Positions 1 through 53,364 of a DNA stretch of 53,364 nt are shown here, piece by piece; position 1 is the stretch's first letter, and every line of letters begins with the position of its first letter. The stretch lies in the NCBI GenBank assembly GCA_946481965.1, contig CAMLPN010000010.1:1-53364 (forward strand), in the 5' to 3' direction. The notes below the pieces were generated by a model that saw only the letters and a program-made list of their open reading frames with translations, did no database searches and was not told the origin of the DNA. Origin of the DNA: an uncultured Neisseriaceae bacterium. Its GTDB lineage: Bacteria > Pseudomonadota > Gammaproteobacteria > Burkholderiales > Neisseriaceae. A program made the position numbers and the translations under genes.

Positions 1-456
1 AAAAAACTATCGAAATAAATTTTATCAAAAACCAAAGATAAAAATTTAATCACTGAAATAACAATTTTATATTTTTAAAATAAAAGTAATTTATTGTTTT
101 TAATGTATAAATTAATCAAACAAAATTTGTATAAAAAGACAGAGAAATGATGTAACAATAACCAAAAGTGATAATTTCGTCAATAGTTTTATGCTTAACA
201 TATATTTAATTTATCCATACCTATCTTTGCGGTTATCTCTGTACGTTCAAAAAAAATAATACGAGCTGAAATTTAAAATAAATACTATTTTATTTAACTT
301 ACTGATAATCGGATGTAATTAACTGAACGTACGATAACTGTAGGTGAAAACATGCAAATAAAAAAACGGTGTGAAAGGGTAATTTGAACATAAATTCATA
401 AAAGAAGTTATAATTTTATTTTTTCAATCTATTCTGATCATTGAAATTCAAAATTT
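1..456. other. AT-rich non-coding left edge
   Basis: I see no convincing gene in this stretch. It is strongly AT-rich. It holds a 9-bp inverted repeat (GTACGTTCA at 241-249 and TGAACGTAC at 324-332) and a candidate promoter for the SanA-like gene near 384-414. The window edge cuts off whatever lies further left. Confidence 0.6.
384..414 (+). promoter_or_regulatory. candidate promoter of the SanA-like gene
   Basis: TTGAAC at 384-389 and a perfect TATAAT at 409-414 are separated by 19 bp, which is slightly long. The -10 box ends 42 bp before the ATG at 457. This is a by-eye match in AT-rich DNA, where chance matches are common. Confidence 0.35.
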
Positions 457-1128
457 ATGAGCTTAGTTCCACTTAAAAAAAATCATAGCATCTTAATAGG
501 CATTATCTGTCTGCTATTTATCGCAACTTTTGCCGTTGCCTTTCCTTTGATTATGCATTTAGGCAAAGATAAAACCACCACCGATATTAATCAGATTAAA
601 GCCCGCCAGGTTGGTCTGGTATTGGGAACATCTAGATATCTGCGTAATGGACAGCTTAATCCTTTTTACCAATATCGCATTGAGGGGGCAATTAAGCTTT
701 ATCAACAAGGTAAAGTAAAACATTTACTATTGAGTGGTGATAATTCCAAAAAAAATTATAACGAACCCCTAGCTATGCAAACGGATTTACTGAAAGCAGG
801 TATTCCAGCCGAGGCCATGACGCTAGATTATGCCGGTTTACGTACTCTAGATTCAATTGCACGTGCTAAACAGATATTTAAACTACAAGAATTCACTATT
901 ATTACGCAACAATTTCATTGTGAGCGTGCCATATTTATTGCTAATAAATATGACTTAGATACTCAGTGTTTTGCTGTACCTTCTGCTACCGGTATGAACC
1001 ATGCCAAAGTAATGACTAGAGAGTTTTTAGCCAGAATAAAGTCAATTATTGATTTATATATTATCAACAAACAACCAAAATATACCGGTCAAGCTGAACC
1101 AATACAATTTGATCAAAATGAAAAATAA
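457..1128 (+). CDS. SanA/YdcF-like DUF218 membrane protein
   Basis: The protein has 223 residues. One N-terminal membrane segment (about residues 11-32) is followed by a single DUF218 domain on the far side of the inner membrane. Visible family features are the GLVLGTSRYLR strand and loop (about residues 53-63), the YRIEGAIKLYQQGKVKHLLLSGD block, and the THREE-part pattern of a Rossmann-like fold with an FTIITQQFHCERAIFIA segment. SanA proteins affect envelope permeability (vancomycin exclusion in E. coli), but their biochemical activity is not firmly known. The length fits SanA (about 240 residues). No Shine-Dalgarno is obvious before the ATG. The gene stands alone, with non-coding DNA on both sides. 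Confidence 0.8.
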   Translation: MSLVPLKKNHSILIGIICLLFIATFAVAFPLIMHLGKDKTTTDINQIKARQVGLVLGTSRYLRNGQLNPFYQYRIEGAIKLYQQGKVKHLLLSGDNSKKNYNEPLAMQTDLLKAGIPAEAMTLDYAGLRTLDSIARAKQIFKLQEFTIITQQFHCERAIFIANKYDLDTQCFAVPSATGMNHAKVMTREFLARIKSIIDLYIINKQPKYTGQAEPIQFDQNEK

Positions 1129-1539
1129 ATACGTTAGCTGATAAAGTGTTGTTTATTGATAGTGAATATGCATACAGTTAGTATAGCAATTTATTGCTCA
1201 GGTAAATTTCGCTATTATGTCATTTGACTAATGTACTATTATATTAGACAGAAAACTAACCATTTATTTTATAATTATATTTTTATTAATAGAATTTTGT
1301 TTTATTGACTAACTATTCCTGACTAGTATCGATTTCAAAACAGTGTAATGATTACTATGTGTAGACCAAATACTATTAGTATTGAGACTAAGTTTTGCTT
1401 TTTTTATACTAGATTTGACCAGAATTAAGCTTTCAACAACTTTATGGTTGTACTTCTGTCAGAAGAATATAATAAACTAATACAAATATTAATCGCTTAA
1501 TCATATACACACATCCTTAATGAACAGGAAATTTTCTGC
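1129..1539. other. AT-rich intergenic region
   Basis: These 411 bases separate the SanA-like gene from the M14 peptidase gene. I see no open frame of useful length, no strong terminator and no RNA gene. A Shine-Dalgarno-like AGGAAA precedes the peptidase ATG at 1540. Confidence 0.5.
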
Positions 1540-2670
1540 ATGCTTAAAATTAGTACTCAGTTTGATGGTGGTAACATTGAAATTGTCGATATCAGTGATC
1601 CTGCTAATATTCAGTTAAAATTACCTAAAGACAATGCTGCTGATTTTCGTCAATGGTTTTATTTCAGAGTTCAGGGTGTGGCATATCAAAATTTGGGAAT
1701 CAATTTTATTAATGTTAAAGAATCTGCCTATCCTGAAGGTTGGGAAGATTATGCTGCAATGTGTTCCTATGATCGCCTAAACTGGTTTCGAGTACCAACT
1801 GATTACGAAAATGGCATTTTGTCTATTAATCATACCCCGCTTGCAAATAGCGTTTATTATGCCTACTTTGAACCCTACTCATATGAACAACATTTGAATT
1901 TATTAGGCAATTCACAAAGTAGTGGTTTATGTCAGATTGATGATTTAGGTAGTACACTACAGGGACGGGATATCAATTTGCTGACAATTGGTAATCAGGC
2001 TGCCAGTGATCTGAAAATCTGGATTATTGCACGACAGCATCCAGGAGAAACCATGGCGGAATGGTTTGTAGAAGGTTTGCTGGGACGTCTATTGGATGAT
2101 CAAGATCCTACTTCTCGAGCTTTACTGGATTGCGCCACATTTTATATTGTTCCTAATATGAATCCGGATGGATCTTTTCTAGGCAATTTACGCACTAATG
2201 CCGCTGGTGCAAATCTAAACCGTGAATGGCTTGATCCAAGCTTAGACCGCAGTCCCGAAGTCTATTATGTCCGTGAAAAAATGCAGGAAACGGGTGTGGA
2301 TCTGTTTTTAGATATTCATGGTGATGAATCTATTCCCTATGTCTTTTTATCTGGTAACGAAGGTATACCCTCCTTTAATACGGGTCTTGCGCAGTTGCAG
2401 CAACAATTTGTACAAGCATTTTTGGCTGCCAGCCCTGATTTTCAGAACAAATATGGCTATGAAAAGGATGAACCCGGTCAAGCTGATTTATCTATTGCTA
2501 CTGCATATGTAGGCGAGAGATTTAATTGTCTGGCCTACACTCTGGAAATGCCATTCAAGGATAACCACCAATGGCCAGACGATGACTATGGCTGGAATGG
2601 TCAACGTTCACTTCGATTAGGTGAGGCGATACTTAGTCCGATTTATGCCATGGTTGATCTTCTTCGTTAA
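1540..2670 (+). CDS. M14-family zinc carboxypeptidase (cytosolic carboxypeptidase-like)
   Basis: The protein has 376 residues and no signal peptide, so it is probably cytoplasmic. The N-terminal part (about residues 1-120) resembles the beta-sandwich pre-domain of cytosolic carboxypeptidases, with RQWFYFRVQG and NWFRVPTDY. The M14 catalytic domain follows. RQHPGETMAEWFVEGLL (from about residue 166) supplies the first zinc ligands, His and Glu of HxxE. NPDGSFLGNLRTNAAGANLNREW supplies the substrate-binding Arg region, in two blocks. LDIHGDE supplies the later zinc His. TLEMPFKD near the C-terminus carries the catalytic Glu candidate. Eukaryotic relatives trim glutamate from tubulin tails; the bacterial substrate is unknown. 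A terminator follows at 2683. Confidence 0.85.
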   Translation: MLKISTQFDGGNIEIVDISDPANIQLKLPKDNAADFRQWFYFRVQGVAYQNLGINFINVKESAYPEGWEDYAAMCSYDRLNWFRVPTDYENGILSINHTPLANSVYYAYFEPYSYEQHLNLLGNSQSSGLCQIDDLGSTLQGRDINLLTIGNQAASDLKIWIIARQHPGETMAEWFVEGLLGRLLDDQDPTSRALLDCATFYIVPNMNPDGSFLGNLRTNAAGANLNREWLDPSLDRSPEVYYVREKMQETGVDLFLDIHGDESIPYVFLSGNEGIPSFNTGLAQLQQQFVQAFLAASPDFQNKYGYEKDEPGQADLSIATAYVGERFNCLAYTLEMPFKDNHQWPDDDYGWNGQRSLRLGEAILSPIYAMVDLLR

Positions 2671-2682
2671 TTTTCACCAAAT

Positions 2683-2727
2683 AAAGCTGCTTAATTTGTA
2701 TACCAATAATAATTAAGTGGCTTTTTT
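2683..2727 (+). terminator. rho-independent terminator after the M14 peptidase
   Basis: The arms AAAGCTGCTTAATT (2683-2696) and AATTAAGTGGCTTT (2711-2724) pair fully if two G-U pairs are allowed. A run of six T ends at 2727. It lies 13 bp past the peptidase stop codon. Confidence 0.75.
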
Positions 2728-2825
2728 ATTGAGGCAATAATAAAAAATTACCTTTTAAAACAGTAATCAACAGTTTTTTTTTCTATTATCCCAGTTACCT
2801 ATTACAACACAACTGAGGAAAAAGC

Positions 2826-3905
2826 ATGAAAAAAAATATTTTTATCTGTGGTCTTATTGGTGCATTAGCACTGTCTGCCTGCTCTAAAACCAAAGAGGAA
2901 AAAGGAACTGAACCACTGAGTTGCGATAACCCTCAGTTGAGCAGTGAAATACACAAAAGCCTGCAATCAGCTATTAGTTCTGACATTCATCAGTTTGTAC
3001 AACGAGATGGTCGTCATATTGTAGATATTGATAAAGTGTTAGCAGCAGCAAATGAGCTAAATGTATCTTTTTCTGCAGTGGAATTAGGTAAAGACAGCAA
3101 GAATAAATCGATCTGTAACAGTCAACTGAATATCACTGTACCTGCATCTGTTTGGCAGCAAACACAAACTTATGCACCTTTAGTTATCGGTAAAACCAAC
3201 TTTGCTGATCATATTAAACAGCAATTAGAAAGCAGTGGCTTTACTTTAAATGACAACGTTTTTAGTAAATCATTTCAGTACACTCCACTGGGAAGTTCTA
3301 TTAAAGCCGGTTCTGCAACTAACCCCTCTACTACATTAGGTTCTGAATATGATAAAACAAGTATTCAGAATGTGGCGGTAACTATTGGTAATGCTTTATT
3401 GGGTTATGGTGTTAAAGATAAAGTAAGTATAGGCGGACACATTTATAACCGTGACGATGCAGTCAAATTGGTGAATAATCAACATGCTCAAGTTCAACCT
3501 GAAACTCACCTGAGTCAAGATGCTCAAACCGCGAGCGCCATTCTAAATGCTAAACCGGTGGCAGTTCCAGTTCCTGTACCGGTAGTTCCTTCTAACGATA
3601 CTAACGCAAAGTCACCAGCTAACAATGCCGGTAACGATATTAGTGAACATGCTTTGCAGCAAGCACGTGATAATAATGTTAATGCTAACAATGTTATTAA
3701 TCGTTTATGGGTTAACATGGATGATACTGTACGTAAAACCTTACGCCCCGAAGAACATAAATGGATAGCTCAAAAGCTTAGTCAGTGTCAGACTCAGGCA
3801 GCTAATGCAAAAAATTCTGCTCAGGCTGAATATATTCGTCTACAATGTGATACCAAGATGACTAATGAACGCATTAAATATTTAAATGGCTATAGCTTGC
3901 ATTAA
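2826..3905 (+). CDS. lipoprotein with a C-terminal LprI/DUF1311-like motif
   Basis: The protein has 359 residues. A charged start and hydrophobic stretch end in the lipobox LSAC, so Cys19 is the predicted lipidated residue. The mature part begins with a Lys/Glu-rich linker and a Cys pair region. A Pro/Val linker (AVPVPVPVVP, about residues 240-249) separates two halves. The C-terminal end has the pattern W...LSQCQTQA...YIRLQCDTKMTNERIKYL, which resembles the Cys-x-Cys-T-x-R-x-x-L arrangement of LprI/DUF1311 domains. Some members of that family inhibit lysozyme, but I would not assign that function here. The start is well supported by TGAGGAAAAAGC before the ATG. A strong terminator follows, so it is probably a single-gene unit. 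Confidence 0.7.
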   Translation: MKKNIFICGLIGALALSACSKTKEEKGTEPLSCDNPQLSSEIHKSLQSAISSDIHQFVQRDGRHIVDIDKVLAAANELNVSFSAVELGKDSKNKSICNSQLNITVPASVWQQTQTYAPLVIGKTNFADHIKQQLESSGFTLNDNVFSKSFQYTPLGSSIKAGSATNPSTTLGSEYDKTSIQNVAVTIGNALLGYGVKDKVSIGGHIYNRDDAVKLVNNQHAQVQPETHLSQDAQTASAILNAKPVAVPVPVPVVPSNDTNAKSPANNAGNDISEHALQQARDNNVNANNVINRLWVNMDDTVRKTLRPEEHKWIAQKLSQCQTQAANAKNSAQAEYIRLQCDTKMTNERIKYLNGYSLH

Positions 3906-3919
3906 TTAAGCATTTAAAG

Positions 3920-3954
3920 AATGCAGACAGAACACTTTGGTCTGTCTGCATTTT
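3920..3954 (+). terminator. rho-independent terminator after the lipoprotein gene
   Basis: Perfect 12-bp arms AATGCAGACAGA (3920-3931) and TCTGTCTGCATT (3941-3952) enclose a 9-base loop and lead into TTTT. It lies between the lipoprotein stop and the dinB start. The arm sequence CTGTCTGCA is close to the core of some Neisseriaceae uptake words (see findings). Confidence 0.8.
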
Positions 3955-3986
3955 GCTGTTGTTAAATCAGGCTATCTTTACGCATT

Positions 3987-5075
3987 ATGCTGCAACGAAA
4001 AATAATACATATTGACATGGATGCTTTTTATGCATCAGTAGAGCTGCTTAGTCGTCCTGATTTGAAAGATAAGCCAGTTGTTGTAGCCGGTAACAGACCA
4101 AGGTCGGTGATATGCGCAGCTTCGTATATTGCCCGTCAATATGGATTACATTCAGCCATGTCAGTTGCCAAAGCAAAAAGATTGTGCCCGCAGGCAATTT
4201 ATATTCCGCCAGATTTTAGCAAATATCGCAAATTTTCAGCACAAATTCATTCTATATTTAGTCGTTATACCCAGCTTATTGAACCAATTGCATTGGATGA
4301 AGCTTATCTGGATGTAACTCAATATCAGGGACCTTTAACTTACGCACGCGATATAGCTCGCGAAATACGCCAAACCATTCAGACTGAAACAGGCTTAACG
4401 GCTTCTGCCGGTATCGCTCCGAATAAATTTCTTGCAAAAATTGCATCAGATTGGCACAAGCCAAATGGCCAGTTTGTGATTGCGCCGTCACAAGTCACTA
4501 AATTTTTACAGCAATTACCGGTTGGAAAAATACCGGGGGTTGGTAAAGTAACCGAACAAAAATTACATGCATTGGGTTGGCATACAGTCGGTGACCTTAG
4601 TCATGCTCATTTATCCGTTCTGATTCATTATTTTGGGCGTTGGGGGTATAGGCTTTTTGAATTGGCACATGGGCGTGATGAACGCCAAGTTATGCCCTGC
4701 AGAGTTCGGCAGCAAATCTCTACTGAAATTACTTTAGATGAAAATAAAAATTTAAGCAATATAGCTACTCATCTACCTGAGCTTGCTCAGTCACTTTATC
4801 TGATCATGCAACAAAAACAATTATTGGGTAAATGCATTACGCTTAAATTAAAAAACTCTCATTTTCAAACTTATACCCGCTCTCAAACATTTTCTTCACC
4901 TATTGCGGATAATGAAATTTTACTTGCAAGCGCAATCAAATTAATAAAACGTATGCCGGATGATCCAAATCAGCTGTATCGTTTAATCGGTTTGGGCATC
5001 AGTCAGTTTGATCAATATTCCAATCAATCCGAATTAGTATTTGAAGATCTGCCATTACATAACTGTCATTTCTGA
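3987..5075 (+). CDS. dinB: DNA polymerase IV (Y-family, translesion)
   Basis: The protein has 362 residues, close to E. coli DinB (351). The palm begins with IIHIDMDAFYASVE, whose Asp10 and Asp12 region binds metal. The second catalytic motif is ALDEAYLDV (about residues 103-111), with the Asp-Glu pair. The fingers, the thumb with the helix-hairpin-helix stretch KIPGVGKVTEQKLHALGW, and a C-terminal little-finger domain (about residues 230-345) are all present. The enzyme copies past lesions with low fidelity. The short C-terminus has no clear QLxLF clamp motif, though SELVFEDLPL may act as a weak one. The Shine-Dalgarno is poor. I saw no obvious LexA box upstream. Confidence 0.95.
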   Translation: MLQRKIIHIDMDAFYASVELLSRPDLKDKPVVVAGNRPRSVICAASYIARQYGLHSAMSVAKAKRLCPQAIYIPPDFSKYRKFSAQIHSIFSRYTQLIEPIALDEAYLDVTQYQGPLTYARDIAREIRQTIQTETGLTASAGIAPNKFLAKIASDWHKPNGQFVIAPSQVTKFLQQLPVGKIPGVGKVTEQKLHALGWHTVGDLSHAHLSVLIHYFGRWGYRLFELAHGRDERQVMPCRVRQQISTEITLDENKNLSNIATHLPELAQSLYLIMQQKQLLGKCITLKLKNSHFQTYTRSQTFSSPIADNEILLASAIKLIKRMPDDPNQLYRLIGLGISQFDQYSNQSELVFEDLPLHNCHF

Positions 5076-5233
5076 TATACACAAATTAAAACATATTTAT
5101 TTTTCAAAACAATAACTTATCTAATATCCAAGATTCTTCTAGATAAAGTTAAGAAAATAAAGCATAATTGAGTCTACTGATCGCAATAGGGAGTATGCGG
5201 TCATTTTTCTAAAGTAATATCACAGGAGCTACG

Positions 5234-6472
5234 ATGAGTCATATTAAAGTACCGACTGAAGGTCAAAAAATCGTTCCAGGTCAGGCTATTCCAAATGATC
5301 CGATCATTCCATATATTGAAGGTGATGGCATAGGTGTTGATATTACACCTGTTATGAAAGATGTTATTGACGCTGCAGTTGCGAAAGCATATAAGGGCAC
5401 AAAAAAAATCGTCTGGATGGAAATTTATGCAGGTGAAAAAGCCACACAGTTATATGGTGAAAATGTCTGGTTGCCAGACGAAACTCTCGAGGCAATTAAG
5501 GAATATAAAGTTGCGATTAAAGGACCTATGACTACGCCAGTCGGAGGCGGAATACGTTCTTTAAATGTGGCTATTCGTCAGCAGCTCGATTTGTATCAAT
5601 GCGTGCGTCCGGTACAGTACTTTTCCGGCGTACCTTCACCGGTAAAAGATCCAAGCAAAGTTAATATGGTGATTTTCCGTGAAAACACTGAAGATATTTA
5701 CGCTGGTATTGAATGGCTTGCTGAAACAGATGACGCTAAAAAAATCATTAATTTTATGCAAAATGAAATGGGTGTCAATAAAATCCGCTTCCCACAAACA
5801 TCAAGCATTGGTATCAAACCTGTTTCCAAAGAAGGTACTCAGCGTTTGACTCGTGCTGCAATTCAATATGCAATCAACAATGACCGTGACAGTGTTACCA
5901 TCGTTCACAAAGGTAATATTATGAAATTCACCGAAGGTGGATTCCGTGATTGGTCATATGAAGTCGCTAAAAATGAATTTGGTGCTACTTTAATTGGGGA
6001 TGGACCATGGTGTGAGTTCAAAAACCCTAACACGGGTAAGACAATTGTCATTAAAGACTGTATTGCGGATGCTTTCCTGCAGCAAATACTAACTCGTCCG
6101 GCTGAGTATGATGTTATCGCTACCTTGAATCTTAATGGTGACTATATTTCAGATGCTCTGGCTGCACAGGTTGGTGGTATCGGTATCGCACCGGGTGCCA
6201 ATATTTCCGATGAATATGCTGTATTTGAGGCAACCCATGGTACTGCCCCAAAATACGCAGGTCAAGACAAAGTAAATCCTGGTTCAATCATATTATCTGC
6301 AGAAATGATGCTGCGCCATTTAGGCTGGAAAGAAGCTGCAGATTTAGTAATCACATCAATCGAAAAAGCTATTGCTGATAAGATTGTAACCTATGATTTT
6401 GCCCGCATGATGGAAGGCGCAAAAGAAGTATCCTGCTCAGAATTTGGTAAAGCACTGATTGAGCGTATGTAA
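5234..6472 (+). CDS. icd: NADP-dependent isocitrate dehydrogenase
   Basis: The protein has 412 residues, matching the E. coli-type homodimeric enzyme (416). It converts isocitrate to 2-oxoglutarate and CO2 in the TCA cycle, producing NADPH. Visible motifs are the substrate loop [13 protein letters not shown] (with the Ser that IDH kinase phosphorylates in enterics), [11 protein letters not shown], the Lys of [12 protein letters not shown], and the C-terminal metal and cofactor region [20 protein letters not shown]. The start follows CACAGGAGCTACG, a good Shine-Dalgarno. A terminator follows directly, so the gene is probably transcribed alone. Confidence 0.97.
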
Positions 6473-6503
6473 TATATTAAGTTAATGTTGTACAGGATTA
6501 AAG

Positions 6504-6531
6504 ACCGAATCCGGTGAGGATTCGGTTTTTT
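6504..6531 (+). terminator. rho-independent terminator of icd
   Basis: The arms ACCGAATCC (6504-6512) and GGATTCGGT (6518-6526) are perfect, with a 5-base loop, followed by a run of six T. It lies 32 bp past the icd stop. Confidence 0.9.
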
Positions 6532-6679
6532 ATATCGATATATTTATTTAACTGAATAATATTTAATCAATACCATACATTAAAACTGAACATAATTAAA
6601 ACTGAATAATCAAATATTATTCAGCAATTTAAATTTCTAGCACTATCGGAATTCAAAAAAATAAACGAAGGAATAAACT

Positions 6680-6979
6680 ATGATTTTAGGAATTGATATT
6701 GATTCATGTGGACGTTGCCAGCATTACCATAATGAAAATGACATTGCAGCATTACAATGTAATCACTGTAAAAAATACTATGCTTGTTTCAAATGTCATG
6801 ATGAATTATGTGATCACCCTTTTGAGCCTGTTTGTATCCGCAATACACAGCCAGTTATGTGTGGGCAATGTAAAAACTATCTGTCCTATGAACAATATCA
6901 ACAACATTATTGCCCTTTTTGTCAGGCAAATTTTAATCCTAGGTGCGAATTACACAAACATATCTATTTTAAGCCTTGA
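6680..6979 (+). CDS. small CHY zinc-finger protein
   Basis: The protein has 99 residues. It is almost wholly a CHY-type zinc finger. Cys and His pairs repeat through the chain: CGRCQHYH near the start, CNHCKKYYACFKCHDELCDH in the middle, CGQCKNYL, then HYCPFCQANFNPRCELH. The pattern suggests three bound zinc ions. In eukaryotes CHY fingers occur in Hot13 (mitochondrial import) and in RING E3 ligases; bacterial stand-alone members have no settled role. Redox or metal handling is a reasonable guess only. The start follows CGAAGGAATAAACT, a good Shine-Dalgarno. It converges on the MORN-repeat gene with a 12-bp gap. Confidence 0.85.
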   Translation: MILGIDIDSCGRCQHYHNENDIAALQCNHCKKYYACFKCHDELCDHPFEPVCIRNTQPVMCGQCKNYLSYEQYQQHYCPFCQANFNPRCELHKHIYFKP

Positions 6980-6991
6980 GAACAGTTTTAT

Positions 6992-7762
6992 TTAGTTATC
7001 TCCTAAATCAACAATATTACCGTCTTCATCCCATTCAGTTTTACGTACAAGTTCATTTTTTTCAAAAACAGACTCACTTCTTTTCTCACCTGAGTCATAC
7101 CAACTAAGCACCACACCACTTACCTGATTATCATGGACAGCTAAATCTGCAATAAGATGCCCCTGATCATCCCATTTTGTCATGGTCTGAACTACACCTT
7201 TATGTACCCGCATATCCTGCTTGATTTGACCATTTACATACCAACGCTGCCAGCGCCCTTCAGCCTTGCCATCAACAAAAAAGATTTCCCCACGTTTGTA
7301 TCCATTGCTATACCAGCTTCTGGTTTTTCCATTGGGTAATCCTTTTTTCCATGACATTTCCAAAGCCAATTGTCCATTAGCATACCAGTTATGCCATAGA
7401 CCAGTTGGTTTGCCATCTTTAATATTGCCCTGAATTTTTTTTTGGCCGTCAGGATATTTTAAATCTACTTGTTGGTTTTTGCCTGCTGGTAATAACTCTA
7501 GTAATTTGTCTAATGGTAATACAAATTCATCATTGGGATTTTCAACCGGCAATGGATGTGATGGTACTAATGTGAAAGGTTCGGAGCTAGCCGTTTTTTC
7601 CGGCTTTTTCTCTGCATCAACAGGTTGTACTAAAGTTTCCGTCTTAACTGTTACTTCTTTCTTATTTTCAACTGTTGACTTTAGTCGCCAGACCAAAGTC
7701 AACAGAAAAAGAAGAAGTACTAATCCAACAATTAACCAGTATCGTTTTCTGGTTATAAACAT
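6992..7762 (-). CDS. membrane-anchored MORN-variant repeat protein (YwqK-like)
   Basis: The protein has 256 residues. One N-terminal membrane segment (about residues 9-26, WLIVGLVLLLFLLTLVW) anchors it. A charged linker (about 30-80) leads to about six degenerate MORN-variant repeats with the recurring pattern G-x-W-x-x-W-Y-x-N-G-x. Examples are GLWHNWYANGQ, GKTRSWYSNGY, GRWQRWYVNGQ and GVVLSWYDSGE. Such proteins are often labelled as YwqK antitoxins, but no toxin gene is adjacent. A periplasmic protein-binding or surface-scaffold role is more likely, by inference. The SD-like AAGGTG precedes the ATG. Confidence 0.75.
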   Translation of the reverse strand: MFITRKRYWLIVGLVLLLFLLTLVWRLKSTVENKKEVTVKTETLVQPVDAEKKPEKTASSEPFTLVPSHPLPVENPNDEFVLPLDKLLELLPAGKNQQVDLKYPDGQKKIQGNIKDGKPTGLWHNWYANGQLALEMSWKKGLPNGKTRSWYSNGYKRGEIFFVDGKAEGRWQRWYVNGQIKQDMRVHKGVVQTMTKWDDQGHLIADLAVHDNQVSGVVLSWYDSGEKRSESVFEKNELVRKTEWDEDGNIVDLGDN

Positions 7763-7866
7763 GGCTTATGCACCTTAACGTTAAATAAAACAAATAGTTT
7801 CGGCAAAAATTTGACATGTATCTTACATTCATTTAAGAGTAAATGATATGGATATCAGGAAAAAAA

Positions 7867-9216
7867 TTACCTTTGCCAATAAGATTTAACATTAACAAAT
7901 TCATAAATACCAAATTCTGATAATTCTCGCCCGTAACCTGAATCTTTTACACCTCCAAACGGTAAGCGTAAATCACTACTGGTGTGACGATTAATAAATA
8001 CACTGCCAACGTTAAGCTGCTGTGCCAACTGCCAGGCCAATTGATCATTATGCGTATAAATACTGGCACCTAAACCAAATGGATTATCGTTAGCTAGCTG
8101 TAAAGCGTGTTTATTGTCTTGTGCTCTTAAAATAATAGCTACCGGACCAAAGACTTCCTGATGATAAACCTGACACGCAGAAGTAACATTATCCAGAATA
8201 GTTGCGGGATAAAACCAACCCTGACTTTCCTCTGGTATATGTCCGCCAATTAGACACTTGGCTCCGTGCTGCAAGGCATCAGTAACCTGAGCATGTATTT
8301 TTTGACGCAGATCTTCTCGGTGCAAAGGGCCTAATGTAGTTTCGGCCAACCAAGGCGCTCCCATGCGTAATTGCTGACAATCTTCAACCAATGCAGCAAT
8401 AAATCTATCTGCAATGTCATCACTAACAATAATCCTTTTCGCTGCATTACATGATTGTCCCGCGTCACGGAAACGAGAATAACAAGCGTCCTCAGCAGCC
8501 TGTTTTATATCTGCATCATTTAATACAATGAACGCATTGCTGCCACCAAGTTCCATTACCGATTTGCGCAGATATTTACCCGCAAGTGCGGCAAGATAAC
8601 GCCCGGTACAGGCTGAACCAGTAAAAGCAAGAGCCTGTGTCTGTGCAATAGCGTATTCCGTATCCTCAGGATTAAGCCAGATTAATTTTAAGGGCAAATT
8701 GTCATCAACTAATTCAAATAGCATCTGACTAATTTTGCCAACTGTAGGTGCGGGTTTTATCAAACATGCATTACCGGCACATAGCGCAGGTATTGCGAAG
8801 CGCAAAATCTGCCAAATCGGATAATTCCACGGCATGATGGCCAGTAATGTACCCAAAGGTTCAAATCGCACCTGACTAAAGCTGGCTTGTGTAGCAATGG
8901 TTTTATGGGCTAATAATTCCGGTGCCAGATGTGCATAGTAGCGGATAAGCGCGATAGATTTGTTAAGCTCTGCTTCACATTCACGCAGACAGCGCCCTAC
9001 TTCAATACAAATCTGATAAGCTAATTTATCTTTATTACTTTGTATCTGCTCAGCTAGGGCTAATAAATAGCCAGTACGATTTTGGATAGAATGCTGCGCA
9101 AAATCTTGCTGCTGTCGCGCCAAAGCTTGAATTAGTCGTTGTAATTCAGCTTTACTCGAATAAGAACGTGAAAATAATACTTCATTACTAACAGCGTGAT
9201 GACTAATAAATGCCAC
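7867..9216 (-). CDS. NAD(P)-dependent succinate-semialdehyde dehydrogenase (Sad/YneI-like)
   Basis: The protein has 449 residues, a member of the aldehyde dehydrogenase superfamily. It would oxidise succinate semialdehyde to succinate, feeding the TCA cycle. Visible motifs are MPWNYPIWQI (cofactor domain), AFTGSACTGRYL in place of the usual FTGSTxxG, the general base Glu in VMELGGSNAFIVL, and the nucleophile Cys in GQSCNAAKRIIV. The C-terminal EVFGPVAIILR and PFGGVKDSGYGRELSEFGIYEFVNVKS are typical of the Sad/YneI group, which is shorter than GabD (about 480). The exact aldehyde is inferred from the family. No GABA transaminase is adjacent. Confidence 0.85.
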   Translation of the reverse strand: MAFISHHAVSNEVLFSRSYSSKAELQRLIQALARQQQDFAQHSIQNRTGYLLALAEQIQSNKDKLAYQICIEVGRCLRECEAELNKSIALIRYYAHLAPELLAHKTIATQASFSQVRFEPLGTLLAIMPWNYPIWQILRFAIPALCAGNACLIKPAPTVGKISQMLFELVDDNLPLKLIWLNPEDTEYAIAQTQALAFTGSACTGRYLAALAGKYLRKSVMELGGSNAFIVLNDADIKQAAEDACYSRFRDAGQSCNAAKRIIVSDDIADRFIAALVEDCQQLRMGAPWLAETTLGPLHREDLRQKIHAQVTDALQHGAKCLIGGHIPEESQGWFYPATILDNVTSACQVYHQEVFGPVAIILRAQDNKHALQLANDNPFGLGASIYTHNDQLAWQLAQQLNVGSVFINRHTSSDLRLPFGGVKDSGYGRELSEFGIYEFVNVKSYWQR

Positions 9217-9264
9217 AATTTTCCTTTGTTAGTGATGTCGGCAATATATTTATATGATATGCAA

Positions 9265-9289
9265 AGGCCTTGTAATCATTACAAGGCCT
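9265..9289 (-). terminator. hairpin downstream of the PpiD-like gene
   Basis: Perfect 12-bp arms AGGCCTTGTAAT (9265-9276) and ATTACAAGGCCT (9278-9289) lie 12 bp past the PpiD-like stop codon. The T-run on the minus strand is short (TTTGC), so termination is likely but not certain. Confidence 0.6.
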
Positions 9290-9301
9290 GTTAAAAAATA
9301 T

Positions 9302-10834
9302 TTACTGATCGCTATTTTCCAGCTTTTGTGCACCTTTTTTGATCTTATAACGCGATTGCAGCCACAGATAATTATTGTTGACTAAAGATTGAGTCAGATT
9401 TTTGTTAATCAATTGCTTGGCCTGGGGCAGGATAGTACTCATATCTTTAGGTACACTAATGGATTGTATCTTAACTAAAAGCGGATCAGATCTATTACTA
9501 AGTAGCACATATGCTGGTTTGCCATTGGCTGGCTTAGCCTTCATCCATGCCTGAAATTCTTCTTTTGACATTGTTGCTAGAGCTTGCTGTGGATTAAGTT
9601 CGGTAGTAGCTGACCATGTCAAAGTGGAATTTTGACCATTGGATGCTGCTTTAAAAGCTTGATTAGCGGCAGCAACAGCCAATTTCTGGCTTTCTGCAAC
9701 GATATAATCCTGCTGGATTTGCGCTTTCATCTCCTGAAAACTGCCTTGATGTTCTTTACGTATATCAGATACGCGCACCACCCAATAATTACCATTACCC
9801 ATATCAATAGGATCTGAGTTATATTTTTTAGTTAGCATATCAGTATTAAACAGAACATCAATTAAAGGCTGTGACATATTGTTAGCCTGAGCCATTTCTT
9901 TAGTTGTCCAAACCTGATCTACTTTATTGATTTTCAATCCTAATTTTTCACTGATTGGTTGTAATGAATTCGGGTTTTTAAAGGCCAGATCACTTAGCTG
10001 TTCCTTCAATTTCGCAATCGCGGTCGTACCTTTACGCATTTGAATTTCCTGCGTTAGCTGCTCTTTAATACTGTCAAACTCAGGTTTTGGAGCGGATGCA
10101 GTACTAGGTATTTGTTCGTAAGCAGCTTTGAGTTCTTCAGGACTGACAACTTCTTTACTTGCCTGTTCTGCTGCAGAAAGCTGAACAAATTCGAATTTAA
10201 TACCCAACGGTAAAAAATAGTTCTTTTTATTGGCATTGTAATAGGTTTGTAATTTAGCATCATCAACTTTGACCTGATCAGCATACGATGCAGAATTGAA
10301 AGTTACAGTTTGCATTTGTCTGGATGCTTGCAATAATTCTACAATTTGTCTGGCTTGTGCATCACTGACCACATTACCGGCTTGCAATAGATTTTGCATA
10401 GATTGCATTGCATACTGTTTATTCATGTTTTCGATTAGTACATTCTCAGACAAACCACTTTGAGTCAGAAAGTTACGATACTTCGTTTCGTCAAATTTGC
10501 CGTTTTCCTGAAAACCCGGATCACTGGCAATAATTTGCTTGATTTGCTCAATCGAGGCAGATATACCTAAATCTTTAGCTTCTTGCTGTAGATAAGCTTC
10601 TTCAAGCAAAGCACCATAGACCATATCTTTGCTAATTTCTCGTTGCGAAGCATTTTGATAACGGCGCTGCAAATCGTTTACATCATTGATATTAATTTTA
10701 ATATCACCAACTTTGCTGATGTAATCAGTACCAGGAGCAGCAATGGTGTAGCCTCCGGCAAACACAAAACTTACACATATCAAACCCAATATTATCTTAG
10801 CAGGTGTTTTATATTTTTCGACAACGTGGAACAT
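9302..10834 (-). CDS. ppiD: PpiD/SurA_N-like membrane-anchored chaperone
   Basis: The protein has 510 residues, against about 620 for E. coli PpiD. The N-terminal KTPAKIILGLICVSFVFAGG is a membrane anchor (about residues 10-32). A SurA-type chaperone region follows (about 38-200), with INDVNDLQRRYQ and the repeated helix pattern of this family. The C-terminal half has an SD..SFQEMKAQIQQDY segment like the PpiD end. I could not find the parvulin signature (GGDLGW-type and the conserved His/Phe residues) between about 200 and 400. The protein should act at the outer face of the inner membrane in folding of secreted proteins. The peptidyl-prolyl isomerase activity is doubtful. It lies downstream of HU but behind HU's strong terminator, so it has its own promoter. 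Confidence 0.85.
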   Translation of the reverse strand: MFHVVEKYKTPAKIILGLICVSFVFAGGYTIAAPGTDYISKVGDIKININDVNDLQRRYQNASQREISKDMVYGALLEEAYLQQEAKDLGISASIEQIKQIIASDPGFQENGKFDETKYRNFLTQSGLSENVLIENMNKQYAMQSMQNLLQAGNVVSDAQARQIVELLQASRQMQTVTFNSASYADQVKVDDAKLQTYYNANKKNYFLPLGIKFEFVQLSAAEQASKEVVSPEELKAAYEQIPSTASAPKPEFDSIKEQLTQEIQMRKGTTAIAKLKEQLSDLAFKNPNSLQPISEKLGLKINKVDQVWTTKEMAQANNMSQPLIDVLFNTDMLTKKYNSDPIDMGNGNYWVVRVSDIRKEHQGSFQEMKAQIQQDYIVAESQKLAVAAANQAFKAASNGQNSTLTWSATTELNPQQALATMSKEEFQAWMKAKPANGKPAYVLLSNRSDPLLVKIQSISVPKDMSTILPQAKQLINKNLTQSLVNNNYLWLQSRYKIKKGAQKLENSDQ

Positions 10835-10940
10835 AAGAGAAGCGTACTTTTCTAAACAAATTGAAGGTCACTATTGTAGCGTCTTTTTTGTGGCTAAACC
10901 ATGCCGTTTTTGCACTAAATGCATAATTGCGACATTTATG

Positions 10941-10968
10941 AAAAAAGGCGGTAACAACCGCCTTTTTT
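10941..10968 (-). terminator. rho-independent terminator of the HU gene
   Basis: AAAAAAGGCGG (10941-10951) and CCGCCTTTTTT (10958-10968) are perfect arms around a 6-base loop. The A/T arms make it look bidirectional. It lies 19 bp past the HU stop codon. Confidence 0.9.
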
Positions 10969-10987
10969 CACTACCTTTAAGTGCTGA

Positions 10988-11257
10988 TTACAAAGCATCT
11001 TTCAATGCTTTACCTGCACGGAACTTAGGTGTTTTAGCTGCTTTGATTTGCAACGGCTCACCAGTTTTAGGGTTACGTCCAGCACGAGCGGCACGTTCAC
11101 CTACATAAAATGTACCAAAACCAACCAGAGTTACAGTATCGCCACTTTTCAGAGCATTAGTAACTGCACTGATCATGCCATCTAATGCCTTAGCTGCTGA
11201 GGCTTTGGAAAGATCAGCCTCTTGGGCAATAGCTTCAATCAATTCAGACTTATTCAC
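10988..11257 (-). CDS. hup: HU-type nucleoid DNA-binding protein
   Basis: The protein has 89 residues, just below the standard 90 for HU. The start is a GTG at 11257. It follows AAAGGGACTTTATT, and the product then reads [17 protein letters not shown], the canonical HU N-terminus. A longer frame running upstream to 11326 would add 23 residues that no HU has. The DNA-binding arm is [27 protein letters not shown], given here as the GRNPKTGE and PKFRAGK blocks (about residues 60-84). HU bends and compacts DNA as a dimer. A strong sigma-70 promoter and strong terminator frame the gene. The HU-lon neighbourhood is common in proteobacteria. Confidence 0.97.
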
Positions 11258-11340
11258 AATAAAGTCCCTTTCTGTTGTGATGTTCATATTATGTTCAGAT
11301 ACCCTTGCTAACCAGTACCTAACCATTACAATACCTATAC

Positions 11341-11370
11341 TTTATAGCAAGCCCAAATTCTTTGTGTCAA
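11341..11370 (-). promoter_or_regulatory. sigma-70 promoter of the HU gene
   Basis: On the minus strand TTGACA (11370-11365) and TATAAA (11346-11341) are 18 bp apart. The -35 box is perfect. Transcription would start near 11334, giving a leader of about 75 bases before the GTG at 11257. Confidence 0.7.
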
Positions 11371-11404
11371 GCGTTGATACTGGCATAATTGTAAATCTCA
11401 GATA

Positions 11405-11441
11405 AAAATTAAGCCATTCACCAATTTTGTTGGTGAATGGC
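11405..11441 (-). terminator. rho-independent terminator of lon
   Basis: Perfect 12-bp arms GCCATTCACCAA (11413-11424) and TTGGTGAATGGC (11430-11441) with a 5-base loop. On the minus strand the hairpin leads into TTAATTTTTATC. It begins 7 bp past the lon stop. Confidence 0.85.
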
Positions 11442-11447
11442 TGCATA

Positions 11448-13898
11448 TCAGTGTTTTACAGTTTTAGTTGTTGACTTACGAGACGATTTAGCTATTAGCT
11501 GGTCTTCAGATACATCCTGCCATGGGGTCGGTGCATAGGCTAAACCCAGATTGAGCACCTCATCAATCCATTTAACAGGATGAATGGTCAGCTCTTCACT
11601 AATATTGGCCGGAATTTCTTCCAAATCCTTGATATTGCCGTGAGGAATTAAGACGTGTTTAATGCCACCACGTAAAGCAGCCAGCAGCTTCTCTTTCAAA
11701 CCGCCTATTGGCAAAATTTCGCCACGCAGAGTAATCTCACCGGTCATAGCCACATCAGCTCTGACAGGAATACCCGTAAAAGCTGACACGATTGCCAGAG
11801 TAATAGCACTACCCGCACTGGGACCATCTTTTGGTGTCGCCCCTTCAGGAACATGAACGTGAATGTCATTTTTTTCATAAAAATCCGGTTCTATGCCTAG
11901 CGATTCAGCTCGCGAACGTACGACACTCCAAGCTGCACTGACTGATTCCTGCATCACATCCCCCAGTTTACCGGTACGTAAAATATTACCTTTACCACGG
12001 AATTTACTTGCTTCGATGGTGAGCAATTCACCACCCACTTCAGTCCATGCCAAACCGGTTACCTGACCAATACGATTTTCACTTTCAGCCACTCCATAGA
12101 CGAATCGACGCACACCAAGATAATCATGCAGATTATCTGCATTGACTACTACTGTTTCAACCTTTTTACTGCGCTTACTTTTGCTTTTAGTTTTCGGTGC
12201 ATTTTCAGCCAGTAAAGCTTGTTTCATTACCACTTTACGACAAATTTTAGCAATTTCGCGATCTAAGGAACGTACACCAGCCTCACGTGTATAGTAGCGG
12301 ATTATGTCGCGGATAGCCGACTCTTCGATACCTATTTCATCTTCGCGGACACCGTTTTGCTGGATTTGTTTGGCTACTAGATAGTTCATAGCAATATTGA
12401 TTTTTTCGTCTTCGGTATAACCTGATAAACGAATAATCTCCATTCTATCCAGTAAAGGAGTAGGTATATTTAGGCTATTGGAGGTAGCAATAAACATCAC
12501 ATCTGACAGATCAAACTCCACTTCAGCATAGTGATCCACAAAAGAATGATTTTGTTCTGGGTCCAGTACCTCCAGCAAAGCACTGGCAGGATCACCGCGG
12601 AAATCGTTACCTAATTTATCAACTTCATCCAGTAAAAATAAGGGATTTTTAACACCAACCTTAGCCATATTTTGCAATATTTTACCCGGCATAGAGCCAA
12701 TATAGGTGCGACGATGGCCACGAATTTCACTTTCATCATGTACACCACCTAAAGCTATGCGCACATATTTGCGACCAGTGGCCTTAGCAATTGATTCACC
12801 CAGAGAAGTTTTACCGACACCGGGTGGTCCAACCAGACATAGGATTGGACCTTTTAACCGATTCATGCGTTTTTGTACGGCCAGATATTCTAAAATGCGT
12901 TCTTTAACTTTCTCTAAACCGTAATGATCCGCATTTAAAACCAAATCAGCTTTAGCAATATTTTTACTGATTTTAGTTTTCTTTTTCCAAGGTAAGTCTA
13001 GCAAGGTATCAACATAGTTGCGCACGACCGTTGATTCAGCAGACATCGGCGGCATCATGCGCAATTTTTTTAATTCAGACAGACATTTTTCTTCTGCTTC
13101 CTTACTCATACCAGCAGAACGAATCTGATTTTCCAACTCAGTCAGATCATCATCTTCTTCACCTAATTCTTTCTGAATCGCCTTAACTTGCTCATTGAGG
13201 TAATATTCGCGCTGTGATTTCTCCATCTGCCTCTTAACGCGACCTCGAATCCTTTTTTCGACCTGTAAAATATCCAGTTCGGTTTCCAGCAAGTGTAAGA
13301 GATGCTCAATTCGATTGGTCACATCAATCAAAGTCAGAATATTCTGTCTTTGCTCCAGTTTCAACTGTAAATGAGCAGCTATGGTGTCAGCTAGTCTGCT
13401 GTTATCTTCAATTCCTTGAATAGTGGTAATCACTTCAGCAGGAATTTTTTTATTCAGTTTTGCCAGCTGATCGAACTGAGACAATAAAGTTCGACGTAAT
13501 GCTTCAAGATCATCCGAAGAAGAAACCGAATCTTTGCATTCTTCAATATGAACTTCTACATAAGAACCACTTTCATCGATATGGGTAACTTTGGCCCGGT
13601 ATAGACCTTCAACCAATACTTTGACAGTGCCATCGGGTAGTTTAAGTACCTGTAGAATATTAGCCACCGTGCCCATTTCATACATGTCTTCTGCATGCGG
13701 TTCATCAGTATCAGCATTTTTTTGCGCCAGTAAAAATACTGGCTCATTGCGTTCCATAGCAGTATCAAGTGCTGCTATGGATTTTTCTCGACCGACAAAA
13801 AGAGGCAGTACCATATGCGGATAAACAACTACATCACGCAAAGGCAACATTACCATTGCTGTCGGCTGCAATTGAGGAGAATCGAAAACTTCGGCCAT
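11448..13898 (-). CDS. lon: ATP-dependent protease La
   Basis: The protein has 816 residues from the ATG at 13898, which follows TTGAGGCACTAT with GAGG six bases away. An upstream TTG would add four residues and is less likely. The order is an N-terminal substrate-binding LAN domain (about 10-200), a coiled coil (about 210-280), an AAA+ ATPase with Walker [10 protein letters not shown] (about 354-362) and Walker [12 protein letters not shown], and a protease domain with [10 protein letters not shown] (catalytic Ser694) and a Lys about 43 residues later. A lysine-rich insert ([11 protein letters not shown]) sits between the ATPase and protease domains. Lon degrades misfolded and some regulatory proteins in the cytoplasm. 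A sigma-32-like promoter precedes the gene. Confidence 0.98.
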
Positions 13899-13944
13899 AT
13901 AGTGCCTCAATCTTTCTGTAAATAGATATTAAAATTGACAGTTG

Positions 13945-13972
13945 AAATGGTGCTAAATAGGATATTTTCAAG
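13945..13972 (-). promoter_or_regulatory. sigma-32-like heat-shock promoter of lon
   Basis: On the minus strand CTTGAAA (13972-13966) is followed after 14 bp by ACCATTT (13951-13945). The RpoH consensus is CTTGAAA, 11-16 bp, CCCATNT, so the -35 is exact and the -10 differs at one position. The predicted start is about 40 bases before the lon ATG. Confidence 0.65.
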
Positions 13973-14053
13973 TATGAATTTGCTAAAAATACGCTTAGAT
14001 AAACGCCAATTAATGTGGGAAAATTAAGATGCCAGAAGTTGAGAAGATCTGAG

Positions 14054-14087
14054 AAAGGACAAGTCAGCGTATCAAATTAACTTGCCC
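14054..14087 (-). terminator. weak terminator after ettA
   Basis: On the minus strand GGGCAAGT (14087-14080) pairs with ACTTGTCC (14064-14057) using one G-U pair, with a 15-base loop, then TTTC. It lies 13 bp past the ettA stop. The T-run is short. Confidence 0.4.
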
Positions 14088-14100
14088 TTATAATAATGAA

Positions 14101-15768
14101 TTAGCGAGTAACCGGTTTATAGCGAATTCGTTTCGGTTTGGCACCCTCCTCACCTAGACGACGTTTTTTATCAGCCTCGTATTCCTGATAGTTGCCATCA
14201 AAGAAAACCCATTTAGAATCTCCTTCTGCGGCCAGAATATGAGTTGCAATTCGATCCAGAAACCAGCGATCATGTGAAACAACCAAAACACTACCGGCAA
14301 ATTCAAGTAAGGCATCTTCCAGTGCCCGCAAAGTCTCAACATCCAGATCATTGGAAGGTTCGTCCAGTAACAATACATTACCGCCAGAAATCAAAGTTTT
14401 GGCCAAATGCAACCGCCCTCGTTCACCACCAGATAATTTGCCTACCATTTTACTTTGATCACTACCTTTAAAATTAAAGCGTCCCAAATAAGCACGGGCA
14501 GGGATTTCAAATTGTCCTACCTGAAGAATATCTCTTCCTTCGGCAATTTCATCAAACACACTTTTATCTTCGTGCAAACCATGTCGACTTTGATCAACCA
14601 GCGACATTTTTACAGTTTGACCAATTTTAACCTGACCTGAATCAGCTTGTTCTTGTCCAGTGATGAGCTTAAACAAAGTGGATTTACCAGCACCATTGGG
14701 GCCTATTACACCAACGATAGCACCTGGGGGAATTTTGAAACTTAAATCATCTATTAGTAATTTGTCACCATAGCTTTTGCTGACATTTACAAATTCAATT
14801 ACTTCATTCCCTAATCGTTCGGCCACTGGAATAAAAATTTCCTGCGTTTCATTCCTTTTTTGATATTCAAAATTACTCATTTCTTCAAAACGCGCCAGAC
14901 GAGCTTTCGATTTAGCCTGTCGACCTTTAGCATTCTGCCGCACCCATTCCAGCTCATGTTTCATGGCCTTAATTCTGGCAGCTTCTGCCTTAGCCTCATT
15001 TTGCAGGCGAGCTTCTTTTTGTTCCAACCATGAGCTGTAATTCCCTTTCCACGGAATACCTTGCCCGCGATCAAGCTCTAGTATCCACTCTGCTGCATTA
15101 TCAAGAAAGTAACGATCATGCGTCACGGCAACAACAGTGCCGGGAAATCTGACTAAAAACTGTTCCAACCACTCAACCGATTCGGCATCTAGATGGTTAG
15201 TTGGTTCATCCAGCAATAACATATCCGGTTTACTTAGTAACAATTTGCATAATGCCACGCGACGTTTTTCACCACCGGAAAGCGTACTGATTTTGGCATC
15301 CCAGTCTGGTAAGCGTAGGGCATCAGCAGCGATTTCCAGTTGATGCTCCATGTTATCACCGGCTCCAGCGGTAATAATCGCTTCCAGGCGTGCCTGTTCT
15401 TCTGCCAATGCTTCAAAATCTGCATCCGGTTCAGCATAAGCTGCATAGACTTCTTCCAGTCGCTTCTGTGCTCCGGCTACTTCACCCATTCCAGATTCCA
15501 CTTCTTCACGTACAGTTTTATTTGCGTCAAGTTGTGGCTCTTGTGGTAAATAACCAATCTTAATACCGCTCATAGGTACCGCTTCACCTTCAAATTCGGT
15601 ATCCACACCAGCCATAATTTTTAAAACTGTAGACTTTCCGGCACCATTTAATCCGAGTAAACCAATTTTAGCGCCGGGAAAAAAAGATAAGGAAATATCT
15701 TTAATAATTTGTTTCTGTGGAGGTACAGTTTTGCTGACACGCAGCATGGAATAAACATATTGACTCAT
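14101..15768 (-). CDS. ettA: energy-dependent translational throttle protein EttA (ABC-F)
   Basis: The protein has 555 residues, the usual EttA length. It has two ABC domains and no membrane segment. The first has Walker A GLNGAGKS (residues 39-46), signature LSGGEKRR and LLLDEPTNHLD. The second has GPNGAGKS, LSGGERGR and LLLDEPSNDLD. The linker between them (about 240-310) is the charged helical P-site tRNA interaction motif, with KGRQAKSKARLARFEEM. EttA binds the ribosomal E site and gates the first peptide bond according to the ATP/ADP ratio. The Shine-Dalgarno is weak. It is divergent from dedA with a 151-bp gap. Confidence 0.95.
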   Translation of the reverse strand: MSQYVYSMLRVSKTVPPQKQIIKDISLSFFPGAKIGLLGLNGAGKSTVLKIMAGVDTEFEGEAVPMSGIKIGYLPQEPQLDANKTVREEVESGMGEVAGAQKRLEEVYAAYAEPDADFEALAEEQARLEAIITAGAGDNMEHQLEIAADALRLPDWDAKISTLSGGEKRRVALCKLLLSKPDMLLLDEPTNHLDAESVEWLEQFLVRFPGTVVAVTHDRYFLDNAAEWILELDRGQGIPWKGNYSSWLEQKEARLQNEAKAEAARIKAMKHELEWVRQNAKGRQAKSKARLARFEEMSNFEYQKRNETQEIFIPVAERLGNEVIEFVNVSKSYGDKLLIDDLSFKIPPGAIVGVIGPNGAGKSTLFKLITGQEQADSGQVKIGQTVKMSLVDQSRHGLHEDKSVFDEIAEGRDILQVGQFEIPARAYLGRFNFKGSDQSKMVGKLSGGERGRLHLAKTLISGGNVLLLDEPSNDLDVETLRALEDALLEFAGSVLVVSHDRWFLDRIATHILAAEGDSKWVFFDGNYQEYEADKKRRLGEEGAKPKRIRYKPVTR

Positions 15769-15919
15769 ATGATGTTATCTTTGGTAAAGTTATGCTTACA
15801 GCAACAGCCATTTTTCTCTGGCTATCAACACAAATAATTAATATTTTATCATGCAAATAAGACTTCCTGAGCTCAAGTTTGCGTTAAAATAAGGATTTTT
15901 ATCATTTTCTCGAAAGTCT

Positions 15920-16570
15920 ATGGATTTTATCTCTGTTGTTGTTGACTTTATATTACATATTGATCAACACCTGCAATTTCTGGTCACTGAATATGGCACA
16001 TGGATTTATGCAATTTTGTTTATTCTGATATTCTGTGAAACAGGTCTGGTAGTTACACCTTTTTTACCGGGTGATTCTTTATTGTTTGCCGCCGGCAGTA
16101 TATCGGCAGTCGGCCAAATGAATGTGCATTTATTGGTACTGCTATTACTGATAGCGGCCATTATTGGTGATGCTGTCAATTTTGCTATAGGCAAATATTT
16201 TGGTAAGCGGTTATTTGCCAATCCACAATCAAAGATTTTTAAACAAATTTATTTGCATAAAACAGAAAATTTTTATCAGCAGCATGGTGGTAAAACCATA
16301 ATTATTGCACGGTTTATGCCAATTATCCGTACTTTTGCTCCTTTTGTAGCTGGCATGGGGCATATGAATTATGCTCACTTTATCCGCTACAATTGTATTG
16401 GTGCGGTTATATGGGTTTTAATGTTCTCATATGCAGGATATTTCTTTGGTAATTTGTCTTATATTAAAGAAAATTTATCTTTGGTTCTGATCACAATCAT
16501 TGCTATATCTTTGTTACCGGCCATTATTGAGATTCTCCGCCATAAATTAAGTAGTCACAAAAATATCTGA
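15920..16570 (+). CDS. DedA-family membrane protein
   Basis: The protein has 216 residues, typical for DedA. Four to five hydrophobic segments are visible, including two re-entrant-type ones. Conserved DedA motifs are present: the [20 protein letters not shown] block (given as [14 protein letters not shown], about residues 41-54), [14 protein letters not shown], and [19 protein letters not shown], with the essential Arg and Pro. DedA proteins sit in the inner membrane, and recent work links the family to flipping of lipid carriers such as undecaprenyl phosphate. Which member this is cannot be decided from sequence alone. mutL starts 47 bp downstream on the same strand, so the two may be co-transcribed. 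Confidence 0.88.
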
Positions 16571-16617
16571 GTCTGTTTTTTCAGTTCTCTGACATTTGTT
16601 TACATTACAGGTTAATC

Positions 16618-18546
16618 ATGACTCAAATCCATTTATTACCCGACCATCTTATCAATCAGATTGCTGCAGGTGAAGTAATTGAACGTCCGGCTAACGCTTT
16701 AAAAGAAATAATTGAAAATAGTCTGGATGCTAAAGCCACCCGCATTGATATTCAATTGGAGGGCGGTGGAATAAAAAGGTTATTTGTCACCGACAATGGT
16801 ATGGGCATGAATGAAGAAGATGTTTCCCTTGCTTTACAACGTCATGCTACCAGCAAAATTCGCTCGCTCGAGGATCTGGAAAAAGTTGTCAGCATGGGCT
16901 TTCGTGGTGAGGGTCTGGCCAGTATAGCTTCAGTAAGTCGTCTTACCCTTACCAGCCGTCCTATAGATGCCAAACACGCTACTCAGGTCTATGCAGAAGA
17001 TGGTAAGCAAAGCACACTCAAAGCTGCTGCTCATGCCCCCGGAACATCCATAGAAGTAGTTGAATTATTTTTTAATACCCCGGCCAGAAGACAGTTTTTG
17101 AAATCAGCCAGTACGGAATTTGCTCATTGTCGTACTATGGTAGAAAGACTAGCGATAGCTAATCCAGATGTGTCTTTCACCTTAACTCATAACAATAAAA
17201 ATATTTTAAGCCTACCTGCACAGCCATTAACTGCACGTTGTGCCGCCATCATCGGTGATGATTTTATTGCCGCCAGTCTCTGTGTTGATGAAACCATTGA
17301 TGGTATTCGCTTGCACGGATTGATCGCCAAACCTACCTTTGCACAAGGAAAATCCAGTCAGCAATATATTTTCGTCAACAATCGCTTTGTACGCGATAAA
17401 GTGATTTTGCATGCGGTCAAACAGGCTTACCATGATGTTTTACATCTAGCGCAAACACCGGTTTTTGTATTATTTCTTACACTGTCTCCAACTGAAGTTG
17501 ATGCTAATATCCACCCCACCAAAACTGAGGTTCGTTTTCGACACAGTCAGGCCATCCATCAATTGGTTTTTCATACGTTAAATAAATATTTGGCAAATAC
17601 CAATGCAAAGCATACAGAATCAATTTCTCAGCCAGATAAAATGCTAAATGATATCATGCATAAACAGCCAGAAAGTGTGCAACGCTTATTTACTGACACA
17701 CAATCTGCTTGGAATAAAACTTCATCACAAGCTCCTGCACCCTATCGTATGAGTAGACCTCCTGTGCAAAATCCGTTAAGTTTAAAAGAGACGCAAAGTG
17801 CTTTAAAAACTTATGCCCAGCTTTATCAAAATGAATCGACTACAAACCACGAACAAAATAAAGTCGCAACACAGTTAGATAGTGAACTTGATCATCTGGA
17901 ACAATCGCGAGGCATAACTCAAATACCTCAAAATGGTGAAACTAGCGAAATTAATGCTGTCATACCACCACTGGGCTATGCGATTGCCCAATTATTGGAT
18001 ATCTATATTCTCGCCCAAACGACTGATGCCTTAATTTTGGTGGATATGCACGCATCGGCTGAACGTGTTAACTATGAAAAAATGAAGCAGCAACGTCAGC
18101 AAAATGGTCAGGTTTCCAGTCAAGCATTACTGATACCGGTTAGCTTTTGTGGCAGCAATGAAGAAGTAGCCACAGTTGCGGAGTTCAATAAGCAATTAAA
18201 GGATTATGGTTTAGATGTAGCTGTTCAGGATCAAAATATCATTATTCACAGCGTACCGGCAATGTTGATTAAGAGCGATATAAAAAATCTTCTCCAGAGT
18301 GTTTTAGCAGATATGATGCAATTAGGCAGCAGCAATATTATCCAAGAGAAGGAAAACCATATTCTTTCAACTCTTGCTTGCCATGGCTCGGTTCGCGCCG
18401 GTCGAAAATTAACTTTACCTGAAATGAATGCATTATTACGCGAAATGGAACAAACTGAACGTGCTAATCAATGTAACCATGGGCGTCCAACCTGGGTGAA
18501 ATTACGTTTGGAAGATTTGGACGCCTTATTTTTAAGAGGACAATAA
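16618..18546 (+). CDS. mutL: DNA mismatch repair protein MutL
   Basis: The protein has 642 residues. The GHKL ATPase is at the N-terminus: QIAAGEVIERPANALKE (motif I), DNGMGM (motif II), RHATSKI and GFRGEGLASIASV (motif III). The transducer domain runs to about 330, then a variable linker (about 330-445). The C-terminal dimerisation domain carries DMHASAERVNYE (from Asp476), which matches the DQHAxxExxxxE endonuclease motif with Met for Gln. It also carries ACHGSVRAG and CNHGRPT, the other metal-site motifs. This fits a MutL that nicks DNA itself, as shown for Neisseria gonorrhoeae, where no MutH exists. The start follows ACAGGTTAATC. Confidence 0.97.
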   Translation: MTQIHLLPDHLINQIAAGEVIERPANALKEIIENSLDAKATRIDIQLEGGGIKRLFVTDNGMGMNEEDVSLALQRHATSKIRSLEDLEKVVSMGFRGEGLASIASVSRLTLTSRPIDAKHATQVYAEDGKQSTLKAAAHAPGTSIEVVELFFNTPARRQFLKSASTEFAHCRTMVERLAIANPDVSFTLTHNNKNILSLPAQPLTARCAAIIGDDFIAASLCVDETIDGIRLHGLIAKPTFAQGKSSQQYIFVNNRFVRDKVILHAVKQAYHDVLHLAQTPVFVLFLTLSPTEVDANIHPTKTEVRFRHSQAIHQLVFHTLNKYLANTNAKHTESISQPDKMLNDIMHKQPESVQRLFTDTQSAWNKTSSQAPAPYRMSRPPVQNPLSLKETQSALKTYAQLYQNESTTNHEQNKVATQLDSELDHLEQSRGITQIPQNGETSEINAVIPPLGYAIAQLLDIYILAQTTDALILVDMHASAERVNYEKMKQQRQQNGQVSSQALLIPVSFCGSNEEVATVAEFNKQLKDYGLDVAVQDQNIIIHSVPAMLIKSDIKNLLQSVLADMMQLGSSNIIQEKENHILSTLACHGSVRAGRKLTLPEMNALLREMEQTERANQCNHGRPTWVKLRLEDLDALFLRGQ

Positions 18547-18700
18547 TAATATTGCTACGATTTAATGTCAGCATTGATTATTAATGAGTACGACTTTTTT
18601 GTTGCCGTAGAAAATTTTAATAAAAACAGATGAATTATATTATTTTAATAAATATATTTATCAACATTTATTTTTCTTTTACTTAGTAATTTTACAATCA

Positions 18701-18742
18701 AAAGATCCCCTTCACATCCATGATGAAGGGGATCTTTGTTTT
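18701..18742. terminator. bidirectional terminator between mutL and the DUF945 gene
   Basis: Perfect 14-bp arms AAAGATCCCCTTCA (18701-18714) and TGAAGGGGATCTTT (18724-18737) enclose a 9-base loop. The plus strand continues GTTTTAAT. It lies 37 bp past the stop of the minus-strand DUF945 gene and 155 bp past mutL, so it can serve both converging genes. Confidence 0.75.
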
Positions 18743-18773
18743 AATAAAATCAGTATTTACATTTTTTGTAAGA

Positions 18774-20366
18774 TCAGGATCGTATAGAAGATGCTGTGCT
18801 AGCTGGAGCAGAAGCATCCCAATCGGGCTGATCAGGAAAATCATCAGATTGTTCTAAAGTAAAGCCTTTCCCATTAAGGAAAAGTTTACCATTTTTTAGT
18901 TTCAAATGGGTTTTTAGCACACCATTTTCTATTACTATGAATCCACGCGAATGCATAGATTTAACCACACTGTCGATCATCAAACGAATCGTTTGATCGA
19001 TATCCTCTAGTGCTTCAACTCCTCCGGCACTTTCATCAACCGTAAATAAAGAACGAGCCTGTGTAACCGCGACATTTTCAAGCAATGCCTGTGGTATAGC
19101 AAAATCCATTTCCGATTCAGTTTTGTTTAACATCAGGCTTAATTGCTGTAGATCATTAGCTACGAGATTTTTAAAGGTTAAATAGCCGTGAACATCCACT
19201 ACACCCTGTGGCATTTCTAACTTAAAACTATTTAATCTTAACAATGGGCTATTGGTAAACAATCCTAGTCCCTCGTTTTTTACAGCAGCCACTATGGCAT
19301 TTCTTAACTCTTCATTAGTTAACTTTTGGGTAGAAAGTTGAGTAAATTTATTTTTCAGAGCTGCCAAACTGGCTGCATCCAAATGCTCGGCAGAAACATC
19401 AATATTCAACGGTCCATAATTATCACTACCGTAATGTAATTTGGCAAATCCAAACTTACCATTACTATTTATCCATTTATCTTGTTCAGATGTTTTTGTC
19501 GAAAAGTTTAAATTCTCGACTGCAATTTTTGCAGGCATAGAACTGCCGGTTGGGTTGATAAACGCACCAATCTGTAAATCAGTGACCAGATTAACTAATT
19601 GATCCAGACGTATAGAAGAGTCACCGGTATCTTTCCATTCAAATTCCATATTTTTGATATGCAAATCACTGCTACCCAGAGAAATGGCAGTATGACCATT
19701 TTCAGTGTGACTGTTCAACTGCAGATTTTCATAAGACACTTTGCCTTTGTCTGCCAAAATAATATTTAATCCCAAGCTATTTGTGTGAGTGTCAAAGCTA
19801 TTGAAACCCGGAGTGTAATCTATTATTGATTCCAGCCCTAACCAGTTAATTTTAATACCTGATAATTCTTCATAATTAAATTTAGGAATAACCAAGCGCA
19901 TCTGTCCACTACCGGAAAGATTAATGGTATTGTTCAGCTTAACAGGTGTTTCCTGACCAAAAAAACGAGCCAAAATTTGTTTCGCATCTGGAGTGTATTG
20001 AAATTCAGTATTGACGTAAGCACGTACAGGATGAATCCCATTAGCAAACAAACCATGATTAATATGATTAACAATGGTGATTGGTTGCTGCAAAACAGTT
20101 CGAACATTATCTGGTAACTGTTGCTGAATACCTGCCAAAAATGTGGGCTTAAAACGCAATAGCATGGTTTCTTCAGAGGTAAACCAGCCACGTCGATATT
20201 CATGCTTTTCTACAGTCAGAAATGCATTTTTAGATAGTAAAATTCGCTGCTCTTCCAGACTTTGCTGTGCTTTGATACCTAAATAATAGGGTAAGGCTAG
20301 CACAATTAGAATAAGAACAAGCACAATTGAAGTGATAACAGCTAATATACGTTTATTCATGCTCAA
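18774..20366 (-). CDS. YdgA-family protein (DUF945)
   Basis: The protein has 530 residues, close to E. coli YdgA (502). An N-terminal membrane segment (about residues 6-29, ILAVITSIVLVLILIVLALP) anchors a large extracytoplasmic part. The family pattern is visible: YYLGIKAQQSLEEQ right after the anchor, then YRRGWFTSEETMLLRF. The rest alternates beta strands and short helices. The C-terminus ends in a Ser/Ala-rich tail. The function of DUF945 proteins is not established; a periplasmic role at the inner membrane is inferred. The TrmH-family gene lies 43 bp upstream on the same strand and may share its transcript. Confidence 0.8.
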   Translation of the reverse strand: MSMNKRILAVITSIVLVLILIVLALPYYLGIKAQQSLEEQRILLSKNAFLTVEKHEYRRGWFTSEETMLLRFKPTFLAGIQQQLPDNVRTVLQQPITIVNHINHGLFANGIHPVRAYVNTEFQYTPDAKQILARFFGQETPVKLNNTINLSGSGQMRLVIPKFNYEELSGIKINWLGLESIIDYTPGFNSFDTHTNSLGLNIILADKGKVSYENLQLNSHTENGHTAISLGSSDLHIKNMEFEWKDTGDSSIRLDQLVNLVTDLQIGAFINPTGSSMPAKIAVENLNFSTKTSEQDKWINSNGKFGFAKLHYGSDNYGPLNIDVSAEHLDAASLAALKNKFTQLSTQKLTNEELRNAIVAAVKNEGLGLFTNSPLLRLNSFKLEMPQGVVDVHGYLTFKNLVANDLQQLSLMLNKTESEMDFAIPQALLENVAVTQARSLFTVDESAGGVEALEDIDQTIRLMIDSVVKSMHSRGFIVIENGVLKTHLKLKNGKLFLNGKGFTLEQSDDFPDQPDWDASAPASTASSIRS

Positions 20367-20409
20367 AACATCTTATGTTTGCATTTTTATTGAAGATGGC
20401 AGGATAACA

Positions 20410-21213
20410 TCAATCGGCCATTTTGTCCGCTGCATTACGTTGTCGAAACTGCTCAAACAAACAAACTGTAGCCGCCATCGCCACATTTAACGATTCTGTT
20501 GCCCCTGCCATAGGAATTTTGACATGACGAGTAACAGCTTGTAGTATTTCTGCACTTAATCCGCTACCTTCATTGCCAAATAACCACCCGTTTGGTTGCT
20601 TTAAATCTAGATCATATAAATTGCATGATTTAGAATTAAGTACAGTAGCATAAATATTGTAAGAATATTTCGTAATCCATTCAGTTAAACTTGTCACTGT
20701 CAAAATGTTCAGGTAAGCATGGGCGCCCATAGCAGCTCGTACCACTTTAGGAGACCAGACATCACAACAATCCTTACTAAGCACAATTTGTCCGATGCCA
20801 GAAGCCAATGCTGTACGTAAAATCGTACCAACATTTCCTGGATCCTGAACTCGTTCTAACAAAACCACATCTTGATTTTGAGAGATTGTATGATGATTTA
20901 TCGCATCCACTAAAGCAATAGGCTCATGGGATTCGGTTAAATCACTAATTTTTGCTAAAAGATGATCAGCTATTAATATTATTTTGTCATTAGCTACTTT
21001 TGTCATTAAGGTTTGGATATGTGGCTCAGAATTTCGATTATGCGGCACATACATATTCTGAATGTTATAGCCTGCCTCTATAAAAGTTTCAATCAGATGA
21101 ATTCCTTCCAGTATAGCCACAAGATGTTTTTGTCGATACCGATTTTGACTGATCAGTTTGGCAAGGTGTTTGATTTCTTGATTATGTGCAGATTCAATAA
21201 ATTTATAGTTCAT
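20410..21213 (-). CDS. TrmH/SpoU-family RNA 2'-O-methyltransferase
   Basis: The protein has 267 residues. A small N-terminal RNA-binding domain (about 1-90) precedes the SPOUT domain. Motif 1 is LERVQDPGNVGTILRTALAS. Motif 2 is LFGNEGSGLS. Motif 3 is IPMAGATESLNVAMAATVCLFE, given here as IPMAGATESLNVAMA. All three are intact, so the knot that binds S-adenosylmethionine should form. The enzyme would methylate a ribose in 23S rRNA or tRNA; the exact target cannot be told from sequence. No clear Shine-Dalgarno precedes the ATG. It sits between the DUF945 gene and the DusC-like gene, both on the same strand. Confidence 0.88.
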   Translation of the reverse strand: MNYKFIESAHNQEIKHLAKLISQNRYRQKHLVAILEGIHLIETFIEAGYNIQNMYVPHNRNSEPHIQTLMTKVANDKIILIADHLLAKISDLTESHEPIALVDAINHHTISQNQDVVLLERVQDPGNVGTILRTALASGIGQIVLSKDCCDVWSPKVVRAAMGAHAYLNILTVTSLTEWITKYSYNIYATVLNSKSCNLYDLDLKQPNGWLFGNEGSGLSAEILQAVTRHVKIPMAGATESLNVAMAATVCLFEQFRQRNAADKMAD

Positions 21214-21386
21214 GTGGTAAGGATGTTTTCTCTTGAGCCTGAACAGGGCTATTATGATTTAAATGGAAATGATTTAATTTACACTACAGTATCAACAGCA
21301 AATACCATCAATCTAAGCAAATATGATATTTTCAATCTATACAAAATAGTTTAAATGGCGGATATTTTATTGTTTTCATCAGATCT

Positions 21387-22382
21387 TCATGCCTTTGCAT
21401 GCTGATTTATAATCGTAGAGATTTCATTAATCGTTGTCAGAGTACGTATCGTATCAAATAATTTAGCAGCTTGTGGATAAGTTAATTTAAGCATAGCGAG
21501 CCATTGTTTCAGGCGCGCTATGGGATATTTATTATTTGCCAGTACACGCGAACAACAAATTTCAAAAAATTTAGCAACCCAGCCAGCTATTTCCTGCCAA
21601 GGCATTGAGTCAATCAATTTACCGTTATTGTAGGCAACAATTTGTCGGGCCAGATCTGGTTTTTGCACTGCTCCACGTCCTAGCATGACATGTTCACATT
21701 CACTAATCATCCGTATATTCTGATAATCTGCAAGTGTAAACACATCTCCATTAGCTACCACTGGTATGGACACATTATTTTTGATCCGCGCGATCCATTC
21801 CCAATGTGCCGGTGGTTGATAGCCTTCAAGTTTAGTACGGGCATGTACAGTAAGCAACTGAGCACCACCCTGTTCTATAGCCTGAGCACAAGCAATAGCT
21901 TGAGTTTTATCTTCGTAACCTAAACGCATTTTTGCACTTAAGATAATATTTTCTGGAATAGTTTGACGAACAGTACTGACAATCTCTTCGATAAGCTTTG
22001 GTGTACGAAGTAAAATAGCACCACCGGCATGTTGATTGACAGTTGGTGCTGGACAACCAAAATTTAGGTCAATCTGATTAGCACCCAACTTAATCACATT
22101 ACCAGCATTACGAGCGATATTTACTGCATCGCTACCCAGTAATTGTACAATCACTGGTGTGCCAGCCTGTGTTTTATTGGCCTGAGCTAATTCTGGCATG
22201 TATTTTAACCATGTAGTACGGTGATGAATGGTATGAGTGATACGAATAAACTCAGTCACACATCCGTCATAACCACCAATACGGGTTAATAAATCACGCA
22301 TCTGTGCATCAATTAATCCTTGCATGGGTGCCAGAAATAACTGCGCATGACTGATTTTAGGTTGCTCAGCAAACAAAGTCAT
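21387..22382 (-). CDS. dusC: tRNA-dihydrouridine synthase (DusC-like)
   Basis: The protein has about 331 residues from the ATG at 22382; a TTG at 22397 would add five. The FMN-binding barrel begins with LFLAPMQGLID. The catalytic Cys is in NFGCPAPTVNQHAGGAILL. Further motifs are KMRLGYED, TVHARTKLEGYQPPAHWEWI, VVANGDVF and MLGRGAVQKPDL. The HAR-T-x-x-x-GY-x-x-PA-x-W-x-W pattern is typical of DusC, which modifies U16 in the tRNA D-loop. Neither candidate start has a strong Shine-Dalgarno. The phnD-side terminator sits immediately upstream, so the gene probably has its own promoter inside a very short gap, or relies on read-through. Confidence 0.9.
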   Translation of the reverse strand: MTLFAEQPKISHAQLFLAPMQGLIDAQMRDLLTRIGGYDGCVTEFIRITHTIHHRTTWLKYMPELAQANKTQAGTPVIVQLLGSDAVNIARNAGNVIKLGANQIDLNFGCPAPTVNQHAGGAILLRTPKLIEEIVSTVRQTIPENIILSAKMRLGYEDKTQAIACAQAIEQGGAQLLTVHARTKLEGYQPPAHWEWIARIKNNVSIPVVANGDVFTLADYQNIRMISECEHVMLGRGAVQKPDLARQIVAYNNGKLIDSMPWQEIAGWVAKFFEICCSRVLANNKYPIARLKQWLAMLKLTYPQAAKLFDTIRTLTTINEISTIINQHAKA

Positions 22383-22402
22383 AGAATAAAATATCAACAG
22401 TT

Positions 22403-22439
22403 CAAAAAATAGCGCAATTTGTCATTTGACAAATTGCGC
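22403..22439 (-). terminator. terminator of the PAS/PhnD-like unit
   Basis: Perfect 12-bp arms GCGCAATTTGTC (22412-22423) and GACAAATTGCGC (22428-22439) with a 4-base loop. On the minus strand the hairpin leads into TATTTTTTG. It lies 35 bp past the PhnD-like stop and only about 20 bp before the DusC-like start. Confidence 0.85.
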
Positions 22440-22474
22440 ATTGTATTATAACTTAAAATAAATTCTAATATGAT

Positions 22475-23224
22475 CTAATCACGTAACGTTTCAATTATAT
22501 CGATCAGCAATTCTATCTCTTCCTGACTCATTATGCTAAAACCTTCTTCAAGCCCCAGATCATTTAAAATAGCTTGACCATCTTCAGACTGATTTAATGT
22601 ACAAAACACTCGCTGCAACATTTCCAGCATAGCTACTTGTCTGGGATGGATTAATACTACATGATGTAAATCATGAATTTTACTTTCTATTAAAGTAGTC
22701 AAATTACTGCGGGTAAAATTGGTCAGTTTTTTATAAGCTGAAGCCAAAAATAAACCAATGTGAGCACGTTTTTTGATCAAGCCATTAGCTATTGCAGCAA
22801 ATGAATCGGATTTTTTCCATATAAGATCTTTTTCTTCAATATCTACTGATTCCAATAATCGCAAAGCTAATAATTTAACATCATAGTATTCTGTAGCAAG
22901 TACAGTCATTCCTTTTCTGACATCGGCTAGTTTCTTTATCGGAAAATTTGCAGAAGTGGCAATTACAATTTCATCATAGACATTTACCGGTTGCACTACC
23001 GCCAAATAACCCAATTCGCGTATCAGTTTTGCTGCATCAAACGGATTAGCGTAGATTATATCTACTCTGCCTTGATTAATTTCTTTTTGCTCCTCAGTAG
23101 AATTAGCCGGTAAAAGCAGATGAATATTGACATCAAGCATTTTTTGCAAACGAGCATTCATAAAATGCCAGCCTGCAAAATATTCAGGGGGAAAATCTGG
23201 AGCAATGAGAAAATTGACGGACAT
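22475..23224 (-). CDS. PhnD-like substrate-binding-fold protein without a signal peptide
   Basis: The protein has 249 residues. It has the type-2 periplasmic-binding fold of the phosphate/phosphite/phosphonate (PhnD) group. Signs are the first strand VNFLIAPDFPPEYF, the QGRVDIIYANPFDAAKLIRE block, LADVRKGMTVLATEYYD, and the hinge-return segment near IGLFLASAYKKL. It starts directly at the first strand, so there is no signal peptide or lipobox, and it should stay in the cytoplasm. No ABC permease or ATPase is nearby. Its start overlaps the upstream PAS gene stop by one base (TGATG), so the two are translationally coupled. A ligand-sensing partner of the PAS protein is the best guess. Confidence 0.75.
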   Translation of the reverse strand: MSVNFLIAPDFPPEYFAGWHFMNARLQKMLDVNIHLLLPANSTEEQKEINQGRVDIIYANPFDAAKLIRELGYLAVVQPVNVYDEIVIATSANFPIKKLADVRKGMTVLATEYYDVKLLALRLLESVDIEEKDLIWKKSDSFAAIANGLIKKRAHIGLFLASAYKKLTNFTRSNLTTLIESKIHDLHHVVLIHPRQVAMLEMLQRVFCTLNQSEDGQAILNDLGLEEGFSIMSQEEIELLIDIIETLRD

Positions 23225-23712
23225 CAGTTTCCTCTCTCTGCTTTTAACAAATCCGCATACAGCGCCTGCATTTCTGTGACTTTACTCAAAGAAGGCTTAC
23301 GTCGTACTGACGTGTAACCTTTGATTTTGCCATCGCGAATATTGGGAATAATGGTGGCATAGACCCAATAAAAACCACCATCTTTACGCAGGTTTTTCAC
23401 ATAACCATGCCATTTCTGACCGGTTTGAATGGTGTCCCACAAATCCTTATAAGCAACTTTAGGCATATCAGGATGACGCAGAATATAATGCTCAGCTCCC
23501 ATTAATTCGTCACGATTCCAGCCACTCATTTGCACGAATACTTCATTAGCATGAGTAATAATTCCTGCTAAATCTGTGGTAGAAGTAATTAGACATCCAT
23601 CTGGAAACTGCGTTTCAATATCTGTGCAATATACAGTGCGCTTGACGCCATCATAATGGGTTAACTCAAACGTACGATGAGCGATTTCAGGTACTACCAT
23701 TGGTAAAATCAT
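23224..23712 (-). CDS. single-domain PAS protein, Aer-type
   Basis: The protein has 162 residues, essentially one PAS domain (about residues 35-140). The segments SGWNRDELMGAEHYILRHPDMPK, given as SGWNRDELMG and LRHPDMPK, then LWDTIQTGQKWHGYVKNLRKDGGFYWVYA, given as LWDTIQTGQKWHG and VKNLRKDGGFYWV, match the PAS of the aerotaxis receptor Aer, which binds FAD. There is no membrane segment, HAMP, kinase, GGDEF or methyl-accepting domain. Redox sensing through a flavin is inferred from the family. A good Shine-Dalgarno (TGGAGCCATA) supports the ATG. The PhnD-like gene is coupled downstream, and a perfect FNR-type palindrome lies 136 bp upstream. Confidence 0.85.
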   Translation of the reverse strand: MILPMVVPEIAHRTFELTHYDGVKRTVYCTDIETQFPDGCLITSTTDLAGIITHANEVFVQMSGWNRDELMGAEHYILRHPDMPKVAYKDLWDTIQTGQKWHGYVKNLRKDGGFYWVYATIIPNIRDGKIKGYTSVRRKPSLSKVTEMQALYADLLKAERGN

Positions 23713-23847
23713 TATGGCTCCATAATCAATGGATGATTGAATATTGAATTAATAATTTACAATGTTATCTATTGATAATGAATATTGCTCTTAATTAGCA
23801 ATTAAAACAATAAATTTATTTATTTTTACAGAGAATTTATTGTTTTA

Positions 23848-23861
23848 TTGATTAAAATCAA
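23848..23861. promoter_or_regulatory. FNR/ANR-type palindrome upstream of the PAS gene
   Basis: TTGATTAAAATCAA is an exact match to the TTGAT-N4-ATCAA site bound by FNR-family regulators. If it acts at -41.5 on the minus strand, transcription would start near 23813, about 100 bases before the PAS start. A weak -10 (TAAATA, 23822-23817) is at a fitting distance. Confidence 0.6.
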
Positions 23862-23958
23862 TTAATGATCATCATTTTGGCAAATAAATGTCTTACTTTA
23901 TCCAAAATAAATACCCAATATTTACATTAAAATCATATTAATTTGGTAATTTCCGTCA

Positions 23959-24975
23959 TTAACGTCGTTTTTGTTTTAGTCCACTTTGCAAACCCGCCCA
24001 GCTCATGATGCTGGCAACTTCCAGTTCATTAAGCTCATAGTACTGACCACGCTTTAAGCGAGTTGGTAATGATATCGGACCAAAACGCACACGTACTAGT
24101 CGGCTAACGGTCAATCCCTGACTTTCAAATAGCCTTCTTACTTCGCGGTTACGACCCTCTTTGATGATGATGTTATACCAACGATTAACGCCTTCTCCCC
24201 CTTGCTCCCACAGTTGCTGCGCTTTAGCTATACCATCTTCTAATTGAACACCACTTAATAGATTCTGTTTTTGATCATCATTTAACTCACCCAAAACTCG
24301 TACAGCATATTCTCGCTCTACCTCAAAACTTGGATGTGCAAAACGGTTAACTAATTCGCCTGATGTGGTCAAAATTAATAAACCGCTGGTATTAATATCT
24401 AACCGCCCTATAGCGACCCAGCGACTATTGGCTGTTTGTGGTAATCGATCAAAAATACTCACTCGTCCTTGAGGATCATCCCGGCTGACTATCTCACCCT
24501 CTTGTTTGTAATAAACCATAATTCTAGGCAGACGATCAGGCCATTTAATATTGATGATGGATCCACGTACAGTAACTTCGTCATTAGGTGTGATACGATC
24601 ACCGAGTTGAGCGGTTTTACCGTTAACTCGAACTAAACCCTGCGTAATCCATTGTTCCATCTCCCTGCGTGAGCCCACTCCAGATGCTGCGAGTGCCTTT
24701 TGGATCCTTACCGGCTCCATCTGTTCCAGACCAATACGCTGAGCTTTCAGGTTACGTGCACGCTGCTGCGTTTCCAGATTAGGTGAACGCTGCACCATTT
24801 TTTTTGCTCTTGATATTTTAGGCTGATTTTTTTGAGACGATTTTATGCTGTCAGATTGGTTTGCTGCTGCGCTATTTAATTGCCGTTTTCCCGGAGAATG
24901 TTTTTTAATGTTTTGCTTGGTGGAAATTCCGTCACGCATTTGACGTTTAGTGAGTTTTTTATTTACTTGATTCAT
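23959..24975 (-). CDS. rluB: 23S rRNA pseudouridine synthase RluB
   Basis: The protein has 338 residues from the ATG at 24975; AAAGGA lies seven bases upstream. An ATG two codons earlier (24981) would overlap the scpB stop by four bases. A lysine/glutamine-rich N-terminal tail of about 90 residues precedes the S4 RNA-binding domain (EPVRIQKALAASGVGSRREME). The catalytic domain follows, with the Asp of GRLDINTSGLLILTT. The segment EGRNREVRRLFESQGLTVSRL is typical of the RluB/RluE/RluF group. RluB converts U2605 in 23S rRNA helix 93. It is the last gene of the ylqF-scpB-rluB unit. The scpB-rluB order is conserved in many proteobacteria. Confidence 0.93.
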   Translation of the reverse strand: MNQVNKKLTKRQMRDGISTKQNIKKHSPGKRQLNSAAANQSDSIKSSQKNQPKISRAKKMVQRSPNLETQQRARNLKAQRIGLEQMEPVRIQKALAASGVGSRREMEQWITQGLVRVNGKTAQLGDRITPNDEVTVRGSIINIKWPDRLPRIMVYYKQEGEIVSRDDPQGRVSIFDRLPQTANSRWVAIGRLDINTSGLLILTTSGELVNRFAHPSFEVEREYAVRVLGELNDDQKQNLLSGVQLEDGIAKAQQLWEQGGEGVNRWYNIIIKEGRNREVRRLFESQGLTVSRLVRVRFGPISLPTRLKRGQYYELNELEVASIMSWAGLQSGLKQKRR

Positions 24976-24977
24976 TT

Positions 24978-25610
24978 TCATTCCTTTTCCGTCTGTGATA
25001 ACGGCTCTTCTGCGGTAATTTCTGCTACGGCAGGTTCAATACTATCAGGGAGAATCAATTCTCCCAATTCAGTCAATGGTGGCAACTGGTTTAAATCATC
25101 CAGTTGCAGATCAGTTAAAAAGGTTGTGGTAGTTGCCCATAAATTAGGTCGACCAACACTATCACGCTGACCAATTATTTCAATCCAGCCACGATCCTGC
25201 AAAGTTTGCAAGACATTGCTTGACACGGCAACACCGCGAATAGCTTCTATGTCGCTGCGGGTAACGGGTTGCTGATAAGCAATAATAGCTAATGTTTCCA
25301 ATACTGCACGTGAATAACGAGGCGTGCGTTGTACATCAAGTTGGGACAGCTGATTAAATGCTTCTTTAGTTACCTGAAAACGCCATCCTTCCGCACTATG
25401 TATCAATTTTAAAGCACGTCGTTGCCAGCGTTGCTTTAAAGCCTCTATGACCATGTGTAACTGTTCTTCAGTCAATGCCGGCTCACATATTTTGCATAAA
25501 GTCTGTTCGTTGAGTGCTTCACTTTGAGTAAGCAAAGCAGCCTCGATTATATTTTCTGCCTGCAGCAATCCACTATCTGAGTGGTTATTTTCAGTTGGAT
25601 TCAATTGCAA
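24978..25610 (-). CDS. scpB: segregation and condensation protein ScpB
   Basis: The protein has 210 residues. Two winged-helix domains are visible. The first is about residues 15-95, and includes QNIIEAALLTQSEALN-like helices. The second is about 100-175, with RYSRAVLETLAIIAYQQPVTRSDIEAIRG, given here as LETLAIIAYQQPVTR, the ScpB hallmark. A Glu/Ala-rich tail follows. ScpB bridges ScpA and SMC in the chromosome-condensing complex. The best start is a TTG at 25610, with a weak Shine-Dalgarno (AGAGTGATGG), 17 bp after ylqF. scpA and smc are not in this window. Confidence 0.92.
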   Translation of the reverse strand: MQLNPTENNHSDSGLLQAENIIEAALLTQSEALNEQTLCKICEPALTEEQLHMVIEALKQRWQRRALKLIHSAEGWRFQVTKEAFNQLSQLDVQRTPRYSRAVLETLAIIAYQQPVTRSDIEAIRGVAVSSNVLQTLQDRGWIEIIGQRDSVGRPNLWATTTTFLTDLQLDDLNQLPPLTELGELILPDSIEPAVAEITAEEPLSQTEKE

Positions 25611-25627
25611 TTACCATCACTCTAAAT

Positions 25628-26551
25628 TTATTTTTTATGCGCTTCTTTGCGCGCTAAACGTTCTGCTTTGAGCTGTGCTTCGTGCTGTTGCCCTTTTTTC
25701 AGCCATATTGCCCACTGGTTTGGCGTTTCCAGTGTAATCCGTCCAATATAGCCATCACGAAAATCAGTTAGCACTCTTTCCGCAGCTTTTTGATAATCTA
25801 TCCTGCCACCGCTTAGTAAAGCTCCTCGTTTTTGGCCAATCCAGTTTAGCCATTCATCATCGTGCCAGTGCGGACTATCACTCAGATCAGCCTGATATCT
25901 TTGCTGTAACAAAGCTAAATAATGTCGGCGCAAATAATCCAGTAATTCCAGTGCAACAATTTCTTCATCCAGAGCATTTCGACCAACAGCACCGCTGGCA
26001 GCAAGATTATATCCAGCCTCTTCGACAATAATTTTTGGCCATAACATTCCCGGCGTATCGTATAGCCAAAAATCATCAGCCAGTATTAATCTTTGTTCCG
26101 CTTTAGTTATTCCTGGTTCATTGCCAATTTTGGCACTTTTTTTGCCCAACATGCCATTGATCAGAGTAGATTTCCCCACATTAGGTATTCCACAGATCAA
26201 AACCCGCAGTGGCCGTTCCAGACTTTGCCGGTTCGGCACTAATTTACGGCTGGCTGTAATAACTTTATTGGTCGTCTGCCGATCAGAAGAGTCTAGCGCC
26301 AGTACATTAGTATCTGGCCTGGAACGGTATTCAATTAACCATAATTCAGTACGCTGCGGATCTGCCAGATCCTGTTTGTTCAAAATCTTAAGCTTTGGTT
26401 TACCAGCAGATAGTTTTGCCAGTAAAGGATTGGCACTTGAAGCGGGTAAGCGAGCATCCAATACTTCTATAACCAGATCAACATTTTTAATCCGTTCAGT
26501 AATGGCTTTCTTGGCTTTGTGCATATGCCCGGGGTACCACTGAATAGCCAT
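25628..26551 (-). CDS. ylqF: ribosome biogenesis GTPase YlqF/RbgA
   Basis: The protein has 307 residues from the ATG at 26551, which follows GAAGGAAAGTTT; an upstream start at 26572 would add seven residues. It is a circularly permuted GTPase. The G4 motif NKQDLAD (about residues 74-80) comes before the P-loop GIPNVGKSTLING (about 122-134), and then G3 DTPGML. The N-terminal AIQWYPGHMHKAKKAI is the family signature. RbgA/YlqF helps late assembly of the 50S subunit. It leads the ylqF-scpB-rluB unit and is separated from rapZ by the DUS-like terminator. Confidence 0.93.
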   Translation of the reverse strand: MAIQWYPGHMHKAKKAITERIKNVDLVIEVLDARLPASSANPLLAKLSAGKPKLKILNKQDLADPQRTELWLIEYRSRPDTNVLALDSSDRQTTNKVITASRKLVPNRQSLERPLRVLICGIPNVGKSTLINGMLGKKSAKIGNEPGITKAEQRLILADDFWLYDTPGMLWPKIIVEEAGYNLAASGAVGRNALDEEIVALELLDYLRRHYLALLQQRYQADLSDSPHWHDDEWLNWIGQKRGALLSGGRIDYQKAAERVLTDFRDGYIGRITLETPNQWAIWLKKGQQHEAQLKAERLARKEAHKK

Positions 26552-26590
26552 AAACTTTCCTTCAATCAGCATTAATTAGTCTATTATACA

Positions 26591-26626
26591 AAAAACACAC
26601 AGGCAGCCTGATTATCAGGCTGCCTG
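26591..26626 (-). terminator. rapZ terminator built from an inverted DUS-like pair
   Basis: Perfect 12-bp arms CAGGCAGCCTGA (26600-26611) and TCAGGCTGCCTG (26615-26626) with loop TTA. On the minus strand it leads into TGTGTTTTTTG. Both strands read AGGCAGCCTGAT, one base from AGGCAGCCTGAA, which I recall as the uptake word of Kingella-type Neisseriaceae. Confidence 0.9.
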
Positions 26627-26642
26627 ATGTAAACATAAACCA

Positions 26643-27503
26643 TTATAGCTTTTTTTTGCCAATATGGCTGTTTTCAAGTTGCCGGTGACGTATAATAACT
26701 GCGTATTTTTGTAATTGCTCTGCCAGCACCTCAACCACATACACTGAGCGATGCTGTCCACCTGTACAACCTATGCCAATATTGACATAGCTTCGACTTT
26801 CTTCTTCCATTCTTGGCAACCAGCGCTGGAGATAATGAGTTAAATCACTAATCATCTCATTCATAATTGGTTGCTGAGCAAAAAAAGTTTTGATGGGTTC
26901 ATCCATCCCTGTAAATGGACGTAGCTGGTCATCATAAAATGGATTAGGCAAACAACGCATATCAAAAACAAAGTCCAATCCTGTCGGTACACCATATTTA
27001 TAACCAAAAGACTCCAGTACAACATGCATGGGTGCAATCGGTAAATTTACCCATTGCTGAACCTGTCTGCGTAATTGCTGTACATTCAATGATGAAGTAT
27101 CAATTACATAAGCATGATTTTGCAAAGTTGATAAATACTGACGTTCTGCAACCACGCTTTCTTTTAAGGTTTTCTGTTCTTGTAGTAATGGGTGGCTACG
27201 ACGTGTTTCTGAAAACCGTCTTAACAATACGTTTTCTGACGAAGTTAAAAACAAAACATCTACCTGATGACCTTGTTGTCGCAGGTTGGTCATCAATTCA
27301 TTCACTTCTACAGGATTAAAACGTGAGCGAATATCAACACTAATACCTAATTGTGCCACCTGATTGAGCGTATAGTAAGTAATAAGTTCTGGTAACAGTT
27401 TAATAGGCAGATTATCAATGCATACAAAACCAATGTCCTCTAGCAAGCGTAAAGCAATGGATTTTCCTGAACCGGATAATCCGCTAATCAATACTATCCT
27501 CAT
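26643..27503 (-). CDS. rapZ: RNase adapter protein RapZ
   Basis: The protein has 286 residues from the ATG at 27503; a GTG one codon earlier is less likely. The P-loop is [11 protein letters not shown] (residues 8-18). The conserved C-terminal domain has [25 protein letters not shown], given here as [10 protein letters not shown] and [11 protein letters not shown], then [16 protein letters not shown]. In E. coli RapZ binds the sRNA GlmZ and guides RNase E, thereby controlling glucosamine-6-phosphate synthase, and it senses GlcN6P. The start overlaps the end of hprK by 20 bases, so translation is likely coupled. It is the last gene of ptsN-hprK-rapZ. Confidence 0.95.
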
Positions 27504-28446
27504 CACTCACCGTATTTTCTTCCAACATTGAATTGTGTCGATCTAAGAATTCTTTGGTACTGTCTTTACCACGTTTTTGTAAGATAAAATTGCTGACGGC
27601 CGCTTCAACCAATACTGCCAGATTTCGACCAACAGCAACCGGCAAAGTAACACTGCGAACAGCAACATTTAAAATGGCTTCGGTTTCACTCTGAATACTC
27701 AGCCGATCAATGCCCTGCATATGCGCATCATCTGCCAGTACCAGATTAATGATTAGTTGTAATTGTTTTTGCGGGCGAATGGCCGTTTCGCCAAAAATAG
27801 CACGAATATTTAGCACGCCTAAACCGCGCACTTCCAAAAAATCTTTCAGCATTGATGGGCATCGTCCTTCAATGGTTTCCGGACCAATTCGATACAGTTC
27901 TGTTGCATCGTCGGCCACCAAACGATGACCACGAGAAATTAGCTCAAGTGCCAGCTCACTTTTACCCAAACCAGAATGACCAGTCAGTAAAACACCAATT
28001 TCAAACACATCCAGAAATACCCCATGTTTAACAGTTGAGGCGGCCAGCACCCGTTGCAGATAAATGCGCAACACGTCCATCAAAAAAGGACTCTCGGCTT
28101 TTGATGTCAGTAAAGGCACATTGTGAGTATGACAATAATCGCGCAGCATGAAAGGAACGGGTAAATCATTGGCAACGATGATCAGTGCCATGGTTAAATC
28201 AAATAACTCATTCAGAGTAGTTTTAATTTCACCGGCCTCAATTTTATTGAGGTATTCAACTTCGGCAACACCTATTACCTGCACCTGATTGGGATGAATA
28301 AAATTCAGATGTCCAACTAAAGCCAAAACTGGTTTATCAGCATCAATACTGATACGGTTATCTGCACCCGCAGTACCGGCAGACCAAGCCAGCTTTAATT
28401 TGGTTTGATTATCCTGATAAAGGCGGCGTACTGATATACTCGGCAT
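27484..28446 (-). CDS. hprK: HPr kinase/phosphorylase
   Basis: The protein has 320 residues, standard for HprK. The N-terminal domain (1-130) is the variable DRTGG-like part. The Walker A is GHSGLGKS (residues 156-163). The HPr kinase signature follows with [15 protein letters not shown]. The catalytic His and Asp sit around the LVADDATEL block. HprK phosphorylates a Ser on HPr using ATP or pyrophosphate and can reverse the reaction. In Betaproteobacteria it occurs with an incomplete PTS and acts in regulation, not sugar uptake. AGGAAATTCAATT before the ATG is a good Shine-Dalgarno. It is 17 bp after ptsN and overlaps rapZ. Confidence 0.96.
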
Positions 28447-28463
28447 AATTGAATTTCCTAAAT

Positions 28464-28913
28464 TCAGTCAGCAGTCAGTATGTCACGAATAGCCTCTGCT
28501 GAGGTAGCATTAAGCAATGCATTACGGATGGCTTTCTGGGAAAATTTTCCAGCCAGTTCAGATAAAACATTCAAATGCTGCGCAGAAGCATTTTCTGGTA
28601 CCAGCAAAATAAAAATAATATTGACTGGTTGCTCATCCGGTGCATCGAAAGCAATCGGTGTCTGCAAGCGAATAAACGCACCAACTGCTTCTTTTACCAC
28701 GTTAGTGCGACCGTGAGGAATAGCAACGCCTTTTCCCAATGCGGTTGAACCAAGTTTCTCACGGGCAAACAAGCATTCAAAAACTGCTTCTTGTTGCAAA
28801 CCGGCTTTTTGTTCCAGTAGTTGACTGGCTTCTTCAAATAGCCTTTTTTTACTACTAACGTTTAAATCCAGCACTATATTTGTAACCGGTAAAATATCAC
28901 CAATTAAACTCAT
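28464..28913 (-). CDS. ptsN: nitrogen-PTS EIIA protein PtsN
   Basis: The protein has 149 residues and is one EIIA-Ntr domain. The phosphorylated His lies in [11 protein letters not shown] (about residue 67). The segment LGSTALGKG just before it and the hydrophobic strand [11 protein letters not shown] are typical. PtsN takes a phosphate from NPr and regulates potassium transport and other targets according to its phosphorylation state. It heads the ptsN-hprK-rapZ unit. A 13-bp hairpin lies just upstream of the start and could regulate expression. Confidence 0.95.
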
Positions 28914-28933
28914 GGTTATTCTCTATATGTAAT

Positions 28934-28961
28934 TTCAATTGCAGCCTTGGCTGCAATTGAA
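28934..28961. promoter_or_regulatory. perfect hairpin just before ptsN
   Basis: The arms TTCAATTGCAGCC (28934-28946) and GGCTGCAATTGAA (28949-28961) are perfect 13-bp complements with a 2-base spacer. The nearest arm lies 21 bp before the ptsN ATG. Neither strand has a clear T-run, so it may be a terminator for ubiA or a leader element of ptsN. Confidence 0.6.
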
Positions 28962-29073
28962 TCTTGTTTCTTCACCTGGGCAGAACTTACTATCTGATTA
29001 GGTTTATTCTTAACTTATTATACCGATGGCTAAATCAATTATTTTAATGAGATATTAAAAATAACATTTTGAT

Positions 29074-29988
29074 TTAACTCATAGTATAACAATAGTTTAG
29101 CAGTAAACCCACAAACCAGAGCGCACCAAGGCGATTATTGCGTGAAAACATGTTGAAGCAGGTATGGCGATTGCGACTACGAATACCAACATATTGAAGA
29201 TATTGCCACCACCAGACTACAGGCATAACCAGCCAGAATGGCCAGTAGGCATTAATCAGCCATCCCGTCACCACCATTAATAAATCAAAACCGAAATAAC
29301 ACAGCATAACAGCGAAAATATCGTAACGACCAAAGGTAATCGCAGCAGTACGAATATTAATTTTCAGGTCGTCCTCTTTATCGGCCATCGCATATATTGT
29401 GTCGTAACCCAATGTCCATAACGTATTGGCAGCCATCAAAATCCAGGCCACGATAGGAATATGGCCACTTACTGCTGCAAAGGCCATTGGAATGCCAAAT
29501 GAAAATGCTATCCCCAAATATAATTGTGGCAGCGGAAAAAACCGTTTAGTAAACGGGTAAGTCATAGCCAGAAAAAGTGCCGGTAAGCTCATTTTCCAAG
29601 TCAAACTATTAAGAGGTAAAAGACAGAACCCAGCCAATCCACATAATATCAATGTTAAGAGCACTGCTTCTTTTTTACCAACTTGTTTTAAGGCAAACGG
29701 TCTCTGACTGGTTCGGGCAACAGCACCATCATAATGACGATCAGCATAATCATTGATTACACAACCAGCACTACGCATCAGAAAAGTGCCTATTGTGAAC
29801 ATCAACACGATAACCCAATCTGGTCGTCCATTACCAGCGATCAGCAAAGCCCACCATGTTGGCCATAACAGTAACAAAGTTCCTATTGGTTTATCCAACC
29901 GCATCAATTGTGCGTAAATCCACATGCGCTTCATGAACGCACCATCAACTTTATTACTCATTTCTTTTTGCATTAAAATCTGATTCAC
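29074..29988 (-). CDS. ubiA: 4-hydroxybenzoate octaprenyltransferase
   Basis: The protein has 304 residues from a GTG at 29988. CAGGAAAATCTA gives that start a good Shine-Dalgarno; ATG codons at residues 6 and 10 are alternatives. Seven to nine membrane helices are visible. The first Asp-rich motif is NDYADRHYD (residues 79-87), and the second is [13 protein letters not shown]. Both bind Mg-prenyl-diphosphate. UbiA joins the polyprenyl tail to 4-hydroxybenzoate in ubiquinone synthesis, in the inner membrane. The segment [19 protein letters not shown] is characteristic. It is a single gene between the ptsN unit and the non-coding region before sixA. Confidence 0.96.
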
Positions 29989-30543
29989 TAGATTTTCCTG
30001 CTATTGCAGCAATCTATCTATAAAACTTCAAGATTTGCCTTTTACAGTGGGTTTCGCCAACATCCCATTATGGCAAACCTGATAATTGTACCATAAGCAT
30101 CAAGTTTTCATTTTATGTAGAAATAAATTGTAACGTTATATTACAATGAAATAGATATTATTGTTAGTATATTCTTACTGTACTTAATCATTTTCACCAA
30201 TAGTTAATTTCCAATTATCTAAAGTTTCGGAACAAATAATTGCTTTGCCGAAATGATTAAAGTTGTTTCATTCAACAAAAAAGCAAACTAAAATTGATGA
30301 ATGTTATATTGCAGCGATATTCTGCTGATTAAGCTTCTTATAATTTACCCGTAAAATCATTAAGAAAACCTCTACAGTGATCCTACGCAAGTTCTCTTAA
30401 TGATTTTAAAACTTACCATTTAAAAATTTAGCATTAAATCTTGGTTGATGATCAAGGTCATATTATACAGCTATAGATGTTTGATAATATTGCCAACATA
30501 TCCGTACAATTATTTTAAAGTATAAATAAGCTGAGGATAAAAA
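29989..30543. other. 555-bp non-coding gap between ubiA and sixA with two inverted repeats
   Basis: No open frame of note is seen. An imperfect hairpin (GGTTTCGCCA near 30050-30059 against TGGCAAACC at 30071-30079) lies near ubiA. A perfect 14-bp inverted repeat spans 30352-30408. AT-rich DNA fills the rest. AGCTGAGGATAAAAA just before 30544 is the sixA ribosome-binding site. Confidence 0.5.
30339..30408 (+). repeat. 14-bp perfect inverted repeat, possible small RNA or operator
   Basis: TAAAATCATTAAGA (30352-30365) and TCTTAATGATTTTA (30395-30408) are exact complements. Three further pairs follow after one mismatch (AAC at 30367-30369 with GTT at 30391-30393). A perfect TATAAT lies at 30339-30344. 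A transcript starting near 30351 would begin right at the hairpin. No good -35 box is seen. Confidence 0.5.
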
Positions 30544-31011
30544 ATGAATCTAATTTTATGGCGTCATGCTGAGGCGGAAGATTATCACAATGATATGTTG
30601 CGCAAACTGACTGAAAAAGGCTGCCAACAGGCTAAAATGAGTGCTGAATGGTTACGCAACCATTTACCTAAAGAAAATTATCGGGTGTTTACCTCTGAAG
30701 CAGTTCGTACTCAACAAACAGCTTCCTATCTAAAACAGCCATTAACTATAGAGCCATTACTTAATCCTGATACTTATCCACAAGACTTAACAGTTCTATT
30801 ACAACAACACGCTCGCGCCAATACATTGATCTGGGTTGGCCACCAGCCATGGATAGGACAATTTTGTAGTTTTTTACTTAATGGTGTGTGGTTACCACAG
30901 CAATACTGGTCATTTAAAAAATCAGCTTTCTGGTGGTTTGAAATCAGTTTTTTTAATCATCGTCCTTGCGCACGGTTAAAAGTTGTATTACATCCAAGTA
31001 TTCTGAAATGA
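30544..31011 (+). CDS. sixA: SixA-like phosphohistidine phosphatase
   Basis: The protein has 155 residues, the size of E. coli SixA (161). It belongs to the small histidine-phosphatase branch. The catalytic RHxE-type motif is LILWRHAEAED, with His8 as nucleophile. The second conserved His is in LIWVGHQPWIGQF. The TSEAVRTQQTA stretch contains the second Arg of the site. E. coli SixA removes phosphate from NPr of the nitrogen PTS, so its place near ptsN-hprK-rapZ fits. The ATG follows GAGGATAAAAA, a good Shine-Dalgarno. It is transcribed away from ubiA and converges with the glutamine amidotransferase gene. Confidence 0.85.
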   Translation: MNLILWRHAEAEDYHNDMLRKLTEKGCQQAKMSAEWLRNHLPKENYRVFTSEAVRTQQTASYLKQPLTIEPLLNPDTYPQDLTVLLQQHARANTLIWVGHQPWIGQFCSFLLNGVWLPQQYWSFKKSAFWWFEISFFNHRPCARLKVVLHPSILK

Positions 31012-31053
31012 TTATGGATGATTAAAATGTTTTAGGCGCATAAAATTGGATAT

Positions 31054-31785
31054 TTAGTTTAGATGATGCTGATAATGATCAGTAATTTTATCCAAAAAAA
31101 CATACAGCATTTGATTCATCAATTCATAATTCTGGTTACGGATTTGCTTAGCTGTTTGTATATAGGCAAAATCATTAGCCTTAGCCAAATCAACTTCTGA
31201 ATGTTGGATAAGTAATTCATTTAATTCAGGGGTAAATTCCATATGGCACTGAAAACCATAGACCCATGGTGCAAAACGAATAATCTGACGCGGACAACCA
31301 GCACTGTAAGCCAGTATTTGCGCTTCAGCAGTTAAACCGGGCATATCACCATGCCAGTGTCCAACCATCAATTCATGACCAAAATGTTTAATGAATGGAT
31401 TGTCTTCACCTTTATCTGTTAAATAAATGGGATAAACGCCGATTTCTTTTTCAGGACTGCGCTCCACCATTCCCCCTAAAGCCTGCCCGATAAGCTGAGC
31501 ACCAAGACATACGCCTATTACCATTTTGCCGGTCTCTTTGGCTAACTTAATTAGCTTTTGTTCTGCCTTGCTATCAAAATAGCTGCACTCGACCTTGGTG
31601 GTTAAAGGTGACTGTGTGCCTCCCATCACAATAAGCATATCTATTTCATCTATGGCTTGAGGTAAAGGATCACCGGCATAAATTCGCGAGTAAGCTACTC
31701 TATAACCGTGCTTAATTGCCCAAATTTCGTATGCCCCCGGCAATTCATAATCTTCATGAATAATAAAATGGATGCGTAAAGCCAT
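31054..31785 (-). CDS. class I glutamine amidotransferase-like protein
   Basis: The protein has 243 residues and is one GATase1 domain. The nucleophile elbow is GVCLGAQLIG, with Cys93. The catalytic His is in FQCHMEF, and a Glu follows two residues later, completing the triad. It lacks the ATP-pyrophosphatase part of GMP synthase. Stand-alone members of this group act in varied amide-transfer or gamma-glutamyl hydrolysis reactions, so the substrate is unknown. The ATG follows AAAAGGGATCAAAAA. It converges on sixA with a 42-bp gap and no clear terminator. Confidence 0.83.
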   Translation of the reverse strand: MALRIHFIIHEDYELPGAYEIWAIKHGYRVAYSRIYAGDPLPQAIDEIDMLIVMGGTQSPLTTKVECSYFDSKAEQKLIKLAKETGKMVIGVCLGAQLIGQALGGMVERSPEKEIGVYPIYLTDKGEDNPFIKHFGHELMVGHWHGDMPGLTAEAQILAYSAGCPRQIIRFAPWVYGFQCHMEFTPELNELLIQHSEVDLAKANDFAYIQTAKQIRNQNYELMNQMLYVFLDKITDHYQHHLN

Positions 31786-32106
31786 TTTTTGATCCCTTTT
31801 ATTGGTGTAAGTTACCTAACCCAGACTTCAACGGACGATATGACACTATCAACACAAATTAATCGAAATGGTAACAACTGAATGATCGATTCAAATTGAC
31901 AGCTTAAGAGGTAATTGCACAGTTAGAGTAAAAATTAACACAAAATTCTATAAGTAGAATTAGATTATTACATGCTATAAAAAATTATGTCTACTCTATC
32001 AATCAAATTTAGTTTCTATAAATAATTTGGCCAAAATCTTAACGGTATAAATAAAACACCCTACTTCCTTAGAAAATAGGGTGTTAGTTTAACAACCAAA
32101 AATTAA
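31786..32106. other. intergenic region upstream of the amidotransferase
   Basis: These 321 bases hold the promoter side of the amidotransferase gene, the aspD terminator (32051-32085) and a small ATTCTA/TAGAAT hairpin (31945-31960). No gene is seen. Confidence 0.5.
32051..32085 (-). terminator. rho-independent terminator of aspT-aspD
   Basis: Arms AACACCCTA (32055-32063) and TAGGGTGTT (32077-32085) with a 13-base loop. On the minus strand the hairpin leads into TTTATTTAT. It begins 22 bp past the aspD stop. Confidence 0.75.
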
Positions 32107-33717
<1,611 letters not shown>

Positions 33718-33730
33718 TTAAGACCACATA

Positions 33731-35431
33731 TCAAACAAGAGCCACGATCAACGGCCCTAACAGAGTCAGGAACACATTGGCTAATGCATATGTAATAGCA
33801 AATGGTGTGGTAGGAATAGAGTTACCTGCTTTATCCAGAACCTCACCAAAAGCCGGATTTGCACTACGAGATCCGGACAATGCACCGGCAAAAATAGCGG
33901 CATTGTCATAACGAAGCACATAGCGACCGAAAAAGATTGCCAGAACCATAGGAACAATGGTCACCACCACACCAATTAGAAACAAAGTCAAACCATGTTC
34001 TCTGATGGTAGTAATTGCCTGTAGACCTGACTGCAAGCCAACCACAGAAACAAAGCCGGCCAGACCAAAGTCTTTCATAAATTGAGAGGCAGCAGCAGGC
34101 ATATTGCCGAAGGTTTGTTTACGAGCACGTAACCAGCCAAAAAACAGACCAGATAACAATGCACCACCACCAGCACCTAAAGTGATAGGAATATTGCCAA
34201 TGCGAACAACAACCCAACCGATAATCAAACCTAAAACTACGCCCAGACCGTGATAAGCCCAGTCGGTTTTACTATTAACTGTGATTGGTGCACCGATAAT
34301 ATGCACAACACGATTAATATCACTGGTAGAACCATAGATAGTCATCACATCGCCCAGCTTGAATTCAGTTTCTGGAGTCACATCCAATTTTTCACCATTG
34401 CGATGCAAAGCTACTAAATAGATGCCGTGCTGAATTTCGAAAGCATTATCATCGTGATGAACTTTTGACCGAATTTCTGCCATGGTTTTATTGGCATATT
34501 CAGAATTGCGGAAGACCACATCTTTAGTATCTACGATCAATTCCAGACCTGGCTCTGAGTCCAGTTCACGTCCAAATAAATTGCTGACAGAAGTCACTGC
34601 TTCACGACGACCCACAATCAGAATAATGTCATCTGCTTGCAGAACTGTTGAAGGAGTACAATCAATTATGTTCCCGTGACGTTTAATCCGTTCGATAGTA
34701 ATACCTAAATTTTGCAGTTCAATATCTTTAATGGTTTTATGAATATCGTGTTCAACCACGTAAATACGACCTACCATTTGGGTAATGGCCATACCCTGAT
34801 TACCTTCCAGAGCCATAGCACCTTTTAGTTGTTCCGCTTCAGCAGCAACAGCATCATCACGAATATCACGCTTCATAACTTTAGGTAGAATATTCATACA
34901 GATGATGATGGCACCAAGCGAACCAAATATATAGGTAACTGCGTAGCCAATGGCGACATTAGCTTGTAATTGCTGTAATTGATCAGCAGGTAATCCCATA
35001 TGACTTAAGGCATCTGCAGCTGTACCAAGAATGGCTGATTGCGTTAACCCGCCGGCAGCCAGACCAGCAGCCAGACCTTTATCAAGATGGAACAACTTAG
35101 CCATGATCATCACGGTGATGAAACCAGTAATAGCAATAAACAAAGCCAGGAAAATTTCACGTAAGGTTTTCACCCCTAGTGAGCGAAAGAACTGCGGACC
35201 ACTTTCATAACCTACGGCATATATAAATAAAGTGAACAACAGCGCTTTCAGACCTGAATCGATGTGTACATTGAGTAAACTCAAGACAACAGCGACCAGC
35301 AAAGAACCAGCTACTCCACCTAGTTGGAATTTACCGAAGCGAATGCTACCGAGTAAATAACCCAAACTTAATGACAGGAAGAGAAGAATAACCGGTGATT
35401 CTTTTATATTAGTTAAAACCCAATTCAACAT
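33731..35431 (-). CDS. aspT: aspartate:alanine antiporter AspT
   Basis: The protein has 566 residues from the ATG at 35431, which follows GGAGAAGGTGGACTT; a frame running further upstream has no membrane character and no good Shine-Dalgarno. It belongs to the AAEx family. About five N-terminal membrane helices, then two cytoplasmic TrkA_C/RCK_C domains (about residues 170-340), then about five more helices make the usual order. The GGLTQSAILGTAADAL and GSRSANPAFG repeats are conserved in both halves. It swaps external aspartate (minus one) for internal alanine (zero charge), which builds membrane potential. With aspD it forms a proton-motive cycle. A hairpin overlaps the ribosome-binding site. 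Confidence 0.93.
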   Translation of the reverse strand: MLNWVLTNIKESPVILLFLSLSLGYLLGSIRFGKFQLGGVAGSLLVAVVLSLLNVHIDSGLKALLFTLFIYAVGYESGPQFFRSLGVKTLREIFLALFIAITGFITVMIMAKLFHLDKGLAAGLAAGGLTQSAILGTAADALSHMGLPADQLQQLQANVAIGYAVTYIFGSLGAIIICMNILPKVMKRDIRDDAVAAEAEQLKGAMALEGNQGMAITQMVGRIYVVEHDIHKTIKDIELQNLGITIERIKRHGNIIDCTPSTVLQADDIILIVGRREAVTSVSNLFGRELDSEPGLELIVDTKDVVFRNSEYANKTMAEIRSKVHHDDNAFEIQHGIYLVALHRNGEKLDVTPETEFKLGDVMTIYGSTSDINRVVHIIGAPITVNSKTDWAYHGLGVVLGLIIGWVVVRIGNIPITLGAGGGALLSGLFFGWLRARKQTFGNMPAAASQFMKDFGLAGFVSVVGLQSGLQAITTIREHGLTLFLIGVVVTIVPMVLAIFFGRYVLRYDNAAIFAGALSGSRSANPAFGEVLDKAGNSIPTTPFAITYALANVFLTLLGPLIVALV

Positions 35432-35953
35432 AAGTCCACCTTCTCCAGAAAGAACGGAGAATAGTGTGCGCTTGTATGGTATAAATTCCTGTCTATATTT
35501 ATATTTATTTGAAAATAAATGATAATTTTGGTTTTTTGTTAACGACAATGAAATATTTTTTTATAATTTAAATGTAAATTTTGTTGCTATGTAAAAGAGC
35601 ATCTATTAGCGATAAATATTATTTTGACATAATATTTAGCTTTGGATTTGCTATACAAATATACAGGACATTGGTATATATTCGTTTATATAGAAACAAA
35701 ATATATATCCTCATAAATTAATATTAGACTTATGTTTATGAATAAAGCCAAAATAAAACATCGTCAAGCAATAATGTAAAGACTATTTCAAAGTTAATAT
35801 ATATATTTATTTAGCATACTAAAAAATAAATAGTTGATAATTTTTTAGCTATTTTTCGATGTCAAAAGCTAAATTAGATTGATAGTGATAATTTTTTTTA
35901 TTAAACTACAAGATAGCGGTAAAAAATGTCTCATTCAAACCACATTTAACTTC
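35432..35953. other. AT-rich gap between the patatin gene and aspT
   Basis: No gene is seen. A TTCTCC/GGAGAA hairpin (35441-35461) sequesters the aspT ribosome-binding site on the minus strand. The aspT promoter must lie here, but no single candidate is convincing. A near-match to an FNR site (TTGATAGTGATAA at 35879-35891) is far from aspT. Confidence 0.5.
35436..35461 (-). promoter_or_regulatory. hairpin over the aspT Shine-Dalgarno
   Basis: On the minus strand TTCTCC (35461-35456) pairs with GGAGAA (35446-35441) over a 9-base loop. GGAGAA is the left half of the ribosome-binding site GGAGAAGGTGG. The right half stays free. Confidence 0.4.
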
Positions 35954-37525
35954 TCAACGCCCGATGGGAACCGATTCAACATTAATAAAATTAACAAATG
36001 ATTTAGTATTGTCGTGAAGAGTTTGTACAGCTTCAATTTCTCCACGAATCTGCTCACGATTATTTACCTCTTCAGTATTGTCAACTATTTCTTGATCTGA
36101 GCTAACCATATTCGATTGATCCTTATTCTCTTTTTTGACACCTATATCATGAATCAGACGTTGGTATTCTTTGGACTGCTTTAATAGAATCTTAGCGGCC
36201 TTGCGCAAATTATTTACTTCATTTCGAGCTAGATAGAATGTAGTCGGTATGTGAATCACTTGATCTCTTAAAGGAGAGTTAGGTAGATCAAGCAAATTAA
36301 TACTGATGTAATAAACTAAAGGTGTTTCAGCAGTGCGATTACTGTTCCACAAGTCAACATATTTCTGAAACTGCCGTTGCGTATCTTCTGAATATTTATC
36401 AATAGGAATATTAGTCAATGCTCTGGCAACAGCAGCAGTTCCGGGCACTTCAGCACTACTGTCTATTTCATTGCGACGTAAGGTCTGAGCATTGACATTA
36501 ATAATAATAATTTTACTAATATGGGCATTTTCCAGTCGATCATACAGAGTTTTATTACTGTATAGTTCACTAGCATCCAGCAAACTGCGTAAGCCCAAAT
36601 TATCAGTCAAACCACCATCCAACAGATGAATATAAGGTCGTTTCTGACTGTCCTGATATTGTTTTAAATTTGCACGATAGGCAGAACGAGTCTTGGCACG
36701 AAACTCTGAAGTTCCTGCCGCTTCAGAACTATTATTATCCAGTAAATTATCGGGTAACTGATAATGGCAGTTACCGCCGTTATTATTCAGAGTAATAGGT
36801 GAAAAAACCAGTGGTACCGCACTGGAAGAAGCTACTGCGCGTGAAATAGGTAAGCTGGTCAAATCCAAACACAATACATCAAAATATTCTTGGGTAAAAT
36901 CTAGCCTCCTACCTAAACTCATATCAGTAGCGCTAATGACAACGAATGGCCCTTTTCTGCTCTTAGCCAAATCTGCATAAGTTGAACCTTTATATAAATG
37001 CAGATCAAACTGTTCTTGTAGTAAATCTCCACGACCAAATTCTGGTGAGGCAAGTCGTGACCAATTGGCTATCGAAAATACCTGACCAAACATCATCTTC
37101 TGTAAATTCAAATTGAGAAAATTTTGCTTGAATAAGGGTACTGTTTCTTCTCCATGTAGACCAAAATAGGTCGCCAGTACTGATCCCCCTGAAATCCCGT
37201 AGACAACATCTACAGTATTAAGCAAGCTAACCGGTTTACCATCAACTTCGATTTGCTGATTTTTTAATGCTTCCAGAACACCATATCCAAAAGCTGCTGC
37301 TCGTGTGCCGCCACCGGAAAACATGACAATTCCAATTACGTTATCACGTTTTTCAGGTGCCCTGTTTAATAAGGCGTTTTGTAGTCGATAGCCTTTAGTG
37401 GTGTCAACATGATCTATAGTAGCAATTGGCTGGTATAGGAAAGTGGAACAAGCACTTGTAGTCAATACAGCAAGTAGCATAACTAACCGATGATAGACAG
37501 AATTGAAAGAAAAAACACCACGCAT
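35954..37525 (-). CDS. patatin-like phospholipase lipoprotein
   Basis: The protein has 523 residues from the ATG at 37525, which follows TTAGGAGTAAGC; an earlier start would add 22 residues. The signal segment VMLLAVLTTSACS ends in a lipobox-like SAC, so the protein is probably lipid-anchored. The patatin fold is intact: oxyanion loop GGGTRAAAFGYGVLEAL, nucleophile elbow GISGGSV with its Ser, and catalytic Asp in LLDGGLTDNLGLR. Such enzymes cleave acyl chains from phospholipids. The C-terminal end (about 450-523) is Glu/Asn-rich and variable. It lies 112 bp downstream of the outer-membrane efflux gene and could be read from the same transcript. Confidence 0.85.
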   Translation of the reverse strand: MRGVFSFNSVYHRLVMLLAVLTTSACSTFLYQPIATIDHVDTTKGYRLQNALLNRAPEKRDNVIGIVMFSGGGTRAAAFGYGVLEALKNQQIEVDGKPVSLLNTVDVVYGISGGSVLATYFGLHGEETVPLFKQNFLNLNLQKMMFGQVFSIANWSRLASPEFGRGDLLQEQFDLHLYKGSTYADLAKSRKGPFVVISATDMSLGRRLDFTQEYFDVLCLDLTSLPISRAVASSSAVPLVFSPITLNNNGGNCHYQLPDNLLDNNSSEAAGTSEFRAKTRSAYRANLKQYQDSQKRPYIHLLDGGLTDNLGLRSLLDASELYSNKTLYDRLENAHISKIIIINVNAQTLRRNEIDSSAEVPGTAAVARALTNIPIDKYSEDTQRQFQKYVDLWNSNRTAETPLVYYISINLLDLPNSPLRDQVIHIPTTFYLARNEVNNLRKAAKILLKQSKEYQRLIHDIGVKKENKDQSNMVSSDQEIVDNTEEVNNREQIRGEIEAVQTLHDNTKSFVNFINVESVPIGR

Positions 37526-37637
37526 GCTTACTCCTAAATTAAAACCAGTTATTGCTAAAATACACTTACAAAGATAATAGATTGGTAGCATTAAAAAGAT
37601 TTGTTTAAATCTCTAAGCTTACTATTAAATGAATCAT

Positions 37638-39128
37638 TTATTCTTCTATCTGGTCTTTCAACCAGCCTCCACCTAAAGCTTTATACAGTTTTATTAAATT
37701 TTGTGCCTCTGCTAACCTGCCTTGCACTTGCTGATCATTTAAATTTTCTGCATTTAAACGTGCTCTCAAAGTACGATCCAGTGTCATATTTCCATAACGG
37801 AACAATTTCTCTGCAGCATTTGCCTGTCGATTAGCTTCACCTTGTGCAGTATTCAAAAGCGAATTTTGTCTATTTAAGCTATATTGCAATTGATAAGCAC
37901 TATCTACCTCTGCTAAAGCTTTTAAAATACTTTGATCATAACCAGCAATTGCACTTTGTAAACGCGCATCAGCCATTTCAATATTGTGTTTAATCCGTCC
38001 CGCGGTAAAAATAGGCAAGCTGACGCCGAAATCAACCAAACCTCCCACAGTTTTTAAATGCGATAGATCACTATCTAGCTTCACCCTGCCTGTTTGCCAC
38101 AAAAAATTAATATCAAAACGTGGTAACCGATCCGCTTTGGCACTGGCTAAATTCGCACTCATCGCCTTAACTTGATTTTCTAATGAGCGTATATCCGGCC
38201 GACGGGTGATAACATCCAGTGGTATTTGCCCAGCCGGTGCAGCTGGCAAATGTTGCAGAATATCAATGCCTGCAGAAGGCACACTAAAACCTTGTGGGGT
38301 TTGACCAATTAGTACCGCTAAATTGCGTAGATAAGCATCGGCCTGAGCCTGATAGGTTGCAATCTGAGCTTGCAATGCCGCTAAACTGGATGCCACATCC
38401 CTGACATCATAGGCGGTTGCTTGACCGGCTTTAAACCTGCCTTCTGTATAGCGTTGTAAATGTTTCAGAGTAGTTACACTTTGGTGCCCAATTTTTACTC
38501 GCTGCTGCATTGCACGCATTTTCAGATAGTTATCAGCAATATCACTGCATAACATCATCTGCGCACCATGCCATTGCTCATTAACACTTAAACTAAGATA
38601 GCGTACCGCCTCAGCATCACTGCGTTTACCGCCAAATACATCTGGCTCCCAACTGGCAGCAAATCCTAATTGTATATTATTACCCTTCCAATGCTGACGG
38701 TTATCACCTAAAGAAGATCCAGCTGAATTAAGTACCTCTCGAACATTGCCTACGCCCGGTACATTCACATCTTTTAGAGGATTATCATTATTAAGGCGAT
38801 GTACTGAACCTTCCACATCAGCCCAAACCTGAGGACCCAGATTAGATTCAGCTAATGCAGCGCCAGCTCGAGCTGCATTCATGTTGGCTTTCATCATTGC
38901 CAGATCACGATTATTTTTCAAACCGGTTTCGATCAGATCTTGCAAAACCGGATCAGACCAGTTTTGCCACCATCTGCTGATGTCTGCCATTGTTTTGGCA
39001 TTTATTGTACGATCAAATTGTTGTGGTACTGATACAGTTGAATCAACCTTAATATCTGTAGTGCTACATCCGGTCATTAAAGCTAGACTTATCAATACAG
39101 GCAACCATTTTTTTTGCATTGCGTTCAT
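37638..39128 (-). CDS. NodT/OprM-type outer-membrane efflux lipoprotein
   Basis: The protein has about 496 residues from the ATG at 39128; ATG codons at 39149 and 39119 are alternatives. The lipobox is MTGCSTT, so the N-terminal Cys is probably lipidated. Two OEP domains follow, each with long helices and beta strands: residues about 60-260 and 270-490. The MKANMNAARAGAALAESN and LLNTAQGEANRQANAAEKLFRYG, given as LNTAQGEANRQANAAEK, coiled stretches are typical of TolC-like proteins. It would form the outer-membrane channel of the efflux machine encoded just upstream. The permease stop codon at 39150 abuts it. Confidence 0.9.
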   Translation of the reverse strand: MNAMQKKWLPVLISLALMTGCSTTDIKVDSTVSVPQQFDRTINAKTMADISRWWQNWSDPVLQDLIETGLKNNRDLAMMKANMNAARAGAALAESNLGPQVWADVEGSVHRLNNDNPLKDVNVPGVGNVREVLNSAGSSLGDNRQHWKGNNIQLGFAASWEPDVFGGKRSDAEAVRYLSLSVNEQWHGAQMMLCSDIADNYLKMRAMQQRVKIGHQSVTTLKHLQRYTEGRFKAGQATAYDVRDVASSLAALQAQIATYQAQADAYLRNLAVLIGQTPQGFSVPSAGIDILQHLPAAPAGQIPLDVITRRPDIRSLENQVKAMSANLASAKADRLPRFDINFLWQTGRVKLDSDLSHLKTVGGLVDFGVSLPIFTAGRIKHNIEMADARLQSAIAGYDQSILKALAEVDSAYQLQYSLNRQNSLLNTAQGEANRQANAAEKLFRYGNMTLDRTLRARLNAENLNDQQVQGRLAEAQNLIKLYKALGGGWLKDQIEE

Positions 39129-39149
39129 TCCTGTTAACCTTTTAACCAT

Positions 39150-40277
39150 TTATGAATGTTGCGCCAACATACTGCGAAAGCGGGATAACGCCAACGCAAG
39201 AAATAATGCGCCAGCTACAGTCATCATTAATATTTTTGGCCAGACTGTTTGAAAGCCCGCATCCCGAAATAAGACATCCTGACTAAACTGCGTAAATTGT
39301 GTTTCCGGAGATAACCAGGTTATATACTGAAAAAATTCCGGCATACTTTCCAATGGTGATTCAGCGCCGGATAATAAGCGCATCACCACATAAATAGGCA
39401 GAGAAAGTAGGCCAAACTGTGGCATCGTTGGTGCCAGAGTAGCCAGCCATATCCCTAATGAAGACACCGAAAATAAATAGATAACCATTCCCAGAGTGAA
39501 TAATGGTATAGAGCCATTAATTGGCACATCCAGCCAGTAATGTACAACCAGCCATAATGACAGCAAAGCCGCTATAGCAATCACAGCGCCATTAGTTAAA
39601 ATTTTAGCCATAACGATTTCACTGGGTCGTACCGGCATTACCAGCAATTGCTCAATCGTGCCATGTTCACGTTCGCGTATGACAGCGGCACCAACCAAAA
39701 TAATGGCCAACAAAGTTAAATTCGAAACCACACCCATGGTAGAAATATACCAATGCGACTGACCATTTGGATTAAATTGAATATTGACTACCGGTGTTAC
39801 TGGACTTAATGCATTAGCGCCTGGCTTATGCAAAAATTCGCTCGCTTTACCCTGAATAATTTGCGTCAGGTAATTAATACCAATACCCGCTTGCGTTACC
39901 GAAGTAGCATCAGCCAACACCTGTACTGAGGGAGAACGTCCGGCCAACACATCGCGTTCAAAATGAGCAGGAATATCCAGAACAAAGACATAATTCCCTT
40001 TATCCATGGCTTTATCTACATCTTCACGCTGTATTTCCACCGGTTTTTGAAAATAAGGCGGTAATAGCGCATCGCGTATCTGGTAAGACAAAATACTGTG
40101 ATCAGCATCCAGTATCGCTACTGATGCATGCCTCACTTCGGTGGTAATACTGGTGGCTACCGAATAAATAGCTACCGAAAGCACCACCACCATCAGCCCC
40201 ATTAAGACCAAATCACTTAGCAGACTTTTTAATTCCTTGATCCCCAATACCCATACATTCTTAAACCAGCGTAGCAT
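39150..40277 (-). CDS. ABC-2 type efflux permease (YhhJ-like)
   Basis: The protein has 375 residues and six membrane segments in the ABC-2 arrangement. One N-terminal helix (about residues 24-44) is followed by a large extracytoplasmic part (about 45-170). Five helices follow. REREHGTIEQLLVMPVRPSEIVMAK, given as REREHGTIEQLLVMPV, is the ABC-2 hallmark loop. It should pair with the permease domain of the RbbA-type protein. The gene starts directly at the RbbA stop codon. Its ribosome-binding site GGAGGTGTAA sits inside the end of RbbA. The tolC-type gene follows at once. Confidence 0.92.
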   Translation of the reverse strand: MLRWFKNVWVLGIKELKSLLSDLVLMGLMVVVLSVAIYSVATSITTEVRHASVAILDADHSILSYQIRDALLPPYFQKPVEIQREDVDKAMDKGNYVFVLDIPAHFERDVLAGRSPSVQVLADATSVTQAGIGINYLTQIIQGKASEFLHKPGANALSPVTPVVNIQFNPNGQSHWYISTMGVVSNLTLLAIILVGAAVIREREHGTIEQLLVMPVRPSEIVMAKILTNGAVIAIAALLSLWLVVHYWLDVPINGSIPLFTLGMVIYLFSVSSLGIWLATLAPTMPQFGLLSLPIYVVMRLLSGAESPLESMPEFFQYITWLSPETQFTQFSQDVLFRDAGFQTVWPKILMMTVAGALFLALALSRFRSMLAQHS

Positions 40278-43061
40278 TTACACCTCCTGCTTCTTCAGAA
40301 AGCTGCCTGCCAGCAAAACATAAAACAAACAAAATGCCAGCAACACTAGGTAATAATTAATAAAATCTACAAAGCCCAGTCCCTTAGTGAATCCTCCCAA
40401 GCTTATCAGTTGATACCATGCGGTTGGAAAACCCCAGCCAATCCAGTAATTAATCCCAGTTAACGTAGACAGTGGATAAAGTAAACCGGAGAAATTTAAA
40501 GCAGGAATTAAAGATAAAATTGCCGAACCGAAAATAGCTGCTACTTGCGATTTGACAAAACTGGAAATCAGCAAGCCAAAAGCCGTAGCAGCACAAATCA
40601 GAGCTAATGCACCAATACTCATCGCCACAAAACTTCCCTGTACCGGTACGCCCAGCACCACTACAGCTAGCCAGACTAAAATCAGATAACTTAAAAAAGA
40701 CACCACTACATAGGGTATTTGCTTACCAACCAGAAATTGTCGCACTGATGCAGGAGAAGTGTATAAGTTGGTAATTGATCCTATTTCACGTTCACGCACC
40801 ACACCTAATGCCGTCATCATAACCGGAATAAGCATCATGGCCATCATGATCATACCAGGGGTAATAGCATAAATACTTTTGAAATCCTGATTATAAGTAT
40901 AACGCGGGGCAACACTTACTGATGACTGCAGAGAAACAGGTAGACCACTAGCTCGCCATTGATCAGAACCATAATTCGTTAGAATTAATAGAATAAAACT
41001 TTTAATATTTTCGGTCATAAATGGCATTGTGCCATCAACATAAAAACCGACTTCCGGCTTATTGCCACGTAATAAATCACGACCAAAATGTGGCGGAATG
41101 TCTATCACCAACCGTGCTTTGGATACTTTCAAAGTTTCATCAATCTCATCGGCAGTGTGTAGATTTTCTGTAAAAGTAAAATAACGCGAACCGCGGAAAT
41201 ATTCCACCAATGCACGACTTTCTACCGTCTGATCTCGGTCTAGAACAGCAAACTTGACATGTTCAACATCAAAAGATACCGACCAAGCCGCCATCAGCAT
41301 CAGAACTACCGGACCTAATAATGCAAAAAAAAGACGAATTTTATCGCGTAATAATTCTTTACCCTCCCTGACAGCAAAGGTCCACACCGTACCAAACCAA
41401 TAGCGTAAACTATCAGCATTATTACTGCTTGATGCTGAAACCTCGGTATTTTCTGTAGCATTGGTTTTATTTTCCGCAGTGGCATTATTTTTATCAGTAC
41501 CAGCCGCTTCTTCCAAATATTCAATAAAGGCTGTTTCTAAATCATCTGTATTTTTGTTTTCACACAGCTGCTTGGGCGTTCCAATTGCCAACACCCGACC
41601 CTGATGCATAAATGAAATACGATCACAACGTTCCGCCTCATTCATAAAATGCGTAGATACAAAAATCGTGGTGCGATTGTCACGGGATAAATGCAACAAA
41701 TGTTTCCAGAACATATCCCGAGCAATTGGATCAACGCCTGATGTTGGTTCATCCAGGATCAAAACTTCCGGGTGATGCAAACAGGCGGCCGCCAGTTGTA
41801 ACCGTTGACGTATCCCTAATGGCAAATCACCCGGAGCAGTATCCCCAAAATCCACCAAGTCAAATTGCTGCAGGGATTCTTCTACCGCGGGGGATATTTG
41901 CGCATCATCCATTTGATAAAGACGTGCTGATAAAACCAAATTTTGCCGTACCGTTAACTCTTCATACAATGAGAACGATTGAGACATATAACCGATTTTC
42001 ATGCGCGTTTTCATATCATTCGCATCAACCGTATGCCCAAGTAACTTTGCCGAACCAGAACTGGCATCCAATAGTCCGGTTAACATTTTCATCGTCGTTG
42101 ATTTGCCACAGCCATTGGATCCCAGGAAACCGAAAATTTCCCCACGCTGGATCGTAAAACTGACATTATTAACGGCAATAAAATCACCAAATTGTTTAGT
42201 TAAATCTTTAGCTTCGATTGCCGGAGGAGCATCTTTTTCAGCGACAAATGGCGTTAGCTGCAAAGCCCCGCCCTTATCCTGCTTAGTCGGTGGCAATAAT
42301 TTGACGTATGCTTCTTCCAGAGTATCAGTATGTGTATCATCCAATACTTGTTGTGTCGGCGCATTAACAATCAGACGTCCATCATCCATTGCCAGCAAAT
42401 ATTCAAACCGTTTAGCCTCATCAAAATAGGCTGTAGCTACAATCACCGTCATATCGGGATTTTCAGCGCGTAACTCGTCGATTAAAGACCAGAATTGGCG
42501 ACGAGATAATGGATCAACACCAGTAGTGGGTTCATCCAAAATTAATAATTCCGGATTGTGTACCAGAGCACAACACAGACTGAGTTTCTGTTTCATACCG
42601 CCAGAAAGTTTACCGGCTGGTCGATCAGCAAATGGAGATAACCCGGTAGACTGTAATAATCTAGCAATGCGTTGACGGCGTACTGCGCCTCGCAGGCCAA
42701 ATAATCGTGCATGAAAGTCCACATTTTCAGTTACCGATAAAGTCGGATAGAGATTTTGCCCCAAACCTTGTGGCATAAACGCAATTCGATGACTGAGTAT
42801 TTTACGGCTGGATTTCTCAGCCATATTTCCATCAAACACCAGTACCTGACCGTGCTGAATAATCTTCACGCCAGCGATCAGCGACAGCAAAGTCGACTTA
42901 CCGACTCCGTCAGGGCCAATTAGCCCCACTGTCGCGCATCTTTTTATTTGTAACGAAACATCATTTAACGCAACAGTCTGCCCGTATTTATGTGAAACTC
43001 CACGCAGATCAACAGCCCACTCATTTTCCGAACCAGACTGCTGCCGAGATTGAGCATCCAT
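40278..43061 (-). CDS. RbbA/YhiH-type fused ABC transporter: two ATPase domains plus ABC-2 permease
   Basis: The protein has 927 residues, close to E. coli RbbA (911). The first ATPase (about 15-250) has Walker A GPDGVGKS, with Asp in place of the usual Asn, and signature LSGGMKQK. The second (about 280-510) has GSNGCGKS and a non-standard signature, LPLGIRQRLQL; the same form occurs in related proteins. A Thr/Asn/Glu-rich linker (about 515-545) leads to an ABC-2 permease domain (about 550-927) with VVREREIGSITNLYTSP. It powers export of an unknown substrate. The ribosome-binding link noted for E. coli RbbA is not suggested here by the context, which is efflux. It starts 2 bp after the hlyD-type gene. 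Confidence 0.93.
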   Translation of the reverse strand: MDAQSRQQSGSENEWAVDLRGVSHKYGQTVALNDVSLQIKRCATVGLIGPDGVGKSTLLSLIAGVKIIQHGQVLVFDGNMAEKSSRKILSHRIAFMPQGLGQNLYPTLSVTENVDFHARLFGLRGAVRRQRIARLLQSTGLSPFADRPAGKLSGGMKQKLSLCCALVHNPELLILDEPTTGVDPLSRRQFWSLIDELRAENPDMTVIVATAYFDEAKRFEYLLAMDDGRLIVNAPTQQVLDDTHTDTLEEAYVKLLPPTKQDKGGALQLTPFVAEKDAPPAIEAKDLTKQFGDFIAVNNVSFTIQRGEIFGFLGSNGCGKSTTMKMLTGLLDASSGSAKLLGHTVDANDMKTRMKIGYMSQSFSLYEELTVRQNLVLSARLYQMDDAQISPAVEESLQQFDLVDFGDTAPGDLPLGIRQRLQLAAACLHHPEVLILDEPTSGVDPIARDMFWKHLLHLSRDNRTTIFVSTHFMNEAERCDRISFMHQGRVLAIGTPKQLCENKNTDDLETAFIEYLEEAAGTDKNNATAENKTNATENTEVSASSSNNADSLRYWFGTVWTFAVREGKELLRDKIRLFFALLGPVVLMLMAAWSVSFDVEHVKFAVLDRDQTVESRALVEYFRGSRYFTFTENLHTADEIDETLKVSKARLVIDIPPHFGRDLLRGNKPEVGFYVDGTMPFMTENIKSFILLILTNYGSDQWRASGLPVSLQSSVSVAPRYTYNQDFKSIYAITPGMIMMAMMLIPVMMTALGVVREREIGSITNLYTSPASVRQFLVGKQIPYVVVSFLSYLILVWLAVVVLGVPVQGSFVAMSIGALALICAATAFGLLISSFVKSQVAAIFGSAILSLIPALNFSGLLYPLSTLTGINYWIGWGFPTAWYQLISLGGFTKGLGFVDFINYYLVLLAFCLFYVLLAGSFLKKQEV

Positions 43062-43063
43062 AA

Positions 43064-44062
43064 TTAACTGCCTTTAGCTGCTTGAGTTACCTTCGGCAAA
43101 ACCACCTGCCATTGTTTAGGCCATTGCTTATTGTTATCGATTCGAATATAGCCATTACCAGTCATACCACCTTTAAGCAAACCACTGTAACGTAAAGCTA
43201 AATCTGCTGATATTCTTAATTTAACCTTATACATCAGCTTTTGACGTTGATTCGAGGTTTCAACATATTTAGGGGTAAATTGTGCGTTTGCATCGATAAA
43301 ATTGACTGTGGCAGGCCAGACAGCATTCATGCCATCCAGAATAATTCTAGCTTCATCTCCCAGCTTTAATTTACCTATCGTATCAGTTGGTAAAAAAATC
43401 GATAGCGTAACATCACTCGGATCCAGAATGGTTATCACCTTACTACCTTCGCCCAAAACATTACCTGCCTCAGCAATCCGATACTCCACCCGACCATCTT
43501 TAGGCGCTTTAATGACCATATCATTATTAGCTGAACTGGTTGCATCGATCTGTGCCTGAGCCTGCTTCACCGCTGCTAAAGCCTCCGAACGTGCTGCCTG
43601 AGCTGCTTTCACACGGGCAATAGCACTATCACGCTCGGCCAGCCTTCTTTTTACTTCAGGAAAAGAAACCAATTCATCTGATTTAAGACGATTAGCGTTA
43701 TCTAAATCCATTTGAGCTACTTTATGTACCTGTTTCTGGGCAGCAATTTCAGCTTCAGCTCGGGCTACTGTTTCTTCTGCACGCTGTTTATCAGCAATGG
43801 CAGCAGCTAATCTGCTGCTGGTTTGATCAGAAGATAATTCCGCTAAAACCTGATCCTTTTTAACGACATCTCCTTCATCAACCATAATGCTTTTGACCCT
43901 TCCAGCATACAAAGTTGCTACATCCAGACGTTTAAGCTCCATCCGTCCATTGCCACCAACAAAACCATCAGGCAAATCAGCACGATTACGCATATTTACC
44001 CAGACAGCCACACCTGCTAACAACGCTATAATCACCAAAAACAACAACCACTTTTTTTTCAT
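43064..44062 (-). CDS. HlyD-family membrane fusion protein (YhiI-like)
   Basis: The protein has 332 residues. An N-terminal membrane segment (KKKWLLFLVIIALLAGVAVW, about residues 2-21) anchors it. The two half-lipoyl motifs are VDEGDVVKKDQVLAEL before and VIKAPKDGRVEYRIAEAGNVL, given as IKAPKDGRVEYRI, after a coiled coil (about residues 75-170). A beta-barrel domain ends the chain. It bridges the inner-membrane ABC transporter and the outer-membrane channel. It is first in the four-gene unit with the RbbA-type, permease and NodT-type genes, all touching. About 790 bp of non-coding DNA lie upstream. Confidence 0.93.
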   Translation of the reverse strand: MKKKWLLFLVIIALLAGVAVWVNMRNRADLPDGFVGGNGRMELKRLDVATLYAGRVKSIMVDEGDVVKKDQVLAELSSDQTSSRLAAAIADKQRAEETVARAEAEIAAQKQVHKVAQMDLDNANRLKSDELVSFPEVKRRLAERDSAIARVKAAQAARSEALAAVKQAQAQIDATSSANNDMVIKAPKDGRVEYRIAEAGNVLGEGSKVITILDPSDVTLSIFLPTDTIGKLKLGDEARIILDGMNAVWPATVNFIDANAQFTPKYVETSNQRQKLMYKVKLRISADLALRYSGLLKGGMTGNGYIRIDNNKQWPKQWQVVLPKVTQAAKGS

Positions 44063-44860
44063 AAGTCTATTCCTGATTGCAACAACAGCTCGTTAGAATG
44101 CCATTTAAAGTACTTAAAGCTTTGAAAAATTTAACACCTTACCTTCATATAAACAAACAAATAACACAAATTTACCCTGAATGTTGTAAGGAATCCGAAT
44201 TAAAAATTAATCAAAACCAATCTAAATCTAGCCTCCTATTCTTATATTTGATTTTCATAATTATTTTCTTAACCATTTAAAACGTTCAAATCATGAGCCT
44301 ACTAAAATAATCACTCATAACTCATACAAATTTTAATTTCTCCCATAATGATGTGTTTACTACATTTCTCTTAGCATAAGCTATTAGTTAAGCCATAATA
44401 AGTAAAATATTTAGAAATTTAAATTATTATGCGAAACTGTATAAAATATATCATATGTTTATTACTATTAACCAAAATAAAAACAAACAAATATCATATT
44501 TACATTGAAAAATTGCTTACATTACCAAACTAATAACAATGCAATTAAATCCTCATTTAAATCCCCTGCAAAAATGAACAGCCAATACTTAAATTTATTG
44601 CCAGACAAAATAAAATAATCTAAATAAACAAAAATTGCTTAAATCATAATAATAAATGTAGTTTAATCAAAATATTAGCAACATCGATTAATCACTCAAT
44701 AAACATTTATATGAATCGTAAAAACTAACCTTTCATCATTACCACTAATATAAAGCCCAAATCGAGGAACCTGAATAATTCCAATTCAGACTTGATATCA
44801 CTTGTCATTTAGTGTTTTTTTACCGACAATCAGTACATTATTGTTAAAGAATTGACGACT
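44063..44860. other. 798-bp AT-rich gap, divergent promoters
   Basis: No supported gene. A 67-codon frame at 44077-44280 has no ribosome-binding site and begins opposite the hlyD start, so I do not call it. A candidate promoter for the DAHP-synthase-like gene lies at 44802-44830 and a small hairpin CTGAAT/ATTCAG at 44771-44789. The efflux operon promoter should also be here. Confidence 0.5.
44802..44830 (+). promoter_or_regulatory. candidate promoter of the DAHP-synthase-like gene
   Basis: TTGTCA (44802-44807) and GACAAT (44825-44830) are 17 bp apart. The -35 matches at five positions and the -10 at four. The ATG follows at 44861. Confidence 0.35.
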
Positions 44861-45736
44861 ATGATCATTGTAATGCAACGTCAGGCCAGCGAAATCGAGA
44901 TAAATCAGGTAGTACAGTTTATCCGTCAGCGTGGTTTAACAGAACATATTTCCAGAGGTAAAGAGCGTACGATCATCGGCGCAGTTGGAGATGAACGCGT
45001 ATTTCAGCCTAGAGAACTGGAAGCACTTAGCGGAGTGGAAAAAGCGATGCGCGTTGTTCAGGACTGGCGCAGCATTAGCCGGGAGATACAATCCGAAAAT
45101 ACCGTCATTACTGTACGCGCCGTTCAATTTGGTGCAGATCAAACTCAATTTGTTTCTACCGTCCTGCCAGATCAACAGCATCCTAATAGCAACAGCATCT
45201 TTATTGATCCTTTTTACCAAAGCACTTCTCCTTACACTGTCAAACATAAAGATAGTCAGCAACAACAACTTAGCACCATGCAACAGCAAATCAGATTGGC
45301 ACACCAAAATAACAAACCGGTATGGTTAAGAATCCGGGATGTGCGACAGCTTGAACCTGCACTGCAAGCTGAAGCAGATATCATTTATCTCGGCGGAGAG
45401 TTAATGTCTAATCAAACCTTACTGGATGAAGTCGGCTATCTTAACGTCCCAGTAGTACTGTGTAAGGATAAACATCATCAAATTGACGATTGGCTGATCG
45501 CTGCCGAACATATTGCTTTGAAGGGTAATCACCATCTTATGCTGGGTGAAGCTGGTACATTGAGTCTGGAACGAAATGCACCATATCGACTGGATATTGA
45601 AGCCATTGTTAAAGCCAAAAAAATCAGCCATCTGCCTATCGTGGCTAATATTTCTCACCTTGCGCATGCTTATATGGACAAATCCACGCTTTTAGCTTTA
45701 GCTAAAGCCGCTGGAGCTGATATTATCATTCAATAA
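44861..45736 (+). CDS. degenerate DAHP-synthase-like protein (type I-beta fold)
   Basis: The protein has 291 residues from the ATG at 44861; a TTG nine bases upstream is an alternative, but MIIVM is the normal start of this family. Residues 1-68 form the ferredoxin-like regulatory domain, with SRGKERTIIGAVGDE. Residues about 85-291 align with the 3-deoxy-7-phosphoheptulonate synthase barrel, as in ADIIYLGGELMSNQTLLDEVG and WLIAAEHIALKGN. Catalytic motifs are gone: no GPC near the barrel start, STSPYTVKH (121-129) for KPRTSPYSF, CKD (201-203) for KRG, GEAG (229-232) for CERG, and NISH (263-266) for DPSH. The chain stops right after GADIIIQ, so the last IEVH strand region is missing. A non-catalytic, possibly amino-acid-binding regulator is inferred. 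The ilv genes are 390 bp downstream. Confidence 0.8.
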   Translation: MIIVMQRQASEIEINQVVQFIRQRGLTEHISRGKERTIIGAVGDERVFQPRELEALSGVEKAMRVVQDWRSISREIQSENTVITVRAVQFGADQTQFVSTVLPDQQHPNSNSIFIDPFYQSTSPYTVKHKDSQQQQLSTMQQQIRLAHQNNKPVWLRIRDVRQLEPALQAEADIIYLGGELMSNQTLLDEVGYLNVPVVLCKDKHHQIDDWLIAAEHIALKGNHHLMLGEAGTLSLERNAPYRLDIEAIVKAKKISHLPIVANISHLAHAYMDKSTLLALAKAAGADIIIQ

Positions 45737-46126
45737 ATACAGACAACTTGTCCAAATTCACAAAATTGTCAAATACACACAAATTTATTTAAATTAGACA
45801 AACAAAAATAATTTATCCATAATTATTGTCCAAAATAAACACATCATTTCATAATTTTGTTGTTTTTTGGATATAAATTGCATTTATAACATTAAAAAAA
45901 ACTAAATATTCACACTTTAACGCTTGATTAACACAGTTTACTGTTTTATTGTAGCTACTTGTTTAACCAACCCAACCTGCTAATCCGACTATCGGATACC
46001 GTTTCAATTGAGCATCACAATATATGCATTCGCGTACCCTAAATCGTTGTCTGCATATATTAGTCTTACCAGACAAAGATGCGTTGGTTCAGTATCAGTT
46101 GGACTACATGACTATAAGAGGTTTAT
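45737..46126. other. ilvB leader region
   Basis: These 390 bases separate the DAHP-synthase-like gene from ilvB. They contain a candidate sigma-70 promoter (45924-45952), a 9-bp inverted repeat (46020-46028 and 46052-46060), a GTCT/AGAC mini-hairpin (46063-46074) and a small possible leader ORF. The first 180 bases are simple AT-rich DNA. Confidence 0.5.
45924..45952 (+). promoter_or_regulatory. candidate ilvB promoter
   Basis: TTGATT (45924-45929) and TATTGT (45947-45952) are 17 bp apart. Transcription would start near 45959, giving a leader of about 168 bases before the ilvB ATG. Confidence 0.4.
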
Positions 46127-46173
46127 ATGCAATTATCAGGAGCTCAGATCCTAGTCCAGAGTCTCAAAGCTGA
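46020..46173 (+). promoter_or_regulatory. possible leader ORF and hairpin before ilvB
   Basis: A frame of 49 codons runs from ATG 46024 to TGA 46173, ending inside ilvB in another frame. Its residues 12-15 are Ile-Leu-Val-Leu (codons ATA TTA GTC TTA). The arms ATATATGCA (46020-46028) and TGCATATAT (46052-46060) cover the start codon and those codons. There is no clear Shine-Dalgarno, and Leu+Ile+Val are only 13 of 49. Confidence 0.25.
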
Positions 46174-47899
46174 AAATGTAGAATATGTTTTCGGTTATCC
46201 GGGAGGAGCGGTCATTGAGATTTATGACGCTATCTTTCAGTTAAAAAAATTCCATCACGTACTGGTGCGCCATGAACAGGCAGCCGTACATGCCGCCGAT
46301 GCCTATTCACGGTCAAGTAACGGAGAAAAAATAGGGGTAGCATTAGTGACATCAGGACCCGGTGCCACCAATGCCATCACTGGCATTGCCACTGCTAATT
46401 CAGACTCCGTTCCCCTTGTTGTGATATCCGGACAAGTCGGATCACCAGCCATCGGTACCGATGCTTTTCAGGAAGTCGATACCATTGGTATTAGTCGTCC
46501 TTGTGTCAAACATAATTTTCTTGTCACCCACGTTAACGATCTAGCTAAAACAATTAAAAAAGCTTTTCAGCTGGCACGCACCGGTCGTCCCGGTGTTGTA
46601 GTGATTGATGTACCTAAAGATGTCACCCAAGCGATGGCCAAATTCAGCTATCCTCAGGAAGATATCAACATCCGTTCCTACCAGCCTATTACACATGGTC
46701 ATACCGGTCAGATCAAAAAAGCTGTGCAGGTTTTAGCAGCAGCAAAAAGACCGATTGTTCTTTATGGTGGAGGAGCCATACTCTCCAATGCCAGTGAAAT
46801 CCTTACCGATTTTATTCAGCACACCGGCACACCTTGTGCCAGTACATTAATGGGATTAGGTGCGTTTCCTTCAACCAGTAAACAATTTCTGGGTATGGTC
46901 GGCATGCATGGCAGCTATGAAGCCAATTTGGCTTTACAAAATGCTGACGTTGTTGTTATTGCCGGCGCACGTTTAGATGACAGGGTAATTTCTGTTCCAG
47001 AAAAATTCACCAATGATGGTAAAAAAATAATTCACATTGATATTGATCCGTCCAGCATTGCTAAACGCGTAAAAGTGGATGTACCTATTGTAGGTGACGT
47101 TAAAAATGTCTTAATCGATATGTTGGCATTATGGCAAAAGCAAAATCTTGCTTTTAATAACAATGCATTAGAGAAATGGTGGAAAACCATAGAAAACTGG
47201 CGTAGCGCAAACAGTTTCTGGTATGACAACACTGGTGAAACCATCAAACCACAATTTGTTATCGCCACACTGGCAAAAATCACCGCCAATAATGCCATTG
47301 TTACTTCTGATGTTGGACAACATCAAATGTTCACTGCCCAGCATTATCCCTTTATTCGACCAAGACAATGGCTCAATTCCGGTGGTCTGGGTACCATGGG
47401 CGTTGGTCTGCCCTATGCAATGGGGGCCAAACTGGCTAATCCTAAAGAAGATGTGTTTTGTATTACCGGTGAAGGTTCCATTCAAATGAACATACAGGAG
47501 CTTTCCACCTGCTATCAGTACCGATTGCCCATCAAAGTGATTAATCTTAACAATGGCTTTCTTGGCATGGTACGTCAGTGGCAAGAGCTCTATTACGAAA
47601 ACCGCTATTCCGAAACCTATATGGACTCTTTACCGGACTTTGTCCGCCTGGCCGAAGCTTATGGTCACGTTGGAATCAGAGTTGAAAAATCATCTGATGT
47701 AGAAGGCGCGCTCAGAGAAGCGATTGCGCTCAAAGATCGATTAGTTTTTATGGATTTCATCACTGACCGTACCCAAAATGTTCTACCAATGGTAGGTAAT
47801 GGTAAAGGACTGGACGAAATGGTTTTACCGCAGCACATGCAAACAAATATCTCCAGTAATGCCCATGACCATGCTGACAAAAAAGGGAGCATATCATGA
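46127..47899 (+). CDS. ilvB: acetolactate synthase large subunit
   Basis: The protein has 590 residues. It joins two pyruvates, or pyruvate and 2-oxobutyrate, in the first committed step to valine, leucine and isoleucine. The catalytic Glu is Glu50 in LVRHEQAAVHAADAY. The central domain binds FAD. The TPP motif reads GEGSIQMNIQEL ending in NLNN, with Glu in place of the usual Asp of GDG, a variant I recall from other Betaproteobacteria. The ATG follows TATAAGAGGTTTAT. The stop overlaps the ilvH start by four bases. The gene is also called ilvI in Neisseria annotations. Confidence 0.97.
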   Translation: MQLSGAQILVQSLKAENVEYVFGYPGGAVIEIYDAIFQLKKFHHVLVRHEQAAVHAADAYSRSSNGEKIGVALVTSGPGATNAITGIATANSDSVPLVVISGQVGSPAIGTDAFQEVDTIGISRPCVKHNFLVTHVNDLAKTIKKAFQLARTGRPGVVVIDVPKDVTQAMAKFSYPQEDINIRSYQPITHGHTGQIKKAVQVLAAAKRPIVLYGGGAILSNASEILTDFIQHTGTPCASTLMGLGAFPSTSKQFLGMVGMHGSYEANLALQNADVVVIAGARLDDRVISVPEKFTNDGKKIIHIDIDPSSIAKRVKVDVPIVGDVKNVLIDMLALWQKQNLAFNNNALEKWWKTIENWRSANSFWYDNTGETIKPQFVIATLAKITANNAIVTSDVGQHQMFTAQHYPFIRPRQWLNSGGLGTMGVGLPYAMGAKLANPKEDVFCITGEGSIQMNIQELSTCYQYRLPIKVINLNNGFLGMVRQWQELYYENRYSETYMDSLPDFVRLAEAYGHVGIRVEKSSDVEGALREAIALKDRLVFMDFITDRTQNVLPMVGNGKGLDEMVLPQHMQTNISSNAHDHADKKGSIS

Positions 47900-48387
47900 G
47901 ACACATATTATCTATCCTAATGGAAAATCAGTCAGGTGCCATGAGCAGAATAGTAGGACTTTTCTCTGCCAGAGCATATAACATTGATTCATTATCAGTT
48001 TCTCCAACTGAAGATAAAACTTTATCACGCATGACCATCGTGACGCATGGTGAAGACAAAGTTATTGAGCAGATTACCAAACAGCTGAACAAATTGATTG
48101 AAGTCATCAAAGTTATTGATCTGAACGATAGCCAATTTGTAGAACGTGAACTGATGCTGGTGAAATTACGTGCCACCGGTAAAGATCGGGACGAAATACT
48201 GCGCCTGACTGATATATTCCGTGGTCAAATCGTCGATGTTACCGACAAAACCTATACCGTCGAAATAACCGGCACCAGTAACAAGCTCGATGCTTTTTTA
48301 GAAAATACCGGTAAAAGTATTATCTTAGAAACGGTGCGCACCGGAGCAGCAGGCATTGGTCGAGGGGAACGCATGCTTCGGATCTGA
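47896..48387 (+). CDS. ilvH: acetolactate synthase small (regulatory) subunit
   Basis: The protein has 163 residues, the E. coli IlvH length. An ACT domain at the N-terminus (about 3-75) has RHILSILMENQSGAMSRIVGLFSARAYNI, given as LSILMENQSGAMSRIVGLF, the valine-binding fold. The C-terminal ALS_ss_C domain (about 80-158) includes RELMLVKLRA and the EITGTSNKLDAFL segment. It stimulates the large subunit and gives valine feedback. GGGAGCATATC before the ATG is a strong Shine-Dalgarno inside ilvB. The ATGA overlap with ilvB indicates coupled translation. Confidence 0.97.
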   Translation: MRHILSILMENQSGAMSRIVGLFSARAYNIDSLSVSPTEDKTLSRMTIVTHGEDKVIEQITKQLNKLIEVIKVIDLNDSQFVERELMLVKLRATGKDRDEILRLTDIFRGQIVDVTDKTYTVEITGTSNKLDAFLENTGKSIILETVRTGAAGIGRGERMLRI

Positions 48388-48457
48388 TTGAATATCAGAT
48401 ATCACCAAATTGTACCGTAATATCCCTCATCTAAGTAAAGACAAACAATTTAACTAA

Positions 48458-49483
<1,026 letters not shown>

Positions 49484-49516
49484 GCTGGAACAATATTTGA
49501 AATAGAAAATTAAGTT

Positions 49517-49550
49517 AAAAGCTTGTGTGTTTCGATATACAAGCTTTTTT
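49517..49550 (+). terminator. rho-independent terminator of ilvC
   Basis: Arms AAAAGCTTGT (49517-49526) and ACAAGCTTTT (49539-49548) are exact and extend two more pairs with one G-U. A run of six T (49545-49550) follows. It begins 34 bp past the ilvC stop. Confidence 0.85.
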
Positions 49551-49567
49551 CACCCTAGAGATTCAAT

Positions 49568-50899
49568 ATGACAACAACATCTATGCAAACTTCTGTCAAT
49601 ACCATAAATAATTCGGCATCCAAAGTAGCTATTGCCAGTTTAATTGGTACTGCAGTCGAATTTTATGATTTTTATATCTACGGTTTGGCCGCCGCCTTAG
49701 TGCTCGGTTCACTGTTTTTTCCGAAAGGTGATCCTTCATTGGCCGTGATGGCTTCATTTCTCACCTTTGGTATCGCCTTTGTAGCCCGACCAATTGGCGC
49801 AGCCTTATTTGGTCATTTTGGTGATAAAGTTGGCCGGAAAACTACCCTCATTGCCTCCCTGCTTATTATGGGAATCAGCACAACCCTAATTGGTCTATTA
49901 CCTACTTATCAGCAAGCCGGTATCATCGCCCCGATTTTATTATGTATACTGCGTTTTTGTCAGGGTTTAGGTTTAGGTGGAGAATGGGGTGGCGCAGCCC
50001 TGCTGGCAACTGAAAACGCGCCCAAAGGCAAACGCGCATTATTTGCCATGTTTCCGCAGATCGGCCCCCCTATTGGCTTTATTGCTGCCAGCCTTATTTT
50101 TATCCTGTTATCCAAAATGCTAACCGCTGAACAAATGATGTCATGGGGTTGGCGTATCCCCTTCATTCTCAGTATCGTACTAGTAGGGGTTGGTATGTAT
50201 GTACGAATGTCCATCATTGAAAGCCATGCATTTCGCAACATGGTAGCCAAGCAAACGCAAGCTAAAGTGCCATTAGCAAGTACCGTGCGTCAACATTATA
50301 AACAGCTTATACTGGGTTCACTGGCTGCCATGTCCTGTTTTACCCTGTTTTTTCTGACTACAGTCTTTTCATTACAATATGCAACCACCCAACACCCGTG
50401 GCAAACTTCACCATTGTTTAATAAAATTGATTACCTCAGTATGTTAATGGGCGCTATTATTTTCATGGCTATAGCTTCACCGATATCAGCATGGTTATCT
50501 GATCGCATCGGTCGTCGCCCTATTTTCCTGATTGGTGGTGTAGCAACCATGGCTATTGGGTACTATTTTGGAGATTTAATTAACTCAACCGATATCACCA
50601 CTGCTGCCATATTTTTGTCATCAGCATTATTTATTATGGGCATATTATGGACACCATTAGCTGCTTTTTTGCCCGAAATATTTCCAACCAATGTACGTTA
50701 TACTGGCGCTGCAATATCTTTCAGTTTTGGTGGCATTCTTGGTGGCTCGTTAACACCCTACGCAGCTGCTTCAATGGTAAGAGATTTTGGTACCATGGGC
50801 ACCACATATATAGGTTGGTTCTTAATGCTTTCTTGTGGCTTAAGTATGCTTGCCGTAGTGCTATTACCAGAAACGCATAAACAGGAACTGGAACATTAA
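49568..50899 (+). CDS. MHS-family MFS transporter
   Basis: The protein has 443 residues and about twelve membrane helices. It belongs to the metabolite:H+ symporter branch of the major facilitator superfamily. The hallmark ASLIGTAVEFYDFYIYGLAAA, given as IGTAVEFYDFYIYG, opens the first helix. RPIGAALFGHFGDKVGRK, with the loop 2-3 signature, follows. GLGLGGEWGGAALL sits in the fourth helix. LSDRIGRRP is the matching loop in the second half. Relatives include ProP, ShiA and KgtP, which carry betaine, shikimate and 2-oxoglutarate, so the substrate cannot be named. The start follows CTAGAGATTCAAT. Strong terminators lie on both sides, so it is a single-gene unit. Confidence 0.88.
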   Translation: MTTTSMQTSVNTINNSASKVAIASLIGTAVEFYDFYIYGLAAALVLGSLFFPKGDPSLAVMASFLTFGIAFVARPIGAALFGHFGDKVGRKTTLIASLLIMGISTTLIGLLPTYQQAGIIAPILLCILRFCQGLGLGGEWGGAALLATENAPKGKRALFAMFPQIGPPIGFIAASLIFILLSKMLTAEQMMSWGWRIPFILSIVLVGVGMYVRMSIIESHAFRNMVAKQTQAKVPLASTVRQHYKQLILGSLAAMSCFTLFFLTTVFSLQYATTQHPWQTSPLFNKIDYLSMLMGAIIFMAIASPISAWLSDRIGRRPIFLIGGVATMAIGYYFGDLINSTDITTAAIFLSSALFIMGILWTPLAAFLPEIFPTNVRYTGAAISFSFGGILGGSLTPYAAASMVRDFGTMGTTYIGWFLMLSCGLSMLAVVLLPETHKQELEH

Positions 50900-50906
50900 C
50901 CCTGAT

Positions 50907-50937
50907 AAAAAAACCGATTATCACAATCGGTTTTTTT
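50907..50937 (+). terminator. rho-independent terminator after the MHS transporter
   Basis: Arms AAAAAAACCGATT (50907-50919) and AATCGGTTTTTTT (50925-50937) are exact, loop ATCAC. The A/T ends make it bidirectional. It begins 8 bp past the stop. Confidence 0.9.
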
Positions 50938-51029
50938 ATTAACTTGTCTGATTCAACAATACCAATCATCTCATTAATGGCAACTTTCTGATAAAATAAA
51001 CACTCATCATCGATTACTGCATAACCATC

Positions 51030-51476
51030 ATGAGTATCATTAACAATAAAAAAGCTTTTCACGACTATTTCATAGAAGAAAAAATTGAAGCTGGAATCGT
51101 ACTGGAAGGCTGGGAAGTAAAGGCTATTCGTGCTGGACGTGTCCAGATCAAAGAAAGCTATATCCAATGGAAAAAAGGTGCATTTTATCTAGTTGGCAGC
51201 CATATTACTGCCCTACCTACAGCTTCCAACCATGTTAAACCTGATCCAACCAGACAGCGCAAACTTCTATTAAAACAGTCAGAAATTAATAAACTGATTG
51301 GTAAAGTTGAACGAAGTGGCTATACACTTGTACCGGTAAACATGCATTACAGCCATGGCTTTGTAAAAATTGAAATGGGTTTAGCCAAAGGTAAAAAGCA
51401 ACATGACAAACGGCAAAGCAGCAAAGAAAAAGACTGGAATCGTGAAAAACAACGGCTACTAAAACAAACTCGTTAA
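51030..51476 (+). CDS. smpB: SsrA-binding protein SmpB
   Basis: The protein has 148 residues, close to E. coli SmpB (160). It starts with [34 protein letters not shown], given as [14 protein letters not shown], the beta-barrel core that binds tmRNA. A basic C-terminal tail follows ([17 protein letters not shown]), which enters the ribosomal decoding site. SmpB is needed for trans-translation of stalled ribosomes. tmRNA itself is not in the window. The Shine-Dalgarno is weak (AACCATC). A hairpin lies 20 bp downstream. Confidence 0.95.
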
Positions 51477-51495
51477 AACATGGCAAAAATGACAA

Positions 51496-51538
51496 TATTC
51501 AAACGGTGAAATAACCTCGTTAATTTACCGTTTGAATA
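51496..51538. terminator. 15-bp stem after smpB
   Basis: The arms TATTCAAACGGTGAA (51496-51510) and TTTACCGTTTGAATA (51524-51538) pair with one G-U, with a 13-base loop. No T-run follows on the plus strand. Terminator, or a decayed uptake-word pair (see findings). Confidence 0.5.
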
Positions 51539-51693
51539 AACAATATATAAAACCAATTAATGCATTTCACCTCATCAGTTAAATACAACAGCCAATAATA
51601 AATCAAAGTTAACTAGACATATAAAAGGTAAATTATAGTAAACTAGTATCGTTGCATCCGTATAAGTAGCATTTTGCTAACAATATAGAGAAT

Positions 51694-51954
51694 ATGATGA
51701 TGAAAAAAATTGGTTTACTTTCAGTAATTTTATTGCTAAATGGCTGTATGACATTAAGCGGAGATTACCGTGTTAAGGCTTTTGATGATAATGGTAATGA
51801 ATTAGCACCTAAATTACAAATGGTGGCTCAGGGATCTGGAATTTACAGAACAAGAATTGCGCTATGCAAGGCATTTCCTAAAGCCACAATCCGGATTTAC
51901 GATCTCAATACAAATGAGGAACTGAAAAGAGAAAGTCCGAAAAAATGTCGGTAA
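51694..51954 (+). CDS. small lipoprotein, unknown function
   Basis: The protein has 86 residues. The signal part MMMKKIGLLSVILLLNGCM has the lipobox LNGC, giving Cys18 or near it as the lipidated residue. The mature chain is about 69 residues, basic at its end. Two further Cys (in ALCKAF and PKKCR) may form a disulfide. I recognise no family. Several ATG codons in a row make the exact start unclear; ATAGAG lies upstream. It stands alone between smpB and a long AT-rich stretch. Confidence 0.7.
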   Translation: MMMKKIGLLSVILLLNGCMTLSGDYRVKAFDDNGNELAPKLQMVAQGSGIYRTRIALCKAFPKATIRIYDLNTNEELKRESPKKCR

Positions 51955-52609
51955 ACTTGAATCAGTAATCAATGTTTATATTTTATTAACTTATATTATA
52001 TTTGTTTTCATTCAAGTATATGCATAGATTTATGAATTATTAACTATAAAATTTAAAAATTATATCAATATGACAATACAATTCAAAATCTATGCATTTG
52101 TTAATTCTCTTACATCATTAGTTACCCGTACTTATTTTCTGAATATATTAACCTTAATATTATTAAATCAAATTATCTACCTAAATCTATACTAAAAATA
52201 AATTAATACTTTGATATTTCATCATAAAATTTAGAGCAAAGAGTACCTTACTCCAGAATAGTTAAATTTATATCATATTAAAACACTATTTAAGCATTAG
52301 CTTCCATTTTTAATATCTGGATCAATTTCATTATTAACTTAATTGTATTTCTCTACAATTCAAAAATTAATAAAGTAAATACTATTCAATTTTAAAATAA
52401 ATGTTATAAAAAAATGATTATCAATTATTTAACCATATATCATTAAATTAATGGTTCAGCTTTAATAATCAGAAATATCAATGATTCTATATTTTATTTT
52501 GACTAAATATATGACAAACAAATTTGTAATCATTGTAAATGTTTTCATAACTTTGATAAAATAAAATAGATATTGACCATGGAAATGATAAAGAAAAATA
52601 AGGAATAAA
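51955..52609. other. 655-bp very AT-rich non-coding stretch
   Basis: I see no gene, RNA or terminator that I can support. The base composition is mostly A and T. The last bases hold AAGGAATAAA, the ribosome-binding site of the next gene. Confidence 0.5.
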
Positions 52610-53157
52610 ATGATAAGAAATTATAATAGACAAGACCTGAAAACCATGAAAGAGTGGAAATGCGTTTCAAAATCTTTCGCACGTATCAATTTACTTATTA
52701 TTATAGCTACTGCAATAGCATTCATGTTTTGTTTTTATTGTGAATTAATACCTGAGGATGAAATACTTACTTACAGTATATTTTCAGTAATATTAATCAT
52801 AGAATGTGTGATTAGTTTTATAAAACAAAGAAAATTAATCAAATATGTTCGCTTTACCGCCGAAGCAATTTATGTAAAAAAAACAAAATTGATATTAAAT
52901 ATTTGCAATCCATATCTTTCATTAATAAAATTTAAGTATGTGAACATAACTATCTTGGTACTATTAAATTTAGAATGAAATTTCATGGTAATTTAGCGTT
53001 ATATGAAGATGTCTATTTTTATATGGCTTTTAAGCAAAAAATGTTTGATTTAAGCGATTATGACTATCAAGATCGCTTTATTAATGTAGTTATGCGCCTT
53101 GCCCAAAACAGAAAAACAAGCATTAATTCCAGTTTTCTATTTGATTCAGTAAAATAA
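52610..53157 (+). pseudogene. frameshifted two-helix membrane-protein gene
   Basis: The first frame (52610-52978) gives 122 residues with two membrane helices (about residues 27-48 and 52-72), then a basic soluble part. It ends in an unlikely tail. Shifting frame between about 52936 and 52945 gives the continuation HNYLGTIKFRMKFHGNL and on to 53157, for a joined product of about 180 residues. The downstream part alone can start at ATG 52975, overlapping the first stop by one or more bases (ATGA). I do not recognise the family. The first start is supported by AAGGAATAAA. A single-base deletion, a sequencing error, or two coupled genes are all possible. Confidence 0.5.
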
Positions 53158-53364
53158 AGATTCGTTTAATATAGATGCTGAAAACACAAATTGATTAATG
53201 TTTTTAGATATCGGTAATTAACATCATTACGGACAGTATTTTAATCTAGATAAATAAAAATTATAAAAATAAATATATTTCAAATTGATTAGCATTATTT
53301 TCAAATGCAATATTCAGAATACCATTAAGATATTAGATAACATTTATGATTTATCTACATATAA
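53158..53364. other. AT-rich right edge
   Basis: No gene or regulatory site is supported in the last 207 bases. Confidence 0.5.

Follow-up and report, generated by a model that had tools for sequence, protein, structure and literature searches.

The window, a stretch of 53,364 nucleotides from an uncultured Neisseriaceae bacterium, carries two coupled genes, one for an Aer-type PAS protein and one for a PhnD-like protein. The genomic link of this pair to the MglA/MglB module, a Ras-like GTPase with its Roadblock-type partners, is strong. We propose, with a probability of about 0.7, that the two proteins are cytosolic sensors of FAD redox state and of a ligand, which would tune a Group 3 MglA/MglB switch whose output in Snodgrassella is likely type IV pili.

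The PAS and PhnD-like genes of the window

Both genes lie on the minus strand. The PAS gene (23224..23712; 162 residues) overlaps the following PhnD-like gene (22475..23224; 249 residues) by one base, TGATG. An intrinsic-terminator-like hairpin of 12 pairs with a T-rich tail lies 3' of the PhnD-like gene (22412..22439, minus strand, read from 22439 to 22412); it accounts for both matches of the terminator scan, one on each strand, versus 0.8 expected. Sigma-70 promoters were not in excess (7 versus 8.1 expected). Inspection by eye of the ORFs listed for 15–31 kb showed neither an ABC permease nor an ABC ATPase of the Phn type. An earlier note made from the letters of the sequence had described an Aer-type PAS gene overlapping a PhnD-fold gene by TGATG, a terminator closing the unit and no ABC transport partner, and the ORF positions, the domain matches and the hairpin bear this out.

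The PAS protein, the proposed FAD redox sensor, consists of a single domain (PAS_3 in Pfam, 7e-15), and no HAMP or chemoreceptor signalling domain is present in its 162 residues. Its closest solved chain is the PAS domain of E. coli Aer (2.6e-37). In the Aer PAS-FAD structure, as described in the available part of the report, residues H53, R57, W70, N85, and R115 surround the flavin; R115 lies slightly too far from N5 to bond with it, and H53 and R115 are somewhat uncommon among flavin-binding PAS domains (PMC9668731). All five contacts are conserved in 44/44 PAS genes of our alignment (50 rows, from which six cut second copies were left out). The rows were selected at a PAS-profile E below 1e-40, and the conservation therefore describes this family and not PAS proteins at large. 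The position of Aer M69 is Leu in most rows, the window included. The PAS protein thus appears to have an Aer-type flavin pocket and probably binds FAD.

The PhnD-like protein, the proposed ligand sensor, matches Phosphonate-bd (PF12974) at 8e-25, above the gathering score. This is the only domain returned by hmmscan, and no NCBIfam family matches the protein. The nearest solved chains are ArrX (E 0.001) and AioX (E 0.04), indicating weak similarity. An AlphaFold2 model of the protein, made with three named relatives, has a mean pLDDT of 40.9, and no structural conclusion is drawn from it.

In the reading frame of the PhnD-like protein, a stop precedes the ATG by 19 codons, and the residues between are basic, with no hydrophobic leader. 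The 18 aligned relatives have their starts no more than a few residues from the first strand. None of the 18 has a cationic-hydrophobic start, at most one K or R being found in the first 12 residues, where some starts were picked by hand inside longer ORFs and the absence of a signal peptide was judged from sequence. Among the marks of a PhnD-type periplasmic substrate-binding protein, the Phosphonate-bd domain is present, and the signal peptide and linked ABC transporter genes are absent. Judged by its start, the PhnD-like protein is cytosolic and signal-less, as the earlier note had held.

Upstream of the pair lies the FNR box TTGATTAAAATCAA (23848..23861, no strand assigned), centred some 142 nt upstream of the PAS start. 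It is the sole perfect TTGAT-N4-ATCAA in the window. Taken alone it is mildly unexpected, with 20/100 shuffles of the window holding a perfect box, and one-mismatch boxes occur at chance (6 versus 5.5). Across the genus, an exact box precedes the first pair in 8 of 14 genomes, rising to 12 of 14 when one mismatch is allowed, versus 0.04 and 0.89 expected for those upstream regions from Markov shuffles, the relatedness of the 14 genomes being uncorrected. The half-sites stay and the four spacer bases vary. No box was found before the pair in G003 and G004, or within one mismatch at eight second-pair loci of the genus. The box is credible because it is conserved in the genus, and a chance occurrence was rejected solely on that conservation.

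The whole genome holds 15 exact FNR sites versus 2 for the reversed pattern. One of them precedes the gene for cytochrome bd oxidase subunit I, and another a HutW-like heme radical-SAM gene (closest to the HutW/ChuW family). The genome also encodes a 246-residue Fnr protein (NCBIfam NF008365, 234.9 bits, cut-off 228) with a CxxC...C cluster and an ExxSR helix, which we take to be the Fnr signature. Two marks of an FNR regulon member, a conserved box and a genomic Fnr protein, are present, and the perfect FNR-type box of the earlier note holds up. Expression of the pair is predicted to rise when oxygen falls.

Association with MglA/MglB operons

Among 25 Neisseriaceae genomes (G000–G024), 21 have a PhnD-like gene, and in 20 of the 21 the PAS gene adjoins it or lies one gene away, the exception being G014. 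The same search covered 16 other genomes of the order and gave no PhnD-like gene in them, although a later one added two genomes of that order. For several genera, a Roadblock/LC7 protein is the product of a small gene located ahead of PAS and PhnD or between them (9e-12 to 3e-15 for the five tested). A Roadblock gene lies about 1 kb from the second PhnD copy of the genus in 9/9 cases; none adjoins the first pair, to which that of the window belongs. The GTPase is found in 23/25 Neisseriaceae, including all 21 with PhnD, and the two genomes without it also have no PhnD. All five core genes are held by 10/10 of the Neisseriaceae core operons inspected, with no pair beside them.

At some loci genes are missing or doubled. 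In the genome of the window, contig C1 still has the Roadblock gene that belonged to the second pair (L039:1448-1810, G000:C1), and the second PAS and PhnD genes have been lost; tblastn detected no trace of them in the 1.4 kb of contig beyond that gene. Tandem PhnD-like genes behind one PAS gene occur at L049:952-2535 (G017:C76) and L207 (G657), which suggests two ligands or a heteromeric sensor.

The core in the genome of the window is on another contig, C4, apart from the pair; Neisseriaceae do not have the pair beside the GTPase operon. According to the available text on Group 3 systems, these comprise MglA, one or two MglB, and a receiver-like protein, with Thr in G3 and DAR in G5 of the GTPase (PMC4316618). 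The C4 core encodes a 491-residue protein that matches TPR weakly and has a hydrophobic stretch at its N-terminus, a 383-residue receiver-like protein, a 178-residue Ras-like GTPase, a 219-residue MglB-1, and a 121-residue Roadblock protein. The GTPase has GTPGQ at G3 (Thr) and a DAR motif at G5, the motifs of Group 3; its G4 is TKMD, keeping the lysine that Group 3 often lacks. The 121-residue protein matches Robl_LC7 at 1.4e-17, and MglB-1 does so weakly (0.02, below the cut-off). The receiver-like protein is in place and is related across operons by a profile built from these proteins; Pfam shows no domain in it.

The only exact FNR box of C4, at 16471, lies about 450 bases before an mltA-like gene that precedes the core, with no exact box immediately ahead of the core itself. 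This box could conceivably bring the core under oxygen control. Neighbours of the MglA operon include a PocR-type histidine kinase and genes that by eye resemble those of microcompartment shells (L038:16682-19876, G000:C4).

Outside Neisseriaceae, the pair is part of the operon itself. The usual order is TPR protein, receiver-like protein, MglA, MglB-1, MglB-2, PAS, and PhnD. Roadblock and MglB-1 genes precede PAS-PhnD on the same strand in 16/16 pairs. A GTPase with the MglA Group 3 motifs, its identity confirmed by Pfam and NCBIfam, is in the same cluster in 13/16 (12 on the fetched stretch and a thirteenth elsewhere on the contig, in G244); the contig of G405 ends where the GTPase would be sought. 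TPR and receiver-like genes were seen in 13/16 clusters, the other three stretches ending too early, and all seven families stand together in 11. The profiles for TPR, receiver-like protein, GTPase, and MglB-1 were made from these operons, so that matches there are partly by construction; those for PhnD, PAS, and Roadblock were made from Neisseriaceae only.

These pairs come from two samples. In the class sample, 18 of 368 other genomes match the PhnD-like profile at 1e-20. Fourteen of the 18 have an adjacent PAS gene (in one, G114, the PhnD frame is broken in two); in G357 the PAS gene is only a fragment, and G066, G212, and G320 have a PAS-less PhnD relative in another setting. The phylum sample (398 genomes, that of the window included) adds G657 and G690 with PAS, and G606, where PhnD directly follows Roadblock without PAS. 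The earlier note had asked for a third gene travelling with the pair and would have abandoned its reading for a pair limited to one strain; with 20 Neisseriaceae and 16 pairs in other families the pair is widespread, and the travelling gene is Roadblock/LC7 (MglB).

The GTPase is present in 12/14 class-sample genomes with the pair versus 52/354 others (Fisher 2e-8, relatedness uncorrected). Conversely, no PAS or PhnD relative was found at 24 GTPase loci, mostly best-scoring ones and not a random draw, in 21 class-sample genomes without a PhnD match, and ten of these loci hold all five core genes. The core thus works without the pair, and the pair is an accessory of the core.

Several loci vary in composition. 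A protoglobin gene is inserted between MglB-1 and Roadblock within one operon at L081:4556-5149, and a STAS-PhnD fusion of 463 residues adjoins a Roadblock ORF at L087:5443-7262 (G212:C5). At L085:5406-6643 (G066:C10) the PAS-less PhnD-like gene lies beside an SCP2 sterol-carrier-like gene. At L181 (G357:C347) all operon members are fragmentary, with in-frame TAG stops, indicating decay or poor assembly.

Proposed role and alternatives

Roadblock proteins such as MglB regulate GTPases. Because of this, and because the pair sits directly behind a Roadblock gene, we read the two proteins as sensors. The protoglobin of L081, the STAS-PhnD fusion of L087, and a published globin-Roadblock fusion (PMC4476040, available in part) point to a sensor role too. 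The PAS protein would bind FAD and, like Aer, track the cellular redox state, and the PhnD-like protein would bind a small ligand in the cytosol. Together they would target one or more Roadblock proteins or the receiver-like partner, by contact with Roadblock or GTPase, and so alter the GTPase cycle, whose output in Snodgrassella is likely type IV pilus activity. The genome of the window has two PilT-family genes above the cut-off, which make a pilus output possible. As the pair forms a separate unit behind an FNR box, the abundance of the sensors would rise as oxygen falls.

The earlier note had pictured a cytosolic redox-and-ligand sensing pair that has no output domain and must act through another protein. 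The cytosolic location, the Aer-type flavin pocket, and the conserved FNR box stand, and the need for another protein fits the relatives, which place the pair with the Group 3 MglA/MglB module; the partner that the note had left unnamed is now added. A bolder reading is that a free-standing flavin PAS protein and a cytosolic binding protein make up a redox- and ligand-gated regulator of a Ras-like GTPase, so that the state of respiration would steer type IV pili through a G protein and not through a chemoreceptor or histidine kinase. It is tentative, and we would sooner doubt it than adopt it.

The GTPase is absent from the operon in G186 and G690, with no genome-wide match at E 1e-15. Both clusters (L075, G186:C67:27000-42000; L206, G690:C1:1629000-1643000) keep TPR, receiver-like, MglB-1, Roadblock, PAS, and PhnD genes. 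The GTPase therefore cannot be the sole partner everywhere, and it may not be the only target of the pair. These clusters favour an alternative in which the pair signals to a complex of the receiver-like protein and MglB, perhaps for transcription control, with the GTPase only an added layer; the winged-helix end proposed for the receiver-like protein of Group 3 in the part of that study available (PMC4316618) would suit a role in transcription. However, clusters without GTPase are 2/16, most retaining it, and the proteins scanned with Pfam show no receiver or helix-turn-helix domain. We consider this alternative unlikely, although it is the best of the three weighed here.

Detachment of the pair from the GTPase core in Neisseriaceae could also mean that the two proteins are free-standing sensors with an unlinked output, for example a kinase or a chemotaxis-like protein, the operon link being historical. 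Against this, no PhnD-bearing Neisseriaceae genome is without the GTPase, those without GTPase have no PhnD, and the second copies retain their Roadblock neighbour. This explanation is less probable still.

Least likely of all is that the PhnD-like protein is an enzyme or carrier co-expressed by happenstance. In its favour, MqnA, MqnD, and THI5 are other cytosolic proteins of related fold, the PhnD-like protein is itself cytosolic, and PhnD-like genes occur alone in G014 and without PAS in G066, G212, and G320. Against it, the gene follows signalling genes, hmmscan gives Phosphonate-bd only with no NCBIfam family, and the nearest solved chains, weakly, are the binding proteins ArrX and AioX. 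Sensors tuning the Group 3 switch remain our preferred reading of the pair.

Comparison with known systems

E. coli Aer shares its FAD-contact residues with the PAS domain of the window, according to the available text on Aer (PMC9668731). However, Aer has a HAMP domain and a chemoreceptor part, whereas the PAS protein of the window is free-standing and its genetic partner is Roadblock/MglA. ArrX and AioX are likewise sensory binding proteins of the PhnD fold, but they are named periplasmic binding proteins, whereas the PhnD-like protein of the window is without signal peptide and only weakly similar to them. The pair offers a nutrient-binding fold placed in the cytosol as a possible G-protein sensor. 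In the globin-Roadblock fusion HGbRL, a gas or redox sensor domain is coupled to Roadblock/LC7, as here; the sensor described in the accessible part of that paper is a globin instead of a PAS domain, is fused, and comes without a PhnD part, unlike the pair (PMC4476040).

Full-text searches of open-licence papers gave no account of MglA or Roadblock partnered by a PAS or PhnD protein. The parts are of known kinds; these searches met no paper that joins them as dedicated inputs of a bacterial Ras-like module. Group 3 MglA systems are highly conserved, and the available text leaves their inputs and outputs open (PMC4316618, Wuichet and Søgaard-Andersen 2014). The DAR-motif GTPase and one or two MglB of that group are also present here, with a candidate for its receiver-like protein; the word PAS is absent from the main text of that study and no PhnD-like member is described there, whereas both are recurrent accessories here. 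For Group 3 MglA, the pair supplies candidate inputs, redox state through FAD and a cytosolic ligand.

Snodgrassella, the genus of the window, has, besides one mglA, two mglB that are coupled and an orphan, mglB-3 (PMC11112851, Meng 2024). PAS-PhnD neighbours are not mentioned in the available part of that paper. A variant of mglB-3 led to different soft-agar colony edges and affected competition in bees; according to the authors, all three mglB were beneficial in an earlier transposon data set (PMC11112851). G005 has three MglB-type genes: two lie beside mglA, and the third, at 935.7 kb, adjoins the second PAS-PhnD pair. The latter reads 120 residues, and 121 are given for another species (PMC11112851, as available). 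From this arrangement, mglB-3 should be the Roadblock gene beside the second PAS-PhnD pair, which would place an 'orphan' with a reported effect on bee-gut colonisation in a Roadblock-PAS-PhnD cluster.
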